The notes beneath the pieces were generated by a model. It worked only from the letters and a program-made list of their open reading frames with translations. It ran no database searches and was not told the DNA's origin. DNA of 64,000 nucleotides from Sphaerolaimus hirsutus (lineage: Eukaryota > Nematoda > Chromadorea > Monhysterida > Sphaerolaimidae). The translations under genes were made by a program, and so were the position numbers. The DNA lies in NCBI GenBank assembly GCA_964036195.1, contig OZ038455.1, forward strand, positions 12,417,855-12,481,854, in the 5' to 3' direction. This document shows, piece after piece, positions 1-64,000 of this stretch; positions within the stretch are counted from its first letter, which is position 1; each line of letters begins with the position of its first letter.

Positions 1-3
1 CAT

Positions 4-40
4 GCACACGCTAGTTTACTGCCACATGTAGGTAAACTGA
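4..40 (+). repeat. Harbinger left terminal inverted repeat
   Basis: GCACACGCTAGTTTACTGCC matches the complement of the right end with two mismatches over the first 17 bases. A second GTAAACTG-type motif follows at about 32-39, the kind of subterminal site a transposase or its partner protein could bind. Confidence 0.8.
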
Positions 41-78
41 TAAAGCAGCTTTGAACGCATTTCAGTTCACTGAAATGG

Positions 79-84
79 TTTATT
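79..84 (-). terminator. AATAAA poly(A) signal, candidate, for the companion gene
   Basis: Reads AATAAA on the minus strand, about 335 bases beyond the proposed stop codon of the companion gene and still inside the element. Position is plausible; there is no direct evidence of use. Confidence 0.3.
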
Positions 85-418
85 CATTGACTGCAGTTGC
101 CAGAGACATCACTGTATGAAACGCAAATGCGTTATAAGTTGAGGTATCAGTTTACAAAAATGTTGCGGTAAAGTAGTGTGTGCATGACCATTAGTACAAC
201 AGAAGCTGGATTACAGGGAAGCTAACTAACACCAAAGAATGACACCGAAAATGAGGGAAAAAAGGTATAGATGGTGCATGTACTTAAGCGATGTACATGC
301 TTAATAATTAGTTGAAATCAGAATCCACCTTCCTTTCACCAACACCGGGAAAGTGCACAGTTAATAGTCCTAGAAGCTACAAAAAACTTTAAATGGTAAG
401 TGCCACTTACAGTTAAAC

Positions 419-3400
419 TTACACTGTCGAACGGCCTACCTGCCATTCAGAAAGTTATTCGAAAAAAGTTAACAGTAAAATGGTAAACAGTGTCGGGCTA
501 ACGATATCCATCAGGCGACGCGGAAGCGAATTTGTGCGGTGGTAAATTGGAAAGGGGCAAAACGGGCCCGGTGTCCTCGTCGTGTGCCGAATCCAACCGT
601 CGTCACCGGGACCCGAGTGAACCCAGCCCTGGCCCTCGTCCAAAACATCTGCACAAAGAGCACGTTACAATGAATGTTTCGTTTCCATGTTAAACTGACA
701 GTTAGAAAAGAGTACCGTCTTTGTACATGGCCGGCAACGGGGTAGTGCACGTGGGCATGGCCAACTCGTTCCGGATTTCTTGCAGGGTCTGCGAAATAGG
801 AGAAACATTTTGAGAAAATGTTTTGCAAAAGGAACTTAGCCATGTAGAATTTTGTAAATACAAAATTATAAAATCAGAGCAGTTGAAGCCAGTTTCGATT
901 CAGCCAATGTAATTCTCACTTTGTAAGAAACAATTAAAATTTTAAGACAGTGAAAAAGTGGGCATTTTGATCGCTGAAAAATATATATATGGCACACACT
1001 GAGACATTTTTGATTCCAAGAATATACACCTTTCTAAGAACCAATTAAAATTGTCAGCCAGTGAAACAGTGAGAAATTTGATGGCTGAAAAATATATATA
1101 TGGCACACACTGAGACATTTTTGATTCCCAGAATATACACCTTTCTAAGAACCAATTAAAATTGTCAGCCAGTGAAACAGTGAGAAATTTGATGGCTGAA
1201 AAATATATATATGGAACAGACAGAGACATTTTCGATTCCATCAATCTACACCTTTCTAAGAACCAATTAAAATTGTGAGCCAGTGAAACAGTGAGAATTT
1301 TGATGGCTGAAAAATATATATATGGCACACACTGAGACATTTTTGATCCCAACTTCTGATGCATGAGGTGAACAATTTTCAAAAGAGAAATATGGGAAAA
1401 AGTGATTTTACAGAAGGATTTTGGTATAACAAAAATTTAAATATGGAACCCACTTAGACATTTTTTGATTCCAAACATACCTGCAGAATGTGCAAAATTT
1501 TCAAAACAGAAACATGGTGAAATTTTATTTCACATGAAACATTTTGATTATACACAAATATAAATATGGAAGCCACTTAGACACTTTCGATTCCAACGGA
1601 ATATGCAGAAGGTGAAAAATTTTCAAAAGAGAAACATGTGAAAAATGGATCTCACATGAAACATTTTGGTTGAACAAAACTATATATGGAACCCTGTCAG
1701 ACACTTTTTGATTTCACACATATACGCAGAGTTTGCCAAAACTTAGAAACGGAATTATGGGAAAAAGTCATTTTACATGACCGATTTTTGGTATAACAAA
1801 AATATAAATATGAGCCCATTTCCCTACTTTTTTGATTAGTATACGTCTCCATATTTCACCAAAAAACAATCGTACTGAACTAACTTCGGCGGTGAGTGTG
1901 CCCTTCACCTTCTGCACGCCACTGCTTTTCGGTTGCCGGTCAGTGCGCTCTTCTGCCACGATCGGATCGCCATACTGAAATACGTAAGAGTACATGTATT
2001 GAAGAATTTACAAAACTGAACATTCTTATATTGAAACTTCCGCATACTTAAAATTTACATTTAAAGAAAAAAAAGTGCAAAAAGGATGAAAGTAAAGAAG
2101 TAAACTTACTTCATTCAGACGGCCAGTTCTGTACTCGCACGTCCTGTTGTGCTCCTCCCTCAAGCGCTTCTTTTCCGCAATCTTCCCGGGGCTTTCCGGC
2201 GGAATTGGTAGGCCGGCCTCCATCGCCGCGCGCTCTTCCTCATCCTGCAACACATTCAGAAACGTCTAAAACATGTCTCAAGAACACTGAAAGAATTCTT
2301 ACTGAACGTAAACTAACATAAATACCGTGACACCGCGGCTTGTCACAAACGAAGAGCGCCCACTTTCGCTTTGGCTTCTCGGCTGCGGCAGCGTCTTGGC
2401 CAACTGTCGGCGTCGAAGGCTTGGCCTTCTCGGCTGTGGCAGTGTCTTGGCAAACTGTCGGCGTCGGGGACCGCGAACCCCCAACAACGACAGTTTTTGT
2501 TTTCAGTTTCTTCTGTTGCACGGGCGCCGGCAATTCCTTGGCGGGCGGTACGACGGGCGCGGGCGCGGGCGCGGGCATGGACACGGAAGCCGTAGTGCTT
2601 GCAGCGGGTGCAACCACTGCGGACGGCACAAGGGGACCACCGTACACGTTCGTGGCTGCCTCACGTGCCTGCCGTTGCAGCTCCTGCTGCAAAGTGACAG
2701 TGTGTGTGTGAGATCAAACTATCAGTTTACATCTACATGTTACATAATGGGTAAAAGGTGCTACAGTATGTCTGTCACAGTGTGCAAAGTTACACTGTCA
2801 TGGCAACATCAGTTTACATCTACTTTTTACATAAGTGGTGAAAACAGCAACAGTAGTTCACGTTGCGCAAACTTTCATGAAAGTGTACAGTGAGGTAATG
2901 CCTGAAAGAGAACGTATTCAAATAAAGAAAAAATGACAAACCATTTTTTTCTCTTTCAATTGCAGCCTCTTCTTGTCTCTGCGCCGCTTCGCCCCGATTC
3001 TGTCATTTTCCAACTTTCTGAGCCTTCTTTGCTCCTCCATCGACAATTTCTGCTGGCGCGCTCTTTCCTCCTCGCGCGCTTTTTCCTGCTCCTCCAAACG
3101 GTCACCGTCAGCCGGGACTTCCGGCTCAGCCGGAGAGTCCTGACTCGCGAACAAATCCTGAAAAGGAACATTGTGTACACTTTTGACACGGTGGAAAGAG
3201 AATTCCGCATAGTTGAAACAAATGAAATGTGAGTTTACGAAAAAGCACAGAAGTTTGCTAAATTAGAAATGAATTTAGACAAATTTCAAATAAAGAATAA
3301 ACTGTGTGTGTAGAAAAAGTTCAGAAACCCATACAAATATAAGTAGCAAACCTGCGACAAAACCCTGCCAAACGAATGTGCGAGGTGATCGTCGGGGACA

Positions 3401-3872
3401 AGCACGCGCTGCGGCTCGGAAATGTCGCGCTGAGAACTCTGCGCAGCCTGCCCTCTGGTGCGCATGTTTGTGCCTCGGCCACGCACGGGCGGTCCAGTCG
3501 GAACGCTCTGAAGTGGGGCAAACGATTTGTAAACATTGGTTGGCTTATCTTGGATTGTAAATATCGCGTTGGCTTGTAAACATTCGCAAATTGTAGATAA
3601 ATTGGCAGATGTCCAAAACACACTTGTACTCAAACAAAAATGATAACTAGAAAATGAATGAAAAGAAATGGTCAGATAACCAAAGAAATCGGATGAGTAA
3701 CCTGTTCTGGGGGCTGGCTCTCACTTTTCTGCTTTGGCGGCCGTCCACGTTTGTTTCCATTTTTGCCTTTGCCGCCATCCGAAGTCGTTTCCGCGGTCGC
3801 GGAAACGTTTTGCGATCGGCCGCGCGCCATACCGCCCAAAGTTCGGACCATTTTCGACGCGAAATCAATCAA
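419..3872 (-). CDS. Harbinger companion protein with AT-hook and basic coiled coil
   Basis: Proposed exons, minus strand: 3872-3702, 3507-3352, 3157-2942, 2686-2351, 2244-2110, 1974-1885, 788-716, 648-503, 439-419. Exon phases agree at every junction and give about 450 residues. Exon 1 carries an AT-hook (KRGRPPKQ). Exon 2 is Arg/Gly rich. Exon 3 is a charged helix (EEQEKAREEERARQQ, then RRLRKLENDRIGAKRRRDKK) suited to a coiled coil or DNA contact. Exon 4 is Ala/Pro rich with two copies of a TPTVxQD..AEK repeat. Exon 5 is acidic then basic. It sits head to head with the transposase, where known Harbingers carry a Myb/SANT-like DNA-binding partner that helps nuclear import and end binding. I see no convincing SANT fold, so that role is inferred from position plus the AT-hook. 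Exons 1-6 are well supported; the last three are less certain. An alternative start is the Met at about residue 15. Confidence 0.6.
930..1830. repeat. Tandem array of about 111-124 bp units
   Basis: The landmark ATATATGGCACACACTGAGACA recurs near 991, 1102, 1213 and 1324 (spacing 111). More diverged copies follow near 1445, 1568, 1688 and 1812 (spacing 120-124). The array lies in the proposed intron between exons 6 and 7 of the companion gene, within the Harbinger element. The long minus-strand ORF over 942-1382 is only the translation of this array. Confidence 0.8.
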
Positions 3873-4103
3873 ACGGTCTATTTTTCACTTTTCCACAAAA
3901 TTTTCGCTTTTTATTTCTTATCTGTGAAAGATATGGATTTGTGACAAAAAAAAGTGACACGTCGTGATACAATTTTATGTTATTCATGGTTACTTTTTTT
4001 AATGACATGTTTCATTTCTGGCTACATGCCAGAAATGTCTGGCATATGGCCAGAAATCTGAAATATCGATTGACAAAAACTGTCCCCAAAAAAACGTTTC
4101 AAA

Positions 4104-6594
4104 ATGGCGCAAGATGAATCCATTTTGGGACAAATGCAAAGAATGAACGAAGCGCTAGAGCGGAATTTGGATGGAACTGCGCCACTAACGCACAATCAGA
4201 AGAGACAAATTTTAGCCGCTTTTTTGGCAGTCGGGAACACGTTGTTTTCGTATGATGTGGACAACGACGACGAAGAACAAGAGCAGGAACAGCAGAATGC
4301 CGCACAAGAACAGGGTGATCACGGCAGGAAAAAGTACATGACACCGTATTTACTAGAAAGGGCGCGCTCCAGGGGCAATTACTGGCGAGCTGTTATTGCC
4401 TGCAAGAACACCGATCCAGCATGGTTTTACAAACTGTGCAGGGTTCGTTGTTTCACAATTTCTGTTATTTACGTAAAATATACAGACGTATATAACATCA
4501 CTTACTGTGTTGTGACATTTTCATGTTATTGTTTACAACAACATTGCAATCGAACAGTAAACTGATATTTATGAATGAACTCAGTTTACCGATAACGTTC
4601 ACAATGATTACAAATTAATTACAGCTGTGGCCAACTGAATTCGAACAGCTGCACGCGATGCTTACAGCTGTCGACCCTGAAACTGGTGAACAGTACCTGA
4701 GAACACGAGATGAAAGAAGACACATCGCTGTAGTGACAACAGAAATGCGACTGTTTTACTTTCTGTATACATGCGCAAACGGCCGGGAAGTTGAAGATTG
4801 TGCCGGCCAGTCACAGGTGATACCATTTTTCATGCTTTTAGATTGCTTTATAGTTCATTGTATTTTGGAAAAACATTTACAGATTTCCGGCGCTACGATT
4901 AGAACGATTATTGACGAAGTGTCCACCGGAATAGTGAAAGTTTTGAAGGACCACTTGAAACCTATGGGGAGTGATTTAGGGCAAATGAAAGATTTCGCGC
5001 AGCAATACTGGAAACTGTGGCAGATGCCGAACTGTGTGGGGAGTCTGGATGGCAAACACATCCGTATTCGCAAACCCGCTGGTAAGTACATATCATTTTA
5101 CGCATTCTACTTTTGCCCTCATGTGTGTTGTTTCCAGTAAACATAAACATGGTGAGTCGTATGCAACGTCACGGTAAACTAAGCGTCGCATTTGCGACGC
5201 TTGCGACGCTTGCGACGCGTGCGTCGCCTTCAATCAGAAATAGTCGCCAGTTTACCAAGGTTGCAAATTTTTTTGTGAAAACGTCGCTTTTCGTCGCATT
5301 TTGCGTCGCAAACGTCGCAAAATCGTCGCTTTTGCTTGAGTTTAACCGCAACCCCCACCGATTTGAAAGTAACTTCATTTGGGTCATGGGAATGTTGTGC
5401 AAATGATTTTTGGATGTACTTGTAGAGAAAAAAATTGCGCTTCTTCTGACGTACCTGGCTTCTCATAAAAGTGATCCAAAAAAAAGTTATGATTTTTTTT
5501 AAAAAAGGGCCAAATTGCGCGACGAAATGGCGACGGTCTGGCGACGGTCTGGCGACTGTAGAAAAATGACTAAATTCACAGTGATGGGAAACTGTGCAGT
5601 GAGGTGGAAATGTTTACAGTTACAAAAGTAAATGAAAAACGCCTTGCAGAGGGTGGAACGAGATACTGGTGCTACAAGGGCTTCTCGTCGATTATACTGT
5701 TCATCAGCGCCAGCGCAGATTTGAAAATTCAGTACGTGGACATCGGTATGCCGGGGTCACAAGCAGATGGTGCTGTGCTGATCACGTCTGATTTCGGGCA
5801 GGATTTGATGTGAGTTTACATCCTTTTTGACATGTTCCAATGAGGTGCTATACATTTACACATGATAAAAGTGATACATTTACACAGACATGGCAGAATG
5901 CTTATGGCGCCACCGTGCTTGCTGCCCGGTGCAGATGCCAACGAACCTGCAAATACCATTCCGAGTTATTTTGTGGGTGATCAAGCGTTCGCGTTGCGCA
6001 AGTGGTGTATGGTGCCATATGCGCTGCATGCAGATGACAGCCAGCGACACTTCAACTATCGGTGTGTTTGAATATTGTGAAAGAAGCGTTGTTTGGTAAA
6101 ACTGAAATCTAAATTTGACTGCAACTACTGCAGCTTATCCCGAGCTAGGCGCACTGTCGAATGCGTCTTTGGTATTTTGGCTGGCAGATGGCGCATACTG
6201 CTGACCTGTATCGCGATGGAACCGCCGCGCGTACAAAGACTGGTTATGGCCTGTTGCCACCTGCACAATTGGCTGCGTGATATCCGCGGGGAAAGTGCTG
6301 CCAACCAATTTGATGAAAATGGCGATGAAAAACCACAAGATGACCCGAACGACACTGTTGAGCGAAATGTAAGTTTACCTTGCATATTCACTGTTACAAT
6401 TCAACATCACATAAATTCATTCCCATACACAGCTGCAGTGGCGACCAGTGTACGACAACATGGATACGATCGATAACGTGCCAATCCGAAGGGACGTTGA
6501 CGAAAGAGATGCGCGCCCCATCAGGGATGCAATCAAGGAGTGGATGATGACGGACGCCGGTCGTGTTCCGTGGGTGAATCCCGCTGACTGCTGA
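4104..6594 (+). CDS. PIF/Harbinger DDE transposase (HARBI1-like)
   Basis: Exons 4104-4442, 4625-4816, 4883-5081, 5650-5809, 5888-6061, 6134-6368, 6433-6594. All phases agree and the model gives 486 residues without a stop. It should cut and rejoin DNA at the element ends in the nucleus. The DDE nuclease core is recognisable: first Asp in SLDGKHI (end of exon 3), second Asp in VDIGMPGSQADG (exon 4), and the Glu in RTVECVFGILAGRWRIL (exon 6). The family signatures FVGDQAFALR and FNYRLSRARRTVE span the exon 5/6 junction, which confirms that splice. The N-terminal acidic, Gln-rich stretch (DDEEQEQEQQ) and the segment around WFYKLCRLWPTEF resemble N-terminal parts of other Harbinger transposases. 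Donor 1 is GTTCGT; the other donors include GTAAGT and GTGAGT. All three catalytic residues are present, so the copy may be active. Confidence 0.88.
5153..5580. other. Intron 3 of the transposase: no gene seen
   Basis: The stretch holds clusters of GCGACG/CGTCGC words in both orientations (about 5180-5335 and 5515-5560) that could fold back. The ORFs here are low-complexity readings of that repeat and I do not call them genes. Confidence 0.5.
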
Positions 6595-7086
6595 ATTTGC
6601 AACTACGTTGAATATAAAAATCAAACTGAAATATTTCCGTTGCAGTGGCAGTTAGCATTAAAGTGGCACTGGAATGGTAAACTGATGTAACAAATACAAA
6701 AAATTCATTTTCATGCTATCTGCTACAGCTACACTTCATTTTTCGATTGCAACCGGTTATAATGGTTGTTATGTAGTACACTGTCGTTGAATGGACAATT
6801 TTCATTCACTATTCGATTTTTGGCTGATTTTTTCTTTTTTAATTGTGATTAAATCATAATTCGCAAAGTCTTTCGTTTCACGCCGCGAAAAATTGTGTGA
6901 TGTGTGCAGCTAATGTTCCTCTTTCATGTGTGATTTTTTTTTCCGGATTCGGGCTTTCCGTTCACGTGCTAGTGATTTATTTGCGTTTAATTGAAATAAA
7001 ATCATAAAAAATCGAAAGTTTATATTTCATGTCCGCTGTGTACACCAATCGATAGCGCAAAGAAAACTGATAATTTAGAACGTTTC

Positions 7087-7092
7087 AATAAA
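7087..7092 (+). terminator. AATAAA poly(A) signal, candidate, for the transposase
   Basis: AATAAA on the plus strand, about 490 bases after the transposase stop; another AATAAA lies at 6995-7000. Both are inside the element. Which one is used cannot be told from the sequence. Confidence 0.35.
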
Positions 7093-7384
7093 CGAAAAAA
7101 CGTAACAGGTGATTTTATAAAAATTTATTTCCACAAAAAAATGATAAATTCAATAAAAAATCCAATGTTGCACTTAAAAATATTTTAAAAATTTTGACAA
7201 CATCTACACAACGTACTGTACACGATGACGCAAAAAAATTGCATAAACAATGCTCCGTTCTTCCACAATTAAAGAAATTAGAAATTAATGTTTACAGCGT
7301 AAATTCACATCACAGGCAAACTTGAAAAAAATAAAGATGGCGGCCTAAACTCCGCCCACTTTTACTATGCGTGAATTTAGCCGG

Positions 7385-7449
7385 TAAACTAAAAAATGGA
7401 GTTTACCGCCAGTAAACTGAAAACGCCAGTAAACTAGTGTGCGCGGGGC
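7385..7449 (-). repeat. Harbinger right terminal inverted repeat
   Basis: Contains three spaced copies of the GTTTACTG/CAGTAAAC motif ending in CTAGTGTGCGCGGGGCC, the inverted counterpart of the window's left end. The end falls only about 290 bases before the GPCR start codon. Confidence 0.8.
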
Positions 7450-7737
7450 CATTGTGCATTATTGCGTAATCTAAAAAATTTATTATTGTTCCGTGTAATG
7501 GGGTCGATCAAACAATGATCAATTGAGGCGTCCGATCTATCTACTAATTGGTTTTCATCCCAAAATATGGTTGACAAAATGGCAATTTTTGTCGTCACAA
7601 CAAATTCGTGTAAATACCGCCTAATGATAGAAATATCGTGCAAACACCCAACGTTTACACAAAGAAATGGACTATTCGCAGATTGTAGAGATGGAACTTC
7701 AAAATTATTCTCTGTCATAATTAGAGTAATAACCGGA

Positions 7738-10700
7738 ATGGAATACATCCACGATGTGCCCATTCTGGGCAAAACAATCATAGCAATCATATTCGTTATT
7801 CTAATTTTACTAGCATCGTCTGGCAACTTATTAGTGTGCGCAGCTATATTTGTCGACAGGAAATTGCGGAATGGCAGCGAGAATTTGTTTTTGTTGTCGT
7901 TGGCAGTGTCCGATTTGTTGGTGTCGGTTTTGGTGATGATTTTCGCCGCCGTCAACGATCTCAGCGGCGAGTGGCATTTCGGCGCGGTGAGTTGCAGTTT
8001 TGAAGGGTTGAATTGATCATGGACAGGTATGTCAACAGTCCAGTAAACACTTTGACGATTTTTGCGGGGGTGCACAGATACGCACATCTGCCCGCGCAGC
8101 GCAATGACATTAGTGAAGTGAGTGAAGTGAAAAAAGTTCACTAATGTCATTCCGCAACTTTTTTCACTTTACTCATATCTGAAAATCATTTGAAAAAGTG
8201 TCAAGTGAAAAAAACGGCCAAATGTGCGTAACGGGCAGATGTGCGTATCAGGACTGCCCCGATTTTTGCATCCTCTGAGCGAAATAATTTAAAAAGAATA
8301 AATTGGGGTACAGCTGTGCCTATATTTTACTTGTCTATGAGGATTCTAAATAGGTATATAAAATAATGAGTGCATTCAATGCATAAATATCATAATGTAC
8401 CATGAATAATGCACCATGGACCAATGGCCCTGCGCACACTACCGTAGTTTTCACACGAAATTTTGAAAACTCATAAATGAGTTTTGAACATGTTTGAGTT
8501 TTCCACAGTAAGTCATTTTTTATCTGTGTCAACTGCAGTTTATGGCCACCTCATTGTAGAAAACTCAATTTAAGCTTTAAGCTGATTTGTGAGTTTTCGA
8601 AGTTTCGTGTGAAAACTAGTGTGCGCAGGTACATTGGATTACCTTTTCACTGAATTATTTGCGCAAAACGCGCAAGTGAGCTTATTTTGTGAGCAAATGG
8701 TTCTTTTTAAAATTGCTGAAAAATGGTTGAAAAAATCCATTTTCCCAAAACTGATCAAAGTAAAGTAACCCTCATGCACACACAGGTCTACTGCAAACTG
8801 TGGGTCGCCTTCGACATCATGTGCTGCACGGCGAGCATTTTGAATCTGTGCGCCATTTCCTTGGACAGATATTGGCACGTTTCCAGCCCAATGGCCTATA
8901 TCATGCATGTCAACAGAAAGCGGATTTGCTACGCAATTGCCCTAGTTTGGCTGCTCAGTGCCGGACTGGGATTCTCGCAGATTGCTTTAGGTTTTGATGA
9001 CAAAATGGTTGGTTCAATGGTTTGGTTCAATTGTTAGGCAGAGGAAAAACAGAGCGGAATTGTGTGCAGCTGCACTAGAAAGAGACTTGCGTGGCCACGC
9101 TAGTGATGTAGAAATCGTTTTAGGGAATGTTCTAGTGGTGGCCGTGGCTCTTTTGTTTTAGCGTCAGCGTCAGACACTTTTGTTCGCCATAAATATAAAA
9201 ATAACCTCGCGTTTTCTGCACCCCAGCGCCTCGCAAGCGCCATCACAGTTTTGACTTTGGCGCTAGCGCCAGGAACCCTGGCGCTTTTACATACACATCA
9301 TTACACATCATCACATTACATCACTGGCCGCCACATGCCCGCCTCCTACTTTCTGTGCACATGAGCTTTCCTTCTGAACCCTTCATCGGTGACTTTTGGC
9401 AAGTAGCCAGCCGCACCCGCGCAGCCGTCGAACGAGTGCGTGTTGCGTCTCGACCCCATATTCGCGACCGTGTCCAGCGCGTTGTCCTTCTTCTTGCCCT
9501 GCATCGTGATGGTGATCCTGTACACGAAGCTGTACCTGATCGCCAAGGCGCAAGCCAGGTCTATAAGGGCGCAATTGAAGGGTCTCACGGGTGGATTGTT
9601 GCTGGTGCACGCGGTCACCGGGCCAGGAGCCATGTGCGGGTGAGTGAGTGTAGATTTTGAGTTGACTATTCGATCGATTTTGTGATTTGTTGTCCTCTTT
9701 CTTGGTGAGCAGTTGTGGAATATTGGACGAGTGAATTCAAATTCTCAATTGATGTTGCTATATAGGTATCTTGAACGTTGCGGTTCGGCTTTGTAACTCG
9801 CCCCCTAGAAACCTAATTACGAAGTTGATATAACAGTTAGAATTGAAAAATCATGTTTGCGGAGGATTATTTTTGAGCAAGAGTTTTGTTTAAAAAGAAT
9901 GAGAAGATAATGAGTCGACAAATATTAATTTAGGTACTCAGAAATTCGTACCTATTATAATAATAACTTCATTGTGTCAAAAGATCAGCGCGATTGATTG
10001 CTTTTTAAAAGATTTCTTCAAAAAAATTCAAAACATTTGCGCCAATACTGTAGTACCCACATCCTTTCAACCCCTGAAAACCAATACCTAACCCTCTCAA
10101 TCTTCACCCTTACTGTCCCTTTGAATAACCCCTAAATGTCCAGCCGCTTATTACGTCTGTGCACCTGCAACATGTGTTTCCGGTGAGAAAAAGCGCGCAC
10201 GTTCTTTTCATTTTTCACCAGATTTAAGGTTTATTAAAATGTTCACATTTGAAATGGCATGAGCCACCTTCAGACAGCATAATTTTGCATTTTGCTTTTT
10301 TCGGGTTAACAATGAGCCTGCTACTTTTTACATTTTGCACATTTTACGTTAATATTTTCTAATACATCTATTCAAATATTAGGTTCGAAAGAAAGTTCTT
10401 TCCAACTCCACCTGAAACAAAGTTCTAGAGTCGGAAAATACTTTATTTCTAACCTAAATATGTGTATTTTCTGATCATTCCGGTTGAGAAAGATGTCACG
10501 GAAGGCTTGAATCAATGCGCACAGTGTGTTCGCTAAAATATTTGAGTATCCAAGCAGGTGTACGCATTCAAGCCTTTTGGTCAATTTCAATTCAAGAGCA
10601 ACAAAACGCACTTTGCAAACACGACACACACCCGGACAGGTCGAGCGACACGTTGGCGAGCCAGGCGCCGAGCAACGGGCGCGCCACCAGCCTCCGATCC

Positions 10701-13700
10701 AACATCCGTTCGGCGCTCTTCAGACAGCAACAAAAGCGCACCCAGGTGCCACTCACGGACCCTGTAAAATGCCCTGTAGAATGTCAACTGTCATGAAATG
10801 TTGCAAATTTCATGTAAAATGTGCATAAATGTAAAATGAGCACTTTACATGACTTTCCTCACTTTGCGTGACATTTTCCATTTTACAGGACATTTTACAT
10901 GACTTTTGACGCTTTGCATGACATTTGACATTTTCCAGGTCATTTCACAGGGTCCGGTAGTGCCTCCAGGAGAAAGAATCTGAAGCGAGCGAACACAAGG
11001 CCAGGGTCACTTTGGGCGTCATCATGGGCACCTTCCTACTCTGCTGGTTGCCCTTCTTCATCGTCAACGTGATCAGGGGCTACATGCCGCACCTGGTGCC
11101 CATCATCTGGTTCCAGTCGCTCACTTGGCTAGGTTATGCGAATTCAAGTGCGAATCCGGTCATCTACTCGATTTTCAATAGAGACTTCAGGAGGGCTTTT
11201 AAGGCCATTTTGACAAGGTCGTGCGGCTGCTGCACCGGGCCCATTCATGGTGAGTGTTTTTCGGTGCCAACCTGATTACCGTATTTCCTCGAAATACCCC
11301 CCTCGTTTGACCCCCCCCCCTCTCGAGACCACTATGAAACAATCACCCCCCCCCCCTCGAAATACCCCCCCCCCAAGATTGAGTGTAAAGAGAACGTACA
11401 TGACAAATACTGCAGTATGTGTTCTGCGTAGTGTAGAACACACGTTAAAACAGTGTCGGAATCACGTTAGAACAATGTTTATACCATCTACGTACTAATA
11501 TAAGGAGTCTACAGGAGTCTATACATGTCTATACATGTCAGTTATTGATGCATTTTTCTACCCCAGCGCACATCACAAACAACGATTTTGTTCAGGGATT
11601 TCAAAAAATTTCTTGCGAAATAATAACCCCCCCCTCGAAATACCCCCCCCCCCTCTCGGGAGCACTATGAAACAATCACCCCCCGGGGGGTATTTCGAGG
11701 AAATACGGTATTTGTGATTTTGTCAAACCGGAAATAAATAGAAACTTGTTGCGAAAATCTGTCCAATAAGACGGAATTCACATTGTACAGAGATGATTAA
11801 AAACATTATTTTAAATGCCCACACCAGGCGCTTTCCGCGGTGCTTAACGCCCGCCGCAGTTTTTTCCCTTTATTCCGCCTGAATTGAAGCTCTCGTCTCA
11901 TATTTAGCTCGCGATGCAGGGCACCTTAACACCCAGAAACTCAGCGCAAACAGCTTCGCAACATTGCGCTGTCTATCTTATGTACCTCACAGCTGCCCAA
12001 GACCGACTGTGCGGCTTGCGGAACAGAGCCGAGCTGAACCACATGGCCGTGGGCAACGAGCACGATGCGCCCAATGCTGACAACTGCAGCAGACAGCCGT
12101 CGGCCTGCTATGACCAAGTCGGTTGGGACTAGTGATGGAAAAGCGCCATGGCGCTGGCGCCTGGCGCTAGCGCCAAACAAAAAAGCGCCATGGCGCTTTT
12201 GGCGCTTGGCGCCATTTTCCTGTGGCGCTATTGGCGCCTGGCGCCAGCATTTTAAATGGCGCCAAAAAAGCGCCAACGATAACGATAAAATTTGTCCAAT
12301 ACTGTTGTAATACTAAGTGTATAATGTGTTTATTTTTACTTAAAGTTGTTTATATTTGGATAGTGAGTAAATGTGCCTTTGTTTGCCCCCTAAATATTTA
12401 CTGGTATTTATTATTTATAATGATCAGTTTTCAGAGAATATTTACATGATACTTTTTTCAAAGTATCAGACTAAACAATTGGTTGGTGATCTAAATCACT
12501 ATTTTGAGTGTATTTATTCTAATAGAAGATTGCTGTTATATTTTTTGTCAACATTTTACCTGCCATTTTTTTAGAGGTGCCGTTCTATTGGAAGCTGCCA
12601 TTCTATTTTTTCACACATTTTTCATTTGCACATTGTTTTATTTTTAATGAAACTCACAAATTGATTCAATATCACAGCATTGATTTGAAATTTAATATCT
12701 AAATATTTGAATGCTCTGAATGTTCTCACCATACATTTTTATTTTTTTGTGTTTTGGCACCCTTTCAATGTAATATCACCTGCCGTTCTATTGGAGGCTG
12801 CCATTCTATTGTTTTCGTGAGTGCAAAAACGTGTTAAAACCCGCGGTTCTATTGAAGGTGCCATTCTATTGGAGGTATGCCATTCTATTGGAAGAAATAC
12901 GATTACAGTATACTCCAGTCACTTAACACCCTGCACGCGTGGTTCCCGCTGGAAGCGTGCCAAAGATTTTTTTCGCATCCGATTTTCATAAAAAGTAGAA
13001 AATGTCATCTCTGTTACAACGCTATACGTTATAAATATCATTCACAACGATGTTTTTTCATCTTTTATACAAAAATCGCATGCTTTATCATCATTGGCAC
13101 GTTTCCAACGTGAGACATAAATGAGTGCGAGGGCAGAGTATCATGTCCGCCTAGTATACTTTGTAGTAAATTCTTTTCACTGAACACTATAACATCGGTA
13201 GTATGGGCACATATTTATGTTAGATTTACCTATATACTCATTATTCTACCCAAAATTGCTAAAATTTTTTTTGGCGCTGGCGCTATTGGCGCTTGGCGCC
13301 ATTGCCGTCTGGCGCCATTGGCGCTTGGCGCCGAGCTCCAGAAAAGCGCCATGGCGCTTTTGGCGCTTGGCGCCATTTTGCTCTGGCGCCATTGGCGCTT
13401 GGCGCTGGGGGGTGGAAAAGCGCCATGGCGCTTTTGGCGCTTGGCGCCAAAACCTTGGCGCTTTTTCCATCACTAGTTGGGACACGTCAGTGGCCACGGG
13501 CGTTTTTTCAACATTGTATTGCGATATATAGCGTTATAAAGTACAGCCACTTGCCTGGTATATCTGTATACATTGAGTCATAACTAGTGATGGAATGGCG
13601 CCGTGGTGCTGGCGCCCTTTAATGGCGCCAGCGCCATGGCGCCGTTGTTTCTGGCGCCCGGCGCAGTTTTTTCAGATGGCGCCTGACGCCATTTTTTCCT

Positions 13701-15590
13701 GGCGCTTTTCCTGACTACTCATAACCGTATTAAAGAGCTATTAAAAATAAACATTTTTCTAAACTGGGTCATTGGACAAAAACTTTTTTTTCCACCCCTA
13801 ACCCTTCTCAACGTCAAAAAATTGATAACCCCTGATACCCCACAAAAAGCAATCTGCAATTATTTAAAACATAGGCATTTACTTGGCTATCTGCCAACCC
13901 GTCTCGCAGGCGAGCACTTTGTTGCCCAGTTCGACGCACGCGAACAAGCACAACAAGGACACCGGCGCGACGATGGCGAACAACAACAACACGGCGCCGC
14001 CGTCCAGCGCCATGGACACCAGCGTCACGCCGCTCTTGCAGGAGCACAGGAAACACGAGCGCGACCGATCAGGCTTTTCTGATGTGGATGATGGTGAGTA
14101 GTGGTGGAAAAGCGCCAGGATTTTGGCGCCTAGCGCCAGCGCCAGACGTTTTGTTCCAGGCATGGCGCTTTTCATTGGTGCGGCGTCAAACACGAATGGC
14201 GCCGCATAAAAATTGCGCGTTTGCGTTTTTTTCCTTTGGTGCTTGTCCGTCACAAATGGTGAGCTCACAAATGACGCGGGAAGTCACTTCGCATAGAAAA
14301 AAGGCACTAATATGAATTAAGTTGACACGAAGCAGGCGATCGTGTTACATAGAACATTGGTTAGCATTAGAGTTGGTAAATTACGGTAATAATTAAATAT
14401 TTACCGTCGCAGGGCTGAATGCAAGAACATGTCCGGAAGCAGAATCACAAAGGAAACACGATCATACTGAAATGCAGCGTTTGTCTAGCCACCGGCCCAG
14501 TGTTACAGAGGTCGACGCTTTGCTGCCCAACGGGTCTAACAAATCAATAACAAATGTACAGCCGATTGCACAAAGTAATGGCAGTTTGCCAAATTCGTGG
14601 GTTATAATTATTTAAATGTAACCAGCCTCAAAGTATGACTTCTTTCAAATTTTCTCTCATTGCAGCGGCAGAAAATCGCACCGCCGGCGGCCAAAGTCAA
14701 TGCGCGAGCGTTGGTGCTCCATGGCGCTGGCGCCAAGGGCCTGGCGCCGGCACAAGGGTGTGGATCACACACCCATATTGCAATCGGCAGATGTATCCAG
14801 CAGGCGCTATGATCAAGATTTTGAACTCATGCACGGTACATGCCAATCTTTTAAAGTCAACACCTCTCCTTCATTCACAGCAAAAAATGGGTTCTGTGAA
14901 GACACTTCCACACACCCCGACACGCTCCACGAGAGTTTTGGCGAAGTTTCTTCCACACACTTCACCTAGCTTCACGAAGCTCGAAATTTCGTGAAGCGCG
15001 CTTCCCGTCGCTGACTCAGTGAAACACTTCACAAATTGTGCAGCTTCGTTGAAGCACGTCCGTGATGTGAAGTGTCTTCATACGTTAAATTTCGTGAAGT
15101 GCCGACCAGCTTCGTGAAGCGTATGGAAGTGTCGCCGGGAAGACACTTCAAAACGCTTCACGACGCATCACACGACCATTTTTTGCTGTGGTCCACATTT
15201 GTCAACAACCAAACGAAATTTGCAGCGCACCGCGCGCGCGCCAACACGGCCACCGGCAGCGGCGCCATGCGCAGAAAACGGCACGTGAAAAGCGCCAGAA
15301 ACACGCCAATCAAACACTGCGGCACGCCAAATTCGGCGCTTTCGTTCACCAGCGGGGCGGAGTTTAGTTGCGATCGAACTCCGCCCCCTTCGCCGAGACA
15401 CGTGGTCAGCTCTTTGGAACATAGGCCCAGAGAAGCCATTGGTCGTGTCAGAAACGGTTGGATGCAATTTGAGGAAAATTTGGATGCCCACGGGGGCAGC
15501 GGGGCTGTCAATGGATGTACAATGGTGCCCAGAGTGGATGTTCCGAGAAGGCACAGAAAGTCGGTGTCTTTGGAGAGATTAGGTGAGTAA
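7738..15590 (+). CDS. D1-like biogenic-amine (dopamine-type) GPCR
   Basis: Exons 7738-7986, 8786-9007, 9407-9639, 10640-10745, 10970-11249, 11993-12117, 13910-14093, 14413-14596, 14666-14835, 15226-15590; phases agree throughout, 705 residues. Plasma-membrane receptor, probably Gs-coupled. TM1-2 read [11 protein letters not shown] and [21 protein letters not shown]3 has the amine-binding Asp in [13 protein letters not shown] and a DRY motif ([11 protein letters not shown]). TM5 has the serine cluster [13 protein letters not shown]6 [14 protein letters not shown]7 [21 protein letters not shown] palmitoylation-type cysteine group follows. VNDL and [15 protein letters not shown] point to the invertebrate D1-like dopamine group; another amine is possible. 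The ligand is inferred. ICL3 is short, but the C-tail is about 330 residues over five exons, unusually long. Start: Met at 7738 just before TM1; an in-frame Met at 7567 would add 57 residues. The exon 2/3 junction (GTTGGT donor at 9008) and exon 6 donor are the weakest. The stop TAA at 15588 overlaps a donor-like GTGAGTAA. Confidence 0.82.
8078..8255. repeat. Inverted-repeat MITE, ATACGCACATCTGCCCG ends
   Basis: ATACGCACATCTGCCCG near 8080 recurs inverted as CGGGCAGATGTGCGTAT near 8230. Inside is a shorter inverted pair containing CACTAATGTCATT. Located in intron 1 of the GPCR. Confidence 0.6.
8426..8632. mobile_element. Harbinger-type MITE (GGCCCTGCGCACACTA ends)
   Basis: The left end GGCCCTGCGCACACTA is mirrored by CTAGTGTGCGCAGG at the right. 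Long internal arms (GTTTTCACACGAAATTTTG and its complement) fold back around TCATTnnnGAGTTTTC motifs. It matches the copy at 18266-18465 closely and shares its outer end with the autonomous-looking Harbinger at 1-7449. In GPCR intron 1. Confidence 0.75.
9120..9295. mobile_element. Degraded GGCGCC-type hAT remnant
   Basis: TAGTGGTGGCCGTGG opens a stretch rich in GCGCC/GGCGC words ending near TGGCGCTTTTAC, like the better preserved copies at 12130 and 54447. No target duplication could be found. Confidence 0.4.
9700..10630. other. GPCR intron 3: no repeat family or gene recognised
   Basis: AT-rich sequence between the TM5 and ICL3 exons. I see no inverted ends, no coding-like frame and no RNA gene. 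The ORFs starting at 10515-10558 are shadows running into exon 4. Confidence 0.4.
10746..10969 (+). mobile_element. MITE that is exactly an intron (introner-like)
   Basis: The 224 bases between the receptor's ICL3 and TM6 exons start GTGCCACTCACGGACCCTG and end CAGGGTCCGGTAGTGCCTCCAG. The complement of the right end (GGAGGCACTACCGGACCCTG) matches the left end (GGTGCCACTCACGGACCCTG). The inside is palindromic, built from TGTAAAATG/CATTTTACA and TGACATTT words. Both splice sites therefore lie in the terminal repeats. Related copies: 24047-24784, 47693-47776, 56068-56299 and 59608-59797, the last again a whole intron. Confidence 0.75.
11277..11710. mobile_element. MITE of the TACCGTATTTCCTCGAAATA family
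   Basis: TACCGTATTTCCTCGAAATA followed by C-runs at the left, and the mirrored GGGGTATTTCGAGGAAATA then CGGTA at the right. Inner copies of CTCGAAATACCCCCC occur near 11355 and 11634. Lies in GPCR intron 5. Confidence 0.75.
12130..13475. mobile_element. hAT non-autonomous element, TSD GTTGGGAC
   Basis: TAGTGATGGAAAAGCGCC at the left and the inverted GGCGCTTTTTCCATCACTA at the right, flanked on both sides by the perfect 8-bp duplication GTTGGGAC (12122-12129 and 13476-13483). Subterminal parts are dense in GGCGCC/GCGCCA words. The centre is AT-rich with repeated GCCATTCTATTGGA units (about 12580-12895) and a nested MITE. No transposase frame. It begins about 12 bases past the proposed donor of GPCR exon 6. 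Confidence 0.9.
12904..13160 (-). mobile_element. Nested MITE (GATACTCTGCCCTCGCACT family)
   Basis: Shares, in the opposite orientation, the blocks CACGCGTGGTTCCCGCTGGA and GAGTGCGAGGGCAGAGTATC with the element at 21363-21620. It also shares a GGAAnCGTGCCAA block with its own inverted partner. Sits inside the hAT element at 12130-13475, so it is younger or was carried along. Confidence 0.6.
13585..13717. mobile_element. Short GGCGCC-type hAT element, TSD GTCATAAC/CTCATAAC
   Basis: Starts TAGTGATGGAATGGCGCC and ends GGCGCTTTTCCTGACTA. The flanking 8-mers GTCATAAC and CTCATAAC differ at one base. In GPCR intron 6, 110 bases past the larger copy. Confidence 0.75.
14099..14255. mobile_element. 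hAT element inserted at the exon 7 donor, TSD ATGGTGAG
   Basis: Begins TAGTGGTGGAAAAGCGCC; the right end, read as complement, is TTGTGACGGACAAGCACC. Perfect 8-bp duplication ATGGTGAG at 14091-14098 and 14256-14263. The duplicated target contains the GPCR exon 7 splice donor (G|GTGAG), so two copies of that donor core now exist. Confidence 0.85.
14876..15190. mobile_element. MITE with CACAGCAAAAAATGG ends
   Basis: Left CACAGCAAAAAATGG, right CCATTTTTTGCTGTG. The interior is built of GTGAAGTGTCTTC/GAAGACACTTCAC words in both directions. Occupies most of GPCR intron 9. A second copy is at 28064-28446. Confidence 0.8.
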
Positions 15591-15656
15591 GGTTGAAATT
15601 GATTTGATCGCATTAAAATGGCATTGGCAGCGAGGGGTGCGCCTGCGCACACGCGC

Positions 15657-15769
15657 GGTATACCGTATATCCAGGAATATAACCCAGGGGTGTTATTTTT
15701 TGAACTTTTAGATTTAGATTTTTTGGATGGGGAGTTACTCGAGGGGGAGTTATTCGAGGATATGCGGTA
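15657..15769. mobile_element. Short copy of the TACCGTATTTCCTCGAATA family
   Basis: ATACCGTATATCCAGGAATA at the left, mirrored by TATTCGAGGATATGCGGTA at the right; diverged. Confidence 0.55.
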
Positions 15770-15956
15770 GACTGAAAACTCGTTGAGATCATTGCCGATA
15801 TTTCATGCTCAAAAAGTAAGACGCTACCAAACCTAACACCCTACCCAGATTTGGAATCAGCGATGGTGCTCACTACAAAATATCCCGTCAAGTCTTGCCA
15901 TGATAAAATATACGACTGCAGCGATGCTTTTGAAATTGTCGCTACTGTTTGACAAA

Positions 15957-16162
15957 ACAAGGACGTATCTAGAGGGGGTGTACCCACAAGGGGGCCGCCA
16001 ACGCCAATTTCTATGGCGCCATGGCAAGGCGCATACGAATGGCGCCAGCGCCATGTCACCATTATTTACGTACTAGAGCGGCAAACTTTGAGGGGGCTCG
16101 TTCCAGGGCTCCGTATATAAACAGCTTCTACCACGTAAAAAATTCTGGATACGCCCCTGTGA
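15957..16162. mobile_element. Diverged CAGGGACGTATCC-family hAT
   Basis: Left CAAGGACGTATCTAGAGGGG and right CTGGATACGCCCCTG resemble the ends of the copies at 37170 and 41185. GGCGCC words lie inside. Flanking 8-mers match poorly (TGACAAAA and TGATGAAG). Confidence 0.5.
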
Positions 16163-16175
16163 TGAAGGATACGCA

Positions 16176-16663
16176 CAGGGGTCTCCTAGGGGGGGGGGGG
16201 CTGCCCCCCCCCCCCAAATCCGCCAGCTATCTATCGATCCAGGAGGCCGGTCAGCTATCTATCTATCCCGAGGCAAAATTTTTGGCTACTACCCCCAAAG
16301 ACCCCCCCCCCCCCCAATCACTCAGCTATCTATCTATCTGGAGTGGTTTTTGAGAAATTTTGCCCCAATTTTCGCTCAAAATCACTAATTTTCGCACCTT
16401 TTTATAGTTTTTCACCTTCAAATTCGTGCTCTCCGGCTATATGCGTGGTTGTATGTCTGTTTTTAGCCATTTTAAACCTACTTTTAGCCACTTTTAACCG
16501 ATTACTAGCGATTTTTTCCCCTTTCGGCCTTCTATGCACTGAAAAAGCCTATATATTTTGACCCCGCGAGCCCCCCCCCAGCAAAATTTTCCAGCTATCC
16601 CTCGGGAGGAGCGATTTGCTATCTATCCAGCCCCCGCGAGGGCCAAAATCTTGGAGACCCCTG
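16176..16663. mobile_element. hAT element with CAGGGGTCTCC ends, TSD GATACGCA
   Basis: Starts CAGGGGTCTCCTAGGGG and ends TTGGAGACCCCTG, with perfect 8-bp duplications GATACGCA at 16168-16175 and 16664-16671. Interior has G/C runs and repeated CAGCTATCTATCTATC words. Related copies are at 22044-22400, 24169-24675 and, degraded, about 51525-51780 and 56420-56960. Confidence 0.85.
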
Positions 16664-17051
16664 GATACGCAGCATCATTGTATTATAACAGACTAGCCCA
16701 TTCTATTCCGTATAACCACATTTCTATCTGTATATAGCTATCACGTTTCCCTGAATAATCTCCCAGCTGCGTATCAAAACCATCGGAAGTGAAACATGAT
16801 GAAAAATCAGACAGAAAACAGCCTTATTTGATCTACTGGGGGATTGTTCAAATGAATCTTCATTTTTTCATCTCAGAAAAGATTATCAAATAGAATTATA
16901 TTTATGTGAATTGGTGCTGATAATGATATTCCATTTCTATTTTCTGAAGGCTGTATTTACAGAGTGATCTCCTATTTACTTTTCCTTGCCACACGGCATT
17001 CACACATTTTATAATTGTACCGAATGAAGTCGGCAGCGCAGAGTGGCACAC

Positions 17052-17205
17052 CATCGAAATTTGGGAAACTATTGAATTTGTTTTGATCACATTTGAGTTT
17101 ACCAGAATGAGGAGTCTGTCAAATACGGTTAGCGGCAATCAGAAATCATTCGTTCTGGTAAACTCAACTGTATTCAAAACTGATCAATGAGTTCTCAAAT
17201 TTCAA
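17052..17205. repeat. Inverted repeat of the GTTTTGATCACATTTGAGTTTACC type
   Basis: AAATTTGGGAAACT...TTTGAGTTTACCAGAATGAGG folds onto GGTAAACTCAACTGTATTCAAAAC...CTCAAATTT. A related hairpin lies at 17990-18145. Confidence 0.5.
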
Positions 17206-17207
17206 TG

Positions 17208-17888
17208 GTTTATAGTCGGCAGACATGATACTATACAATGAGTCGCATGATGTCATATCATGCACGCTGTATCCAACCCGTACAACTCTGTTTTGGTGAC
17301 TCGTGCTTACGCATATACGGAATGAAACTATTCAATTGTGCCCGCACAATTCAAACCCCCGTCAAAGTGTAGTTGAGTTTTTTGGCATGATGCCATCTAA
17401 GCGTCGTCTGGATCTGAATAAATACAAAGCGGGAACGTTTTATGAATTCAAAATTTTGAACGTAACAAGTTTTCGTCAAAATGAATCGATAGCGTGTAAC
17501 TTTTCTAAATATGAATTAGATGAAACGTAGGTAAACGTATAATCTAAAATTTGCAGCACCGATCGGCACAAAAATTGGAGTAAACGAGTGCGTAAAGAAC
17601 AGCACATTTTTATTTTCCTTCTTACTATGTTTATATTTTCTTTTTTACTAAATTCCTTTCTCGTTCGCTCTACAAGAACAAAATATAACTTTCCAATTTT
17701 GTAGAATGATATGTCTGTCGACTATACATATTGACATATTCACGACCCACTGTGCACCGTTTTTCTACCGTATTTAAGATGTATCGCACTTCGCTGTTCA
17801 GTAAGATGTTGAATTTCATTGACGCTCAGCGAAGCGAAACATAAGTGGACCAAACCTGTGTAATATCATGTCTGCCGACTATACTAGT
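17208..17888. mobile_element. Putative element with TATAGTCGGCAGACATGATA ends
   Basis: TATAGTCGGCAGACATGATA near 17212 is mirrored by TATCATGTCTGCCGACTATA near 17867-17886. The flanks do not show a clear duplication. It contains a short open frame, listed separately. Confidence 0.55.
17373..17530 (+). other. Possible alternative last exon of the GPCR, or TE reading frame
   Basis: After an AG at 17371-17372, an open frame of 52 codons runs to a TAG (key words PSKRRLDLNKY and KAGTFYEFKILNV). Its entry phase would match a donor at 15583 in the receptor's exon 10. It is AT-rich, unlike the other exons, and lies between the inverted ends of a putative transposon. I consider transposon sequence more likely than receptor sequence. 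Confidence 0.2.
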
Positions 17889-17989
17889 ATGCGTGGCCAG
17901 TGTTTCAAAGAATCGTTTTCCATGTTCGCCATGTGTTTGTATCGTCTGTTCAAATACTCATTGTGGCCACGCCCACTACTAAATCACTT

Positions 17990-18150
17990 TTTGGGAAACT
18001 CATAAATCAGTTTTGAGCACATTTGAGTTTACCCAAATGAATTATTTTTGATCGCCACCAACAGTAGTTGACAGGAACCTCATTGTGGAAAACTCAAATG
18101 TGTTCAAAACTGTTTTGTGAGTTTCCCAAATTTCGGTGGTATACTAGTTT
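17990..18150. repeat. MITE-like hairpin (GGGAAACTCATAAATCAG arms)
   Basis: GGGAAACTCATAAATCAG...TTTGAGTTTACCC pairs with GGAAAACTCAAATGTG...TGTGAGTTTCCC. Related in its arms to the Harbinger-type MITEs at 8426 and 18266. Confidence 0.5.
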
Positions 18151-18265
18151 CCACAGCGCCATTGAGGGAGTCTGAAGGACTGAAACTCTAAACAGAATGG
18201 AATTATAAAGAAAGACATGCATCACATTTTTCTCTGGTGACCAATACACAACGAAGTGCATGTAT

Positions 18266-18465
18266 GGCCCTGCGCACACTAGTTTTCTCACGAAATTTCG
18301 AAAACTCTTAAATGAGCTTTGAACGTGTTTGAGTTTTCCACAATGAGTTATTTTTAATCTCCGTCAACTGAAGTTGACGACCACCTCATTGTAGAAAACT
18401 CAAATTGGTTCTAAGCTGATTTGTGAGTTTTCGAAATTTCGTGTGAAAACTAGTGTGTGCAGGCA
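18266..18465. mobile_element. Harbinger-type MITE (GGCCCTGCGCACACTAG ends)
   Basis: GGCCCTGCGCACACTAG at the left and CTAGTGTGTGCAGG at the right, long pairing arms, close to the 8426-8632 copy. Lies between the GPCR and nucleobindin genes. Confidence 0.75.
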
Positions 18466-18469
18466 CATT

Positions 18470-19030
18470 ATAACGATAGGGAGTAGCTTTTACGTAAAAC
18501 ACATTTGTCTAATACACGGTCAATCATTACGCTCAATACGCAACAAACACTGGTTTTAAAAAAGCAGTAAGAAAAGAAAATAAAAGAAAGAAAAAACGCG
18601 GAAGAATGGTTACATAGCAAGGAACTTAGGGACCAACAAATAAATAGACACAGGAATCTCAAATGCGGGACACAAATGTGATAGAATTTTGCAGCACACG
18701 ACAATCACACAGCCGAGATTTCACCCATAAGGAGCAAATTTGATGGCTATCATTAGACATCCTAGATAGAATCGTGATGTTGCCTTATCTGGGGCCCTGT
18801 AATTGTTCATAGGACTGATTTTGTGATTAAACGAATGTAGATAATTTAAAATTGAATCAATCAGAGATATATCGAATACAGGACCAAACGAGAATTTTTG
18901 GGTCAACTCAGACCCAAAAACGATGACAACTGCTGGAAAAGATTGCCAGCAGCGTCAGCGCAAATTCCAACAATACCTGAAAAACCCGGCTCAAAGTGTT
19001 ATTTCGCTCTACATAGGAATTTTGCAACAA
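18470..19030. other. Intergenic stretch, nothing recognised
   Basis: Between the convergent GPCR and nucleobindin genes. A purine-rich patch lies near 18560-18610. No gene, RNA or clear repeat was seen. Confidence 0.4.
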
Positions 19031-19206
19031 CCGTATTTACTGGAATAATACCCCAGAGTTTTTTTTTCGTCAGACGTTTTTGAGAAGGAAGTATTCTTGG
19101 GGGGGGGGTTATTCAAGCGGGGAAATATTTACCTCTCTTGTCTAACGGGGGAACGATCCAAATGGGGAATTATTCAAGTGGGGGGGGGGCTATTCGAGTA
19201 AAACCG
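19031..19206. mobile_element. Copy of the CCGTATTTACTCGAATA MITE family
   Basis: CCGTATTTACTGGAATAATA at the left and TTCGAGTAAAACCGTA at the right, separated by G-rich GGGGAATTATTCAAG words. It ends only about 27 bases past the nucleobindin stop codon, so it probably lies in the 3' UTR. Confidence 0.6.
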
Positions 19207-19232
19207 TACTTTGCACCCGTCTCTCTCCACCA

Positions 19233-22200
19233 TCACCAGCGCACCTGATCCTGAGCGACGTGCGGTTCCTGTTGCTGTGGCTGGTGCTCCTGCGGCTGCG
19301 CGTGCGGCGGCGGCGGCGTCATCGTGGTGGGCACGCCGTCCCAGCCCATCTTCTCGGCGTACTCGCGTTCGAACTTCTGCAACTCCTCGTCCGTGAACAC
19401 GTCCTGCTGGTCGAGACCCTCCCAGCCCTCGTCCTTGTTGAAGTCCTTCTCAAAATGGGAGCGTAAATAGGTTTGTGGGGTTCAGATGATACCGGGGAAT
19501 GGGTACCTATACCTGGGGTCAGATACAATTCGCACGACAGATTTGTAGGATCGTGTCCTTAGGGATGGAGTTCGTCAGTATTGTTCATTCACTGTACTTT
19601 ATTTATGTATTTCTGTCAACCAGTCCCCCGTGACAAGTGACAGTGACAATATAGTAACCACCCAACAAAATATTTAAAAGGAGGAGTTGGTCCACTGCCA
19701 AGATATAATGAAAGCCCTTTTTCCATTTATCATTAAAATATAAATTTAACCACCAAAATCAAACGAACTTCATCCTTCGTTTCCTGCATAAATTCTTCGA
19801 GCGAAATCATTTGGTCCCCATTTTTATCCATCTCCTTGACAACGTGTTCCCTCATTCGTTCCATTTCTTCCTCACTGAAGCAGGTTGAAATTGAATTGAA
19901 TACACACATTAAACAGTATTTCAAAGAAGTCCGGCCACCGACCGTTCTTTCATGTCATCTTCCGGGTTAGACTCATTATACATCTTGTCCAATTCCTTTT
20001 GGAACAGGGCCTCCACCTCCATTTCGTCCCACACGCCGTTGCCGTCCAAGTCGTGCAGTCCGAAAAATGTTTTTGGATCGAAATTTTCCGGGTCCATTCC
20101 GTCCGACTCCTCCCATACCTACACAACAAATAAAGCAAATTAGTAAATTAAAGCAGATTCCAGTAAATTGCAGAACAAATAAAGTAAATTAAAGCAGATA
20201 CACGTCCAAAAGTAAATTGATGGTATTGTGACGTATGTAGAATTTTAGTGGTTTTTATGTAATTAGAAGTTCGGGTGACAAGGTACCTAGTAATGGAATC
20301 TTGCCATTTTCTCTGGCGCCCAGCGCCATTTTTCTCGATGGCGTCTCTTTGGCCCCACACACGCTAGTTGACATCGACACCAAATGTCAACTGGTTCCGT
20401 TCCTAATTCAAAGATTGCGTTTGAACGTCGTTCGTTCACTCGTCAGCAAGCTTATAATCGGGATCGGCACCAGTTGACATTTGGTGTCGATGTCAACTAG
20501 CGTGTGGGGGCCCTTTACCATCACTGTGAAATAGTTGGGACAAGCAAGGTTTTTTCAAAAATTCCCAAATATGGGTATGAGTAAACATAAGGTATGTAAG
20601 ACACGTGGCAGTACTTTGTGACGTGTAGCCATAGAATGGTGGCGAACTTGATTGAGAAGGTGTTTATCATGCGGAAAGGGCTACGGTCAAAATTTTAGCT
20701 GTCGTTATCCGCTGTCAACACTCTACAATACACAGTCCGAACATAAAGTTACCAACACACCTCTTCCAACTGGTCCTTGCTTCCAGGATGTTTCAACTTG
20801 GGGTGTTCCTTGTGTTTTTCCTCCATCTGCTTGTGTTCCTGCTCCGCCTTGGCCCTTTCTTCCGGTGACAATTGCGAGAGTTTGTGGTCATATTCAGCTT
20901 GTTTCTTCATTTCGTACTCTTTGAATTCGTCCCGTCGCTTGTTGTCCAATTCTTCCAGGTCGGCTACGGTCTGGGTGGTTGGTTTGGATTGTATTTAAAT
21001 GTAAGAAATTTGAATTGTTTTGAACCGCATTTTGAATAGCATATTGTATTTTCCGTATATTCTCGAATAAGCACCGGGGAAGTTATTTTTTCGTCAGACA
21101 TGAGAAGTTATTCGAGGGGAGGAGTTGTTGTTTCGTCAGAATATTAAGTAAAATGCATTACCAATATATTGTAAGAATGGGGTAGAATTCACTCATAAAA
21201 AATTAACCACATCCATAAAAAGTTTTTTATACGCGGTTGTATTTCCCATTTGGGGGGGGGGTATTATTTCCTCATTCTGCTAATAGGGGGGTGTTATTCG
21301 AGGGGGCGTTTTTAGAGGTGGAGGACTTAAACGAGGATATACGACATACCGCGGTATAGGTAAAAATCGGTATAGTCAGCGTACATGATACTCTGCCCTC
21401 GCACTGATTTATGTCTCGTGTTGGAAGCGTGCCAATGATTATTAAATCATGCGATTTATGTAAAAAGATGAAAAAAGTCATCGATGTGAATATGTTAATG
21501 AATAACATTATAACAACAATCAATTTTATTATCTTTTTATGAAACTTGCACGCGTTAACCATCGTTGGCACACTTCCAGCGGGAACCACGCGTGCAAGGT
21601 GTAAAGTAACCGGAGTATATCCACAAAATGTTGATAATTTGCTGATATCGGTACATATTTGAAACTAGCTCGCGTATCAGCACAAAGAATTTCAACATCA
21701 ATTACGACCATAGAAATCAAATCTGCAATTTCTCCCCGTATCAGAGTGACAATAGCAAACCACAGAGCCACACCTTTTTAATCAACTTTTGCAAATCCTC
21801 CTTACTGAAAGCTTCATCGGCAGCGTCCAAATGAGCTATGTGTTTCTCAATCTCAACCGGATTTCCCCCTTGAGCTTCCAGTTCCATTTCGCGCTGCACA
21901 ACTTGTCTCAGACGATCGATTTCTTTCAATTTCGCTTCATTTAATCTACTCCGGATGTCCGGGTTCACTTCGTCTAGATGGTGCGCTATGTCCCCGCGCT
22001 GTGTTTGGGAAGGGGGTAAGGATGAGTGAAAATATGTGTAACACAGCGGTTTACCTAGTAAGGGGTTTACCCCCCCCCCAAATCCACCAGCTATCTATCT
22101 ATCCCGCAGGCAAAATTTTGGGCTACAATCTCCTAAATTTCACCTTCAAATTCTAATTCATGTTCCGTATTGCCTATTTTCGGCTATTTTTTGTACTATA

Positions 22201-25200
22201 TGTACTTACACACCTATTTTTAGCTGTTTTTCTCTGCTTTTAGCTATTTTTCCCCCTTTTCTTCCTTCTATACCTCGGAAAAGCCTGTATATTGAACCCC
22301 CGCGAACCGAAAACTTTTTTTTCCAGCTATCTATCCCTCCGGAGTAGCGATTTACTATCTATATGAACCCCCACGGGGGTCCAAATCTACAAAACCCCTG
22401 GTGTAACATTATCTTCTAACTCTCGCAAAACACCGGGTGGTGCGCCACACACACACACACTGATATTTTGGGTTATGGTTCGAAAGTTTTTTGATGTGGA
22501 CACTAGGGTTCAAACGGGACCGCGGTCCCGGTACATGGTTCGGCAAAAAGTCGGGACTGGGGCGGTCCCGGTCCCGACACCCCAGTCCCGGTCCCGGTCC
22601 CGGTCCCGACAATTAAAAAAGCCAGTCCCGGTCCCGGTCCCGGTCCCGGTCCCGACCACCCAGTCCCGGTCCCGGTCCCGGAATTTTATAGCGGTCCCGA
22701 CTAGGGTTGGAAAAAAAACGTTTTTTTTTTAACTCGATGTTTTTTTTTAAAAAAAACGTTTTTTTTAAAAGCTCCCAGATATGACCTAGTGTCAACATAT
22801 ATAGGTATATCAGACACTGGCAATACTCTGTGATGTTCAATATGACCATATAATGGCTGTGGAGCCATAGGATAGCATTATAAGTGGTGATTTGTGTCAA
22901 AAATATCCATTTTTCGTCGACATATCGTTCGTATATCGCCTTATAGTCGAATGTTCGTGACTTCAGGTAAAGTTTGGCACGGAATGGTGATCAAACAAGG
23001 TTATAAAAGGAGGTTGTTACTTTGGGAGTGAAGTTACACACTGTGGAGGTACATGGAAGCACATTACCTCAATATTATATATTACAGCAACATATGTCGG
23101 CTTATTCACCCATGGTAGCACATAGAAATGGATGTTTTGATACTAAAAATGCAACAAAACCAATGAAAACAACCACCAATGTCAATTTGTGTGTGAAATT
23201 GCGCGCTTGCGCGCAAAAATTTTGCAAAATACCTAGTGCTTAGTACTAAAAATTTCGGCCGATGTTTTTTAAAAAAAAAAAAACATTTCGGACGTCATGT
23301 TTTTTTAAAAAAAAAACGTTTTTTTTTTTTAAAAAAAAAACGTTAAAAAAAACATCGGCCAACCCTAGTCCCGACAAGGGATGGAAAAAACGTATTTATC
23401 ATAAAATTTTGCCAGAAATGGCACTTTTCTAAAGCGATTTTGTAGGAACATCTAAAAAAATTTTGCGCGCAAGCGCGCAAATACCCAGCCAATGATTACT
23501 ATGTATTTTTTCATAATGTGACAGCGTTAGAAAGGTCCCCAACATGATTCTAGTACGAAATATAGATATATAAAGATACCTATATTGTAGACGTTGGCGC
23601 CAATGCCAGCGCCAATACTGGCATGGCGTTGGCACCTACAACTGGCGCCGCCCCCCCCCTCCCAAAAAATCCTGCGTACATTGCATTTCATCATATATTC
23701 GCAACTTCAAGTGAAGATGGCAATGGAATACTGCTTGAATAATGTTATAAGAAAAGGCTAATACATTGAGAGTGGTCCTTCACACAGTGGAGGTGTGTGG
23801 TACAACATTGGCTGGATATTACATACCAATAAGGTTCAAACAATACCGCGGCGCCGGTACCTGGTTCGGCAAATCCCAGTCCCGGTCCGGACCCCCCAGT
23901 CCCGGTCCCGGTCCCGACAATTGAAAAAAGCCAGTCCCGGTCCCGGTCCCGACCCCCCAGTCCCGGTCCCGGTCCCGACATTAGAAAATTTCTGGTCCCG
24001 GTCCCGGTCCGAAAAACTGGTCCCGTTTGAACCCTAGTGGACACCTGGTGCCAGCAGGTGCCAGCAGACCCCAGATCCTGTAAAATCTGTCATGTCAAGA
24101 CCCCGTCATGTGTATCCAAATCTTATTCCATACTATCCAAAACTTATGTTTTTGTATCAATATCTTCGCAGGGGTCTCCAAGATTTTGGCCCTCGCGGGG
24201 GCTGGATAGATAGCAAATCGCTCCTCCCGAGGGATAGATAGCTGAAAAATTTTTCTGGGAGGGCTGGGGGGGCTTGGGGGGGGCTCGCGGGGGCAAAATA
24301 TATAGGCTTTTTCAGTGCATAGAAGGCCGAAAGGGGCAAAAAATCGCTAGTAATTGGTTAAAAGTGGCTAAAAGTAGGTTTAAAATGGCTAAAAACAGGC
24401 ATACAACCATGCATATAGCTGGAGAGCACGATTTTGAAGGTGAAAAACTATAAAAAGGTACGAAAATTAGTGATTTTGAGCGAAAATTGGGGGAAAATTT
24501 CTCAAAAACCACTCCAGATAGATAGATAGCTGAGCGATTTGGGGGGGGGTGTTTGGGGGTAGTAGCCAAAAAATTTGCCTCGGGATAGATAGATAAATAG
24601 CTGAGCGGCCTCTGGGATAGATAGATAGCTGGCGGATTTGGGGGGGTCGCAGCCCCCCCCCCCTAGGAGACCCTGGACACAAACAACAACAAAAGATTTG
24701 CATATTATAGAAAAATATTTGGATACACATTCCACTTTACATGGTGTTTTACACGTGCAATTTTAGAGGGTCTGGGACTGCCCCTAGTATGATAAAGTTG
24801 ACAAAATTGCTTAAAGGACTAGGAATTCCTTTAAAACCCCTGAAATGCTTGCAACCGGTGCAATTTGAATAGGCCAAAACGCTAACCTTGATCTGCTCCT
24901 CGTTCATGTTTCGCATTTTCTCTTGAAAATCATCGTCAGACTCCAATGCCTTGACAACTTCTTGCAAATATCGCTCATACGCCAAATTGAGCATCTGAAA
25001 AAAATTGACAGAATTCTTCTATTATTCTATAACATTGAGCACGGTGATTTTATTGAGACAACACAACTGTTGTATGAAAGGTCGCAAGTTCAAATCGAGC
25101 ATCGCGATTTTTGAATAAACAATAGACATAGGCGTAAAAAAGTTGATGCTTTCAAATACATATACCGCATTGTATTACCTCGAATTACAACCCCCCCCGT

Positions 25201-27448
25201 CGAAATACCCCACATCTGAGCGACCTGAGTAGGGTTGGAAAAAAATCAATTTTTTTAAACGCCTTGATTTAAAAAAAAATCAATTTTTTTAAATTAAAAT
25301 CAGATTTTTTTTTAAATCGCCCAAAATGGGGGTATAGAGAAAAAATATATGTATGTGTCAGACAATGTATTGTTATGTCTATTGTGGTCATATTATGACT
25401 GTGGAGTCATGGAATAGCATTATAAGCGGTGATTTCTTTCAAAAATATCCATTTTACGTCGACTTATTACGTATATCGCCTTTTGTCGAATGTTCGTGAC
25501 TTCAAGTGAAGTTCAGCATGGAATAGTGCTTAAATAAGGTTGTAAGAGAAGGCTAATACAATGACAGTGATGTTACACACTGTAGAAGTATGTGGGAGCA
25601 CATTGGTTTGATATTATATACTACACTAGCATATCACGGCTTATTATTACATGGTAACATGTAGGGTTGGCAAGCGATTTTTTTTAAGTGATTTTTTTTT
25701 AAAAATTTCGATTTTTTTTTAAAAAAATCGCAGCACCCGTACCGATTTTTTTTTTTTAAAATCGCTGGCAAAAAATTTTGGTACTCAAGCACTAGGTAAA
25801 ATGCAAAAATTTTGCGCGCAAGCGCGCACTTTCATGCAAACAATCCACAAGTTGCTTTTTTCATGGCTTTGACAACATATTTGGGGGGTGTAGTACCCAT
25901 TTATGTGTGCTTTTAAGCGTGTAAGGTAGGCTGTGAATTTTTTTGGGAAGTATTCATAGTTATGCTTTGTGTTGTCACATCAAACATTGATGCAAAATGC
26001 ATCCATGTTCACTTCCAATATCATTTATATTTTGTTCAGAGCAAGAACATGCTATTTCTGCAAATAAAATTGCAATTGTCGATGAAGTGTGATTCACGTC
26101 ACAAATATAACAATTTAATTACATTTACACTTAAAAATAACTGACTTTCAAGCTTTTCCAAAGCTCTACTGTACTTATATTAGCACAGAAAGTATAAGTG
26201 TGCACTCCCAACCAATTTATATGGCTTTTATTACCCCCAGAGGCGATTTTAGGCAGAAACGGGGCTAATTTTGACCCCAGCGATTTTTATTAAAAAAAAT
26301 CGATTTTTTTTTAAAAAATCGGGGTCGTTAAAAAAAATCCTTTAAATCCGTTAAAAAAATCCGTTAAAAAAAAAGAAATTTTTTTTTTTTCCAACCCTAG
26401 TAACATGAATAAATGGAAGATTTTACACTAAAAATGCCCCAAAACCCATGAAAACACCACAAATGGTAATATTTATGAGAAATTGCGCGCTTGCGCGGAA
26501 AAAAAATGCAAATACCTAGTGCGAGTCTAACAGAGCGAGCCCCCCTGCCCCCCCCTGGATACGTCCTTGAGTACCAGTACTTTGTGATGTTAAATATAGC
26601 CAAAGAATGGCTGTGGAGCAATGGGATAGCATCATAAGTGGTTATTTCTGTCAAAAATATCCATTTTTATGTTTACTCATTATGCATATCACCTTTTGTC
26701 TAATGTTTGCGACTCAAGAGAAGTTTGGCATGGAATAGTGCTTAAATAAGGTTGTAAGAGAAGGCTGAATTGAAACATCACTCACACTGTAGAAGTATGT
26801 GGGAGCACATTGCCTGGATATTATGTACCACAGCTAACATATCACAGCTTATTATCATGCAGTCGCATGAACAAATGGAAGATTTTTCACTAAAAATGCT
26901 TCTAAGACCAATGAAAACAACCACCAATGGTAATGTGCATTTGAAATTGTGCGCTTGTGTGCAAAAATTGCAAAATACATAGTGTGCATAAGTACTAAAA
27001 TTTTGGCTGATGTTTTTTAAAAAAAGACGGTTTTGATGCCTGTCTTATAAAAAGACATTTAAAAACGGTTTAGAAAATACATCGGCCATCCTTAGTACAA
27101 ATATATCCTGTTTGGTCTCATTTATTATCAGTTTCGGGTATGTTTTGGCCTATTCTCTACTACGATCCTTCATGCAATTTTCTGACGAAAACCTTGAATG
27201 AGCCCCACCCTCCAAAATTTGCTGGCGAAATAATACAACCCCTGGAGTTACGTTCTCCAATGTATCAATCAATATTAAAATTAAAATTCAACCTGTTGAT
27301 CATCTTTGGGATCAGGATGGGCGCCCGGCGGTGCGTAAGTGTACACTTCCTCTGGTTGTCTGGGCACGGCTTTCGGGGGTGGCGGCGCGCAAATGGCGCT
27401 AATTAGCGCCGTGAAAATTAAAACACAAAATAAATCCTGCCTAGACAT
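19233..27448 (-). CDS. Nucleobindin (NUCB1/2-like EF-hand protein)
   Basis: Seven coding exons on the minus strand: 27448-27293, 24994-24887, 21998-21774, 20970-20761, 20118-19943, 19874-19769, 19448-19233; all phases agree, 398 residues. Nucleobindins are Golgi/secretory-pathway calcium-binding proteins that also bind DNA and G-alpha subunits. Exon 1 is a signal peptide ([16 protein letters not shown]) and a Pro-rich segment. Exon 2 has the family motif [15 protein letters not shown]. Exons 3-4 are long charged helices ([15 protein letters not shown], then the basic [16 protein letters not shown] and [19 protein letters not shown]). Exon 5 has EF-hand loop [12 protein letters not shown] at about 256-267. 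Exon 6 has the second loop [12 protein letters not shown] at about 308-319. Exon 7 carries [16 protein letters not shown] and a Pro/Gln-rich end. It is shorter than the roughly 460 residues of vertebrate NUCB1 and lacks the long C-terminal leucine zipper. Donors include GTTGAA, GTTAGC, GTCGGT and GTTCGT. Confidence 0.93.
20288..20530. mobile_element. Degraded GGCGCC-type hAT split by a MITE
   Basis: TAGTAATGGAATCTTGCC and GGCGCC words on the left, and TTTACCATCACTG on the right of an inserted Harbinger MITE (20351-20513). No flanking duplication survives. Confidence 0.45.
20351..20513. mobile_element. Harbinger-type MITE (CTAGTTGACATCGACACC family)
   Basis: GGCCCCACACACGCTAGTTG at the left, mirrored by CAACTAGCGTGTGGGGGCCC at the right, with a second inverted block CACCAAATGTCAACTGGT. 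Flanked by TTT on both sides, fitting the 3-bp duplication of Harbinger elements. Nucleobindin intron 4 (between exons 4 and 5). Confidence 0.8.
21050..21345. mobile_element. Copy of the CCGTATATTCTCGAATAA MITE family
   Basis: CCGTATATTCTCGAATAAG at the left and CGAGGATATACG at the right, with inner GGGGTATTATT and TTATTCGAGGGG words. In nucleobindin intron 3. Confidence 0.6.
21363..21620 (+). mobile_element. MITE of the GATACTCTGCCCTCGCACT family
   Basis: Same element as 12904-13160 in the opposite orientation, with TGATACTCTGCCCTCGCACT at one end and CCAGCGGGAACCACGCGTGC at the other. Nucleobindin intron 3. Confidence 0.6.
22044..22400. mobile_element. hAT element, CAGnGGTTT ends, TSD GTGTAACA
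   Basis: Left CAGCGGTTTACC, right AAAACCCCTG, with perfect 8-bp duplications GTGTAACA at 22036-22043 and 22401-22408. The interior resembles 16176-16663 (AGCTATCTATCTATCCC, TTTTAGCTATTTT). Confidence 0.8.
22702..23367. mobile_element. Nested hAT element, TAGGGTTGGAAAAA family, TSD GTCCCGAC
   Basis: Left TAGGGTTGGAAAAA, right GGCCAACCCTA. Perfect 8-bp duplications GTCCCGAC at 22694-22701 and 23368-23375, and the duplicated target is itself part of the host element's GGTCCC array. A/T-run arms flank an AT-rich centre with the palindrome TTGCGCGCTTGCGCGCAA near 23197. Other copies: 25236, 25662, 26530, 40988, 50662. Confidence 0.92.
23376..23690. mobile_element. Fragment of the CAGGGACGTATCC hAT family
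   Basis: Contains the shared internal palindrome TTGCGCGCAAGCGCGCAA near 23463, GGCGCC/TGGCGC words, and a C-run with CCAAAAAATCCTGCGTAC, matching the family's ends in diverged form. No duplication found. Confidence 0.45.
24047..24784. mobile_element. GACCCTGTAAAATG-family MITE split by a CAGGGGTCTCC element
   Basis: GGTGCCAGCAGACCCCAGAT then CCTGTAAAATC at the left and GAGGGTCTGGGACTGCCCCT at the right; the inner arms share GTGTATCCAAAT/ATTTGGATACAC. The middle, 24169-24675, is an inserted element starting CAGGGGTCTCCAAG and ending CTAGGAGACCCTG, related to 16176-16663. Nucleobindin intron 2, here not coincident with splice sites. Confidence 0.6.
25236..27092. mobile_element. Two degraded TAGGGTTGGAAAAA-family hAT copies in series
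   Basis: The first copy starts TAGGGTTGGAAAAAAATC at 25236 and is split by the insertion at 25662-26399. A second copy of the same internal sequence (GAAGTTTGGCATGGAATAGT, GTAAGAGAAGGCT, TGTAGAAGTATGTGGGAGCA) runs from about 26575 to the diverged end near 27092. A C-rich CCTGGATACGTCCTTG fragment lies between them near 26560. Nucleobindin intron 1. Confidence 0.65.
25662..26399. mobile_element. Nested hAT element, TSD GTAACATG
   Basis: TAGGGTTGGCAAGCGATT at the left, TTTTCCAACCCTA at the right, perfect 8-bp duplications GTAACATG at 25654-25661 and 26400-26407. It splits an older copy of its own family. Confidence 0.9.
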
Positions 27449-28063
27449 ACTGAATTATCAGCGGACAGGCTGAGAAAATGATATTTAAATGTGAATTATG
27501 CAACTGACACGTGTTTGCAAATGCAGACAGCTTTATTTGCTCAGCTGGAAAGGCGCCAACAAAACGTGGACCTCCACGTGTGAACAAATATTTTTTTTCG
27601 CAAAAAAAGGAAACACTCGTACGATTAATCAGGTGTGAGTTCGAATTCACCCAGAAGCTTAATGTAGGGAAAAAGGACAAAAACGCGGGATGAAGCACAA
27701 TTACCCGACACGCTTTACTAGTCAACCATTTGATTGTATAAATATTCACTGTTAAATTCGACGCAAATTTTTTTCATCAGCAAATTTCGCCCATGAAGGT
27801 CGACCCAGAAATTCGCTGTATTTGATGGATTAACGTTGAAAATCGCACAGCTAGCACACCATATCTTTTTGCGCTAGGCTCACTCAATTTCTAGTTATGC
27901 GTCCGAACTTTTTTGGTCGTAAATTAGAATAGCAAATGCGGAAATAAAAATCTACTAAACAGAAGCATGCTTAAGGATCAAAAAGTTAACAGGACTAGCA
28001 TGCGAACTACCTGAAAAAAAATAGGTAAGTATTCTATCAAACTTTGTCGATGGGCCTGTCTTT
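27449..28063. other. Upstream region of nucleobindin, nothing definite
   Basis: Would contain the 5' UTR and perhaps the promoter of the minus-strand nucleobindin gene. A CGTGGACCTCCACG palindrome lies near 27567. No convincing core promoter element is visible. Confidence 0.35.
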
Positions 28064-28446
28064 CACAGCAAAAAATGGGTGTGTGGATGCGCGGTGAAGC
28101 GTCGGGAAGTGTCTTCGCACCAACACTTCCCGAACGCTTCACCAAGCTGCCAGCGCTTCCACACACATCACGAAAGTCTGCGTGAAAGCACTTCACGCTT
28201 CTTAATATGGCGCTCCCACGCAAATGTATCCGCGAGGGAAGCGTGTGGAAGCGCCAGTGCCGTGAAGTGTCTTCCACATGTTTGGATGCGCGTGAAGCGC
28301 GCGGTGAAGATAGGTGAAGCGGGTGGAAGACACTTCACCAAGAATCTCGTGATGTTGGTGGAAGCGTGTGGAAGCGTGTTGAAGCGCGCCGCTTCACGCG
28401 CATCCAGCCCGCTTCCACACGCTTCACGGATCCATTTTTTGCTGTG
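28064..28446. mobile_element. MITE with CACAGCAAAAAATGG ends
   Basis: Left CACAGCAAAAAATGGGTGTG, right CCATTTTTTGCTGTG; interior full of GTGAAGCG/CGCTTCAC and GTGTCTTC words in both orientations. Same family as 14876-15190. The ORFs across it read this repeat. Confidence 0.82.
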
Positions 28447-28559
28447 TTTTCTCCAAAACCTGCCATTTTTAGAATACCAGGCAGTTGCGTAACCAAAAAC
28501 GCCCAAAAACAGCCGACAGTTTCGGCGTGTCTAAAGCGATTGATACTACCAAACACTTG

Positions 28560-28745
28560 TACGCCATGCAGCGCTCGTGTGCGCCAGCCCCTAAAATATC
28601 GACGCACATCTGTTGGAGAGAAAGGGGCCGAGCGAGCGCCTGCTGCCGGGGCGGCGAGATCCAGGTTTCGCTGCCCCCCCCATGCACTGCGTGTCACGTG
28701 TGATTCAGTCTGCGCTGCGCGTTTGTTCAGTGCGGATTAAAGGCA
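28560..28745. other. GC-rich, CpG-containing patch; possible promoter
   Basis: Markedly richer in GC and CpG than its surroundings and about 1.1 kb upstream of the nucleobindin start on the opposite strand. It could be a promoter or 5' UTR exon of that gene. This is inference from composition only. Confidence 0.25.
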
Positions 28746-29207
28746 TACTTTCGCGATAGTGTAAAGCGTTTTATGAGACTTGATGTTTTTAGATGATCTG
28801 CTATCTTTCTTGTTCATTTTAATTAATTTATGAAGTAGTGCATTAAAGAAACTTGTATGAGGTATTTAGAAATAAGATGGAGTGTATTTTGACATTGGTT
28901 TGATGACAACTTTTTCATTTCCCAAACAATGGACAGCAACAATACATTACATTACTTTTCCATTACACTTTTTTGTGTATGGCAAAAGGGACCCAATCTG
29001 AAAAAAATGTGGAGAAAAATAGTTCCCACAGAGCACAATGGAGCATTTATCACAAATACACTCTGGCTTGATCTAATAATTTAGATAGTTGGAATTCTTG
29101 TTGTTTTTTTTCATCACAAATCAATTATCACATTTTCATTGAGCAGTGTTGAAATTTTAGGACAAATGCTGTATTTTCATATTTGAGTTTGCATGTTTGT
29201 GTTTGGT

Positions 29208-29600
29208 TATACAGGGTGTGCCAATTTAGATGGACACTTAAGATTTTGAATAACTTGAGACTGAGTGGTCAGATCGGGTTAAACTTGGTATGTGTACATT
29301 AACAACTAAATAGGAAAGGTTTCCACAAAATATGACTGGGATCTGGATTGTTTTTTTCATTTTTCAGAATCAGGACTGGGAAAAGGAAATCGGCGAGTGC
29401 TTGCATAATTGGTTGTAAATTGAGGTGGTCTTAAGTCAAAGATTATTGGTGTTGCTTGAATAACTTGTGAATGAGTGGAGCTATCACAGCCATATTTTGT
29501 GGAAACCTTTCCTATTTAGAAATGTTGACTTTTATCCAACTACCCAGTGTAAAGTTATTCAAAATCCAAGGTGTCTGTTTCAATTGCCACACTCTGTATA
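29208..29600. mobile_element. Mariner-like MITE (TATACAGGGTGTGCCAATT ends)
   Basis: TATACAGGGTGTGCCAATTT at the left is mirrored by CAATTGCCACACTCTGTATA at the right. TTTTGAATAACTT and AGTTATTCAAAAT pair further in. TATACAGGGTG-type ends and TA flanks are typical of mariner elements. No transposase frame. Confidence 0.7.
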
Positions 29601-30420
29601 TCTGGTGTTAGTTACACTACTCCATGCTAACTAGAATAATCCAGACCATGATGGTAACTGAATGGATAGATGGTCTCTTAATCCAGGTAAAATCTATGTT
29701 TTTGCAGATACTTATGTACATGTTATAAATTTTGTAAAACGCTTTACAAGTTTTCACCGGTGGTGCGCTCTCCTTTACAACGCTGTTGTATTTATATAAT
29801 GGCCCTCAGTTGGCAGCATTTGCCAGGTTGGCATTGCAGTTCTTTCTGTGCATTTCGGTCACGGAAGAATATTTTCACAGAAACTCGATATCTTTAACTT
29901 TTTCATTTATTCTTAAAAACGTTAAAAAAAGAAACGCTCGGTTCAAGTTCGTCAGGTCGTCAAACGCGCAAGTTTCTGCATTAAATTTTCGATTTTGAAA
30001 TTTTTGTCGTTACTTTGAGCGACATTGATCGAAGCGCAGGTGAAAAATTTAAACACGCTTCAATTTGTAAATTTTGGGCCACAATTCGTGACGTTTTTCC
30101 TACCCTACTCGTTTTTTTCTGCCTATTGGTCACGATCCTGTTTCTTGACGCCGCCTAACCTTCCAGAATCTTCCATCATGCTCGCGTACAAATTTCAGCG
30201 CATGGAGTTCGGGATAAATAGTGACGTGGAGCCGCCATTTCTAACGTCACTGAATGTTGGCAAAGTGCCCAGATTCCGTGATTCACGGTCACGGGGCATC
30301 ACGCGCTCATGCTTCAATCGTTTCGTTTCACATTTGTGCTTGCGAACAACTGAATATATTATTGATGTGTTTATCCATTACGATACGCTGGCAGCGCATG
30401 GGAAAGCCGATCAAACAAGC
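29601..30420. other. Intergenic, no supported gene
   Basis: An open frame starting at 30025 runs into the adjacent MITE. The part after 30179 (MLAYKFQRMEFGINSDVEP) is not repeat but resembles nothing I know, so I do not call it a gene. Confidence 0.35.
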
Positions 30421-30833
30421 TACCGTATATCCTCGAATAAGACCCCCCCCTTGAATAACTCCCCACCCTTGAATAACTCCCCCCTCAAAAACACTGACGA
30501 AAAAATAACTCCCCCCCTTGAATAACTCCCCACCCTTGAATAACTCCCCCTATGATGAATGGAGAAGATACTGCAACAAGTGTAAAAAACGAATTACAAA
30601 TGCAGTCTTAGACGAAAAATACGAAAGGATGTTAGCCTGCGCAGCGAAAGCAGGATGCATACTGTGTATTTTTCGCAGTGTATACACACCTACCTACCTG
30701 CAAGTTTTCCTGAAAGTTATGATGAAAAAATAACTCCCCCCCTTGAATAACTCCCCACCCTTGAATAACTCCCCCCTCAAAAACTCTGACGAAAAAATTA
30801 CTCCCCGGGGGACTTATTCGAGGATATACGGTA
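30421..30833. mobile_element. MITE of the TACCGTATATCCTCGAATAA family
   Basis: TACCGTATATCCTCGAATAA at the left and TTATTCGAGGATATACGGTA at the right form perfect inverted 20-mers. Inner CCTTGAATAACTCCCC units are repeated in tandem on both sides of a unique centre. Confidence 0.85.
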
Positions 30834-30839
30834 TTTAAA

Positions 30840-31500
30840 TAAATATTATTTCTGTAAGCGCGGGCTATATTTGCGAGCGGAGCCTAAGTACCGCGCTAAG
30901 AAAATGCCCCGCTTCGGCATTTGTTCAGGTGCGCGCCATCCTGGGACCAGATTCAAATAGCCCGTTTTAAGCGACCTGGAATTGTTCAATCGGCAGTTTT
31001 TTTGCACTAGACTAGCAGCATGTCATTTCAGACATGGTGTAATGAAAATATAGCCGCCCGAAAAAAAGGATGGACTAATTTAATTGCGCTTCAGACTGCC
31101 GCCTGGCACGTGCCACGTAGGTGGGGATAGGTTTTTGAATCGCCCTTGATTAATCCGCACATCCGTACACAGCATTTAAGGCGCGCGCACGCAGCTTTTC
31201 TCGTTCAGTCGCTCAACTACTGAACTTCATAAAACCGAAACCACAAATTCAGAAATCACAGGCGTGAAACCTGGAAATCGATCTACAGACACACTGCAGG
31301 GCGATTGATAAATTCCATCGCTTATCTACCAATACTATTTTGTGAGGGAATCAAGCTTTAACGTTTTGATTCTCTGATTTGCCGCGGATCAAGGCGTCCG
31401 GTCGCTTGCGCACAGGAATAGTGCGCTCGCGTCAGGTGGGTATACAGGGGGGTATTTAAGGGTTTCAGGGGTGATGCATTGGTAGATTGTAGGGGGTCAG
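30840..31500. other. Region upstream of eEF2K; possible 5' flank
   Basis: Moderately GC-rich, with GGCGCGCGCACGCAGC followed by TTCAGTCGCTCA near 31170-31230, which could hold an initiator (TCAGT). About 2.8 kb before the proposed eEF2K start. Speculative. Confidence 0.2.
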
Positions 31501-31502
31501 GT

Positions 31503-31998
31503 TAGGGTTCAAACGGGATTGACTTTTCGGGATCTGGATTGGTTTTTTGAGATTTCGGGATCGGGATCGGGATTGGCCGGGATTGGGGTCACGGGGCCGG
31601 GATTGGGGTCACGGGATCGGGGTCGGGATTGGCCGGGATTGGGGTCACGGGATCGGGATCGGGATTGGCATTTTTTCGGGATCGGGATTAGGGTCTTGGG
31701 ATAGAGATTTTGGCCAATGTTCTGGCATCCACAGTTGTTCATAAAGGTCTCAAAACACTGTTGGATGGCAGAAAAGTGGTATAAAATGGACGCTGGGGTT
31801 TTTTTGTACACATTTTTGCATGCAAAAACGTCATTTTTTCACTTTTTATTATTTCACTAATTTTTCCGGGATCGGGATCCCGGACTTGGGAGTTTAACGG
31901 GATCGGGATTTGAAAATTTTCGGGATCGGGATCGGGATTGCAAAATCCCGGAATTTCACGGGATCCGGGATCGGGATCGGGATCCCGTTTGAACCCTA
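31503..31998. mobile_element. hAT element with (CGGGAT)n arms, TSD GGTCAGGT
   Basis: TAGGGTTCAAACGGGATT at the left, mirrored by ATCCCGTTTGAACCCTA at the right; perfect 8-bp duplications GGTCAGGT at 31495-31502 and 31999-32006. Arms are arrays of CGGGAT/GGGATC and GGGATTGGGGTCAC units. A lone left end with the same motif occurs at about 57158. Confidence 0.92.
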
Positions 31999-32860
31999 GG
32001 TCAGGTGGAGGTTTGAGCATCCGCCTCCGTCTGCGCCCCCATCCCGATTTTTTTGAATTTTTTTAGCCAAATTTGCCAAATGACCTTTTTACACTGTAAA
32101 ATGGGAATGGAAACGACGAGTGTTCATTTTATTCCACTTTTCTGATAGCAAAGTGTGTTTTTAGACCTTTTTGTGAAAATATAGAGAAAAGTTTAATACC
32201 ATAACCTTGTCAGAAATCCCGAGACCCCAACCCGTAAAGTCGATCCCGTTTGAGCCATAAGCGGGCACAAATTGTTTAAAAATGTATCCTTTTATGAGGG
32301 GTGTCTGGTTCATTTTTCTACATTTTTTCGAAGCATATTATCACACTCGATTTATCCCATTTCCTGCTTTTGCTGCCGAATAAATATATCCGAGTTGCGG
32401 GGGGGGGTGTACTGACCCCTGTGTGGGACTGACCCCTCCTGAAGTATTTTTAGAATATATCTTTCAATAATTGGCTAGTTTTCTAGGCATTATAGGCATC
32501 TTATCTAGGCACTAGGCACTATACCACACCCAAATGTCTGGGCCCGTATACTGCAAACAGCGCCAAGCTCCGCCCACTTTGGCAGGTGCCGTCGACCCAG
32601 CGGATGAGCTCGGCGAGTAGCCACACCGCCGGCCGTACGATGAGCTGCAGGTGTGAGGAGTCGCAGCGCCGCCGCCAGCTACTCCTGCTCGAATTGTGCT
32701 ACTTGAACGACATCTGCGGTTTGCTCCCCTCCGACGAGCGCGATTCTGATTGGTTGGTTTGGATGGGTTCGATATTCCGTTTGATTTGACACGCTATTTG
32801 ATTCGGTGTGCGATTGGCCCCTGGTGTTTTTGAAATGTCCAGCTCTGAATTCTCGAGATT

Positions 32861-33860
32861 GGGCCCACTCACTAGTTGACATCGCAAATAAATGTCAACT
32901 AAATAACACTAAAAATTTCAAATTATCACACTTAATAGAAGCAACGAATATGAAGTGTCACGATAAGAAATTAACTATGCTCTACTCTACTATCACATAG
33001 AAAACTTTAAACCACAACTTTCCAAAATTTAGCTGACAGCGATTTTGATGTCAACTAGTCTGTGAGCTAGGGTTCAAACGATATATCGTATCGAATATCG
33101 AATATCGGATATCGACCATCTTTTAATATCGAATATCGAATATCGATATCGAAAATTTTTAAAAAATATCGAATATCGAATATCGATATCGAAAATTTTG
33201 AAAAAATATCGAATATCGATATCGAATATCGACCATTTTTTCGATATATCGAACCTGTATTGTGTCCCCAAATTTACTTTTCATTTTCATTTTGAGATGT
33301 TTATGGTTGATCTGATGTGCTTATAGTATTGTATTTGATGAGTAAAAGTACAGTATTTATGATGTCATTGATGTTGGAGTGATAAATTTGAAGCCAGAAA
33401 ATGATGATATACTTTTTTTGCAACATGCCCTTAAGCAATTAGGTTATAAGGATGAACTGTAATATCTACCAATTGTTATTTGTCTGATACACTTTGATTC
33501 ATCATGTTTTTCTTCTATTTTCTACCATTGAGTGATGTAAAGCTTGTTAAAATCACATGTACCATTCACATTTCAGTAAAGAGATGATTGTCATGTGTGG
33601 AACCACATGAAAATACAATATGCCACTTGAAATATGCCTTGCTATACCAAACGCATATCGCAATATCGAATATCGAAAATATCGAAATATCGAATATCGA
33701 CCATTTTTCAATATCGATATCGAGGTTCCATATCGTATCGATATCGAATATCGAGTTTCAGAAAAAAATATCGAATATCGAATAACGATATCGAAAATTT
33801 TGAAAAAATATCGAATATCGATATCGAAAAGTCATATCGTTTGAACCCTACTGTGAGCCC
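32861..33860. mobile_element. Harbinger-type MITE split by a hAT element
   Basis: GGGCCCACTCACTAGTTGAC at the left. The right end, GTCAACTAGTCTGTGAGCCC, is only restored when the hAT insertion at 33068-33850 and one copy of its 8-bp duplication are removed. Same family as 20351-20513 and 46044-46256. Confidence 0.8.
33068..33850. mobile_element. hAT element with ATATCGA arrays, TSD CTGTGAGC
   Basis: TAGGGTTCAAACGATATATC at the left and GATATCGTTTGAACCC-type sequence (CATATCGTTTGAACCCTA) at the right, perfect 8-bp duplications CTGTGAGC at 33060-33067 and 33851-33858. Arms are arrays of ATATCGAATATCGA. Inserted in the right terminal repeat of a Harbinger-type MITE. ORFs over 33074-33271 and 33588-33978 read these arrays. 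Confidence 0.92.
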
Positions 33861-34027
33861 AATAAATCAGTGTCCTTTCAAACTCGCGTGTCGATTCAAA
33901 AATATTTCAAAACATAACTGCAATGGCATTTTTAACCGTCATTTAATTTTCCACAACATTTTCCCATTGCAGTTCTAATAGGTCGAAAACATTTGACGTT
34001 TGGAACGGGCCTGATATCAGCGCCGTT

Positions 34028-37000
34028 ATGGCGGGCAGCGATTTCTACGTTCAGAGCAAGTTCGGCGCGGTTCAGCGAAAGCTTTGAATTTGCGGACATA
34101 CCTAGCTAAAAAGTTACATTATACTAGAGACTGTGTTGTGTCAGGTGTTGTTACCTTTCCTGTCTGGACACTTGTTTGGGAGCAGTGGACGAAATCTACC
34201 TGACATTTTCTCTACGTGTTCATTATCTAGTTACTAATATTCCAGTATTATATCGTCATTGCCGCCGCCATTTTTTAATGCTATCCAAGCCTAAAATCCC
34301 GCTAGTGCAATACAGCTAAATTTCCCGCCGCTGTTCTCTATCAAATTCATAATCAAATTTCCCCGGAGATATATTTTTTGTGAGCATCGACATTTTTTTC
34401 TGGACATCGACAAAAAATTATTGGAAAAATGCCAATAATCGTTGAGAGGGTCGCTTCGAAGGACAGTGGAAATTGGAGTCCGAATTCTTTCGACAATGGG
34501 AATCGCCTGCTGGAGTTAAAAGTGAGCCTGCACAAAAATCCAGATTTGTTCAAAGTACTGAACGTTTTCAAAGTAAACGTAAACGTAAAGTATTTTTTTT
34601 TACTCACCGCTGAATACAGAAAACGTAAAGTAAATTTTTTAACTGTTACTCGTGAGTAAACGTGAGTACATTACTTTTCCCCGGAAAACGTACAAGTGAT
34701 TATTTTTCAAAATTTTTGTCCCAATTCTCGCTCAAAATCACTAATTTCCAAACTTTAGTATTTACCCTCAGAATCACTAGTTGATGTGTTTTAGCCTATT
34801 TTTAAAGCTATTTTGGATATTTTTTCTCATTTTTGGCTTTTTTCTCTTTTGCCTTTTATGCCTTGAAAAAGAAATACGTTTTCTGTACTCGCGTACTTTC
34901 GAAAAGTACGCGAGTAAGTGAGTACCGATATTTTTTCGGGAAGAAACGTAAACGTAGTCACGCAGTCCTCGAGTATACGTATTTATCGAGTAAACGTAAA
35001 TACGCTTCAACAACTATGTAAAAATCATGCACAATGCGTCACGCCAACCGCCATAATTACCCTTCTCACCCGCAGCAAAATCTCTCGCCGCGCCAGTCGT
35101 TCATGTCGGAAAGTTCGGACGACCAGGAATGGCCGCCGCTAACGGCGATCACTTGCAACGAACTGGAATTGACTCCGCCCCCTGTGGCGCTGGCCCCGGC
35201 ACCAATAGATTTGGCACCGAGCCAAGCTTCGACGGCATCCAATCGAGTGCCTAGTTTGCCGCCGGTGGCTGAGGAGTTGACGAGCGGATGGAGTAGCAGG
35301 GAGGAGGGCAGGAGTTATGCCAGGGCTCTTTGCGGCTTGCCCCCGGTACCGAATGGACCTACGGTCGGTTTGGAGAAGCTGCGTGGTATTAGGGCTGTTA
35401 GATTCCGAAAAAATACATAGTAATCGTAGGGTGTGTATTTGCGCGCTTGCGTAAATTTTTTTAGAAGTGCTTACAAAATCGCTTTAGAAAAGTGCCATTT
35501 CTGGCAAATTTTTATGTCCGGCCCGGGAACGGGGGGGGCGGCCGCCCCCCCGCCCCCCTGCGTACGTCCTTGGTGCAGAAAACATTAAGTAATATTGTCC
35601 ACTTTGACACTGTAAAAGATGAGTAAACGTGAGAAAACACTTTATTTTTACTCATGGAAAGCGGGTATTTACGATTTTGCAGCCAAGAAAACATAAAAGT
35701 GAGTAAATGTAAAAGTGAGCGTTTCCCACTGTCGCTTAGCCATCATTATTTCGATCATTTTCTTTCGCTGCCATTTTCGCAGCCGTTTCAATTCTTAGAG
35801 GTTTTTGTGCACCTCATAAATTTTTCTGAATTTGTGTACTTACGTACTTTCAAAAAGTACGCGTAAAGATGAGTATATATTTCTTCCGAAGTTAACCCAA
35901 ACACATTTACTGGGTACTCGAAAACGTAAATACGTTTTGACGAATACGTGGCGCAACACAATCGCTTTTGCGTAAATAGATGTGTGCATGTTCGAAAAGC
36001 GATTTTGTTGTGGCCGTGGTTGTCAATATCAACCCACTTCCCAGACCGTCGGGCCGCCCCTATCACCGCGTCTGCCGCCGGGCGCGCACATGCCGCCCGC
36101 GTCGCTGCTCGTCAGCCCGGGCAGGGGCAGGGCGAACAGGACCATGTCCGAGGCGGACACGCCCAACTCGGAGAGGGCCGCCGGCGTGTCGCTCAGGACT
36201 AGGTGAGGGTTGGGGGGGGGGTTGTTTTGTGTTACATTTTATGTGCCCACTCGCGTGTCTGAGTTGATCGATGATTGCGTTGAATTTTTTCCGGGAGATA
36301 TATATATTTTTTTAATTTGAAATATCAGAAAATATTAGAAGAATCTTATTTATTTATAAGTTCTTTTCCCCAGAGAGATAGATTACATTTATGAGAAGAA
36401 AATATAAAAATTAATATTTCTTAATATTTGACCTGTTTTTCCAGAGAAATTAAATTATGTTTTAGTAATTTTTTTCTTTTTAAGAGATTTTCTGAGATTA
36501 TGTTTGGTTATATTTTCTCAAAATCACACATAGTTGACTGGTACACCGGGGCGTTCGAACGTTCTTGATTCCGCGTTCTGAATTGCATTTTCCCAAAAAA
36601 AAACCCTGCGAATAACCCATCACCCATCTATCAAACTGATCCCCAACCCAGGGCCCGCTCATTCAATCGTTCAGTGGTCATGAAATGGCGCACGGTGGCG
36701 GCCAAAGCGCGATCCCTGGAAGACCCCTGGCTCAAGTACCGCATCGACGAAGAGCAGGTGGAGGAGTGCACCCGGTACCGGTACAACGCGCTGCACCAGA
36801 AGTGGACCACCGATGTGGTGCTGGTCAAGGTGCAGAAGGAGGTGTGTGCGGGCTGGATTTTGAGTGATGTTTTTGTTGTGTGTGTGTTTCTTACTGGGAG
36901 CTTTTCAATTTCTCAAATTTGGGTGTGTGGGTGTGTCTCTTGAGAACTTTGTTGGGCAAGATATAATCGGTTGACCGCGAAGTATGCGTCCAAAATTACT

Positions 37001-40000
37001 TATGTTCTAGTCGATAACATGGCAGCAGGTGTGGATGCACTTATGTATGCACTTTCACAAAGGCGGAGTCGCGTAACAGCGACTACTGTTTTTCCGGAAA
37101 AATGATTTTCTTTTTATTAATAATGACGTCATGATGGCGTGTTTCCTTCAGAAAAATGCTTAGTATGCGCAGGGACGTATCCAGGATTTTTGAGCGGGGG
37201 GGCTGCTTGTTCACGGGGGCCGGCGAACGGGGGGGGGGGGGCTCAGCCCCCCCCCCTAAATTTTTCCCCTATACAGGGACGGAAAGGCGTTTTGGCGCTG
37301 GCGCCATACATAGGCGCCGCGTCATGGCGCTATTGGCGTTGGCGCCAGCGCCAGGAACCGCTTTATATGTATGTAAATATGCATACATATACAGCGAAAG
37401 TTGCAAGAATATGTTCATTTTCAAGGATAGTTGTTTACAGGGACCGATCAGCTGAAAATACAATGCATGAGGAAGAAATTGCGCGCTTGCGCGCAAAATT
37501 TTTAACGAACATCGAAAAATATGTAGGAAAATTTGCATTTTCCGGGACTTTTTAGGTCTCACCCCGGGAAGGGGGGGGGGCTGCAGCCCCCCCCCCTGGA
37601 TACGTCCTTGAGTATGCTGTCCGCGGAGTATAGCACAACAATTTGTCGGTTTGATTTCTGGGGGTGTACATTTCTAGTTATCTAGTTTCTATTTGCAACA
37701 AAAATGTATTCAAAACTATTTCCTATCAATCGCAGTCGTTCGCCCGCGGCGCGATGCGCCAGTGCTTCCGCATGAAAAAACTGTCCACGTTCTCCATCAG
37801 CAAAAGTTGGGACAATGCCAAGAATTTCGTCGCCAAAAGCTACCTTGACAATGTTGGTCGATCCTTTACAAGAATTTAAAAAAAACGACTGGAATAAATT
37901 CGAGTTATGTCCAGGTTCCCCGGGAAACGATGTACGAAGATGTCAAGCTGCAAATGGATGCGAAACTGTGGGGGGAGGAGTACAGCCGACATAATCCACC
38001 CAAGAAGGTCGACTTTGCGCAAATGTGCGTGCTGGAGTTCGCTAATCGACCGGGAAAGCCCCTGTTTCATTGCGAGAACTTCATCGACGGCGAGTATGTG
38101 AAATGGAATTCTAATTCGGGATTCGTGTCTGAGCTGGTCAGGCAGACGCCGCATGTTGGTTTGGGCGGTGCTTGTTTTTCGGTGTGATATTTCTGTTTGT
38201 CGCGGGGATATTACCGTATTTGTTTGAATAATTGCCCCCCCCATGTTAGATGAGTGAGGAAAAATTATTCCCCTCGAATAGGCATGCGAAGGATTTGATA
38301 GATCAAATGAGTTGACATAAAAATCTCTGAAAATTTTGGCTAAATGATAATTCCCCCTTTATTGATTCCTCCCTCTGAATAGCCCCCCCCCCGCCCCCTC
38401 AAAAATTCGGACGAAAAAACAATCCCCCCGTTCAATTTTCCGAGCAAATACTATATATTTTACTCAATCTAAGTAACGAGACAATTTCTTAATAGAAATC
38501 AACTTCTAACCAACCTACCCCACCCCCGACAATTCGCAGGCATTTTCGCACTTTACATTCGAGCGTTCCGGCCACGCCCTGATCATAGTGGACATCCAGG
38601 GGGTGGGCGATCTTTACACGGACCCCCAAATCCACACCGCCGACGGCAAGGGCTACGGAGATGGAAATTTGGGCACCAGGGGCATGGCGCTGTTTTTCCA
38701 CTCGCACATTTGCAACGACATTTGTCGCAGTCTCAGTTTGAGCCCGTTCGATCTGGCGCCCAGCGAACGGGCTGGGCAGAAGGATTTCATCAAGAGAACC
38801 GTTGGTTTGGGGTGGTTGTTTTTAGAGATTTGAGGTTGTTTAAAATGAATTGTTGAAAAATCCTGTTTGCGATTTTAGGTGAGTTAATTTGACCGAGTAA
38901 TAGTAATTTGACGGAATTGACCGGTCCAGTAACACGCTCTAGTTGACATCGCAAATTCGTGTCAACTAAATCCGTGTTAATGTCAACTGAATAACACAAA
39001 AAATTTATAAAGCATCACACTTAACAGAAACAATGAAAATTAAGTGTCATGATGTTAAATAAAGTATTCTCTATCAGATAGGAAAGTTGTCTCAATTTCG
39101 ATACAAAAACATCATCGGCCATAGCATACAAAGCTACCCATCCACTACCCCCCACCCCCACCCAACCCCCCTTCACAGCGCTTCGAATCCGCCTCCGCAA
39201 TGCGTTGCGACCGGGTTGAGCCGTGCGTCTCTCTGTCGGGCACGGGCCGCTTCGACTCGGCCGACTTCGACGCGACCGCAGCGCTCCGCGTGCGCACCAT
39301 CAGCAGCATGAGCACTAGCGCAGATGATTTGGTGGATGCTGTTATTGGAGGGGTGCATCATGGATCGGGAGCTTGTCTTGGTTGGTTGGGGGGTTGATTG
39401 AGGGTGTGGGGTTGGGGTGGGGGGGGGGGGGTTCGAGTGATGAAGGTTCGTGCTTCTTCGCGTTCATGCACAATAGTTCTACACACTAGTTGACATCGGC
39501 GCCAATTGTCAATTGGTTCTCATCTCAATTCAATGATTGCTGACAAGTAATATTATTGCACATTATTTTTACAAACTTTGAATTGGGATCGGAACCAGTT
39601 GACATTTGGTGGCGATTTAAACTGGTGTGTGTGGCGCCAAAGCGACAGGAAAAAGTATTCGCAGAATCATAGCCGTAGTCGATTGTTTGTCGTCGTTTTT
39701 TTTTGTGACACGCGCCCGCCGTTCGGTGGCGCTGCAAAGTTTATGCCTTTTGCGCATTATTTTTTGTATGTTTGTCTCGCATGTTTTTTTTTGTATTTTT
39801 GAGCGTTGCGTGATGTGCAGTCCGCGCAAATTACGGTATCTCAGTCTAATTTTGGCGACAAAAAAACTGATGTCATGCACTAATGTCATTTATCAGCGAT
39901 TGATCGCTATAAAATAGGCTCGGACAGACACACGAGGTCTGTTATCAGACGATCTTTACAGTGGGTTTATCTATCACACTGTACAGGAAATTTTTCAATG

Positions 40001-43000
40001 GTTTTTTCAATTTGCCGATTGGATGGGATTGCCTAATTTGAATTGCAAAAAAGCCATCTGTGGGGTGTTCGATGTGCAGTGGCGTAGCCGGAGGGGGGAG
40101 GGGGGTGAATAAAAATGTAAGGAAATGTGTTCTCGTGCAATTTTCAATTTTTTTGGGGTCAATTTTCAAAAATTTCGCTGTCGATGTAGTATACGCTTTA
40201 TAGATAGCGTTTTCAATTACATAAAATGTAAAGTTTGAAAGCAATAGTGTCCAAAAATAGAGCAAAATCCGAGTTCACCCGGCGCAATTTTTATATTTGA
40301 AAGTTTACAACGTAAATATCAATGTTATCAAATAGTCCGGTTTCCTCTATACCGCACCTGTCTGGGTTGCCCTGAAAACACGCCAGTGTCACATTTTCGC
40401 TGTACACCACCTATCCCGTGCACTTATTGCACTGTAAAAATGTCTACTGCGCGTATATTTGTGAATTTTTGGGTGATTGTGTAATGTTGTGATTTGTGAC
40501 GTACGCGTTCTCTGTTCATATTTGGGTCACGTAAGTTTGTCGGTTGCAATATGCACATTTTGATTGGAGGGGGTTGGCTGAATTCGCTGACATTGATTAG
40601 CCCGGGTCCCGGTCCCAGTTTGCGACAAACACAAATAATATATTTATTGTGGTAGATATATTTACAGGGGTTGGCAGGATTTTGACATTAGCGGGGTTCA
40701 GATATATAGAAAATCCATTCCCTTGGAGGGATTGATGACAGACGGAAAAAAACGTTTTTCACAACATACAAATACGTAAATAAACATAAATATAAAGTAA
40801 ATAAACATGTTTTAGTTTTTAATAAATCTACCTACATAATTTCATGTAAAAAACAAGCATTTATAATTTGCTTTAAAACTCTAACGTGCTATAAATATGT
40901 ACTATGTACTCTAAATACGTGATGTTTGTCGCCAGCTGAGTGGACATTATTTATAGCCCACTTGGACTGGGGCATAGCGGGGACAAGTAGGGTTGGTACT
41001 TGATTTTATTTAAACTGATTTAAAAAAAAACCTGATTTAAAAAAAATCACAGGATGGAAACTGATTTTAATTAAAAAATCAAAATGCAAAATTTTTGGTA
41101 GACTTACACTAGGTATTTTGCAATTTTTTTGCGCGCAAGCGCGCAATTTCTCATACACATTGACATTACCATTGGTGGTGTTTTCAGGGACGTATCCAGG
41201 ATTTTTGAGCGGGGGGGGCTGCTTGTTTACGGAGCCCGGCGAGGGGGGGGGGGCTCAGCCCCCCCCCCTAAAATTTTAGCTACATAGTGGCGGAATGGCG
41301 CCATGCGCTCGCGCCATTAGTAAGCGCCACGCCATGGCGCCATTGGCGTTGGCGTCAGCGCCATGGAACGCTGTATATGTATGTAAATATACATACAAAA
41401 CAGCAAAAAGCACAACATTTTTAATGATTTGCGGCCACATGGAGCAAATCTGATGATAATACCTTATATCTGGTGAAGAATGCGCGCTAGCGCGCAAAAA
41501 TTTTTTACGCTGACGTTGAAAAAGTCGCATTTTCTGGTCACTTTCTGGTCTCGCCCCGGGAGGGGGGGGGCTGCAGCCCCCCCCGCCCCCCCCCCCTGGA
41601 TACGGCCCTGGGTGTTTTCATGGGTTTTGGGGGATTTTCAGTGTAAAAATTTCATGTAAAGATGAGCCGTGATATGCTAGTGTAGTATATAATATCCAAC
41701 CAATGTGCTCTCACATACTTCTCCAGTGTGTAACATCACTGTCAATGTAATGGCCTTCTCTTACAACTTTATTTAAGCAATATTCCATGCTGAACTACAC
41801 TTGAAGTCACAAATGTTTGACAAAAGGCGATATACGTGATAATCATAAGTTGACGTAAAAATAGATATTTTTGAAAGAAATCACTGCTTATTATGCTATC
41901 TCATGATTCCAGACTCATAATATGACCACTATAAACATAACAATACATTGTCTGCCACTTTACATACACATATTTTTTTCTCTAGACCCCAATTTTGGAC
42001 GATTTAAACAAAATCTGATTTTAATTTTAAAAAATCTATTTTTTATTGATTTTTTTAAATCAAGGCGTCTTAAAAAAATTGATATTTTTCCAACCCTAGG
42101 GACAAGTGGGGAGTTCCATTCTAAAAGTTCACAAGCGCCAAATCCAGAAAAATCGAGTTAAGCGTGGTTTTGACCTCCACGTATAGTTTTTCACATCTTA
42201 GAAAAAAAATCAGCGTTAAGTCCATTTCGTTCCCGATATACAGTGGTACCGTTTTTCAAAAAAAATCACAATTTTCACATAGAAAGTGCACATATCCATC
42301 TCAGATCCCCTACGAAAAACAGGAATTTCATATCGTAAGTGCACATTCCATCTCGAACCACCGGAGTTTCATTTCATAAGTGCACATATCAAAAAAATAG
42401 TTTCATTTCCAAAAATGCACGCGTGCTTTGGCGCGGCCGCGAAGAGCTGGCCGGAATTCCCATACAAAAAAAAGTTTCATTTCCAAAAATGCATACGTGA
42501 ATTTCCAAATCTTATTTGCACTATAAATCAAATATGCGTGCATAGGTATATTGATCTGAAAATTTAGGTAGAGGTACTTTTAGACACGGGCTTTCAGTGA
42601 TGTGATTCGTTTTATCCTACGATGCACCGTTAAGAAGTTATTTAACATTTAATTTCAAATGTTCAGATTTGTTCCAAATTTTGGGTGACTTACAAAATCT
42701 CACATAACTCCCTAAATATTTCCCGGCCAACAAAATGTGTGATTACAAAAATAGTAGAGAAATGTCGGATCTATCTGAAAAGTGCGGGGCAAGCGTCGTC
42801 CCCCAAACATAGCGCCGTCGGGCCAGCGTCAAACTTTAAAATGCTATTTTGAAAAATCGAAAAACTTGGATATATGCATTTTTTAGAATGAAACTCCCCA
42901 AGTATACTTTCTTACCGTATTACTGCTGATCGATGCATTCGTGAATTTTAAAAACAGTAATACCGAAAAAATACTCGACCTAGAATAGCTGCTTTTATGT

Positions 43001-46000
43001 AGAAATGACAACTGCACAATTGAATGTGCAACAAAACTCACGAAAGCAAGAATTCAGCTTTTTTTAAAGTGCGGGTCACTCCTAATGCTGGTTAGAGTTT
43101 GTATTTACGGGACTATGTTATCGGGATCACTTTGGTAAATATCTTGTGATGTAATGTTCTGTTCAAATTTATTCACGAACCAGACACAGGAACTTTTTCA
43201 GCTTGGGACCTGTTTTTCATAGAAATTTTTTGTAGAACGTTGGAACCATAACTCAAAATTTCTGTGTGGGTGCGCCATTAGCCATTGTCAAAAAATGTTT
43301 TTAAGGACCGCTCCCGTTAGAACTCTTATACTGGTGTTTTGGTAGACGCGTGCATGCTGTATTTGGCAGGGGTTATGGCTGACACCAAAAATTTCTCACT
43401 GCAGCGCCATGCTATTTACACTTTAAAGTGACAAAACGAGTGCCAATAATAAAGAGAAGTTGCAGTCGATTTCCAGTAAATGGAGGGTGCATAGCGGCAC
43501 TGAAAATCGAGGTAGATACATGATTGATCGATTTTTAATTTAGCGCCACATCAAACACTAAGTAGTCAAGTTCCCTCCATCCCCAGCACTTGTGTGGTCA
43601 CTTTAAAGTGCGGCCATTCTCACCAGCCAGAGCCCCGTGCCCAACGCTCACCGACCCAGGTTCGGACGAGGTGTTCCACCCGCTGCGCGAGTCCAGCCTG
43701 GAACGGGAACTGGAACTCGAGTACCTTGGCGCCGTGCGCAAGAAGAGGTCCATCTCGGAGACGGTGGACATGGTCAAGTCGCTCAGCGCCACCAGGCACG
43801 ATTTGCTGCCCACCGCGCGCGAGAGTGGACAGAGTTTGGAGAACAGTGGAGATGTTTGCGTCCATGACAGCGTGGAGGTCCGAATTAGCGGAGACAGCGG
43901 CTACGGGGGCGGAGTCAGTGTGGATTACGAGGAGGTTGAGGGTGTCTCGCCGATGGGTGCCCACAGCTGCGAGTCGAGTCCCGATAAATCGGGCAAGATT
44001 CGGTTCAGATTGAGTTCACAGATGAGCGTGGAAGAGGATGATGGGGTGAGCGGAACGTTGGAGGGTTTGGTGTCGGGTTTTGGTGCTTGTTGCATGTCGC
44101 TTTGCTTGTTTGGTTGTCGTTTGCGCTTTTTTTGTGTGTCCTAATTACGTCCGACATGGTTTTTGCGGGCAGCCCAACTCATTATGTCCCTGTTCGATGT
44201 CATACTTATTGGCAGCTTTGGTTGGCTGTTTTTTAAGATCATTTTGAATCGGACAACATTTATTTGCACGATTTCAGGTAATAATGAATCGGGCTTGTGC
44301 AATAAAATCTCGAGCATGGCTTTGCTTCGGTTTGAGGCGATGTTATGCTTCAAAGGACCCCCACACGCTAGTTGACATCGACACCAATTGTCAACTGGTG
44401 CCGATCCCGATTCAAAGCTTGCTGACGAGTGAACGAACGACGTTCAAACGCAACCTTGGAATTGGGATCAGAACCAGTTGACAGAACCAGTTGACATTGG
44501 TGTCGATGTCAACTAGCGTGTGTGGGGCCAAAGACATCATTTCTGACGGATTTTGGCTTTTAAGTATACTCATCGTGTGCCGCGATAGTTACCGCTAGCC
44601 GCTTGCTCACCATTTGATTGTTTACCATTTGCTCGCGATTGATAATCATTACCAAACTTACCACGAACCTGATCACACTACTTTTTTACACCTGGGTAAA
44701 AAAATTCCAAGCCAACTTTGGAGTAAATATATTAAAAAACCGAGAATTCGGCTCGGTGTAACCGAGTCAAAACCAAAAAAAAACCCTAGTCGTCAACCCG
44801 GCACTCAGAACGGCGGCGTTCGTCGGGCTGCGGCGGGTCGCCGCCGGTCGCGTCTGCGGGCGCGCACGGGCCGCACTGCTGCTGCTACCGGTGCATCCCC
44901 GACAGCCAGGCGCTCGTGCCGCTCGAGGTGGACATTGGCCGGCCGCCCGGCGACGAGTGTGTCTGCCGCGACTGCGATGGTGACGCGCACCACACTGTGG
45001 AGGGGGATGGGCACGCTGCCAAGCCGGCGCCCGTGTGTCTGCGCAGGGCGGGCAAGTACCCGCCGGCGCCCGCCAGCTGGTGCAGCGACATGTCGGGCCC
45101 GTCGAACAGCGTGGCCAGCTCTGTGTTCGGCAACACGCAGGTGTTGTCCTACAGGCGGTTTAAACTTTTTTTACGCGCTCGGTTTTTCTTTTTGTTGCAT
45201 TTTCGAGATGATTTGAGTGCTACTTACGAGGTCTGGTTGATTTGGGATTCAATTGTCGATCTATCTGGGATTTTGCTGTTCATTGAAATTGCGAATGATT
45301 TTCAGTTTTTGTCACACCGCAAGGGTAGCCCTTCAAATATTCACTATTCACGGATAGTATGACTAAAAATCAGGCTTTATAAGCTTTATTTTAGTATACA
45401 AATGTTAGTGGCCAAGGCCATGCACTTTCTCTTAGCGCGACGCCATTTTTCAATCACGAAATTCTTAGGTATAATCAATTTAGGTGGCCAATTATGTGCC
45501 AGTTCTCGTGAACATTCGCATCGGCAAATTTGGCGCTGATATACACTGTCACATTTTCGATTGGCGCCGTTTTCGTAGTGCTTCCTTACTACTAGTTAGT
45601 GCAACCGACACACTAAATATTTACATAACCAATCCCACCACTGGTCCCTCCCTTGCCGTGTGCCAATTTACATTCGATAAAAATAAACTCGCTTCTCGTT
45701 TGCTTAATCATCGTTTAGACAATAACTGTTTCCATTTTAAATTTTTTTCAAAATCTTAAAAAAACCTCCCCACTGTAGGAGGACGAACGCGAAGCCTACT
45801 GGGTGGCGGTGCGCAAAAAAACCCGGCCCTCCTGCCTACCCCCTCTGGACATGGAAGCCCTGCAGCAGTTAGAGTCCGTGTACAGGGAGAAACACGGCGC
45901 GGCCACCCCCTCGCCGCAGGGGTCGCCCGCTAAGAAGCCCACTTTGAGTGTGCCCCCCGAGCTGGCCGAGGTGGCCCCCATTTTGGCCGGGGCGAATAGT

Positions 46001-49000
46001 GTGCTGGGACAGGTGGGTGGGGGCTTTTTTGATGGGTGGTTTTGGGCCCGCACGCAGTAGTTGACATCAAGATTCGTGTCAACTGAATGTCAAATAAAAC
46101 ACAAAAAATTAAAAGCCTCTCATTTAACAAAAAAAAAGGAAATTGAGTGTCGCGATATGAAAGTTACCATGCTCTTTCAGATAGGAAAATTGAAATCACA
46201 TAATTAACCAAAATTTAGTCGACACTAATTTTAATGTCCACTAGTGTGTGTGGGCACGCTCAGGCTGGCGCCATGGGTGCGCTAACAAAATTATTTGGAA
46301 TAAGTTCATTTAGTTTTGGGTGTCTTTATTTTGTTGCTTATTGGATATTATTAGTTGGCGTTTTTGCCACGGTAAGCAATAAAAACTGAATTGTGTCGTT
46401 TAAATAGTATTCATACCAGACACAACACCTTTGCTTGGTCTGATTACATTGATCGTTTTTTTATTGATCATTGATATGTACATTATTCTTCCATAATTGG
46501 GGTGGGGGGACCATTCAAGTGGGGGAATTATTTTTCTCTAAACGTCTAACAGGGGGGAATTATCCGAGTAAATACGGTATTCGTAATTGTTGATTTCGAC
46601 GCAATTCTCTCACCCACGAAGTAGTGAAATTGTTTTAATTCCTGGATTTACGTTTTACGTTGCCGGATGTCAGTTTGTCAGTTGTCGCCAGTGGTTAATT
46701 AAACGAAATCTTTGTGTCAAAATGTGCGTAACGTCTACGTGCGTGTCAAACGATACGTGACCGAAACTAGTGTTGTTGAAATTCTATAAACATAATCGAC
46801 CGCCTTTGATACTTTACGCTCGTCTGTGTATTGACGCGTGCATCTGCGTTTTGCTGTACCTGTCGGTGCCATCTCGCGCACACAAAACGTAAATACTTTG
46901 TCTAGGTGCAGTTGCGCGCGTACTCACGTCTCTGGGTACTGGGTACTGGGTACTCACTCGAGCTTCCAGTTTTTTCTGGAAGTACTCGTGGGTTTTTTTA
47001 CGTTTTGTGGATAGTTTGGAATGCTGTGTGCGGGTGGTGGATTATCCGTAGATGTTATTACAAAGTATTTAAGTATTTATATACACCTGCTTACGTTGGG
47101 ATGTGTTTACCTGCAGTATTTACTTTGCGCACGTATCTATGATTACTAAGCACCCCAATTCTAACAGTAAACAGCAACAACTGTTTCATTTCTCAATTGT
47201 TGAGGGGGTTTATTTGCATCTCAAACGCTGTATCGATGTTTGCAGAAAGCGCGCGGAACATTTATTCTAAATTCGAACATGTGGCATAAATGCGAAATTT
47301 CACTGTTGGAATAAATTTCGTGTAACGAGGGATGAATTTCAATGAATGAAGGGGGTTTTGTAAAATAAATTGAATTGTATTGTAAAATATACGAAATGGA
47401 AGCTGGAATCGCGTGAAGACGCTAGGTATACAGAATTTTTGAGTTTTCCGTCCGACCTTTTTTGGACCCGGAACTACAAGTGCGGGTATAATAAATCTAG
47501 CGCACTGACGCCTGTTTAAGTACGAAAAGTTAGGCTTACAATTGAATTGCATATGGGACTGGAAATTCCCTCAAACTTTTTGCGATGGGCCTCTCGATCC
47601 AAAAATTCAAATTTTCGAGAAATTCAAATCTCTACGTTCGCCAAACTCCGTATAGAACCCACTCTCTATAGAACCCCGCTCGAAAACTGTCTGCCATTTT
47701 ACAGGGCATTTTACATCACTTTTGACAATTTGCATGATATTTGACATTCTAAACGGCACTTTACAGGGTCTGGGAGTGCACCCGGGTTATGGAATATTGC
47801 GGCCGTATTTCCACGTCACACTACCTGTATTAACCAGTAAATACGTAACCCATTTTTCATCGGAGCGTAATAAATTGGTTTTGTGAAAAATTCGCCTACC
47901 TATTCAAAGCATTTTACCTGCCTACGTGCAGCAAAAATGCGAAAAATTGTAAAGTGTTTTTGTGTGTCACGTGAACGTTGAAAGCTACACGTTGATAGAA
48001 ATCGTAGAATCGTAAACAAGTCAATTATTGATTGTGGGTGCTATTTTGCACGTGATTTTGTGCATTTTGATGAGGATGGTGCAAATAAAGCATTTATACC
48101 ATCTACAAAGGTAGTATATCTGACCGTCACTGCGTTTTTCAAATTGCACGATTTTCAAAAATGAAATTGATTTTTGATCTTCTGTCAAATTGATAGATCG
48201 ATTGGAAAAATGCGAATTTTTTCAAATCTGACTTTTTCAAGAAATCGTTTAAAAAATCACTTGTCAACCCTGACCGTCGATTATCTCTTTGATAAATTTT
48301 TCCCTGCGTTTGTCGAACTAAAAGTTATTTTCTCAATTGCTTTCTTTTGTTTGCACGCGTACAGTGCGCGCTGATCAAGATCCAGGTGGGGAGCCCCGCA
48401 TCAAAATTGGGAAAATGTTATTGTAAATACAATGATACATAATCACCGACAAATGTCACGCTATTTTACACTGTGTTTTTGCACGCTCATTCTAGTTTTC
48501 AAATATTATCAGAAAACTACATCTTATTTCATATGGAGTTAGTGAATTACAGTAATCAGTTTGAATTTTCTAAGGAAGCAGCACTTGGATCGTTGCCAAG
48601 TTGTTCCTTTGTCCAGCTGTGTATCACATGGCTGGCCTTCCGTTAAACATTGATGGGGATCACGTGCCCTTGGCTGCATTTCATGCATTTGCTGACTGCG
48701 TGCTTCGCAAAACAACGTTTTTCATTTGCTTGTTATGGGTTTTTTTCCTCACATTTGGTCATGTGTCAAGTCACATGGAAATGATTTATGATATTTATGT
48801 GGAACAAATCGGAAAAGGGTGTAGGATTTGGAGCTAAAAGATATTCTTTTTAAATATATAAATATGTAATTGGAAATCTGGGTCGGGCTGATGCCCCTGT
48901 GTCCTTGGCACTGCTATTTTCAGGGACAAATATTGCGCATGCAAATACATCTCGTAGATCTTTTTGACATTGAATCGTGTCATTCCCAATGACTTCGTTT

Positions 49001-52000
49001 ATCAATGGCATCTTATCAGTTTCCTTTTTGACTGAAAAAATGCATCAGAAACGATTTATGCATTTTATTCTTGAGTGGGATCGTTATAATGTAAATAACT
49101 ACTATTTTTAGCTTTCATCGTGACACGAGTTCGCAAACTGACGTGCGTCATGTGATAAGACTGTTTGTATTCTTGCTAGACTATTTATTTACAAAGCGCG
49201 GAGATAATAAAACTTTAGCTACAATATGGTAGCGCCGATGTTTGTTCAAAATTGATTTACAGTACAGTTACTGATTTGTTCATAAAGCGTGCAGGACATA
49301 TTTACATGTAATTATTTACTTAGTGCAACAGGTAAATGTAGGTGGTGGCATGATTGAAAATGTGAATCCTGCAGCTTACACACTAATTAATTTACCTTTA
49401 CTTAAACACAAATTTTCTAATTTTTATGTGCAGCACAAAGGCGATTAGAATTAGTTGTTAGGTAACCCTTCAAAATACCCGCTGTTTTTGAAATAAAACG
49501 AAACTTGACACCAAAGGTATTATATATAAATACGTGAATATAAAAATACCTATGAGTGTGGAGCATGTCCGTTTATCAACGGATCGACAGCATAAATATA
49601 TAAAAAGTCACAAAAGCACACGAATGAAAACACCCAACCCTCAATACCCCCCACCTCAAACTACCCCCCCCCCCCTCTTCAGGTGCACGTAGACCTGTCG
49701 CGCTACCACGAACTAGGTCGATTTTGCGCCGATATCACTGAAAAGCCGCCCGCGTCGACAAACTGCGTTGGCGAGGGCCATTATGACGATCCGCTGTATG
49801 ACAGGGCCGCTGCCTGGTTCCATCTGGAGGCCGCTGCGAGGTGGGTATTTTTGCACCCATTTTGTTGGGGGGGGCTTGTTTGGGGGTGTTGTTTGGTTAT
49901 TAGCAGAAAATGAAAAAGGGGTGTTGAGGTTTTCTGTTGGAGATTCGTGAATGTTTTATACGAAAGGATTTACTATGCTAGAAGAGAAGGATTGGAACAG
50001 GGATCTAGTATGTGACCACCGCGGGTGTTTATGTACCGTATTTGTGTCCCTCGAATAACCCCCCTCGAATAATCCCTTTCTTTTAGATGACTGTAGAAAA
50101 AACCTCCGCATCCCCCTCAAATATATCCTCCCGTAAGGTAAATATATGATTAAAAAATTTGTGTCCAATTTGAACAAAAATGTCGTGTTATGCTGTAAAT
50201 AGAGCATATTTTATGAAATTAGTTGATAGAAACATGCTTAACTTTTTTCAACGAAATAATAATTCCCCATGAATAATTCACCATCTTGAATAGATCCTTA
50301 AAAAATCCGACGATAAAATCATTCACCAGGAGAATTATTCGAGTAAATACGGTAGGTAGTAAATCGCTCTTTCGGCTCTTCTGTCGACCAACCAAAGCAC
50401 GCGCTCAGGTGTCGCATCCTGGAAGCGGTGCTGACCAGCGCCAAGATCTACCTGGGCATGCCGCACGACCTGCTCAAGGACTTCTCCATGCCCGACGACG
50501 ACGACAACGTGGACATTGGCTTGGACAACATGGAGATGGCCGCCCGGCTGGGCGATCGCGAGGCCATGGTGTATTTGGCTGAGGCTTTTGAGAATGGCCT
50601 GAGGCTCGGTTCTGATCGGTGGGTTGGCAGTGGTATTTGGTTGTTAAGTGGGGCAGCGGTAGGGTTGGAAAAAAATCAATTTTTTCATACGCCTTAAAAA
50701 ACAAATTATTTTATTTTTTATTAAAATCGGTTTTTTTTCAAATCGTCCAAAATTGGGGTATAGAGCAAAAATATGTGTATGTTGAGTGTCACAAAATGTA
50801 TTGTTACGTCTATCGTGGTAATATTATGACTCTGAAGTCATGGGATACGTTATAAATAAGGTTACAAAAGAAGACTAAAGAGAAGACTACCTATATTTCA
50901 CACTGTAGCGTAGAAGTGTGTGGGAGCACATTGGCTGGATATTATATAAATACTACAGTAACATATCACGGCGTATTATTTCACAATAGCATGCGCTAAT
51001 AGAAACTTTTAACACTAAAATAACTCAAAACGATTGAAAACAACCACCAATGTTAATGTGTATGTGCAATTAAAATCAGATATTTAAAATAAAAGATCAA
51101 GTGCCACCCCTAGGCGGCCCTATTTAATTTACCTCAAAACGCCAAAAAAATGATTCGGTGATGGTTCTGGCTGACTCAGTTTACTAGCAAATAGCACCTA
51201 CCTATCTATCCCAAGAATTAAAAAAAAGAAAAAAACTTCAAAAAAATCTCAATATTTCCATCCACAGCAAGCGCAACTGGTCCACAGCGGTGCACTGGTA
51301 CAAGAGCGCTCTGGACGAACGGTGCTGGGCCCAGTGCGCAGTGGGCCAAAACACGGATACGAGTGATGGCACCAACGGACAGGAGGGGGGCTATACGAGC
51401 GTGGACGAGACCCACCCCAGACATGTTCTGCTTGCTAAATTGGGGGAGCTGTTGAGGGCTGGAGGGTTTGGCTTGAAGGCTGATCCCAGCGGCGCTGGTG
51501 CGTCCCGGGATTCTTGGATTTTGACCCTCCCGGGGGCGGGGGGGGGGGGGGTTGGATAGATAGATGAAAACATTTGGGGGTTGGGTGGGCAATAGCTGAA
51601 AATAGAAAATAAAACATGAACTAGTGATTTTGAAGGTGAAAAGTTATAAAATGGTATGAAAATTTAGATGGAATTTCTCAAAAATCGCTCCATATAGCTA
51701 GATATGTCGTCGGTATAGGTATTTAGATAGCTGGGCTGTTTGTGGATGGGGGTTATCCCAACCCCCCATTCGAGCCCCTGCGGAGCTTTTCTCTTAATCA
51801 ACACGGCCGTGTTAATTTTTTGCGCTTGTTGAAAGACTATGCAAAAATCTGATGGCGTGATTGGAAAATCAAAAGCGCACGTTTTTTATACCTTTTTTGT
51901 TTTTCCACAGGCGACTATTTCACCGAGGCGGCAGATGCCGCCATGGAAGCGATGCGTGGAAAAATCGCAAACAAATACTACGAATTGGCCGAGATTTGCT

Positions 52001-52035
52001 ACAGCGAGGCGCCCGACGAGGGCAACGAGGAATAG
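34028..52035 (+). CDS. EEF2K: Eukaryotic elongation factor 2 kinase (alpha-kinase)
   Basis: Exons 34028-34069, 35076-35363, 36045-36202, 36652-36841, 37736-37852, 37915-38154, 38540-38800, 39179-39380, 43627-44045, 44790-45140, 45779-46012, 49683-49840, 50409-50618, 51268-51497, 51911-52035; every phase agrees, 1074 residues. The cytosolic calmodulin-dependent alpha-kinase phosphorylates eEF2 and slows translation elongation. Seen: calmodulin-targeting helix [10 protein letters not shown] then DPWLKYRI (exon 4); [12 protein letters not shown]-site Lys in FVAKSYL (about 260); [44 protein letters not shown] with the active-site and metal-binding residues (about 369-375); GDGNLG loop (385-390). 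RVRTISS (Thr about 472) lines up with the human autophosphorylation Thr348 region; SGDSGY is also shared. The C-terminus has Sel1-type helical repeats ([52 protein letters not shown]). Human protein is 725 residues; the extra length is in the N-terminus and linker. Exon 1 and the ends of exons 2 and 8 are least certain. Confidence 0.95.
34550..35015. repeat. Palindromic repeat rich in ACGTAAACGTAA and TACTCGCGTAC
   Basis: AACGTAAACGTAAAG on the left and AAACGTAAATACG on the right. Between them near 34890-34922 is a near-perfect hairpin of TACTCGCGTACTTTC and GAAAAGTACGCGAGTA. Related stretches lie at about 35580-35940 and 61427-61910. eEF2K intron 1. Confidence 0.55.
35400..35575. mobile_element. 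Fragment of the CAGGGACGTATCC hAT family
   Basis: TGCGCGCTTGCGTAAATTTT, a G/C run pair, and CCTGCGTACGTCCTTGG resemble the right part of the copies at 37170 and 41185. Starts just after eEF2K exon 2. Confidence 0.45.
37170..37610. mobile_element. hAT element, CAGGGACGTATCC ends, TSD AGTATGCG/AGTATGCT
   Basis: CAGGGACGTATCCAGGATTT at the left, CCTGGATACGTCCTTG at the right, flanking 8-mers identical at 7 of 8 bases. Interior: G/C runs, GGCGCC words, and the palindrome TTGCGCGCTTGCGCGCAA near 37485. eEF2K intron 4. Confidence 0.85.
38212..38458. mobile_element. Diverged TACCGTATTTnnTTGAATAA-family MITE
   Basis: TACCGTATTTGTTTGAATAA at the left; the right end is decayed (GAGCAAATACTATA). C-run and CCCCTCAAAAATTCGGACGA words match the family interior. 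eEF2K intron 6. Confidence 0.5.
38936..39090. mobile_element. Truncated CTAGTTGACATCGC-family MITE
   Basis: ACACGCTCTAGTTGACATCGC starts a stretch matching the inner sequence of the copies at 32861 and 46044 (TCACACTTAACAGAAACAATG, AAGTGTCATGAT). No right end. eEF2K intron 7. Confidence 0.5.
39479..39638. mobile_element. CTAGTTGACATCG-family MITE, diverged right end
   Basis: ACACACTAGTTGACATCGGC at the left, mirrored by ATTTAAACTGGTGTGTGTGG at the right, with an inner pair ATTGTCAATTGG/CCAGTTGACATTTGG. eEF2K intron 8. Confidence 0.6.
40988..42098. mobile_element. hAT element, TAGGGTTGG family, TSD GGGACAAG
   Basis: TAGGGTTGGTACTTGATT at the left, TTTTCCAACCCTA at the right, perfect 8-bp duplications GGGACAAG at 40980-40987 and 42099-42106. 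The inner sequence is the reverse complement of the copy at 22702-23367. Split by 41185-41610. eEF2K intron 8. Confidence 0.92.
41185..41610. mobile_element. Nested hAT element, CAGGGACGTATCC family, TSD GGTGTTTT
   Basis: CAGGGACGTATCCAGGATTT at the left, CCTGGATACGGCCCTG at the right, perfect 8-bp duplications GGTGTTTT at 41177-41184 and 41611-41618. Homologous to 37170-37610 along its length. Confidence 0.92.
42107..43560. other. Rest of eEF2K intron 8, no gene seen
   Basis: Contains short direct repeats of the type TTTCATTTCnnAAGTGCACAT (about 42290-42490) and otherwise unique AT-rich DNA. No splice-consistent frame. Confidence 0.4.
44355..44529. mobile_element. CTAGTTGACATCGACACC-family MITE
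   Basis: GGACCCCCACACGCTAGTTG at the left and CAACTAGCGTGTGTGGGGCC at the right, AAA on both flanks. A partial internal duplication of CAGAACCAGTTGACA lies near the right end. eEF2K intron 9. Confidence 0.8.
46044..46256. mobile_element. CTAGTTGACAT-family MITE
   Basis: GGGCCCGCACGCAGTAGTTG at the left and CCACTAGTGTGTGTGGGC at the right; interior resembles 32861-33067. It begins about 30 bases into eEF2K intron 11. Confidence 0.7.
46490..46582. mobile_element. Partial TTACTCGGATAA-family MITE
   Basis: Only a right end is clear (AATTATCCGAGTAAATACGG), with GGGGACCATTCAAGTGGGGG words before it. Confidence 0.45.
46583..49682. other. Long eEF2K intron 11, mostly featureless
   Basis: AT-rich, with only a remnant of the introner-like MITE family at 47693-47776. 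No RNA gene or coding frame found on either strand. Confidence 0.4.
47693..47776 (+). repeat. Remnant of the GACCCTGTAAAATG MITE family
   Basis: CATTTTACAGGGCATTTTAC, TGACAATTTGCATGATATTT and CAGGGTCTGGGAGTGCACCC match the right half of the element at 10746-10969. The left arm is missing. Deep inside an intron. Confidence 0.6.
50036..50352. mobile_element. TACCGTATTTGnGTCCCTCGAATAA-family MITE
   Basis: TACCGTATTTGTGTCCCTCG at the left, TTATTCGAGTAAATACGGTA at the right. eEF2K intron 12. Confidence 0.65.
50662..51080. mobile_element. Right-truncated TAGGGTTGGAAAAA-family hAT
   Basis: TAGGGTTGGAAAAAAATCAA at the left and internal GTGTGGGAGCACATTGGCTG match the family, but no CCAACCCTA end is present. 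eEF2K intron 13. Confidence 0.6.
51525..51780. mobile_element. Degraded CAGGGGTCTCC-family element
   Basis: CCTCCCGGGGGCGGGG, ATAGATAGATGA and the TTTTGAAGGTGAAAAGTTATA block match 24169-24675. Ends not found. eEF2K intron 14. Confidence 0.45.
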
Positions 52036-52190
52036 AGAAAATACAATATATCTGGTTGAAAAAAAATCTATAAAAAAATTTAAAATGAAAAAAATACAAA
52101 AACATCCATTAGTTTTGTTTGCTGGATTGGTGTTCCTTTTTGTCTATATTATGGCTTTGAAAGGACCTGTAGAATTCTAAAAACACTCGA

Positions 52191-52644
52191 TACCGTATTA
52201 CCTAGAATAGGAGGTATACCTTCCGTACCTAAATTTCGTCACCAATTATTATGGTACCTCTTATTAGGGGATGCACACTGTCGTTTTCGCCACATTTTGC
52301 AAACATCTACAACAACTCAATTTTTCAAATTATGATGTGACAAAATAGTGAACCAGGCCCAATAACAAATGACCAGATGAATAGGTAGGTAAATATGTTG
52401 AGCTTGATTTGACTTGATCAAAACCACTGAAATCAGTCCAAATGATTTTCAAATGCAAAATTTCGTATTGTTGGCCATATTTGGTCGTTGTTTTTACGTC
52501 TTTACGCGTTTCTGGCACGCTGCCAGCTGTGCCTCTTGTTGAGGGTATACCTCTGCTATTATTCCTCCCGCTAAGGCGAACCAAAAATTAAATGGCACCT
52601 CTTATTGGATCATATACCTCCTATCGAATGTAGGTAACACGGTA
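52191..52644. mobile_element. MITE with TACCGTATTACCTAGAATAG ends
   Basis: TACCGTATTACCTAGAATAG then GAGGTATACC at the left; the right end reads ATACCTCCTATCGAATGTAG then GTAACACGGTAA. Inner GGCACCTCTTATTGGATC and GGTACCTCTTATTAGGGG also relate. Just 3' of eEF2K, perhaps in its 3' UTR or flank. Confidence 0.65.
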
Positions 52645-53950
52645 ACTCGTTTTGTAGAATTCTCACGGTCGTCGCACGTGACTTGCGTTTGATGTGAGGG
52701 TTTGAGTTTGCTTGCGATGCAGCATTTGTGTCAGATGTCAAAAACTGAGAAAATGTTGAATGCTAGGGGACCCATCTCGTTACATGTACCATCCTTTTGT
52801 CGTCCGTTCAGTCGATGATATAACTTACAATGCATTAAATTTATAACTATTTATGTGTGCATATGTATGGAAATGACCTCACTTGCACTGTGTTCATTCC
52901 ATTTCTCACTTGTATTGGGGCGATATTTTGAGTGCAGCTGCAATTTTGGTCATGTGCGCATAATTGCGATGCCAAATTTAATTCGATGCTAAGCAGGGTT
53001 TTCACTGTGGATTAGGCTAACAGATGGTATAGAAGTTTTGAAACAGTTTTCGATCGTTACTGTACCCCGTATGGTAGTGTGACAGATTTTTGGCGAAAAT
53101 ATAAATATTAACATACCGTATTTCCTCGAAATATCCCCCTCGAAATACCCCCAAAATTTTCACTCTGAAAAATAAACCCCCTGGGGGTATTCCGAGGAAA
53201 TACGGTAAGTATATCAGGATAATATTAATAGGCTATTCCTAAGATTTTTTCTATATATTGTACCTAAAGTACACAATCAAAATATTTTATTCGCAATGTG
53301 ATACAGGGCTGTGCTTGTCCGGACACATTGCCGCCGTTTGTAAATATTTGGAAGTATTGTGGATGAAAGTAGTGTTCAGTTTAGAGAACAAAGTTGAATT
53401 TGTTGTTGTCTTCTGGTGAGGTTCAAGTCTACCGCAGTATGGTAAATTTTGTGGAGTATTGGTTCCCTGTGACGTGAATATTCAGTATTTCCATCTGCTT
53501 TTTACTGATTATTATGTATGATGTAAATATAATACAATGCTATGGTTTTGCATGGGAGCTTTCGTCTTTCTATTTGTCGTTTACACAAGTAGCACCTGAA
53601 GCAAATTTCCCCGTCAAACGTCGCAAGACTTTTCTGCATGTATGTACAAATAACGTTGTTTGTTTCCACCGAATTACCACTGAATTGTTTGAGAGTTCCA
53701 CGATTTGAAATCATTTTTGTCTGCTCCTAAATAGCAGTATATATCTTCAACGGGTCTCCTGGCGCAAAAATACAATTGTGTAAATAGTTCGTGTACAGAA
53801 CGTTTTTGTTATTTTTGTCCTCCATTATTACCCATTTTTCTTGTTTTCCGTGGGTGTTGACTAGGATGCAACTGGCTGATTTACTGATTAGCTTTTACAC
53901 AGATAGCTGCGTCGTTTTTGCGGCCCCCCATTTCGTTGGTGCAGCAGCCC
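52645..53950. other. Intergenic stretch between eEF2K and the minus-strand gene
   Basis: Holds one short MITE at 53112-53209 (TACCGTATTTCCTCGAAATA and its mirror TATTCCGAGGAAATACGGTA) and otherwise unique AT-rich DNA. No gene supported. Confidence 0.45.
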
Positions 53951-53954
53951 CTTT

Positions 53955-54118
53955 GGGCCCACACTCACTAGGTAGTTGACATCGACATCAAATGTCAACT
54001 GGTTCCAATCCTAATTCAAAGTTTGCTGACAAGCCAACGGGCGATGTTCAAATGCAAGCTTGAATTTGGATCGGAACCATTTGACATTTTGTGTCGATGT
54101 CAACTAGTGTGTGGGGCG
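53955..54118. mobile_element. CTAGGTAGTTGACATCGAC-family MITE
   Basis: GGGCCCACACTCACTAGG at the left, CAACTAGTGTGTGGGGCG at the right, TTT on both flanks; inner pair CAAATGTCAACTGG/CCATTTGACATTTTG. Confidence 0.75.
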
Positions 54119-54446
54119 TTTTACGCGACTAGCGATCAACAAAATGCGGTGCCATTAAGTTTGATTCTCCCTGCTTGTATCGTGATGTCGTTTTCAACGA
54201 TAATCAAATAAACTAGTGTGTTTGGAACTTTCGGTAGAAATCATCGAATCGATGATTTTTAACGGATTGCGAGTAGCGGGATGTTTTTACTTGGGCGGTT
54301 AAAATACCAGTGGCACGCCGCACAGTGGGAAATTCGTTCCGTGTTTCGAGTGTTTTTTGGCGCCGTATAGACAAAAATCTCCAAAAATCCTTAACAGCGG
54401 CAAAAAACGGTAAAAAACACGTCAGACGGTTAACAATTCCCGTGAG

Positions 54447-54714
54447 TAGTGATTTGAAAAGTGCCAGGACTTTGGCGCCAAGCGCCAAAAGCGCCATGGC
54501 GCTTTTCCGACTCCTAGTGCCAGGCGCAATGGCGCCAGAACAAGATGGAGCCAAGCGCCAGAAGCGCCATGTCGCTTTCCGCTTTAGCGCTAACACCAGG
54601 CATTTTGTTCCTGGCGCCGGGCGAAATTAGCGCCAAGCGACATCACGCTTCAAGGGTATGGCGCCAAACGCAGAGCAGAATGGCGTTAAGCGCCATGACG
54701 CTTTTACATCACTA
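54447..54714. mobile_element. GGCGCC-type hAT element, TSD CCCGTGAG
   Basis: TAGTGATTTGAAAAGTGCC at the left, GCGCTTTTACATCACTA-type sequence at the right (ACGCTTTTACATCACTA), perfect 8-bp duplications CCCGTGAG at 54439-54446 and 54715-54722. Interior is GGCGCC/AGCGCC words throughout. Confidence 0.9.
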
Positions 54715-54983
54715 CCCGTGAGTTGTTTGTGGTAAACTGTCTCACGCAAAATATGTTTTTGGATAAATCGTTTCCACCTTTGGAAATCGGAAGCTACGCG
54801 AATGCGGCACGAAAATTCCATTGTGCTATGGCGTCGTGAATAACTTCAACAGTACTTCATGAATAACTTGTGACGTCTCACCTGGTGCAGCGGCAGAGGC
54901 AGCCCAGATAAATAAACGAGACACCGCTTGTATTCCATTTGTACAGCTCGGTCTATTAGTTTATTTTAAATAATCAGTCTCAG

Positions 54984-54989
54984 TTTATT
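54984..54989 (-). terminator. AATAAA poly(A) signal for the minus-strand gene
   Basis: AATAAA on the minus strand, 105 bases past the TGA of the PAN-like gene. Well placed for its 3' end; a second A/T-rich AATAAA-like site lies at about 54960. Confidence 0.5.
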
Positions 54990-55093
54990 AAAAAGATCAG
55001 CAGTGGTTTATCACTTCGAATGCAGCGGCATGTACGATATAGTACTTGAAAAAGGCGTATAAATATCTACATCAGCGTAGGTTGTCGCCGCCG

Positions 55094-58000
55094 TCAAGTA
55101 AGCACGGGCACCCTCTGGTAGATGCTGTAGCCGCTGCCGTGCCGCCGGGCGTCCGGGTGGGCCACCTCGTAGGCGGTGGCGCAATGCCGGCTGCGCTCGT
55201 TGACCGCGAAGCCGGCGCAGAACCGGTCGCCGCTGCACAGCGTCGCGCAGTCGGACACCGCCTGGTGCTGGCGCACGAGCACAGCTGCGTGCCGCTGTGA
55301 GGCTAGATGTGGGGCTGATCGACGGGGTGTTCAGGGGGACTGGCGAAAAGATATGCTTCTCGTTGAGTACCTAGATCACCGACCGGGCTCTGGGATTGAT
55401 AAATAGCTGGAGCGTTTGCGGGGGGGGGGCGCTACCCCCCCCCCCCAATCGCCCCCCCTACTATATCCATGCAACCCAACCATTGAACCGGCACCGTGCT
55501 GCAACTGACCGGTGATCTGGGCGTCCTCCACCTGAAATATTGACCAGTTTGAATGGGGGTGTTCAAAAAAAGTTTAAAAAACGCAATTACCAACAGGCCA
55601 TTCATCCTCAATTCCGTCCAACTTGTAAAACCTGTGCGGCGCTGACGTGTCTGCGATGCGATGCCTTTTGTTTTGGCAATTTTGATGACAAAAACTCAGC
55701 AAGGATTGAGTAAACTTCTACTCATTTGGAAATGCCGGGCTTTGTGCGAATACAGTAGTCTAACGATAGTCAATGAAATGCGTAACACTAGCGGAACACT
55801 AAAGCCTCTGCATCTTCTGAGAGCGCGAAATGAAACACGCAGCCGTAGTCATCGTCACTTATTTTTACGCACATTGGCGCGGCAAACACTAGTCTACTGC
55901 CAGTAAACGAAAAATTGATCGAAGCACTTATCGCCCACATCGAAGTTACCCCCCCCCCCCCCCCAACCCGCCCAGCTATACTCGGGCGACATTACAGCCT
56001 ACATTTTTCTGGGGTAACACTCCATCATGACGTCACAACCGCAGTCCGCAGTGAACTGCGGCTGACTGGTGGTAATCCCAAGCAAGTAAAGTGTCAAATG
56101 TAAAGTCAAATGCAAAGTCAAATGTAAAGTAAAGTGTCAATTGTGTATCCAAATCTTATTTGATGACATAAGATTTGGATACAAAAACATAAGATTTGGA
56201 TATGGAAAATATGATTTGGATACACAATTGACACTTTACTTTACATTTCACTTCACTTCACATTTGAATCTACTTTACAGGGCTTGGGACCACCCCCTGA
56301 ACCGGTTCAGGATGAAGTGGAGTGGAGTGGAGTGGAGAGTCAGTTCATAAGTTTTCAGTTGGCTGTCTGCCAGCCAAAGACATAAATCATATCTATTTGT
56401 AGAGTATCATGTCTGCTGAGTATATCTATCTATCCTGGAGGCTGCTCAGCTATCTATCTATCCCGGAGGCAAAATTTGTGGCTACCACCTCTGAACCCCC
56501 CCCCCCCAAATCTCCCAGCTATCTACCTATCTGGAGCGATTTTTGAGAAACTATTCCCCAATTTGCACTCAAAATCGCTTTTTTGTACCTTTTTTATAGA
56601 TTTTCACTTCCAAAATCATAGTTCTGGTTCCTATTTGCCTTTTTTCAGCTATTTTTAGTACTAAAATGCTCTTGTATACCCGTTTTGAGCTTCTTTTCAC
56701 CTACTTTTAGCGATTTTTCTTCCTTCTACGCCTCGAAAAAGCCTATATATCTGTCACCCAGGTTGTTTCATACATAATGTGTGCAGAGCTCATGCCGATG
56801 GCGGATTATGCGGAATTAAGTCCTGATCCGGCGCAAATGACCGCTTCAAAGGGCAACCGCACTCCGCCTCACCGATGCATACCGTAATCTCAAATCGACC
56901 CTTTTTCCCCCTAACGAAATTTTTCAACTATCTATCCCTCTGGAGGAGCGATTAGCTATGTATCTATGGCTCCGCACCTGTACGCACAAACGCCCGGCGC
57001 GCACAAACGCCCGGCACGCACAAAATGAAAGTCCGGTACGCACAAACGCCGGTATGCACAAAACTGTAGCTGTGTGCGTGCCGCACAATGTGCGTGCCAG
57101 CCGTTTGTGCGGGCCCGTCATATGTGCGTGTGTGGCTTGTATCCTAGCTGGCTCCTAGGTTCAAACAGGATTGACTTTTTGGGATCGGGATCGGGATTGG
57201 CTTTTGAGATTTCGGGATTGGGATTGACCTTTCGGGATCGGGATCGGGATTGGCTTTTGAGATTTCTGGGTCGGGATTTACCTTTCAGGATCGGGATCGG
57301 GCTTGAGATTGGCATTTTTCGGGATTGGGATTGTAAAAAATTCTCATACTGAAGGATATTGTCTACTTAACTGCAAAAATGGGCTTAAAACACTTTTAAA
57401 AAAGTTTTTCATTTGACTTTTCAATCTTTTTACCGCTTTTGGCGCTTTTTTCTAGTAATAAAATGAAAAGTCATGTGACAAACAAATACTTAATTTCAAA
57501 ATTAAGCGATCATTATGCTGGCAGTTCGCGGCTGGTAATTAAAAAAATTGCGGCCAGCGCCAAATTCTCCCAAATGCCATGATGCCGGTTTTTTTGGAAG
57601 CATCCAGGTGCTCATGTATGGGGGGCAAACACAAAGTGGGGGGGTGTGAAAATCCCCTGCTCGGTACGCACAAATGACTGGTACGCACAAATGACCGGTA
57701 CGCACAAATGACCAGAGCATCAGATTTGTGCGTACCGGGCATTTGTTTGTGGCGGGCTCAGTTTTGTGCATGCCGGGCATTTGTGCGCGCCGGGCATTTG
57801 TGCGTAGGAGGCCTGGCCTGTATCTATCCGGGTCAGGCCTATTATGCATGTAAACCCATTATGCATCTAGACCCATTATAGACAAATTATAGCTCCAGGG
57901 GTGAGAAAGGGGGCGGGTAACCCCACCTCAAACTGCTTAGCTATTCATCTATTTGTACCTGAGGCAAATTTTTGGTGTTACTTTCCCCTGAACAGCCCCC

Positions 58001-59900
58001 CCCCCCCTACAAATTGCCTAGCTATCTAGCTATCTGGAGCACTTTTGAGCAATTTGAGCCTAATTTTCACCCAAAGTTACTTATTTTCATAGTTTTTATA
58101 GATTTTCACCTTTAAAATCACTAGGTCATGTGTTTTATTGCATATTTTCAGCATGCCAGGTATAGTTAAATGTGTGCTGGTTCTAGATGCATAATGAGTT
58201 TAGATGCATAATGGCACAGGCACATCTATCCAACCACTCGGAGGGTCAAAATTCAAGATACCCCTGTCCGGCGCTGTTGTCTAGGAAGGAAGTCTCACTA
58301 ATATTCACTAACTGTAATAGTACTGGCAAATGTAGAATTTTTGAGCCGCAGGGTTGTGTCTGATCCGTTGAGTTGACCCTACGTATTAAAAATATTAGTT
58401 TGGCATTTTGCGTGTGTACTAGTAGTATTTAATGTAAATATATGTATGATGTATCCCCTTTCAAGTGCCGAAATAATTTCATGGCAGAATTAATGATATT
58501 TTCTATGATTCTCGAATAAGTTTCGGTTTAAATTTTCCTCTATGTTCCATTAACAAAGCCTCATCAAGCTTTAGCAAAAGACTTTAAACTCATCAATCAG
58601 AAAACTACCTCACCAAACTATATCTACCGTATTTCCTCGAAATACCCCCAGGGGATTTATTTTTCAGAGTGATAAATTTGAGGGGGGTATTTCTAGGGAC
58701 AGTATTTCGACGGGGGGGGGGGGGGATTCGCCAGAAATTTTTTGAACTCCCAGTACTAAGAACGTACGCAGACGTAGACAAATGCAACAAAAACCACCAT
58801 GCATAAGAGTCTACAGCCTTATATACCATATATACTTGAATAATTCCCCCGCCTTGATTAATTCCCCCCTCGAATAATTCCTCCCTCTTTAACGAGTGAG
58901 GAAAAAAAAATCCCCCCCCCCCCTCGAATAAGGCATATGATACAGTTTTTGCATCCAATTTGAACAAAAATTGCACGTTATTTAGTAAATGAAGCATATT
59001 TCATGAAATCAGTTAATAAAAACATGCTTGCAAACTTTTGACGAAATAATAATTCCCCCCCCTAGAATAATTTCCCCCTCGAATCGCCCCCCCCCCTCAA
59101 AAAAGTCTGACGACAAAAATAATTCCCTGGGGGGATTATTCGAGTATATACGGTAAGTATGTAGATGGTATAAACTATGTTCTAACATAACACAATCATT
59201 GTTTTAAACGCCCGGGTCACAAACACCAGCTTTTCTCATTGACGTTCTCTTTACACTCAATTGGGAGGCGGGTATTTCGAGGGGGGTTTATTCATTCATA
59301 GTGCCCATTTTGAGGGGGGGGGGGATATTTCGAGAAAACACGGTAACAAAACTTACACTTTCAGACACTTATTATAGGATATAATGTGATTTACTCAAAA
59401 TCACATTTTATTATAGGATATAATGTGATTTACTCAAAATCACATTTTGTGGGCTTGTGAATTTTCAGAATTATAGTCCCAATTGTGTTTAGGTGTACTT
59501 TTTGCGATCAAACGAACCTTGCAAGCAGCCAGCATATGTGCCAGACGGATGTCCACTGTCCCAGGGGATGGCATACTTTGTTTCTGGCATAGTAAACACT
59601 TGCATTTCTGGGTCAGTCCTAGACCCTGTAAAATCCCCCGTAAGATGTAAAATGTCATGCAAAGTGTCAAAAGTAATGTAAAATGCCCTGAATAGTGACA
59701 ACCGAGTTACCATTTTACTGGGCATTTTCCATGACCTTTGACATATTGCATGACATTTGACATTTGACTGGGCATTCATAGGGTCTGGGATTGGCACCTG
59801 GAAGCCAGTAGTAACTGTATGGTTGGTGGTACCAGCCAGCCGGCCTCCCCGCAGCGCTCGTGTAGTGTTTGATGCCGACCCACGGACAGGTCGCGCCTGA
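55094..59900 (-). CDS. 3' part of an unrecognised gene with a PAN/apple-like end
   Basis: Minus-strand exons 59900-59798, 59607-59499, 55631-55595, 55531-55481, 55294-55094 (TGA), with agreeing phases; about 166 residues. Upstream exons are missing or lie beyond the window. First exon contains CPWVGIKHYTSAAG and WYHQPYSYYWLP; the second PETKYAIPWDSGHPSGTYAG. The last has Cys spacing DCATLCSGDRFCAGFAVNE then RHCATAYEV, as in PAN/apple or related extracellular cysteine modules, so a secreted or surface protein is possible. I cannot name the gene. The intron between the first two exons is exactly a MITE. The second exon's donor (GTACAC at 59498) is chosen because it gives the phase needed by the next exon; GTTCGT slightly upstream is the alternative. 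Donors of exons 3 and 4 are GTTGGT and GTTGGG. Exon bodies have high third-position GC, like the other genes here. Confidence 0.55.
55880..55916. repeat. Solo Harbinger-type end
   Basis: CAAACACTAGTCTACTGCCA then GTAAAC resembles the terminal repeat of the element at 1-7449. No partner end found nearby. Confidence 0.4.
56068..56299. mobile_element. GACCCTGTAAAATG-family MITE, diverged
   Basis: GGTGGTAATCCCAAGCAAGT at the left; complement of the right end is CAGGGGGTGGTCCCAAGCCC. Inside are repeats of AATGTAAAGT and ATAAGATTTGGATA in both directions. Lies in the large intron of the minus-strand gene but does not coincide with splice sites. Confidence 0.6.
56420..56960. mobile_element. Degraded CAGGGGTCTCC-family element
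   Basis: CAGCTATCTATCTATCCCGG, the C-run and TCCCAGCTATCTACCTATCT match 16176-16663, as does the CTCTGGAGGAGCGATTAGCT right part. No duplication identified. Confidence 0.5.
56970..57125. repeat. Inverted cluster of GCACAAACGCCCGG units
   Basis: ACGCACAAACGCCCGGC units repeated in one direction, then GCCAGCCGTTTGTGCGGGCC in the other. A matching cluster is at 57655-57810. Confidence 0.6.
57158..57330. repeat. Left half of a TAGGTTCAAACAGGATT hAT copy
   Basis: TAGGTTCAAACAGGATTGAC followed by GGGATCGGGATCGGGATTGG arrays, as in 31503-31998. No right end found. Confidence 0.6.
57655..57810. repeat. GGTACGCACAAATGACC units with inverted partners
   Basis: Three near-identical units GGTACGCACAAATGACC at about 57663-57713, then inverted GTGCGTACCGGGCATTTGT units up to about 57810, able to fold back. 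Confidence 0.6.
57895..58265. mobile_element. Diverged element of the CAGGGGT...ACCCCTG group
   Basis: CAGGGGTGAGAAAGGGGG at the left, AAGATACCCCTG at the right, CTAGCTATCTGGAGCACTTT and TTCACCTTTAAAATCACTAG inside. Flanking 8-mers do not match. ATTATGCATCTAGA motifs repeat around it. Confidence 0.5.
58624..59343. mobile_element. Cluster of CCGTATTTCCTCGAAATA/ATTCGAGTATATACGG MITEs
   Basis: One copy starts TACCGTATTTCCTCGAAATA at about 58625. A second runs from ATATACTTGAATAATTCCCC (58848) to ATTATTCGAGTATATACGGTA (59153). A right end, ATATTTCGAGAAAACACGGTA, closes at 59343. C/G runs fill the interiors. Confidence 0.6.
59385..59460. repeat. Short tandem duplication of a 43-bp unit
   Basis: TATAGGATATAATGTGATTT then ACTCAAAATCACATTTTAT is repeated twice in a row. 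A related TTACTCAAAATCGCATTTTG occurs at about 63257. Confidence 0.7.
59608..59797 (-). mobile_element. Second MITE that is exactly an intron (introner-like)
   Basis: On the minus strand the intron starts GTGCCAATCCCAGACCCTAT and ends TTTACAGGGTCTAGGACTGA then CCCAG. It is the same family as 10746-10969 by ends and by inner words (GTCATGCAATATGTCAAAGG, GGGCATTTTACATTAC). The exons on either side join in one frame (phase 1). Confidence 0.7.
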
Positions 59901-59969
59901 CTGCGATTTTCTAATCGTTCGTGCTTGAATAATGAATAAGAGAAGATGAATACCACATTTCTTATAATA

Positions 59970-61205
59970 CACTACCGTGCAGAATAGTTGAGACTTTTTA
60001 CGCTGCGTGATTAATGTTGCCAGAACTTCAAAATGGTCGATATGCAAAACATTTGGATACTATACATGGGTACCCTGGGGGGTTGACTACACATACCCGG
60101 GATGACTGCCCTTTGAGTTCAAATCTGCATATATTCCTAGTGTACAAACATATTAACTCACTTTGTTTGTATTTCAGAATAGTTGAGACTTTTCTTGTTT
60201 TGGGCAGTAGCCTCCCAGTATCTCACTTTCAAGTCTATATCCAATTCCTATGTTCACTTTTTAACAAAATTTTTACCATGGCAACTGCTTGCCTGCATCG
60301 CTGAGCTCTGGGTGCAGCAACAAACATTCTAAGCATGAACAGCATATAACAATGCATATATGGAACTGTGGCATTTATTTATTTTTGCTGCAGTTTTGCA
60401 TCCATTGCCAGCAACTCAGAAATGGGGGTAGGCATACTACTGAGTGGGGCTATTTGGTGTGTAAATTTGAGGTTTTGGCTTTGATCTATGAGGGAGAGAA
60501 GTTGGCCCAACTGTGAATGAATAATGTGCAATTATTTTCTGTGGTGGAAGTTTGTAAGTGGACAAACTTATCATTGGAAAGAGATATTGGAAAATTTTTT
60601 TTTGTCATATTAATTATCTGTGTATAAAGTATGTTATAGATTGTTCAAAAACAAAATTTTCATGCTGTAAACCTCAGTAAAATCAGCATAAAATATTTAG
60701 ACACCATTGATAATTTTGAAGTGCCATAACTTTTGATTGGAAAGAGATATTGAACTCATTTTGGTTTTAAATAAATGTCTAAAGTATATGATAGCATGTT
60801 CAAATGATCTTTTTTCATGTTCAAAGACTGGCATTAATCATAAGACGGAATTTAGACATCACTGAATCGACCACAAAAATCGAATCTGCAGGTTTTCCCA
60901 ATCCTTTTTAGTGTTGAATGATTGAAATCAGCCCAGAAATGGTTCAAAGACACTCATCCAGATTGCCATTTTTTGTATATTTATTGACCATCTTTTTCTA
61001 GACACCTCTTATCTTGGGCCTGGGGATTATTGGAGCAAACAAAAATCTTTAGTAGTAGTAGTAGCCTCAGCATCAATCCTCAACATACTCAAACGGCATC
61101 AAAATTGGGCAAAGGACAAGAAATTGGGAAGCAAAAAAAGTGCGGTTGACCCCCAGCCTACTGTTTCTCATGTGTGAAAAGTCTCAACTATTCTGCATGG
61201 TAGTG
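59970..61205. mobile_element. Tc1/mariner-like element, degenerate
   Basis: CACTACCGTGCAGAATAGTT then GAGACTTTT at the left; AAAAGTCTCAACTATTCTGC then ATGGTAGTG at the right; TA on both flanks (59968-59969, 61206-61207). At 1236 bases it has the size of a Tc1-like transposon, but no intact transposase frame is seen. An extra internal CAGAATAGTTGAGACTTTTC copy lies at 60177. Confidence 0.75.
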
Positions 61206-61383
61206 TATTGAGCAGAGCTGGGGCCAGTTCCGCAAGTGGAGAAGTGAAAAGTTAATTGAAATGAGAAGTGAAAAGCGAAGTGAAATGAGAAGTGAAAAGC
61301 GAAGAAAAATAAATATAAATAAAAATGTAAACGAATAATACTACGTTACACAGCATTGTTTCTGATAATGGTTATGATTAGTG

Positions 61384-62002
61384 ATAGTAAAAGCACCAGG
61401 AAAATGGCACCGCACCACACCATAGTTGTTAAAACGTATTTACGTTTACTCGAAAAATATGCGTAAACGAGTACTGCGTAAATATGTTTATGTTTACGTT
61501 TCCTCCTTAAAAAATACCGGTACTCACTTACTCGCGTACTTTTTAAAAGTACGCGAGTACGGAAAACGTATTTTAAGGAGACAGAAAATGTCATTTTTCA
61601 AGCCAGAAAGTGACCAAAATAGAAAAAAATTACTAAGAAATACTTTTTCGATGTATTCCAGAGTGAACATCAAAAAAGATACTGATTTTTACGTTATTTT
61701 TGTGAGAGCAAATACCCACTTTTACGTTTTCTGTGCGAAAAATACCCATTTTTACATTTTACCTGGAACAAATACTAGTTTTTATGTTTTCCCTGGAAAA
61801 AATACTCGTTTTTACGTTTTCTCTGAACAAAGTATTTTACGCACATTTTACGCAGTGTAAAAGTATTTTAAAAATACTTTACGTTTTCTGAACACCAGCA
61901 GGACACCGCTGAAAAATAGCACTGCACCGCACCAGCACTGGTGCTGGTGGCCTTCGGTGCCCAGCACTGGGGTACCAGTGCCTCAATGCCTTTCCATCAC
62001 TA
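61384..62002. mobile_element. hAT-like element carrying a palindromic core
   Basis: TAGTGATAGTAAAAGCACC at the left and GCCTTTCCATCACTA at the right, like the TAGTGATGG group. Flanking 8-mers do not match. The core (61427-61910) has GTAAACG/CGTTTAC words and the hairpin TACTCGCGTACTTTTTAAAA then GTACGCGAGTA. Confidence 0.5.
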
Positions 62003-62029
62003 GTTGATTAGGCTGTCAAATTTCTGTTT

Positions 62030-62270
62030 TCCACTTTCCGCAGGCAAATTATTTTGTTTTCCGGAAACTGCCAAAAGAAATCTGTTAAGTGCAAAAAAAT
62101 TTCGTTTCCGCTTTCGGCAGGCAAAATTATTTCTGTTTTCGTTTCTATGTATTTTCCGTTTCTGCTTAACGCAGGCAAATTTGTTTTCTGTTTCTCATTC
62201 CATTTTCCGGCAAGTGCAAAAAATTTCCCGCTTCCATCTCCGTTTTCTGTAAAAAACATTTGTTGCCACC
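62030..62270. repeat. Degenerate tandem repeat, CCGnTTTCnGCAGGCAAA units
   Basis: The motif CTTTCGGCAGGCAAAATTAT recurs in varied form at about 62034, 62108, 62160 and 62205 with TTTCTGTTTTC spacers. ORFs across it are readings of the repeat. Confidence 0.55.
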
Positions 62271-62543
62271 CTAGTTATGATGATTTAGTAACGTGCCGAT
62301 TTTTCTATTCCGGCAGAACTTGAAAATTGAAAGTTACCACCTATTCAAAAAATTTCAGGTCAAAATTTCACTTTGCTCTTCACTTCTCATTTCACTTCGC
62401 TTTTCACTTCTCATTTCACTTCTCACTTCCCATTTCACTTCTCCACTTTTGCCAAAATTTCGAAGTTTCTATAATAAAATTAAGTAAAAAATAACTAACA
62501 GTAGGTATATAACCATCTAGGTATATAGATCAAAATAGCAATT

Positions 62544-62816
62544 ATGAATGTGAAAATGGAGCAAATTTTGGCTATTTTGACCGCTATATTTGTATTTTCT
62601 ATCACTAATTTGATCGTAAATATGCAACCAGTAACTTGGACGTGGGCCAATGAATTTCATCATACAAATGAGGCGTCTACTTCGTCGACAAGTCACAAAA
62701 TTGAAAATTTGGAGTTAGGCCCGGAAACATCATCTGGGGCTACTTCCGCACATTTTTTATCATTTTCCATAATATTTTGGACCTCATATGCCCATATGGC
62801 AAAGTGCCAATTTTGA
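62544..62816 (+). other. Open frame with N-terminal hydrophobic segment, doubtful gene
   Basis: Starts MNVKMEQILAILTAIFVFSI, which could be a signal peptide or membrane anchor, followed by a polar Ser/Thr-rich part; the last third runs into repeat sequence. No recognisable family and no clear splice partner. Confidence 0.25.
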
Positions 62817-62849
62817 CATTTTTTTGGGAAAAATGCAAAAAAAATTCGG

Positions 62850-63300
62850 GCAAGAAGTCGACAAGTCCACTTAGTTTCGGGCTAAAAGTCGACAAGTACA
62901 CCCTTCGCCTTCGTTTTTTATGGGAACAAATAGCAAGAAATGTAATAAGTCCATCATGGACAGCTACTTCTAAAAGTCGACATGTCCATAAATTGCCCAT
63001 AGGCAGAGTCGCCTTCATCCGGAACAAAAATGTTCTCTAGTGCAAGAAGTCGACAAGTCCATTTTCCTCCCAAAAACAGTTTTGCTCTGACCGAATGGAA
63101 ATTTATGGACACCCCATTTTTCACATATACGTTGAGAGCAGGGGATGAAAATTTCACACTTTATTTTCAACATATTGAACTTAATGGAAAGCATGAGAGA
63201 GCCAAATTGGACACGCACCACGGGTCTGGAATTGGATCGTAAACTTCAAATGCGATTTACTCAAAATCGCATTTTGTGGACTTGTCAACTTTTAGAAGTA
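62850..63300. repeat. Dispersed AAGTCGACAAGTCCA motifs
   Basis: GAAGTCGACAAGTCCA or close variants occur near 62857, 62889, 62970 and 63046, and inverted as GTGGACTTGTCAACTTTT near 63277. This looks like one or more degraded inverted-repeat elements. Confidence 0.55.
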
Positions 63301-63301
63301 G

Positions 63302-63478
63302 AGGCCTCAAATATTGGCTGGCATGGTGCCAACTGTCAACGATATTTGTGATGAAGCCACCGAAATCAGCGTCTTCTACCACCGAATCCGGCAACTCCAA
63401 GACCGTAGTGAGAAACGGCCTTTAGAGTGGTTGATTTCCCATTGTAGCCGAACGTCCACTTGTCGACAGCCAAGTTGA
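63302..63478 (+). other. Exon-like open frame after a splice-acceptor-like TAG
   Basis: Fifty-eight codons to a TGA, with an amphipathic stretch (DICDEATEISVFYHRIRQLQ). The complementary strand is also open over part of it (KWTFGYNGKSTTLKAVSHYG), so strand and reality are both uncertain. Confidence 0.2.
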
Positions 63479-63479
63479 G

Positions 63480-64000
63480 TTTATTTCGTAGTTGTGTGTT
63501 GAAAAGGGGGTTCGAATTGTTTCAGGTACTTTATTTCGATCAGATACAGCGTGTTACAAAAGCGCAAAGTCTAGCGAGCTTCCTAATCGAAGTTTCTATC
63601 GCTAGCTTATTTTCGTTCAGTAGCTTGGGGTCCGCAGACTGAAGTAAAAACTTCCAATGTAGCTAAGACACGGAAATCATGTATAGAAAAACAGCTACAG
63701 TAATTTCCTAATACAAATGCACAAATAAACCACAAATATAACAATAAAACACATTTGACCAAAACAGTTGGCTTATTCTATGTGTGCATACATTCAAATA
63801 CTTATGGTAAAGAAATACCAAGTACAAATTGGGCTAATAGAAAAACTATTAATCTTGAGAGGCGCGAAGTCGGCAAACTCGGCCGATTTACTAATTTGCT
63901 TCAATTTGTCAGAAAACATTGACGCACATTGGAACTAATATGATAGGGTTAGGAAATTATAAATAGTGGTGCAAATGTTCCTAATGACGCAAATAGAACA
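63480..64000. other. Right end of window, nothing recognised
   Basis: AT-rich sequence without visible repeats, RNA genes or splice-consistent coding frames. Confidence 0.4.

Follow-up and report, generated by a model that had tools for sequence, protein, structure and literature searches.

Can a mobile element be, from one end to the other, an intron of the gene into which it has inserted? The question arose from a first-pass annotation of the window, that is, the whole stretch of 64,000 nucleotides analysed here (C7:12417855-12481854 of a 348-Mb assembly). It had assigned an intron of a GPCR gene (10746-10969) and an intron of a minus-strand gene (59797-59608) to the same inverted-repeat family, and had proposed that this mobile MITE family was itself the intron. 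The observation is confirmed: both copies are present at these positions, they match each other in BLAST, and the family occurs genome-wide far beyond chance. As to the function proposed, we estimate at about 0.8 the probability that the MITE acts as an introner, copies with the donor end upstream being spliced exactly and the duplicated CWG target providing the 3′ end. The CWG duplication, the derivation of the AG from it, the TG ends of copies inserted at CTG and the asymmetry of the element ends were all absent from the first-pass annotation.

An abundant MITE family with two different ends

Copies a and b of the window (Table 1) align with each other over most of their length (BLAST E values of 1e-19 and 2e-18) and both are long inverted repeats. 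Copy a, which is flanked by CACCCAG on the left and by GAGAAAGAA on the right (GAGAAA), is an imperfect palindrome nearly end to end, and its RNA is predicted to fold into a hairpin of -90.3 kcal/mol (z -11.2). The ends of the MITE, GTGCCAGTCCCAGACCCTGTAAAA at the donor side and GGGGCAGTCCCAGACCCTGTAAAA at the acceptor side (reverse complement), are asymmetric. In the consensus, the donor end (GTGCCAGTCCCAGACCCTGTAAAATG) and the acceptor end read inwards (GGGGCAGTCCCAGACCCTGTAAAATG) differ at positions 2 and 4 only, so that the former starts with GTGCC and the latter, on its own strand, with GGGGC. Because the type of each end was named by position 2, the sole independent evidence of asymmetry is position 4, where C has a frequency of 0.92 in donor ends versus 0.86 for G in acceptor ends.

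Table 1. Positions in the window of the introner copies, of their neighbouring exons and of related features
Position	Strand	Feature	Basis
10629..10745	+	GPCR exon coding for intracellular loop 3, on the 5′ side of the introner, start provisional; ends with CAG 10743-10745, the left TSD copy	joined frame matches 7tm_1 across the junction
10746..10969	+	introner copy a, putatively the whole intron, phase 0; donor end GTGCCACTCACGGACCCTG, acceptor end ...CAGGGTCCGGTAGTGCCTC; right TSD CAG 10967-10969	
10764..10769	+	inner donor-like GTAAAA, mostly paired within the predicted hairpin stem	sequence and fold
10949..10950	+	inner AG located 19 nt before the 3′ end, in a paired part of the predicted stem	sequence and fold
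10970..11249	+	GPCR exon with TM6-TM7, starts GAG AAA GAA; followed by GTGAGT at 11250, exon end putative	7tm_1, PDB aminergic receptors
24062..24784	+	copy d, divergent or composite; ends match partly; other repeats inside	
47692..47787	-	copy c, one half of an element (the donor end), with no match to the second end	
56069..56296	+	sister-subfamily copy e, GTGGTAATCCCAAGC...GGGACCACCCC; TSD CTG 56066-56068 and 56297-56299	
57979..58095	+	paralogous empty site for the sister-subfamily element L045:274: repeat copy without the element, single CTG	BLAST alignment
59608..59797	-	introner copy b, 190 nt including the right CAG, between CTTCCAG and AAATGC; predicted hairpin -82.7 kcal/mol	

Genome-wide, the 23-mer of the donor end has 16,619 matches with at most two mismatches, while the reversed-pattern control has none. 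The loci that were fetched are a non-random sample, consisting of the best matches to copy a or of the first matches to the donor pattern on C1. Together with the window they contain 107 elements in which both ends can be recognised; one donor end is combined with one acceptor end in 92 of these (90 of 104 before the last loci were added), and identical flanks of the CNG form accompany 63 of the 107. The sampled copies measure between 116 and 443 bp. Regional runs of the same strand on C1 had suggested a replication or gene-cluster effect, an explanation that was rejected, both strands being mixed there among the matches listed.

The target site duplication is a 3-bp CWG. Where both ends are exact (C1:0-13.8 Mb, n=46), the flanking pairs are CAG/CAG in 22 cases, CTG/CTG in 18, CTG/CAG in five and CAG/CTG in one, that is, 40 of the 46 pairs are CAG/CAG or CTG/CTG; a few CGG/CGG copies are also present in the family. 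For one element of the sister subfamily, several paralogous empty sites were found, some of them within the window, and each carries a single CTG. Being short, bounded by terminal inverted repeats and target duplications, present in many copies and accompanied by empty sites, the family is a non-autonomous TIR DNA transposon (MITE). Three further copies in the window had been listed by the first-pass annotation; they turn out to be a half copy (c), a member of the sister subfamily (e) and a divergent or composite copy (d). Its remark that some copies are located away from exons is correct. The motif TATCCAAATCTTAT lies within copies d and e, which suggests that another repeat is nested inside them. 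A separate repeat, with words like CGTATTTCCTCGAAATACCCCCC, follows each of the two introner copies at a distance of about 300 bp on the downstream side, at 11275-11375 and 59310-59345 of the window.

Coding sequence on both sides of the element

Does the coding sequence continue from one side of the element to the other? In the case of copy a, 7tm_1 is matched across the junction (5e-11) and aminergic receptors are matched in PDB, in agreement with the previous identification of the gene as a GPCR. The gene around copy b had been called 'PAN-like', a name for which we found no basis: the joined frame is open, but it has neither a Pfam nor a PDB match. The GPCR is one of two near-identical duplicates about 66 kb apart, L001 (C7:12428600) and L002 (C7:12362285), and the introner of L002 is the same one, 50 nt shorter.

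A total of 28 sense-strand joined frames from 27 elements, copy b included, were chosen as the best-looking ones and compared with Pfam at the curated cut-off. Ten of them passed, with matches to 7tm_1, LRR_6, Peptidase_C2 with Calpain_III, HSP70, CHGN (twice), Abhydro_lipase, Xan_ur_permease and Oscp1 (twice), and the other 18 had no match above the cut-off. In eight of the ten (7tm_1, HSP70, both CHGN, Xan_ur_permease, both Oscp1 and Abhydro_lipase) a single domain match runs through the junction. The calpain L092 has domains above the cut-off on both sides of the junction, and in the LRR case L043 the right side alone is above it, the left side reaching 17.2 of the 23.4 bits. In each of the junction-spanning cases (HSP70, CHGN, the SLC23-type permease, OSCP1, the lipase and the GPCR) the donor end lies upstream, and the ends of the element are, to the base, the ends of a splice-compatible intron. 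Copies do coincide with candidate splice sites, at the level of the sequence, a point on which the first-pass annotation had let its proposal depend. Translations that read through from the GPCR and HSP70 exons into the element soon reach stop codons. Among the antisense joined frames only one of 12 passed Pfam (GDT1, L081), with a match that ends before the junction is reached.

A codon model trained on the Pfam-supported segments only was then applied to the 75 other elements. At a score of 2, 21 elements were coding-like in the sense orientation versus six in antisense (p 0.006; permuted flanks 6.6 versus 4.5), and at a score of 5 these numbers were 11 and 1 (permuted flanks 2.5 versus 1.2). 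Together with the orientation of the Pfam cases, this test indicates that the sampled exonic copies mostly have the donor end upstream. The length of the open reading frame across the junction was barely above that of permuted flanks; with flanks that are themselves GC-rich and open, this measure has little power to discriminate. About a fifth to a third of the sampled copies seem to be exonic; extrapolated from this non-random sample, we infer that there may be thousands of exonic copies genome-wide. The OSCP1-like gene L023 (C1:3590503-3593665) carries two introners or more within about 1 kb, with CTG as the target of one and CAG as that of another.

One may argue that introns were already present and that the MITE landed inside them, or took their place, near their ends, which would make the introns older than the element, and the copies that lie away from exons are in line with this possibility. 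Against it, the elements start and stop, to the base, where a splice-compatible intron would, a duplication has been left behind, and paralogous genes are contiguous at the same sites. At the site where the HSP70 gene L003 has its introner, five paralogous places show uninterrupted coding sequence (for one of the five the match is limited to residues 2 to 64), and the genes at C2:2868 kb and C2:11200 kb are split at this very residue. On C3, two further HSP70 genes are interrupted eight codons farther downstream. The HSP70 introners thus occupy two different sites, at a CTG after ERL in L003 and L101 and at a CAG after DAAKNQ in L102 and L103, and an HSP70 paralog on C13 has a plain single CTG and a plain single CAG at these two places. 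Likewise, five other places, with 47-58% identity, match the SLC23 gene L078 without interruption at its introner site. An origin in older introns is thus very unlikely, and what would be expected of an insertion into exonic sequence with intron gain is found in these genes. L102 (C3:29308920-29309370) and L103 share their introner and have different ends, GT...GG in the former and GC...AG in the latter.

Three pairs of duplicated genes carry the introner in both members. Around the junction, L003 and L101 differ by three synonymous and no nonsynonymous changes (67 codons), L102 and L103 by four and none (68 codons), and the GPCR genes L001 and L002 by five and none (129 codons). Pooled, this makes 12 synonymous and no nonsynonymous differences (p 1.7e-5 for the HSP70 pairs pooled), which indicates that the genes are under purifying selection with the element inside. 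By comparison, 17 of 185 aligned sites differ in the CTG/CTG intron shared by L003 and L101. The unbroken frames and the lack of nonsynonymous changes speak, indirectly, for removal of the element from transcripts. Coding continuity across several copies, paralogs free of the intron at the same sites and the strand bias of exonic copies thus support, from genomic sequence, the proposal that a mobile MITE family is itself the intron.

CAG and CTG targets and the predicted 3′ end of the intron

The target triplet decides how an exactly bounded intron would end. A CAG target gives at once an exact GT-AG intron, in which GT comes from the element and AG from the duplicated target. Both dinucleotides had been attributed to the element termini by the first-pass annotation; this is right for the GT, whereas the AG belongs to the right-hand copy of the duplication. 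Its suggestion that a short target duplication forms the exon junction agrees with the CWG duplications and the empty sites. When the target is CTG, the sole exact intron beginning with GT is GT-TG, and CTG/CTG copies are found in HSP70, CHGN, SLC23 and OSCP1. By the same rule, the introner of the HSP70 gene L102 (CGG) would end in GG and that of L014 (CCG, no Pfam match) in CG.

Over the whole genome, the triplet has A, T or C+G as its middle base in 1907, 1667 and 237 donor ends and in 1581, 1017 and 118 acceptor ends, respectively, so that the acceptor side is shifted towards CAG (chi2 45.3, p 1.4e-10), while CTG is present at about 44% of donor ends, conserved genes included. Such a shift is expected if AG is the better end and TG is tolerated. 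Discordant pairs point in the same direction, CTG/CAG outnumbering CAG/CTG by five to one in the 46-pair sample (p 0.22) and by 12 to three in a larger non-random sample (p 0.035); one CHGN intron and the lipase intron are among the CTG/CAG copies.

Could the elements be removed from somatic DNA instead of from RNA, as are the internal eliminated sequences of ciliates, or by a precise excision of Harbinger type? Precise removal leaving one copy of the target would suit CAG, CTG and CGG alike, and there is a precedent in mPing, for which the part of PMC4561436 considered here reports precise repair of the excision via its duplication. Yet in those exonic copies that are supported it is the donor end that comes first in gene sense, and the triplet is richer in A on the acceptor side than on the donor side, neither of which is expected for DNA excision, and the assembly, presumably made from somatic tissue, holds the copies. 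We regard this explanation as extremely unlikely.

A second explanation accepts splicing of CAG copies, or of copies repaired to CAG, and takes CTG-target copies to be unspliced, their host genes being broken, silent or polymorphic. The depletion of CTG on the acceptor side relative to the donor side is what would be expected if CTG is worse than CAG, and TG acceptors are described as very rare elsewhere, and never constitutive, in the part of PMC2374985 that we consulted. Nevertheless, CTG/CTG copies lie within the conserved domains of HSP70, CHGN, SLC23 and OSCP1; L003 and L101 have diverged in their shared CTG/CTG intron while keeping their exons free of nonsynonymous change; and CTG/CTG copies, which make up 18 of the 46 with exact ends, show no visible depletion in the coding set (4/13 versus 13/62 in the rest). 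That CTG copies in general go unspliced is therefore unlikely.

Alternatively, CTG copies might be spliced at other canonical GT and AG sites within the element, with residues added to the protein. The inner GTAAAA and TTTTACAG look nearer to consensus than the outer sites do. We looked for pairs of a GT in the first 30 nt and an AG in the last 60 nt of each element, a check of frame alone in which the extra pieces were taken without regard to stop codons. At least one frame-keeping pair exists in 12 of 22 CTG/CTG elements (10 of 22 when the AG is restricted to the last 35 nt), including the OSCP1 gene L023, to which it would add 45 nt, and about 37 of 100 listed CTG acceptor ends, counted by eye, read GGGAGTG, with an AG 9 nt upstream that is in frame with the outer donor. 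In the remaining 10 of the 22, no such pair keeps the frame within these limits, and these include HSP70 L003, CHGN L056:2545 and SLC23 L078. In the common form of the element the donor offsets 0, 6 and 18 all shift the frame when combined with an AG at 19 or 31, and the HSP70 and Oscp1 matches cross the junction without net gap. The inner sites are also predicted to be paired (mean 0.95 for the inner GT, found in 84 of 91 elements, and 0.97 for the inner AG, found in 72 of 91); the outer sites, with 0.64 for GT and 0.57 for WG (n=91), are more often paired than not. Use of inner sites as a general explanation is quite unlikely. Since 12 of the 22 elements do have a frame-keeping canonical alternative, we argue for obligate TG use in three conserved genes (HSP70, CHGN and SLC23) and not for all CTG copies.

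The mechanism that we infer for exact splicing at the element ends would proceed as follows. A transposon inserts at CWG and produces the 3-bp duplication. If its donor end is upstream in gene sense, the spliceosome may use the GT at the first base of the element, and the duplicated CWG would then be the 3′ end, restoring the original mRNA exactly. A CAG target would yield a GT-AG intron at once, while exact splicing of a copy at CTG would produce a GT-TG intron; some copies have since acquired CAG as the acceptor-side triplet. The long hairpin probably conceals the inner canonical sites GTAAAA and TTTTACAG, brings the true ends together and leaves the outer GT and CWG for joining. The last AG of CTG/CTG elements is 19 nt upstream in 16 of 22 (the others at 9, in three, and at 17, 31 and 81), and this AG may serve the first splicing step, the exons then being joined at the WG.

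Relation to known introners and transposons

The family looks like a new variant of introners, known here from the genome sequence. Horizontal transfer of introners was reportedly the subject of a 2025 paper. In the part of the introner survey by Gozashti et al. 2022 considered here (PMC9860276), only two groups are recorded among animals and land plants; both are animals, and copepods are named. Several features of those introners are common to this family: intron similarity that reaches both splice boundaries, insertion into exons, TIRs and target duplications (in many of the families) and an mRNA length that is mostly unchanged, which here would follow from predicted splicing. As in some of those families, the element supplies one putative splice site and the duplication the other. 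By contrast, the CWG duplication and the predicted TG 3′ ends of this family are described nowhere in the portion of PMC9860276 consulted.

Which transposon could have mobilised it? The NuwaI group of PHIS (PIF/Harbinger-related) transposons is described, in the part of PMC4482050 at hand, as restricted to animals, with a 5′-CWG-3′ duplication and a TIR that usually starts with GGG. A CWG duplication and an acceptor end starting with GGGG match this group, whereas the donor TIR starts with GTGCC and the same part of PMC4482050 does not present NuwaI elements as introns. The family is perhaps derived from NuwaI, and a transposase of this type may be its partner. A transposase bounded by the ends of this family was not found among those whose ends were examined, namely the window's own transposon and two near-identical copies. 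DDE_Tnp_4 is abundant, with at least 163 matches when 150 of 306 candidates were scored, and most of the listed matches differ little in score or length, an indication that the family is young and abundant. The HARBI1-like DDE_Tnp_4 transposon of the window is a member of another family and was rejected as the mobilising partner, its terminus being different. This transposon (4136-7451; C7:12423491-12424123) has ordinary-looking introns in its transposase and a right end that reads TGGCCCCGCGCACACTAG inwards; its left end was not found.

Non-canonical introns with shared border triplets are also known from a larvacean tunicate, Fritillaria. In the tunicate mitochondrial code AGA stands for Gly. 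At conserved positions of the host's mitochondrial COX1, AGA stands for Ser, AAA for Lys and TGA for Trp, so that a tunicate host was rejected and a protostome is most likely; mitochondrial code 5, which fits protostomes, also fits cephalochordates and xenacoelomorphs. The 5′ site of the present introns is GT. Membership in the Fritillaria type, with its AG/AC and AG/AT introns, was rejected on both counts. In Fritillaria these two are the commonest non-canonical classes; in them the 5′ splice site is often preceded by a YAY triplet, and YAY makes up the final three intron bases in almost all cases (PMC13326754, in the part considered). An animal host and a triplet shared between the 5′ flank and the intron end make it the closest animal parallel that we found, with the difference that TG 3′ ends are not described in that part of the source. 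The introner elements of Amoebophrya have inverted repeats forming a hairpin, direct repeats of 3-5 nt across exon/intron borders and non-canonical ends (PMC7789003, as far as consulted), all of which have counterparts here; Amoebophrya is a dinoflagellate whose elements, on the same source, are without a family-specific inverted repeat, whereas here one family has near-constant ends and GT.

For the TG end itself, the nearest precedent is in human U2 introns. The TG 3′ splice sites found there all have an AG within 28 nt and are used as alternatives to AG, never constitutively, and they are interpreted as an AG recognised in step one and a TG chosen in step two (PMC2374985, in the portion cited above). 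A TG with a nearby AG is predicted here too. The human TG is always an alternative to AG, while in at least three conserved genes of this animal TG appears to be the only frame-preserving end within the element.

Taken in its widest form, the proposal is that one transposon family made thousands of introns in this animal, a large share of them obligate GT-TG introns with a 3′ end set by the target site and the hairpin rather than by an AG, that repair from TG to AG is in progress, and that a GG to GT change in a GGG terminus gave rise to the donor end, with one end of the transposon thereby turned into a 5′ splice site and the other into an acceptor. We put this forward tentatively, as a reading whose chances fall a little short of even. 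A very abundant introner family with intron-free paralogs at the same sites would allow the birth of introns to be studied in an animal. The split between CAG and CTG targets would be a natural experiment, repeated over many otherwise similar introns, on how strictly the animal spliceosome needs a 3′ AG, and it offers a plausible route by which non-AG introns may arise and later be repaired.
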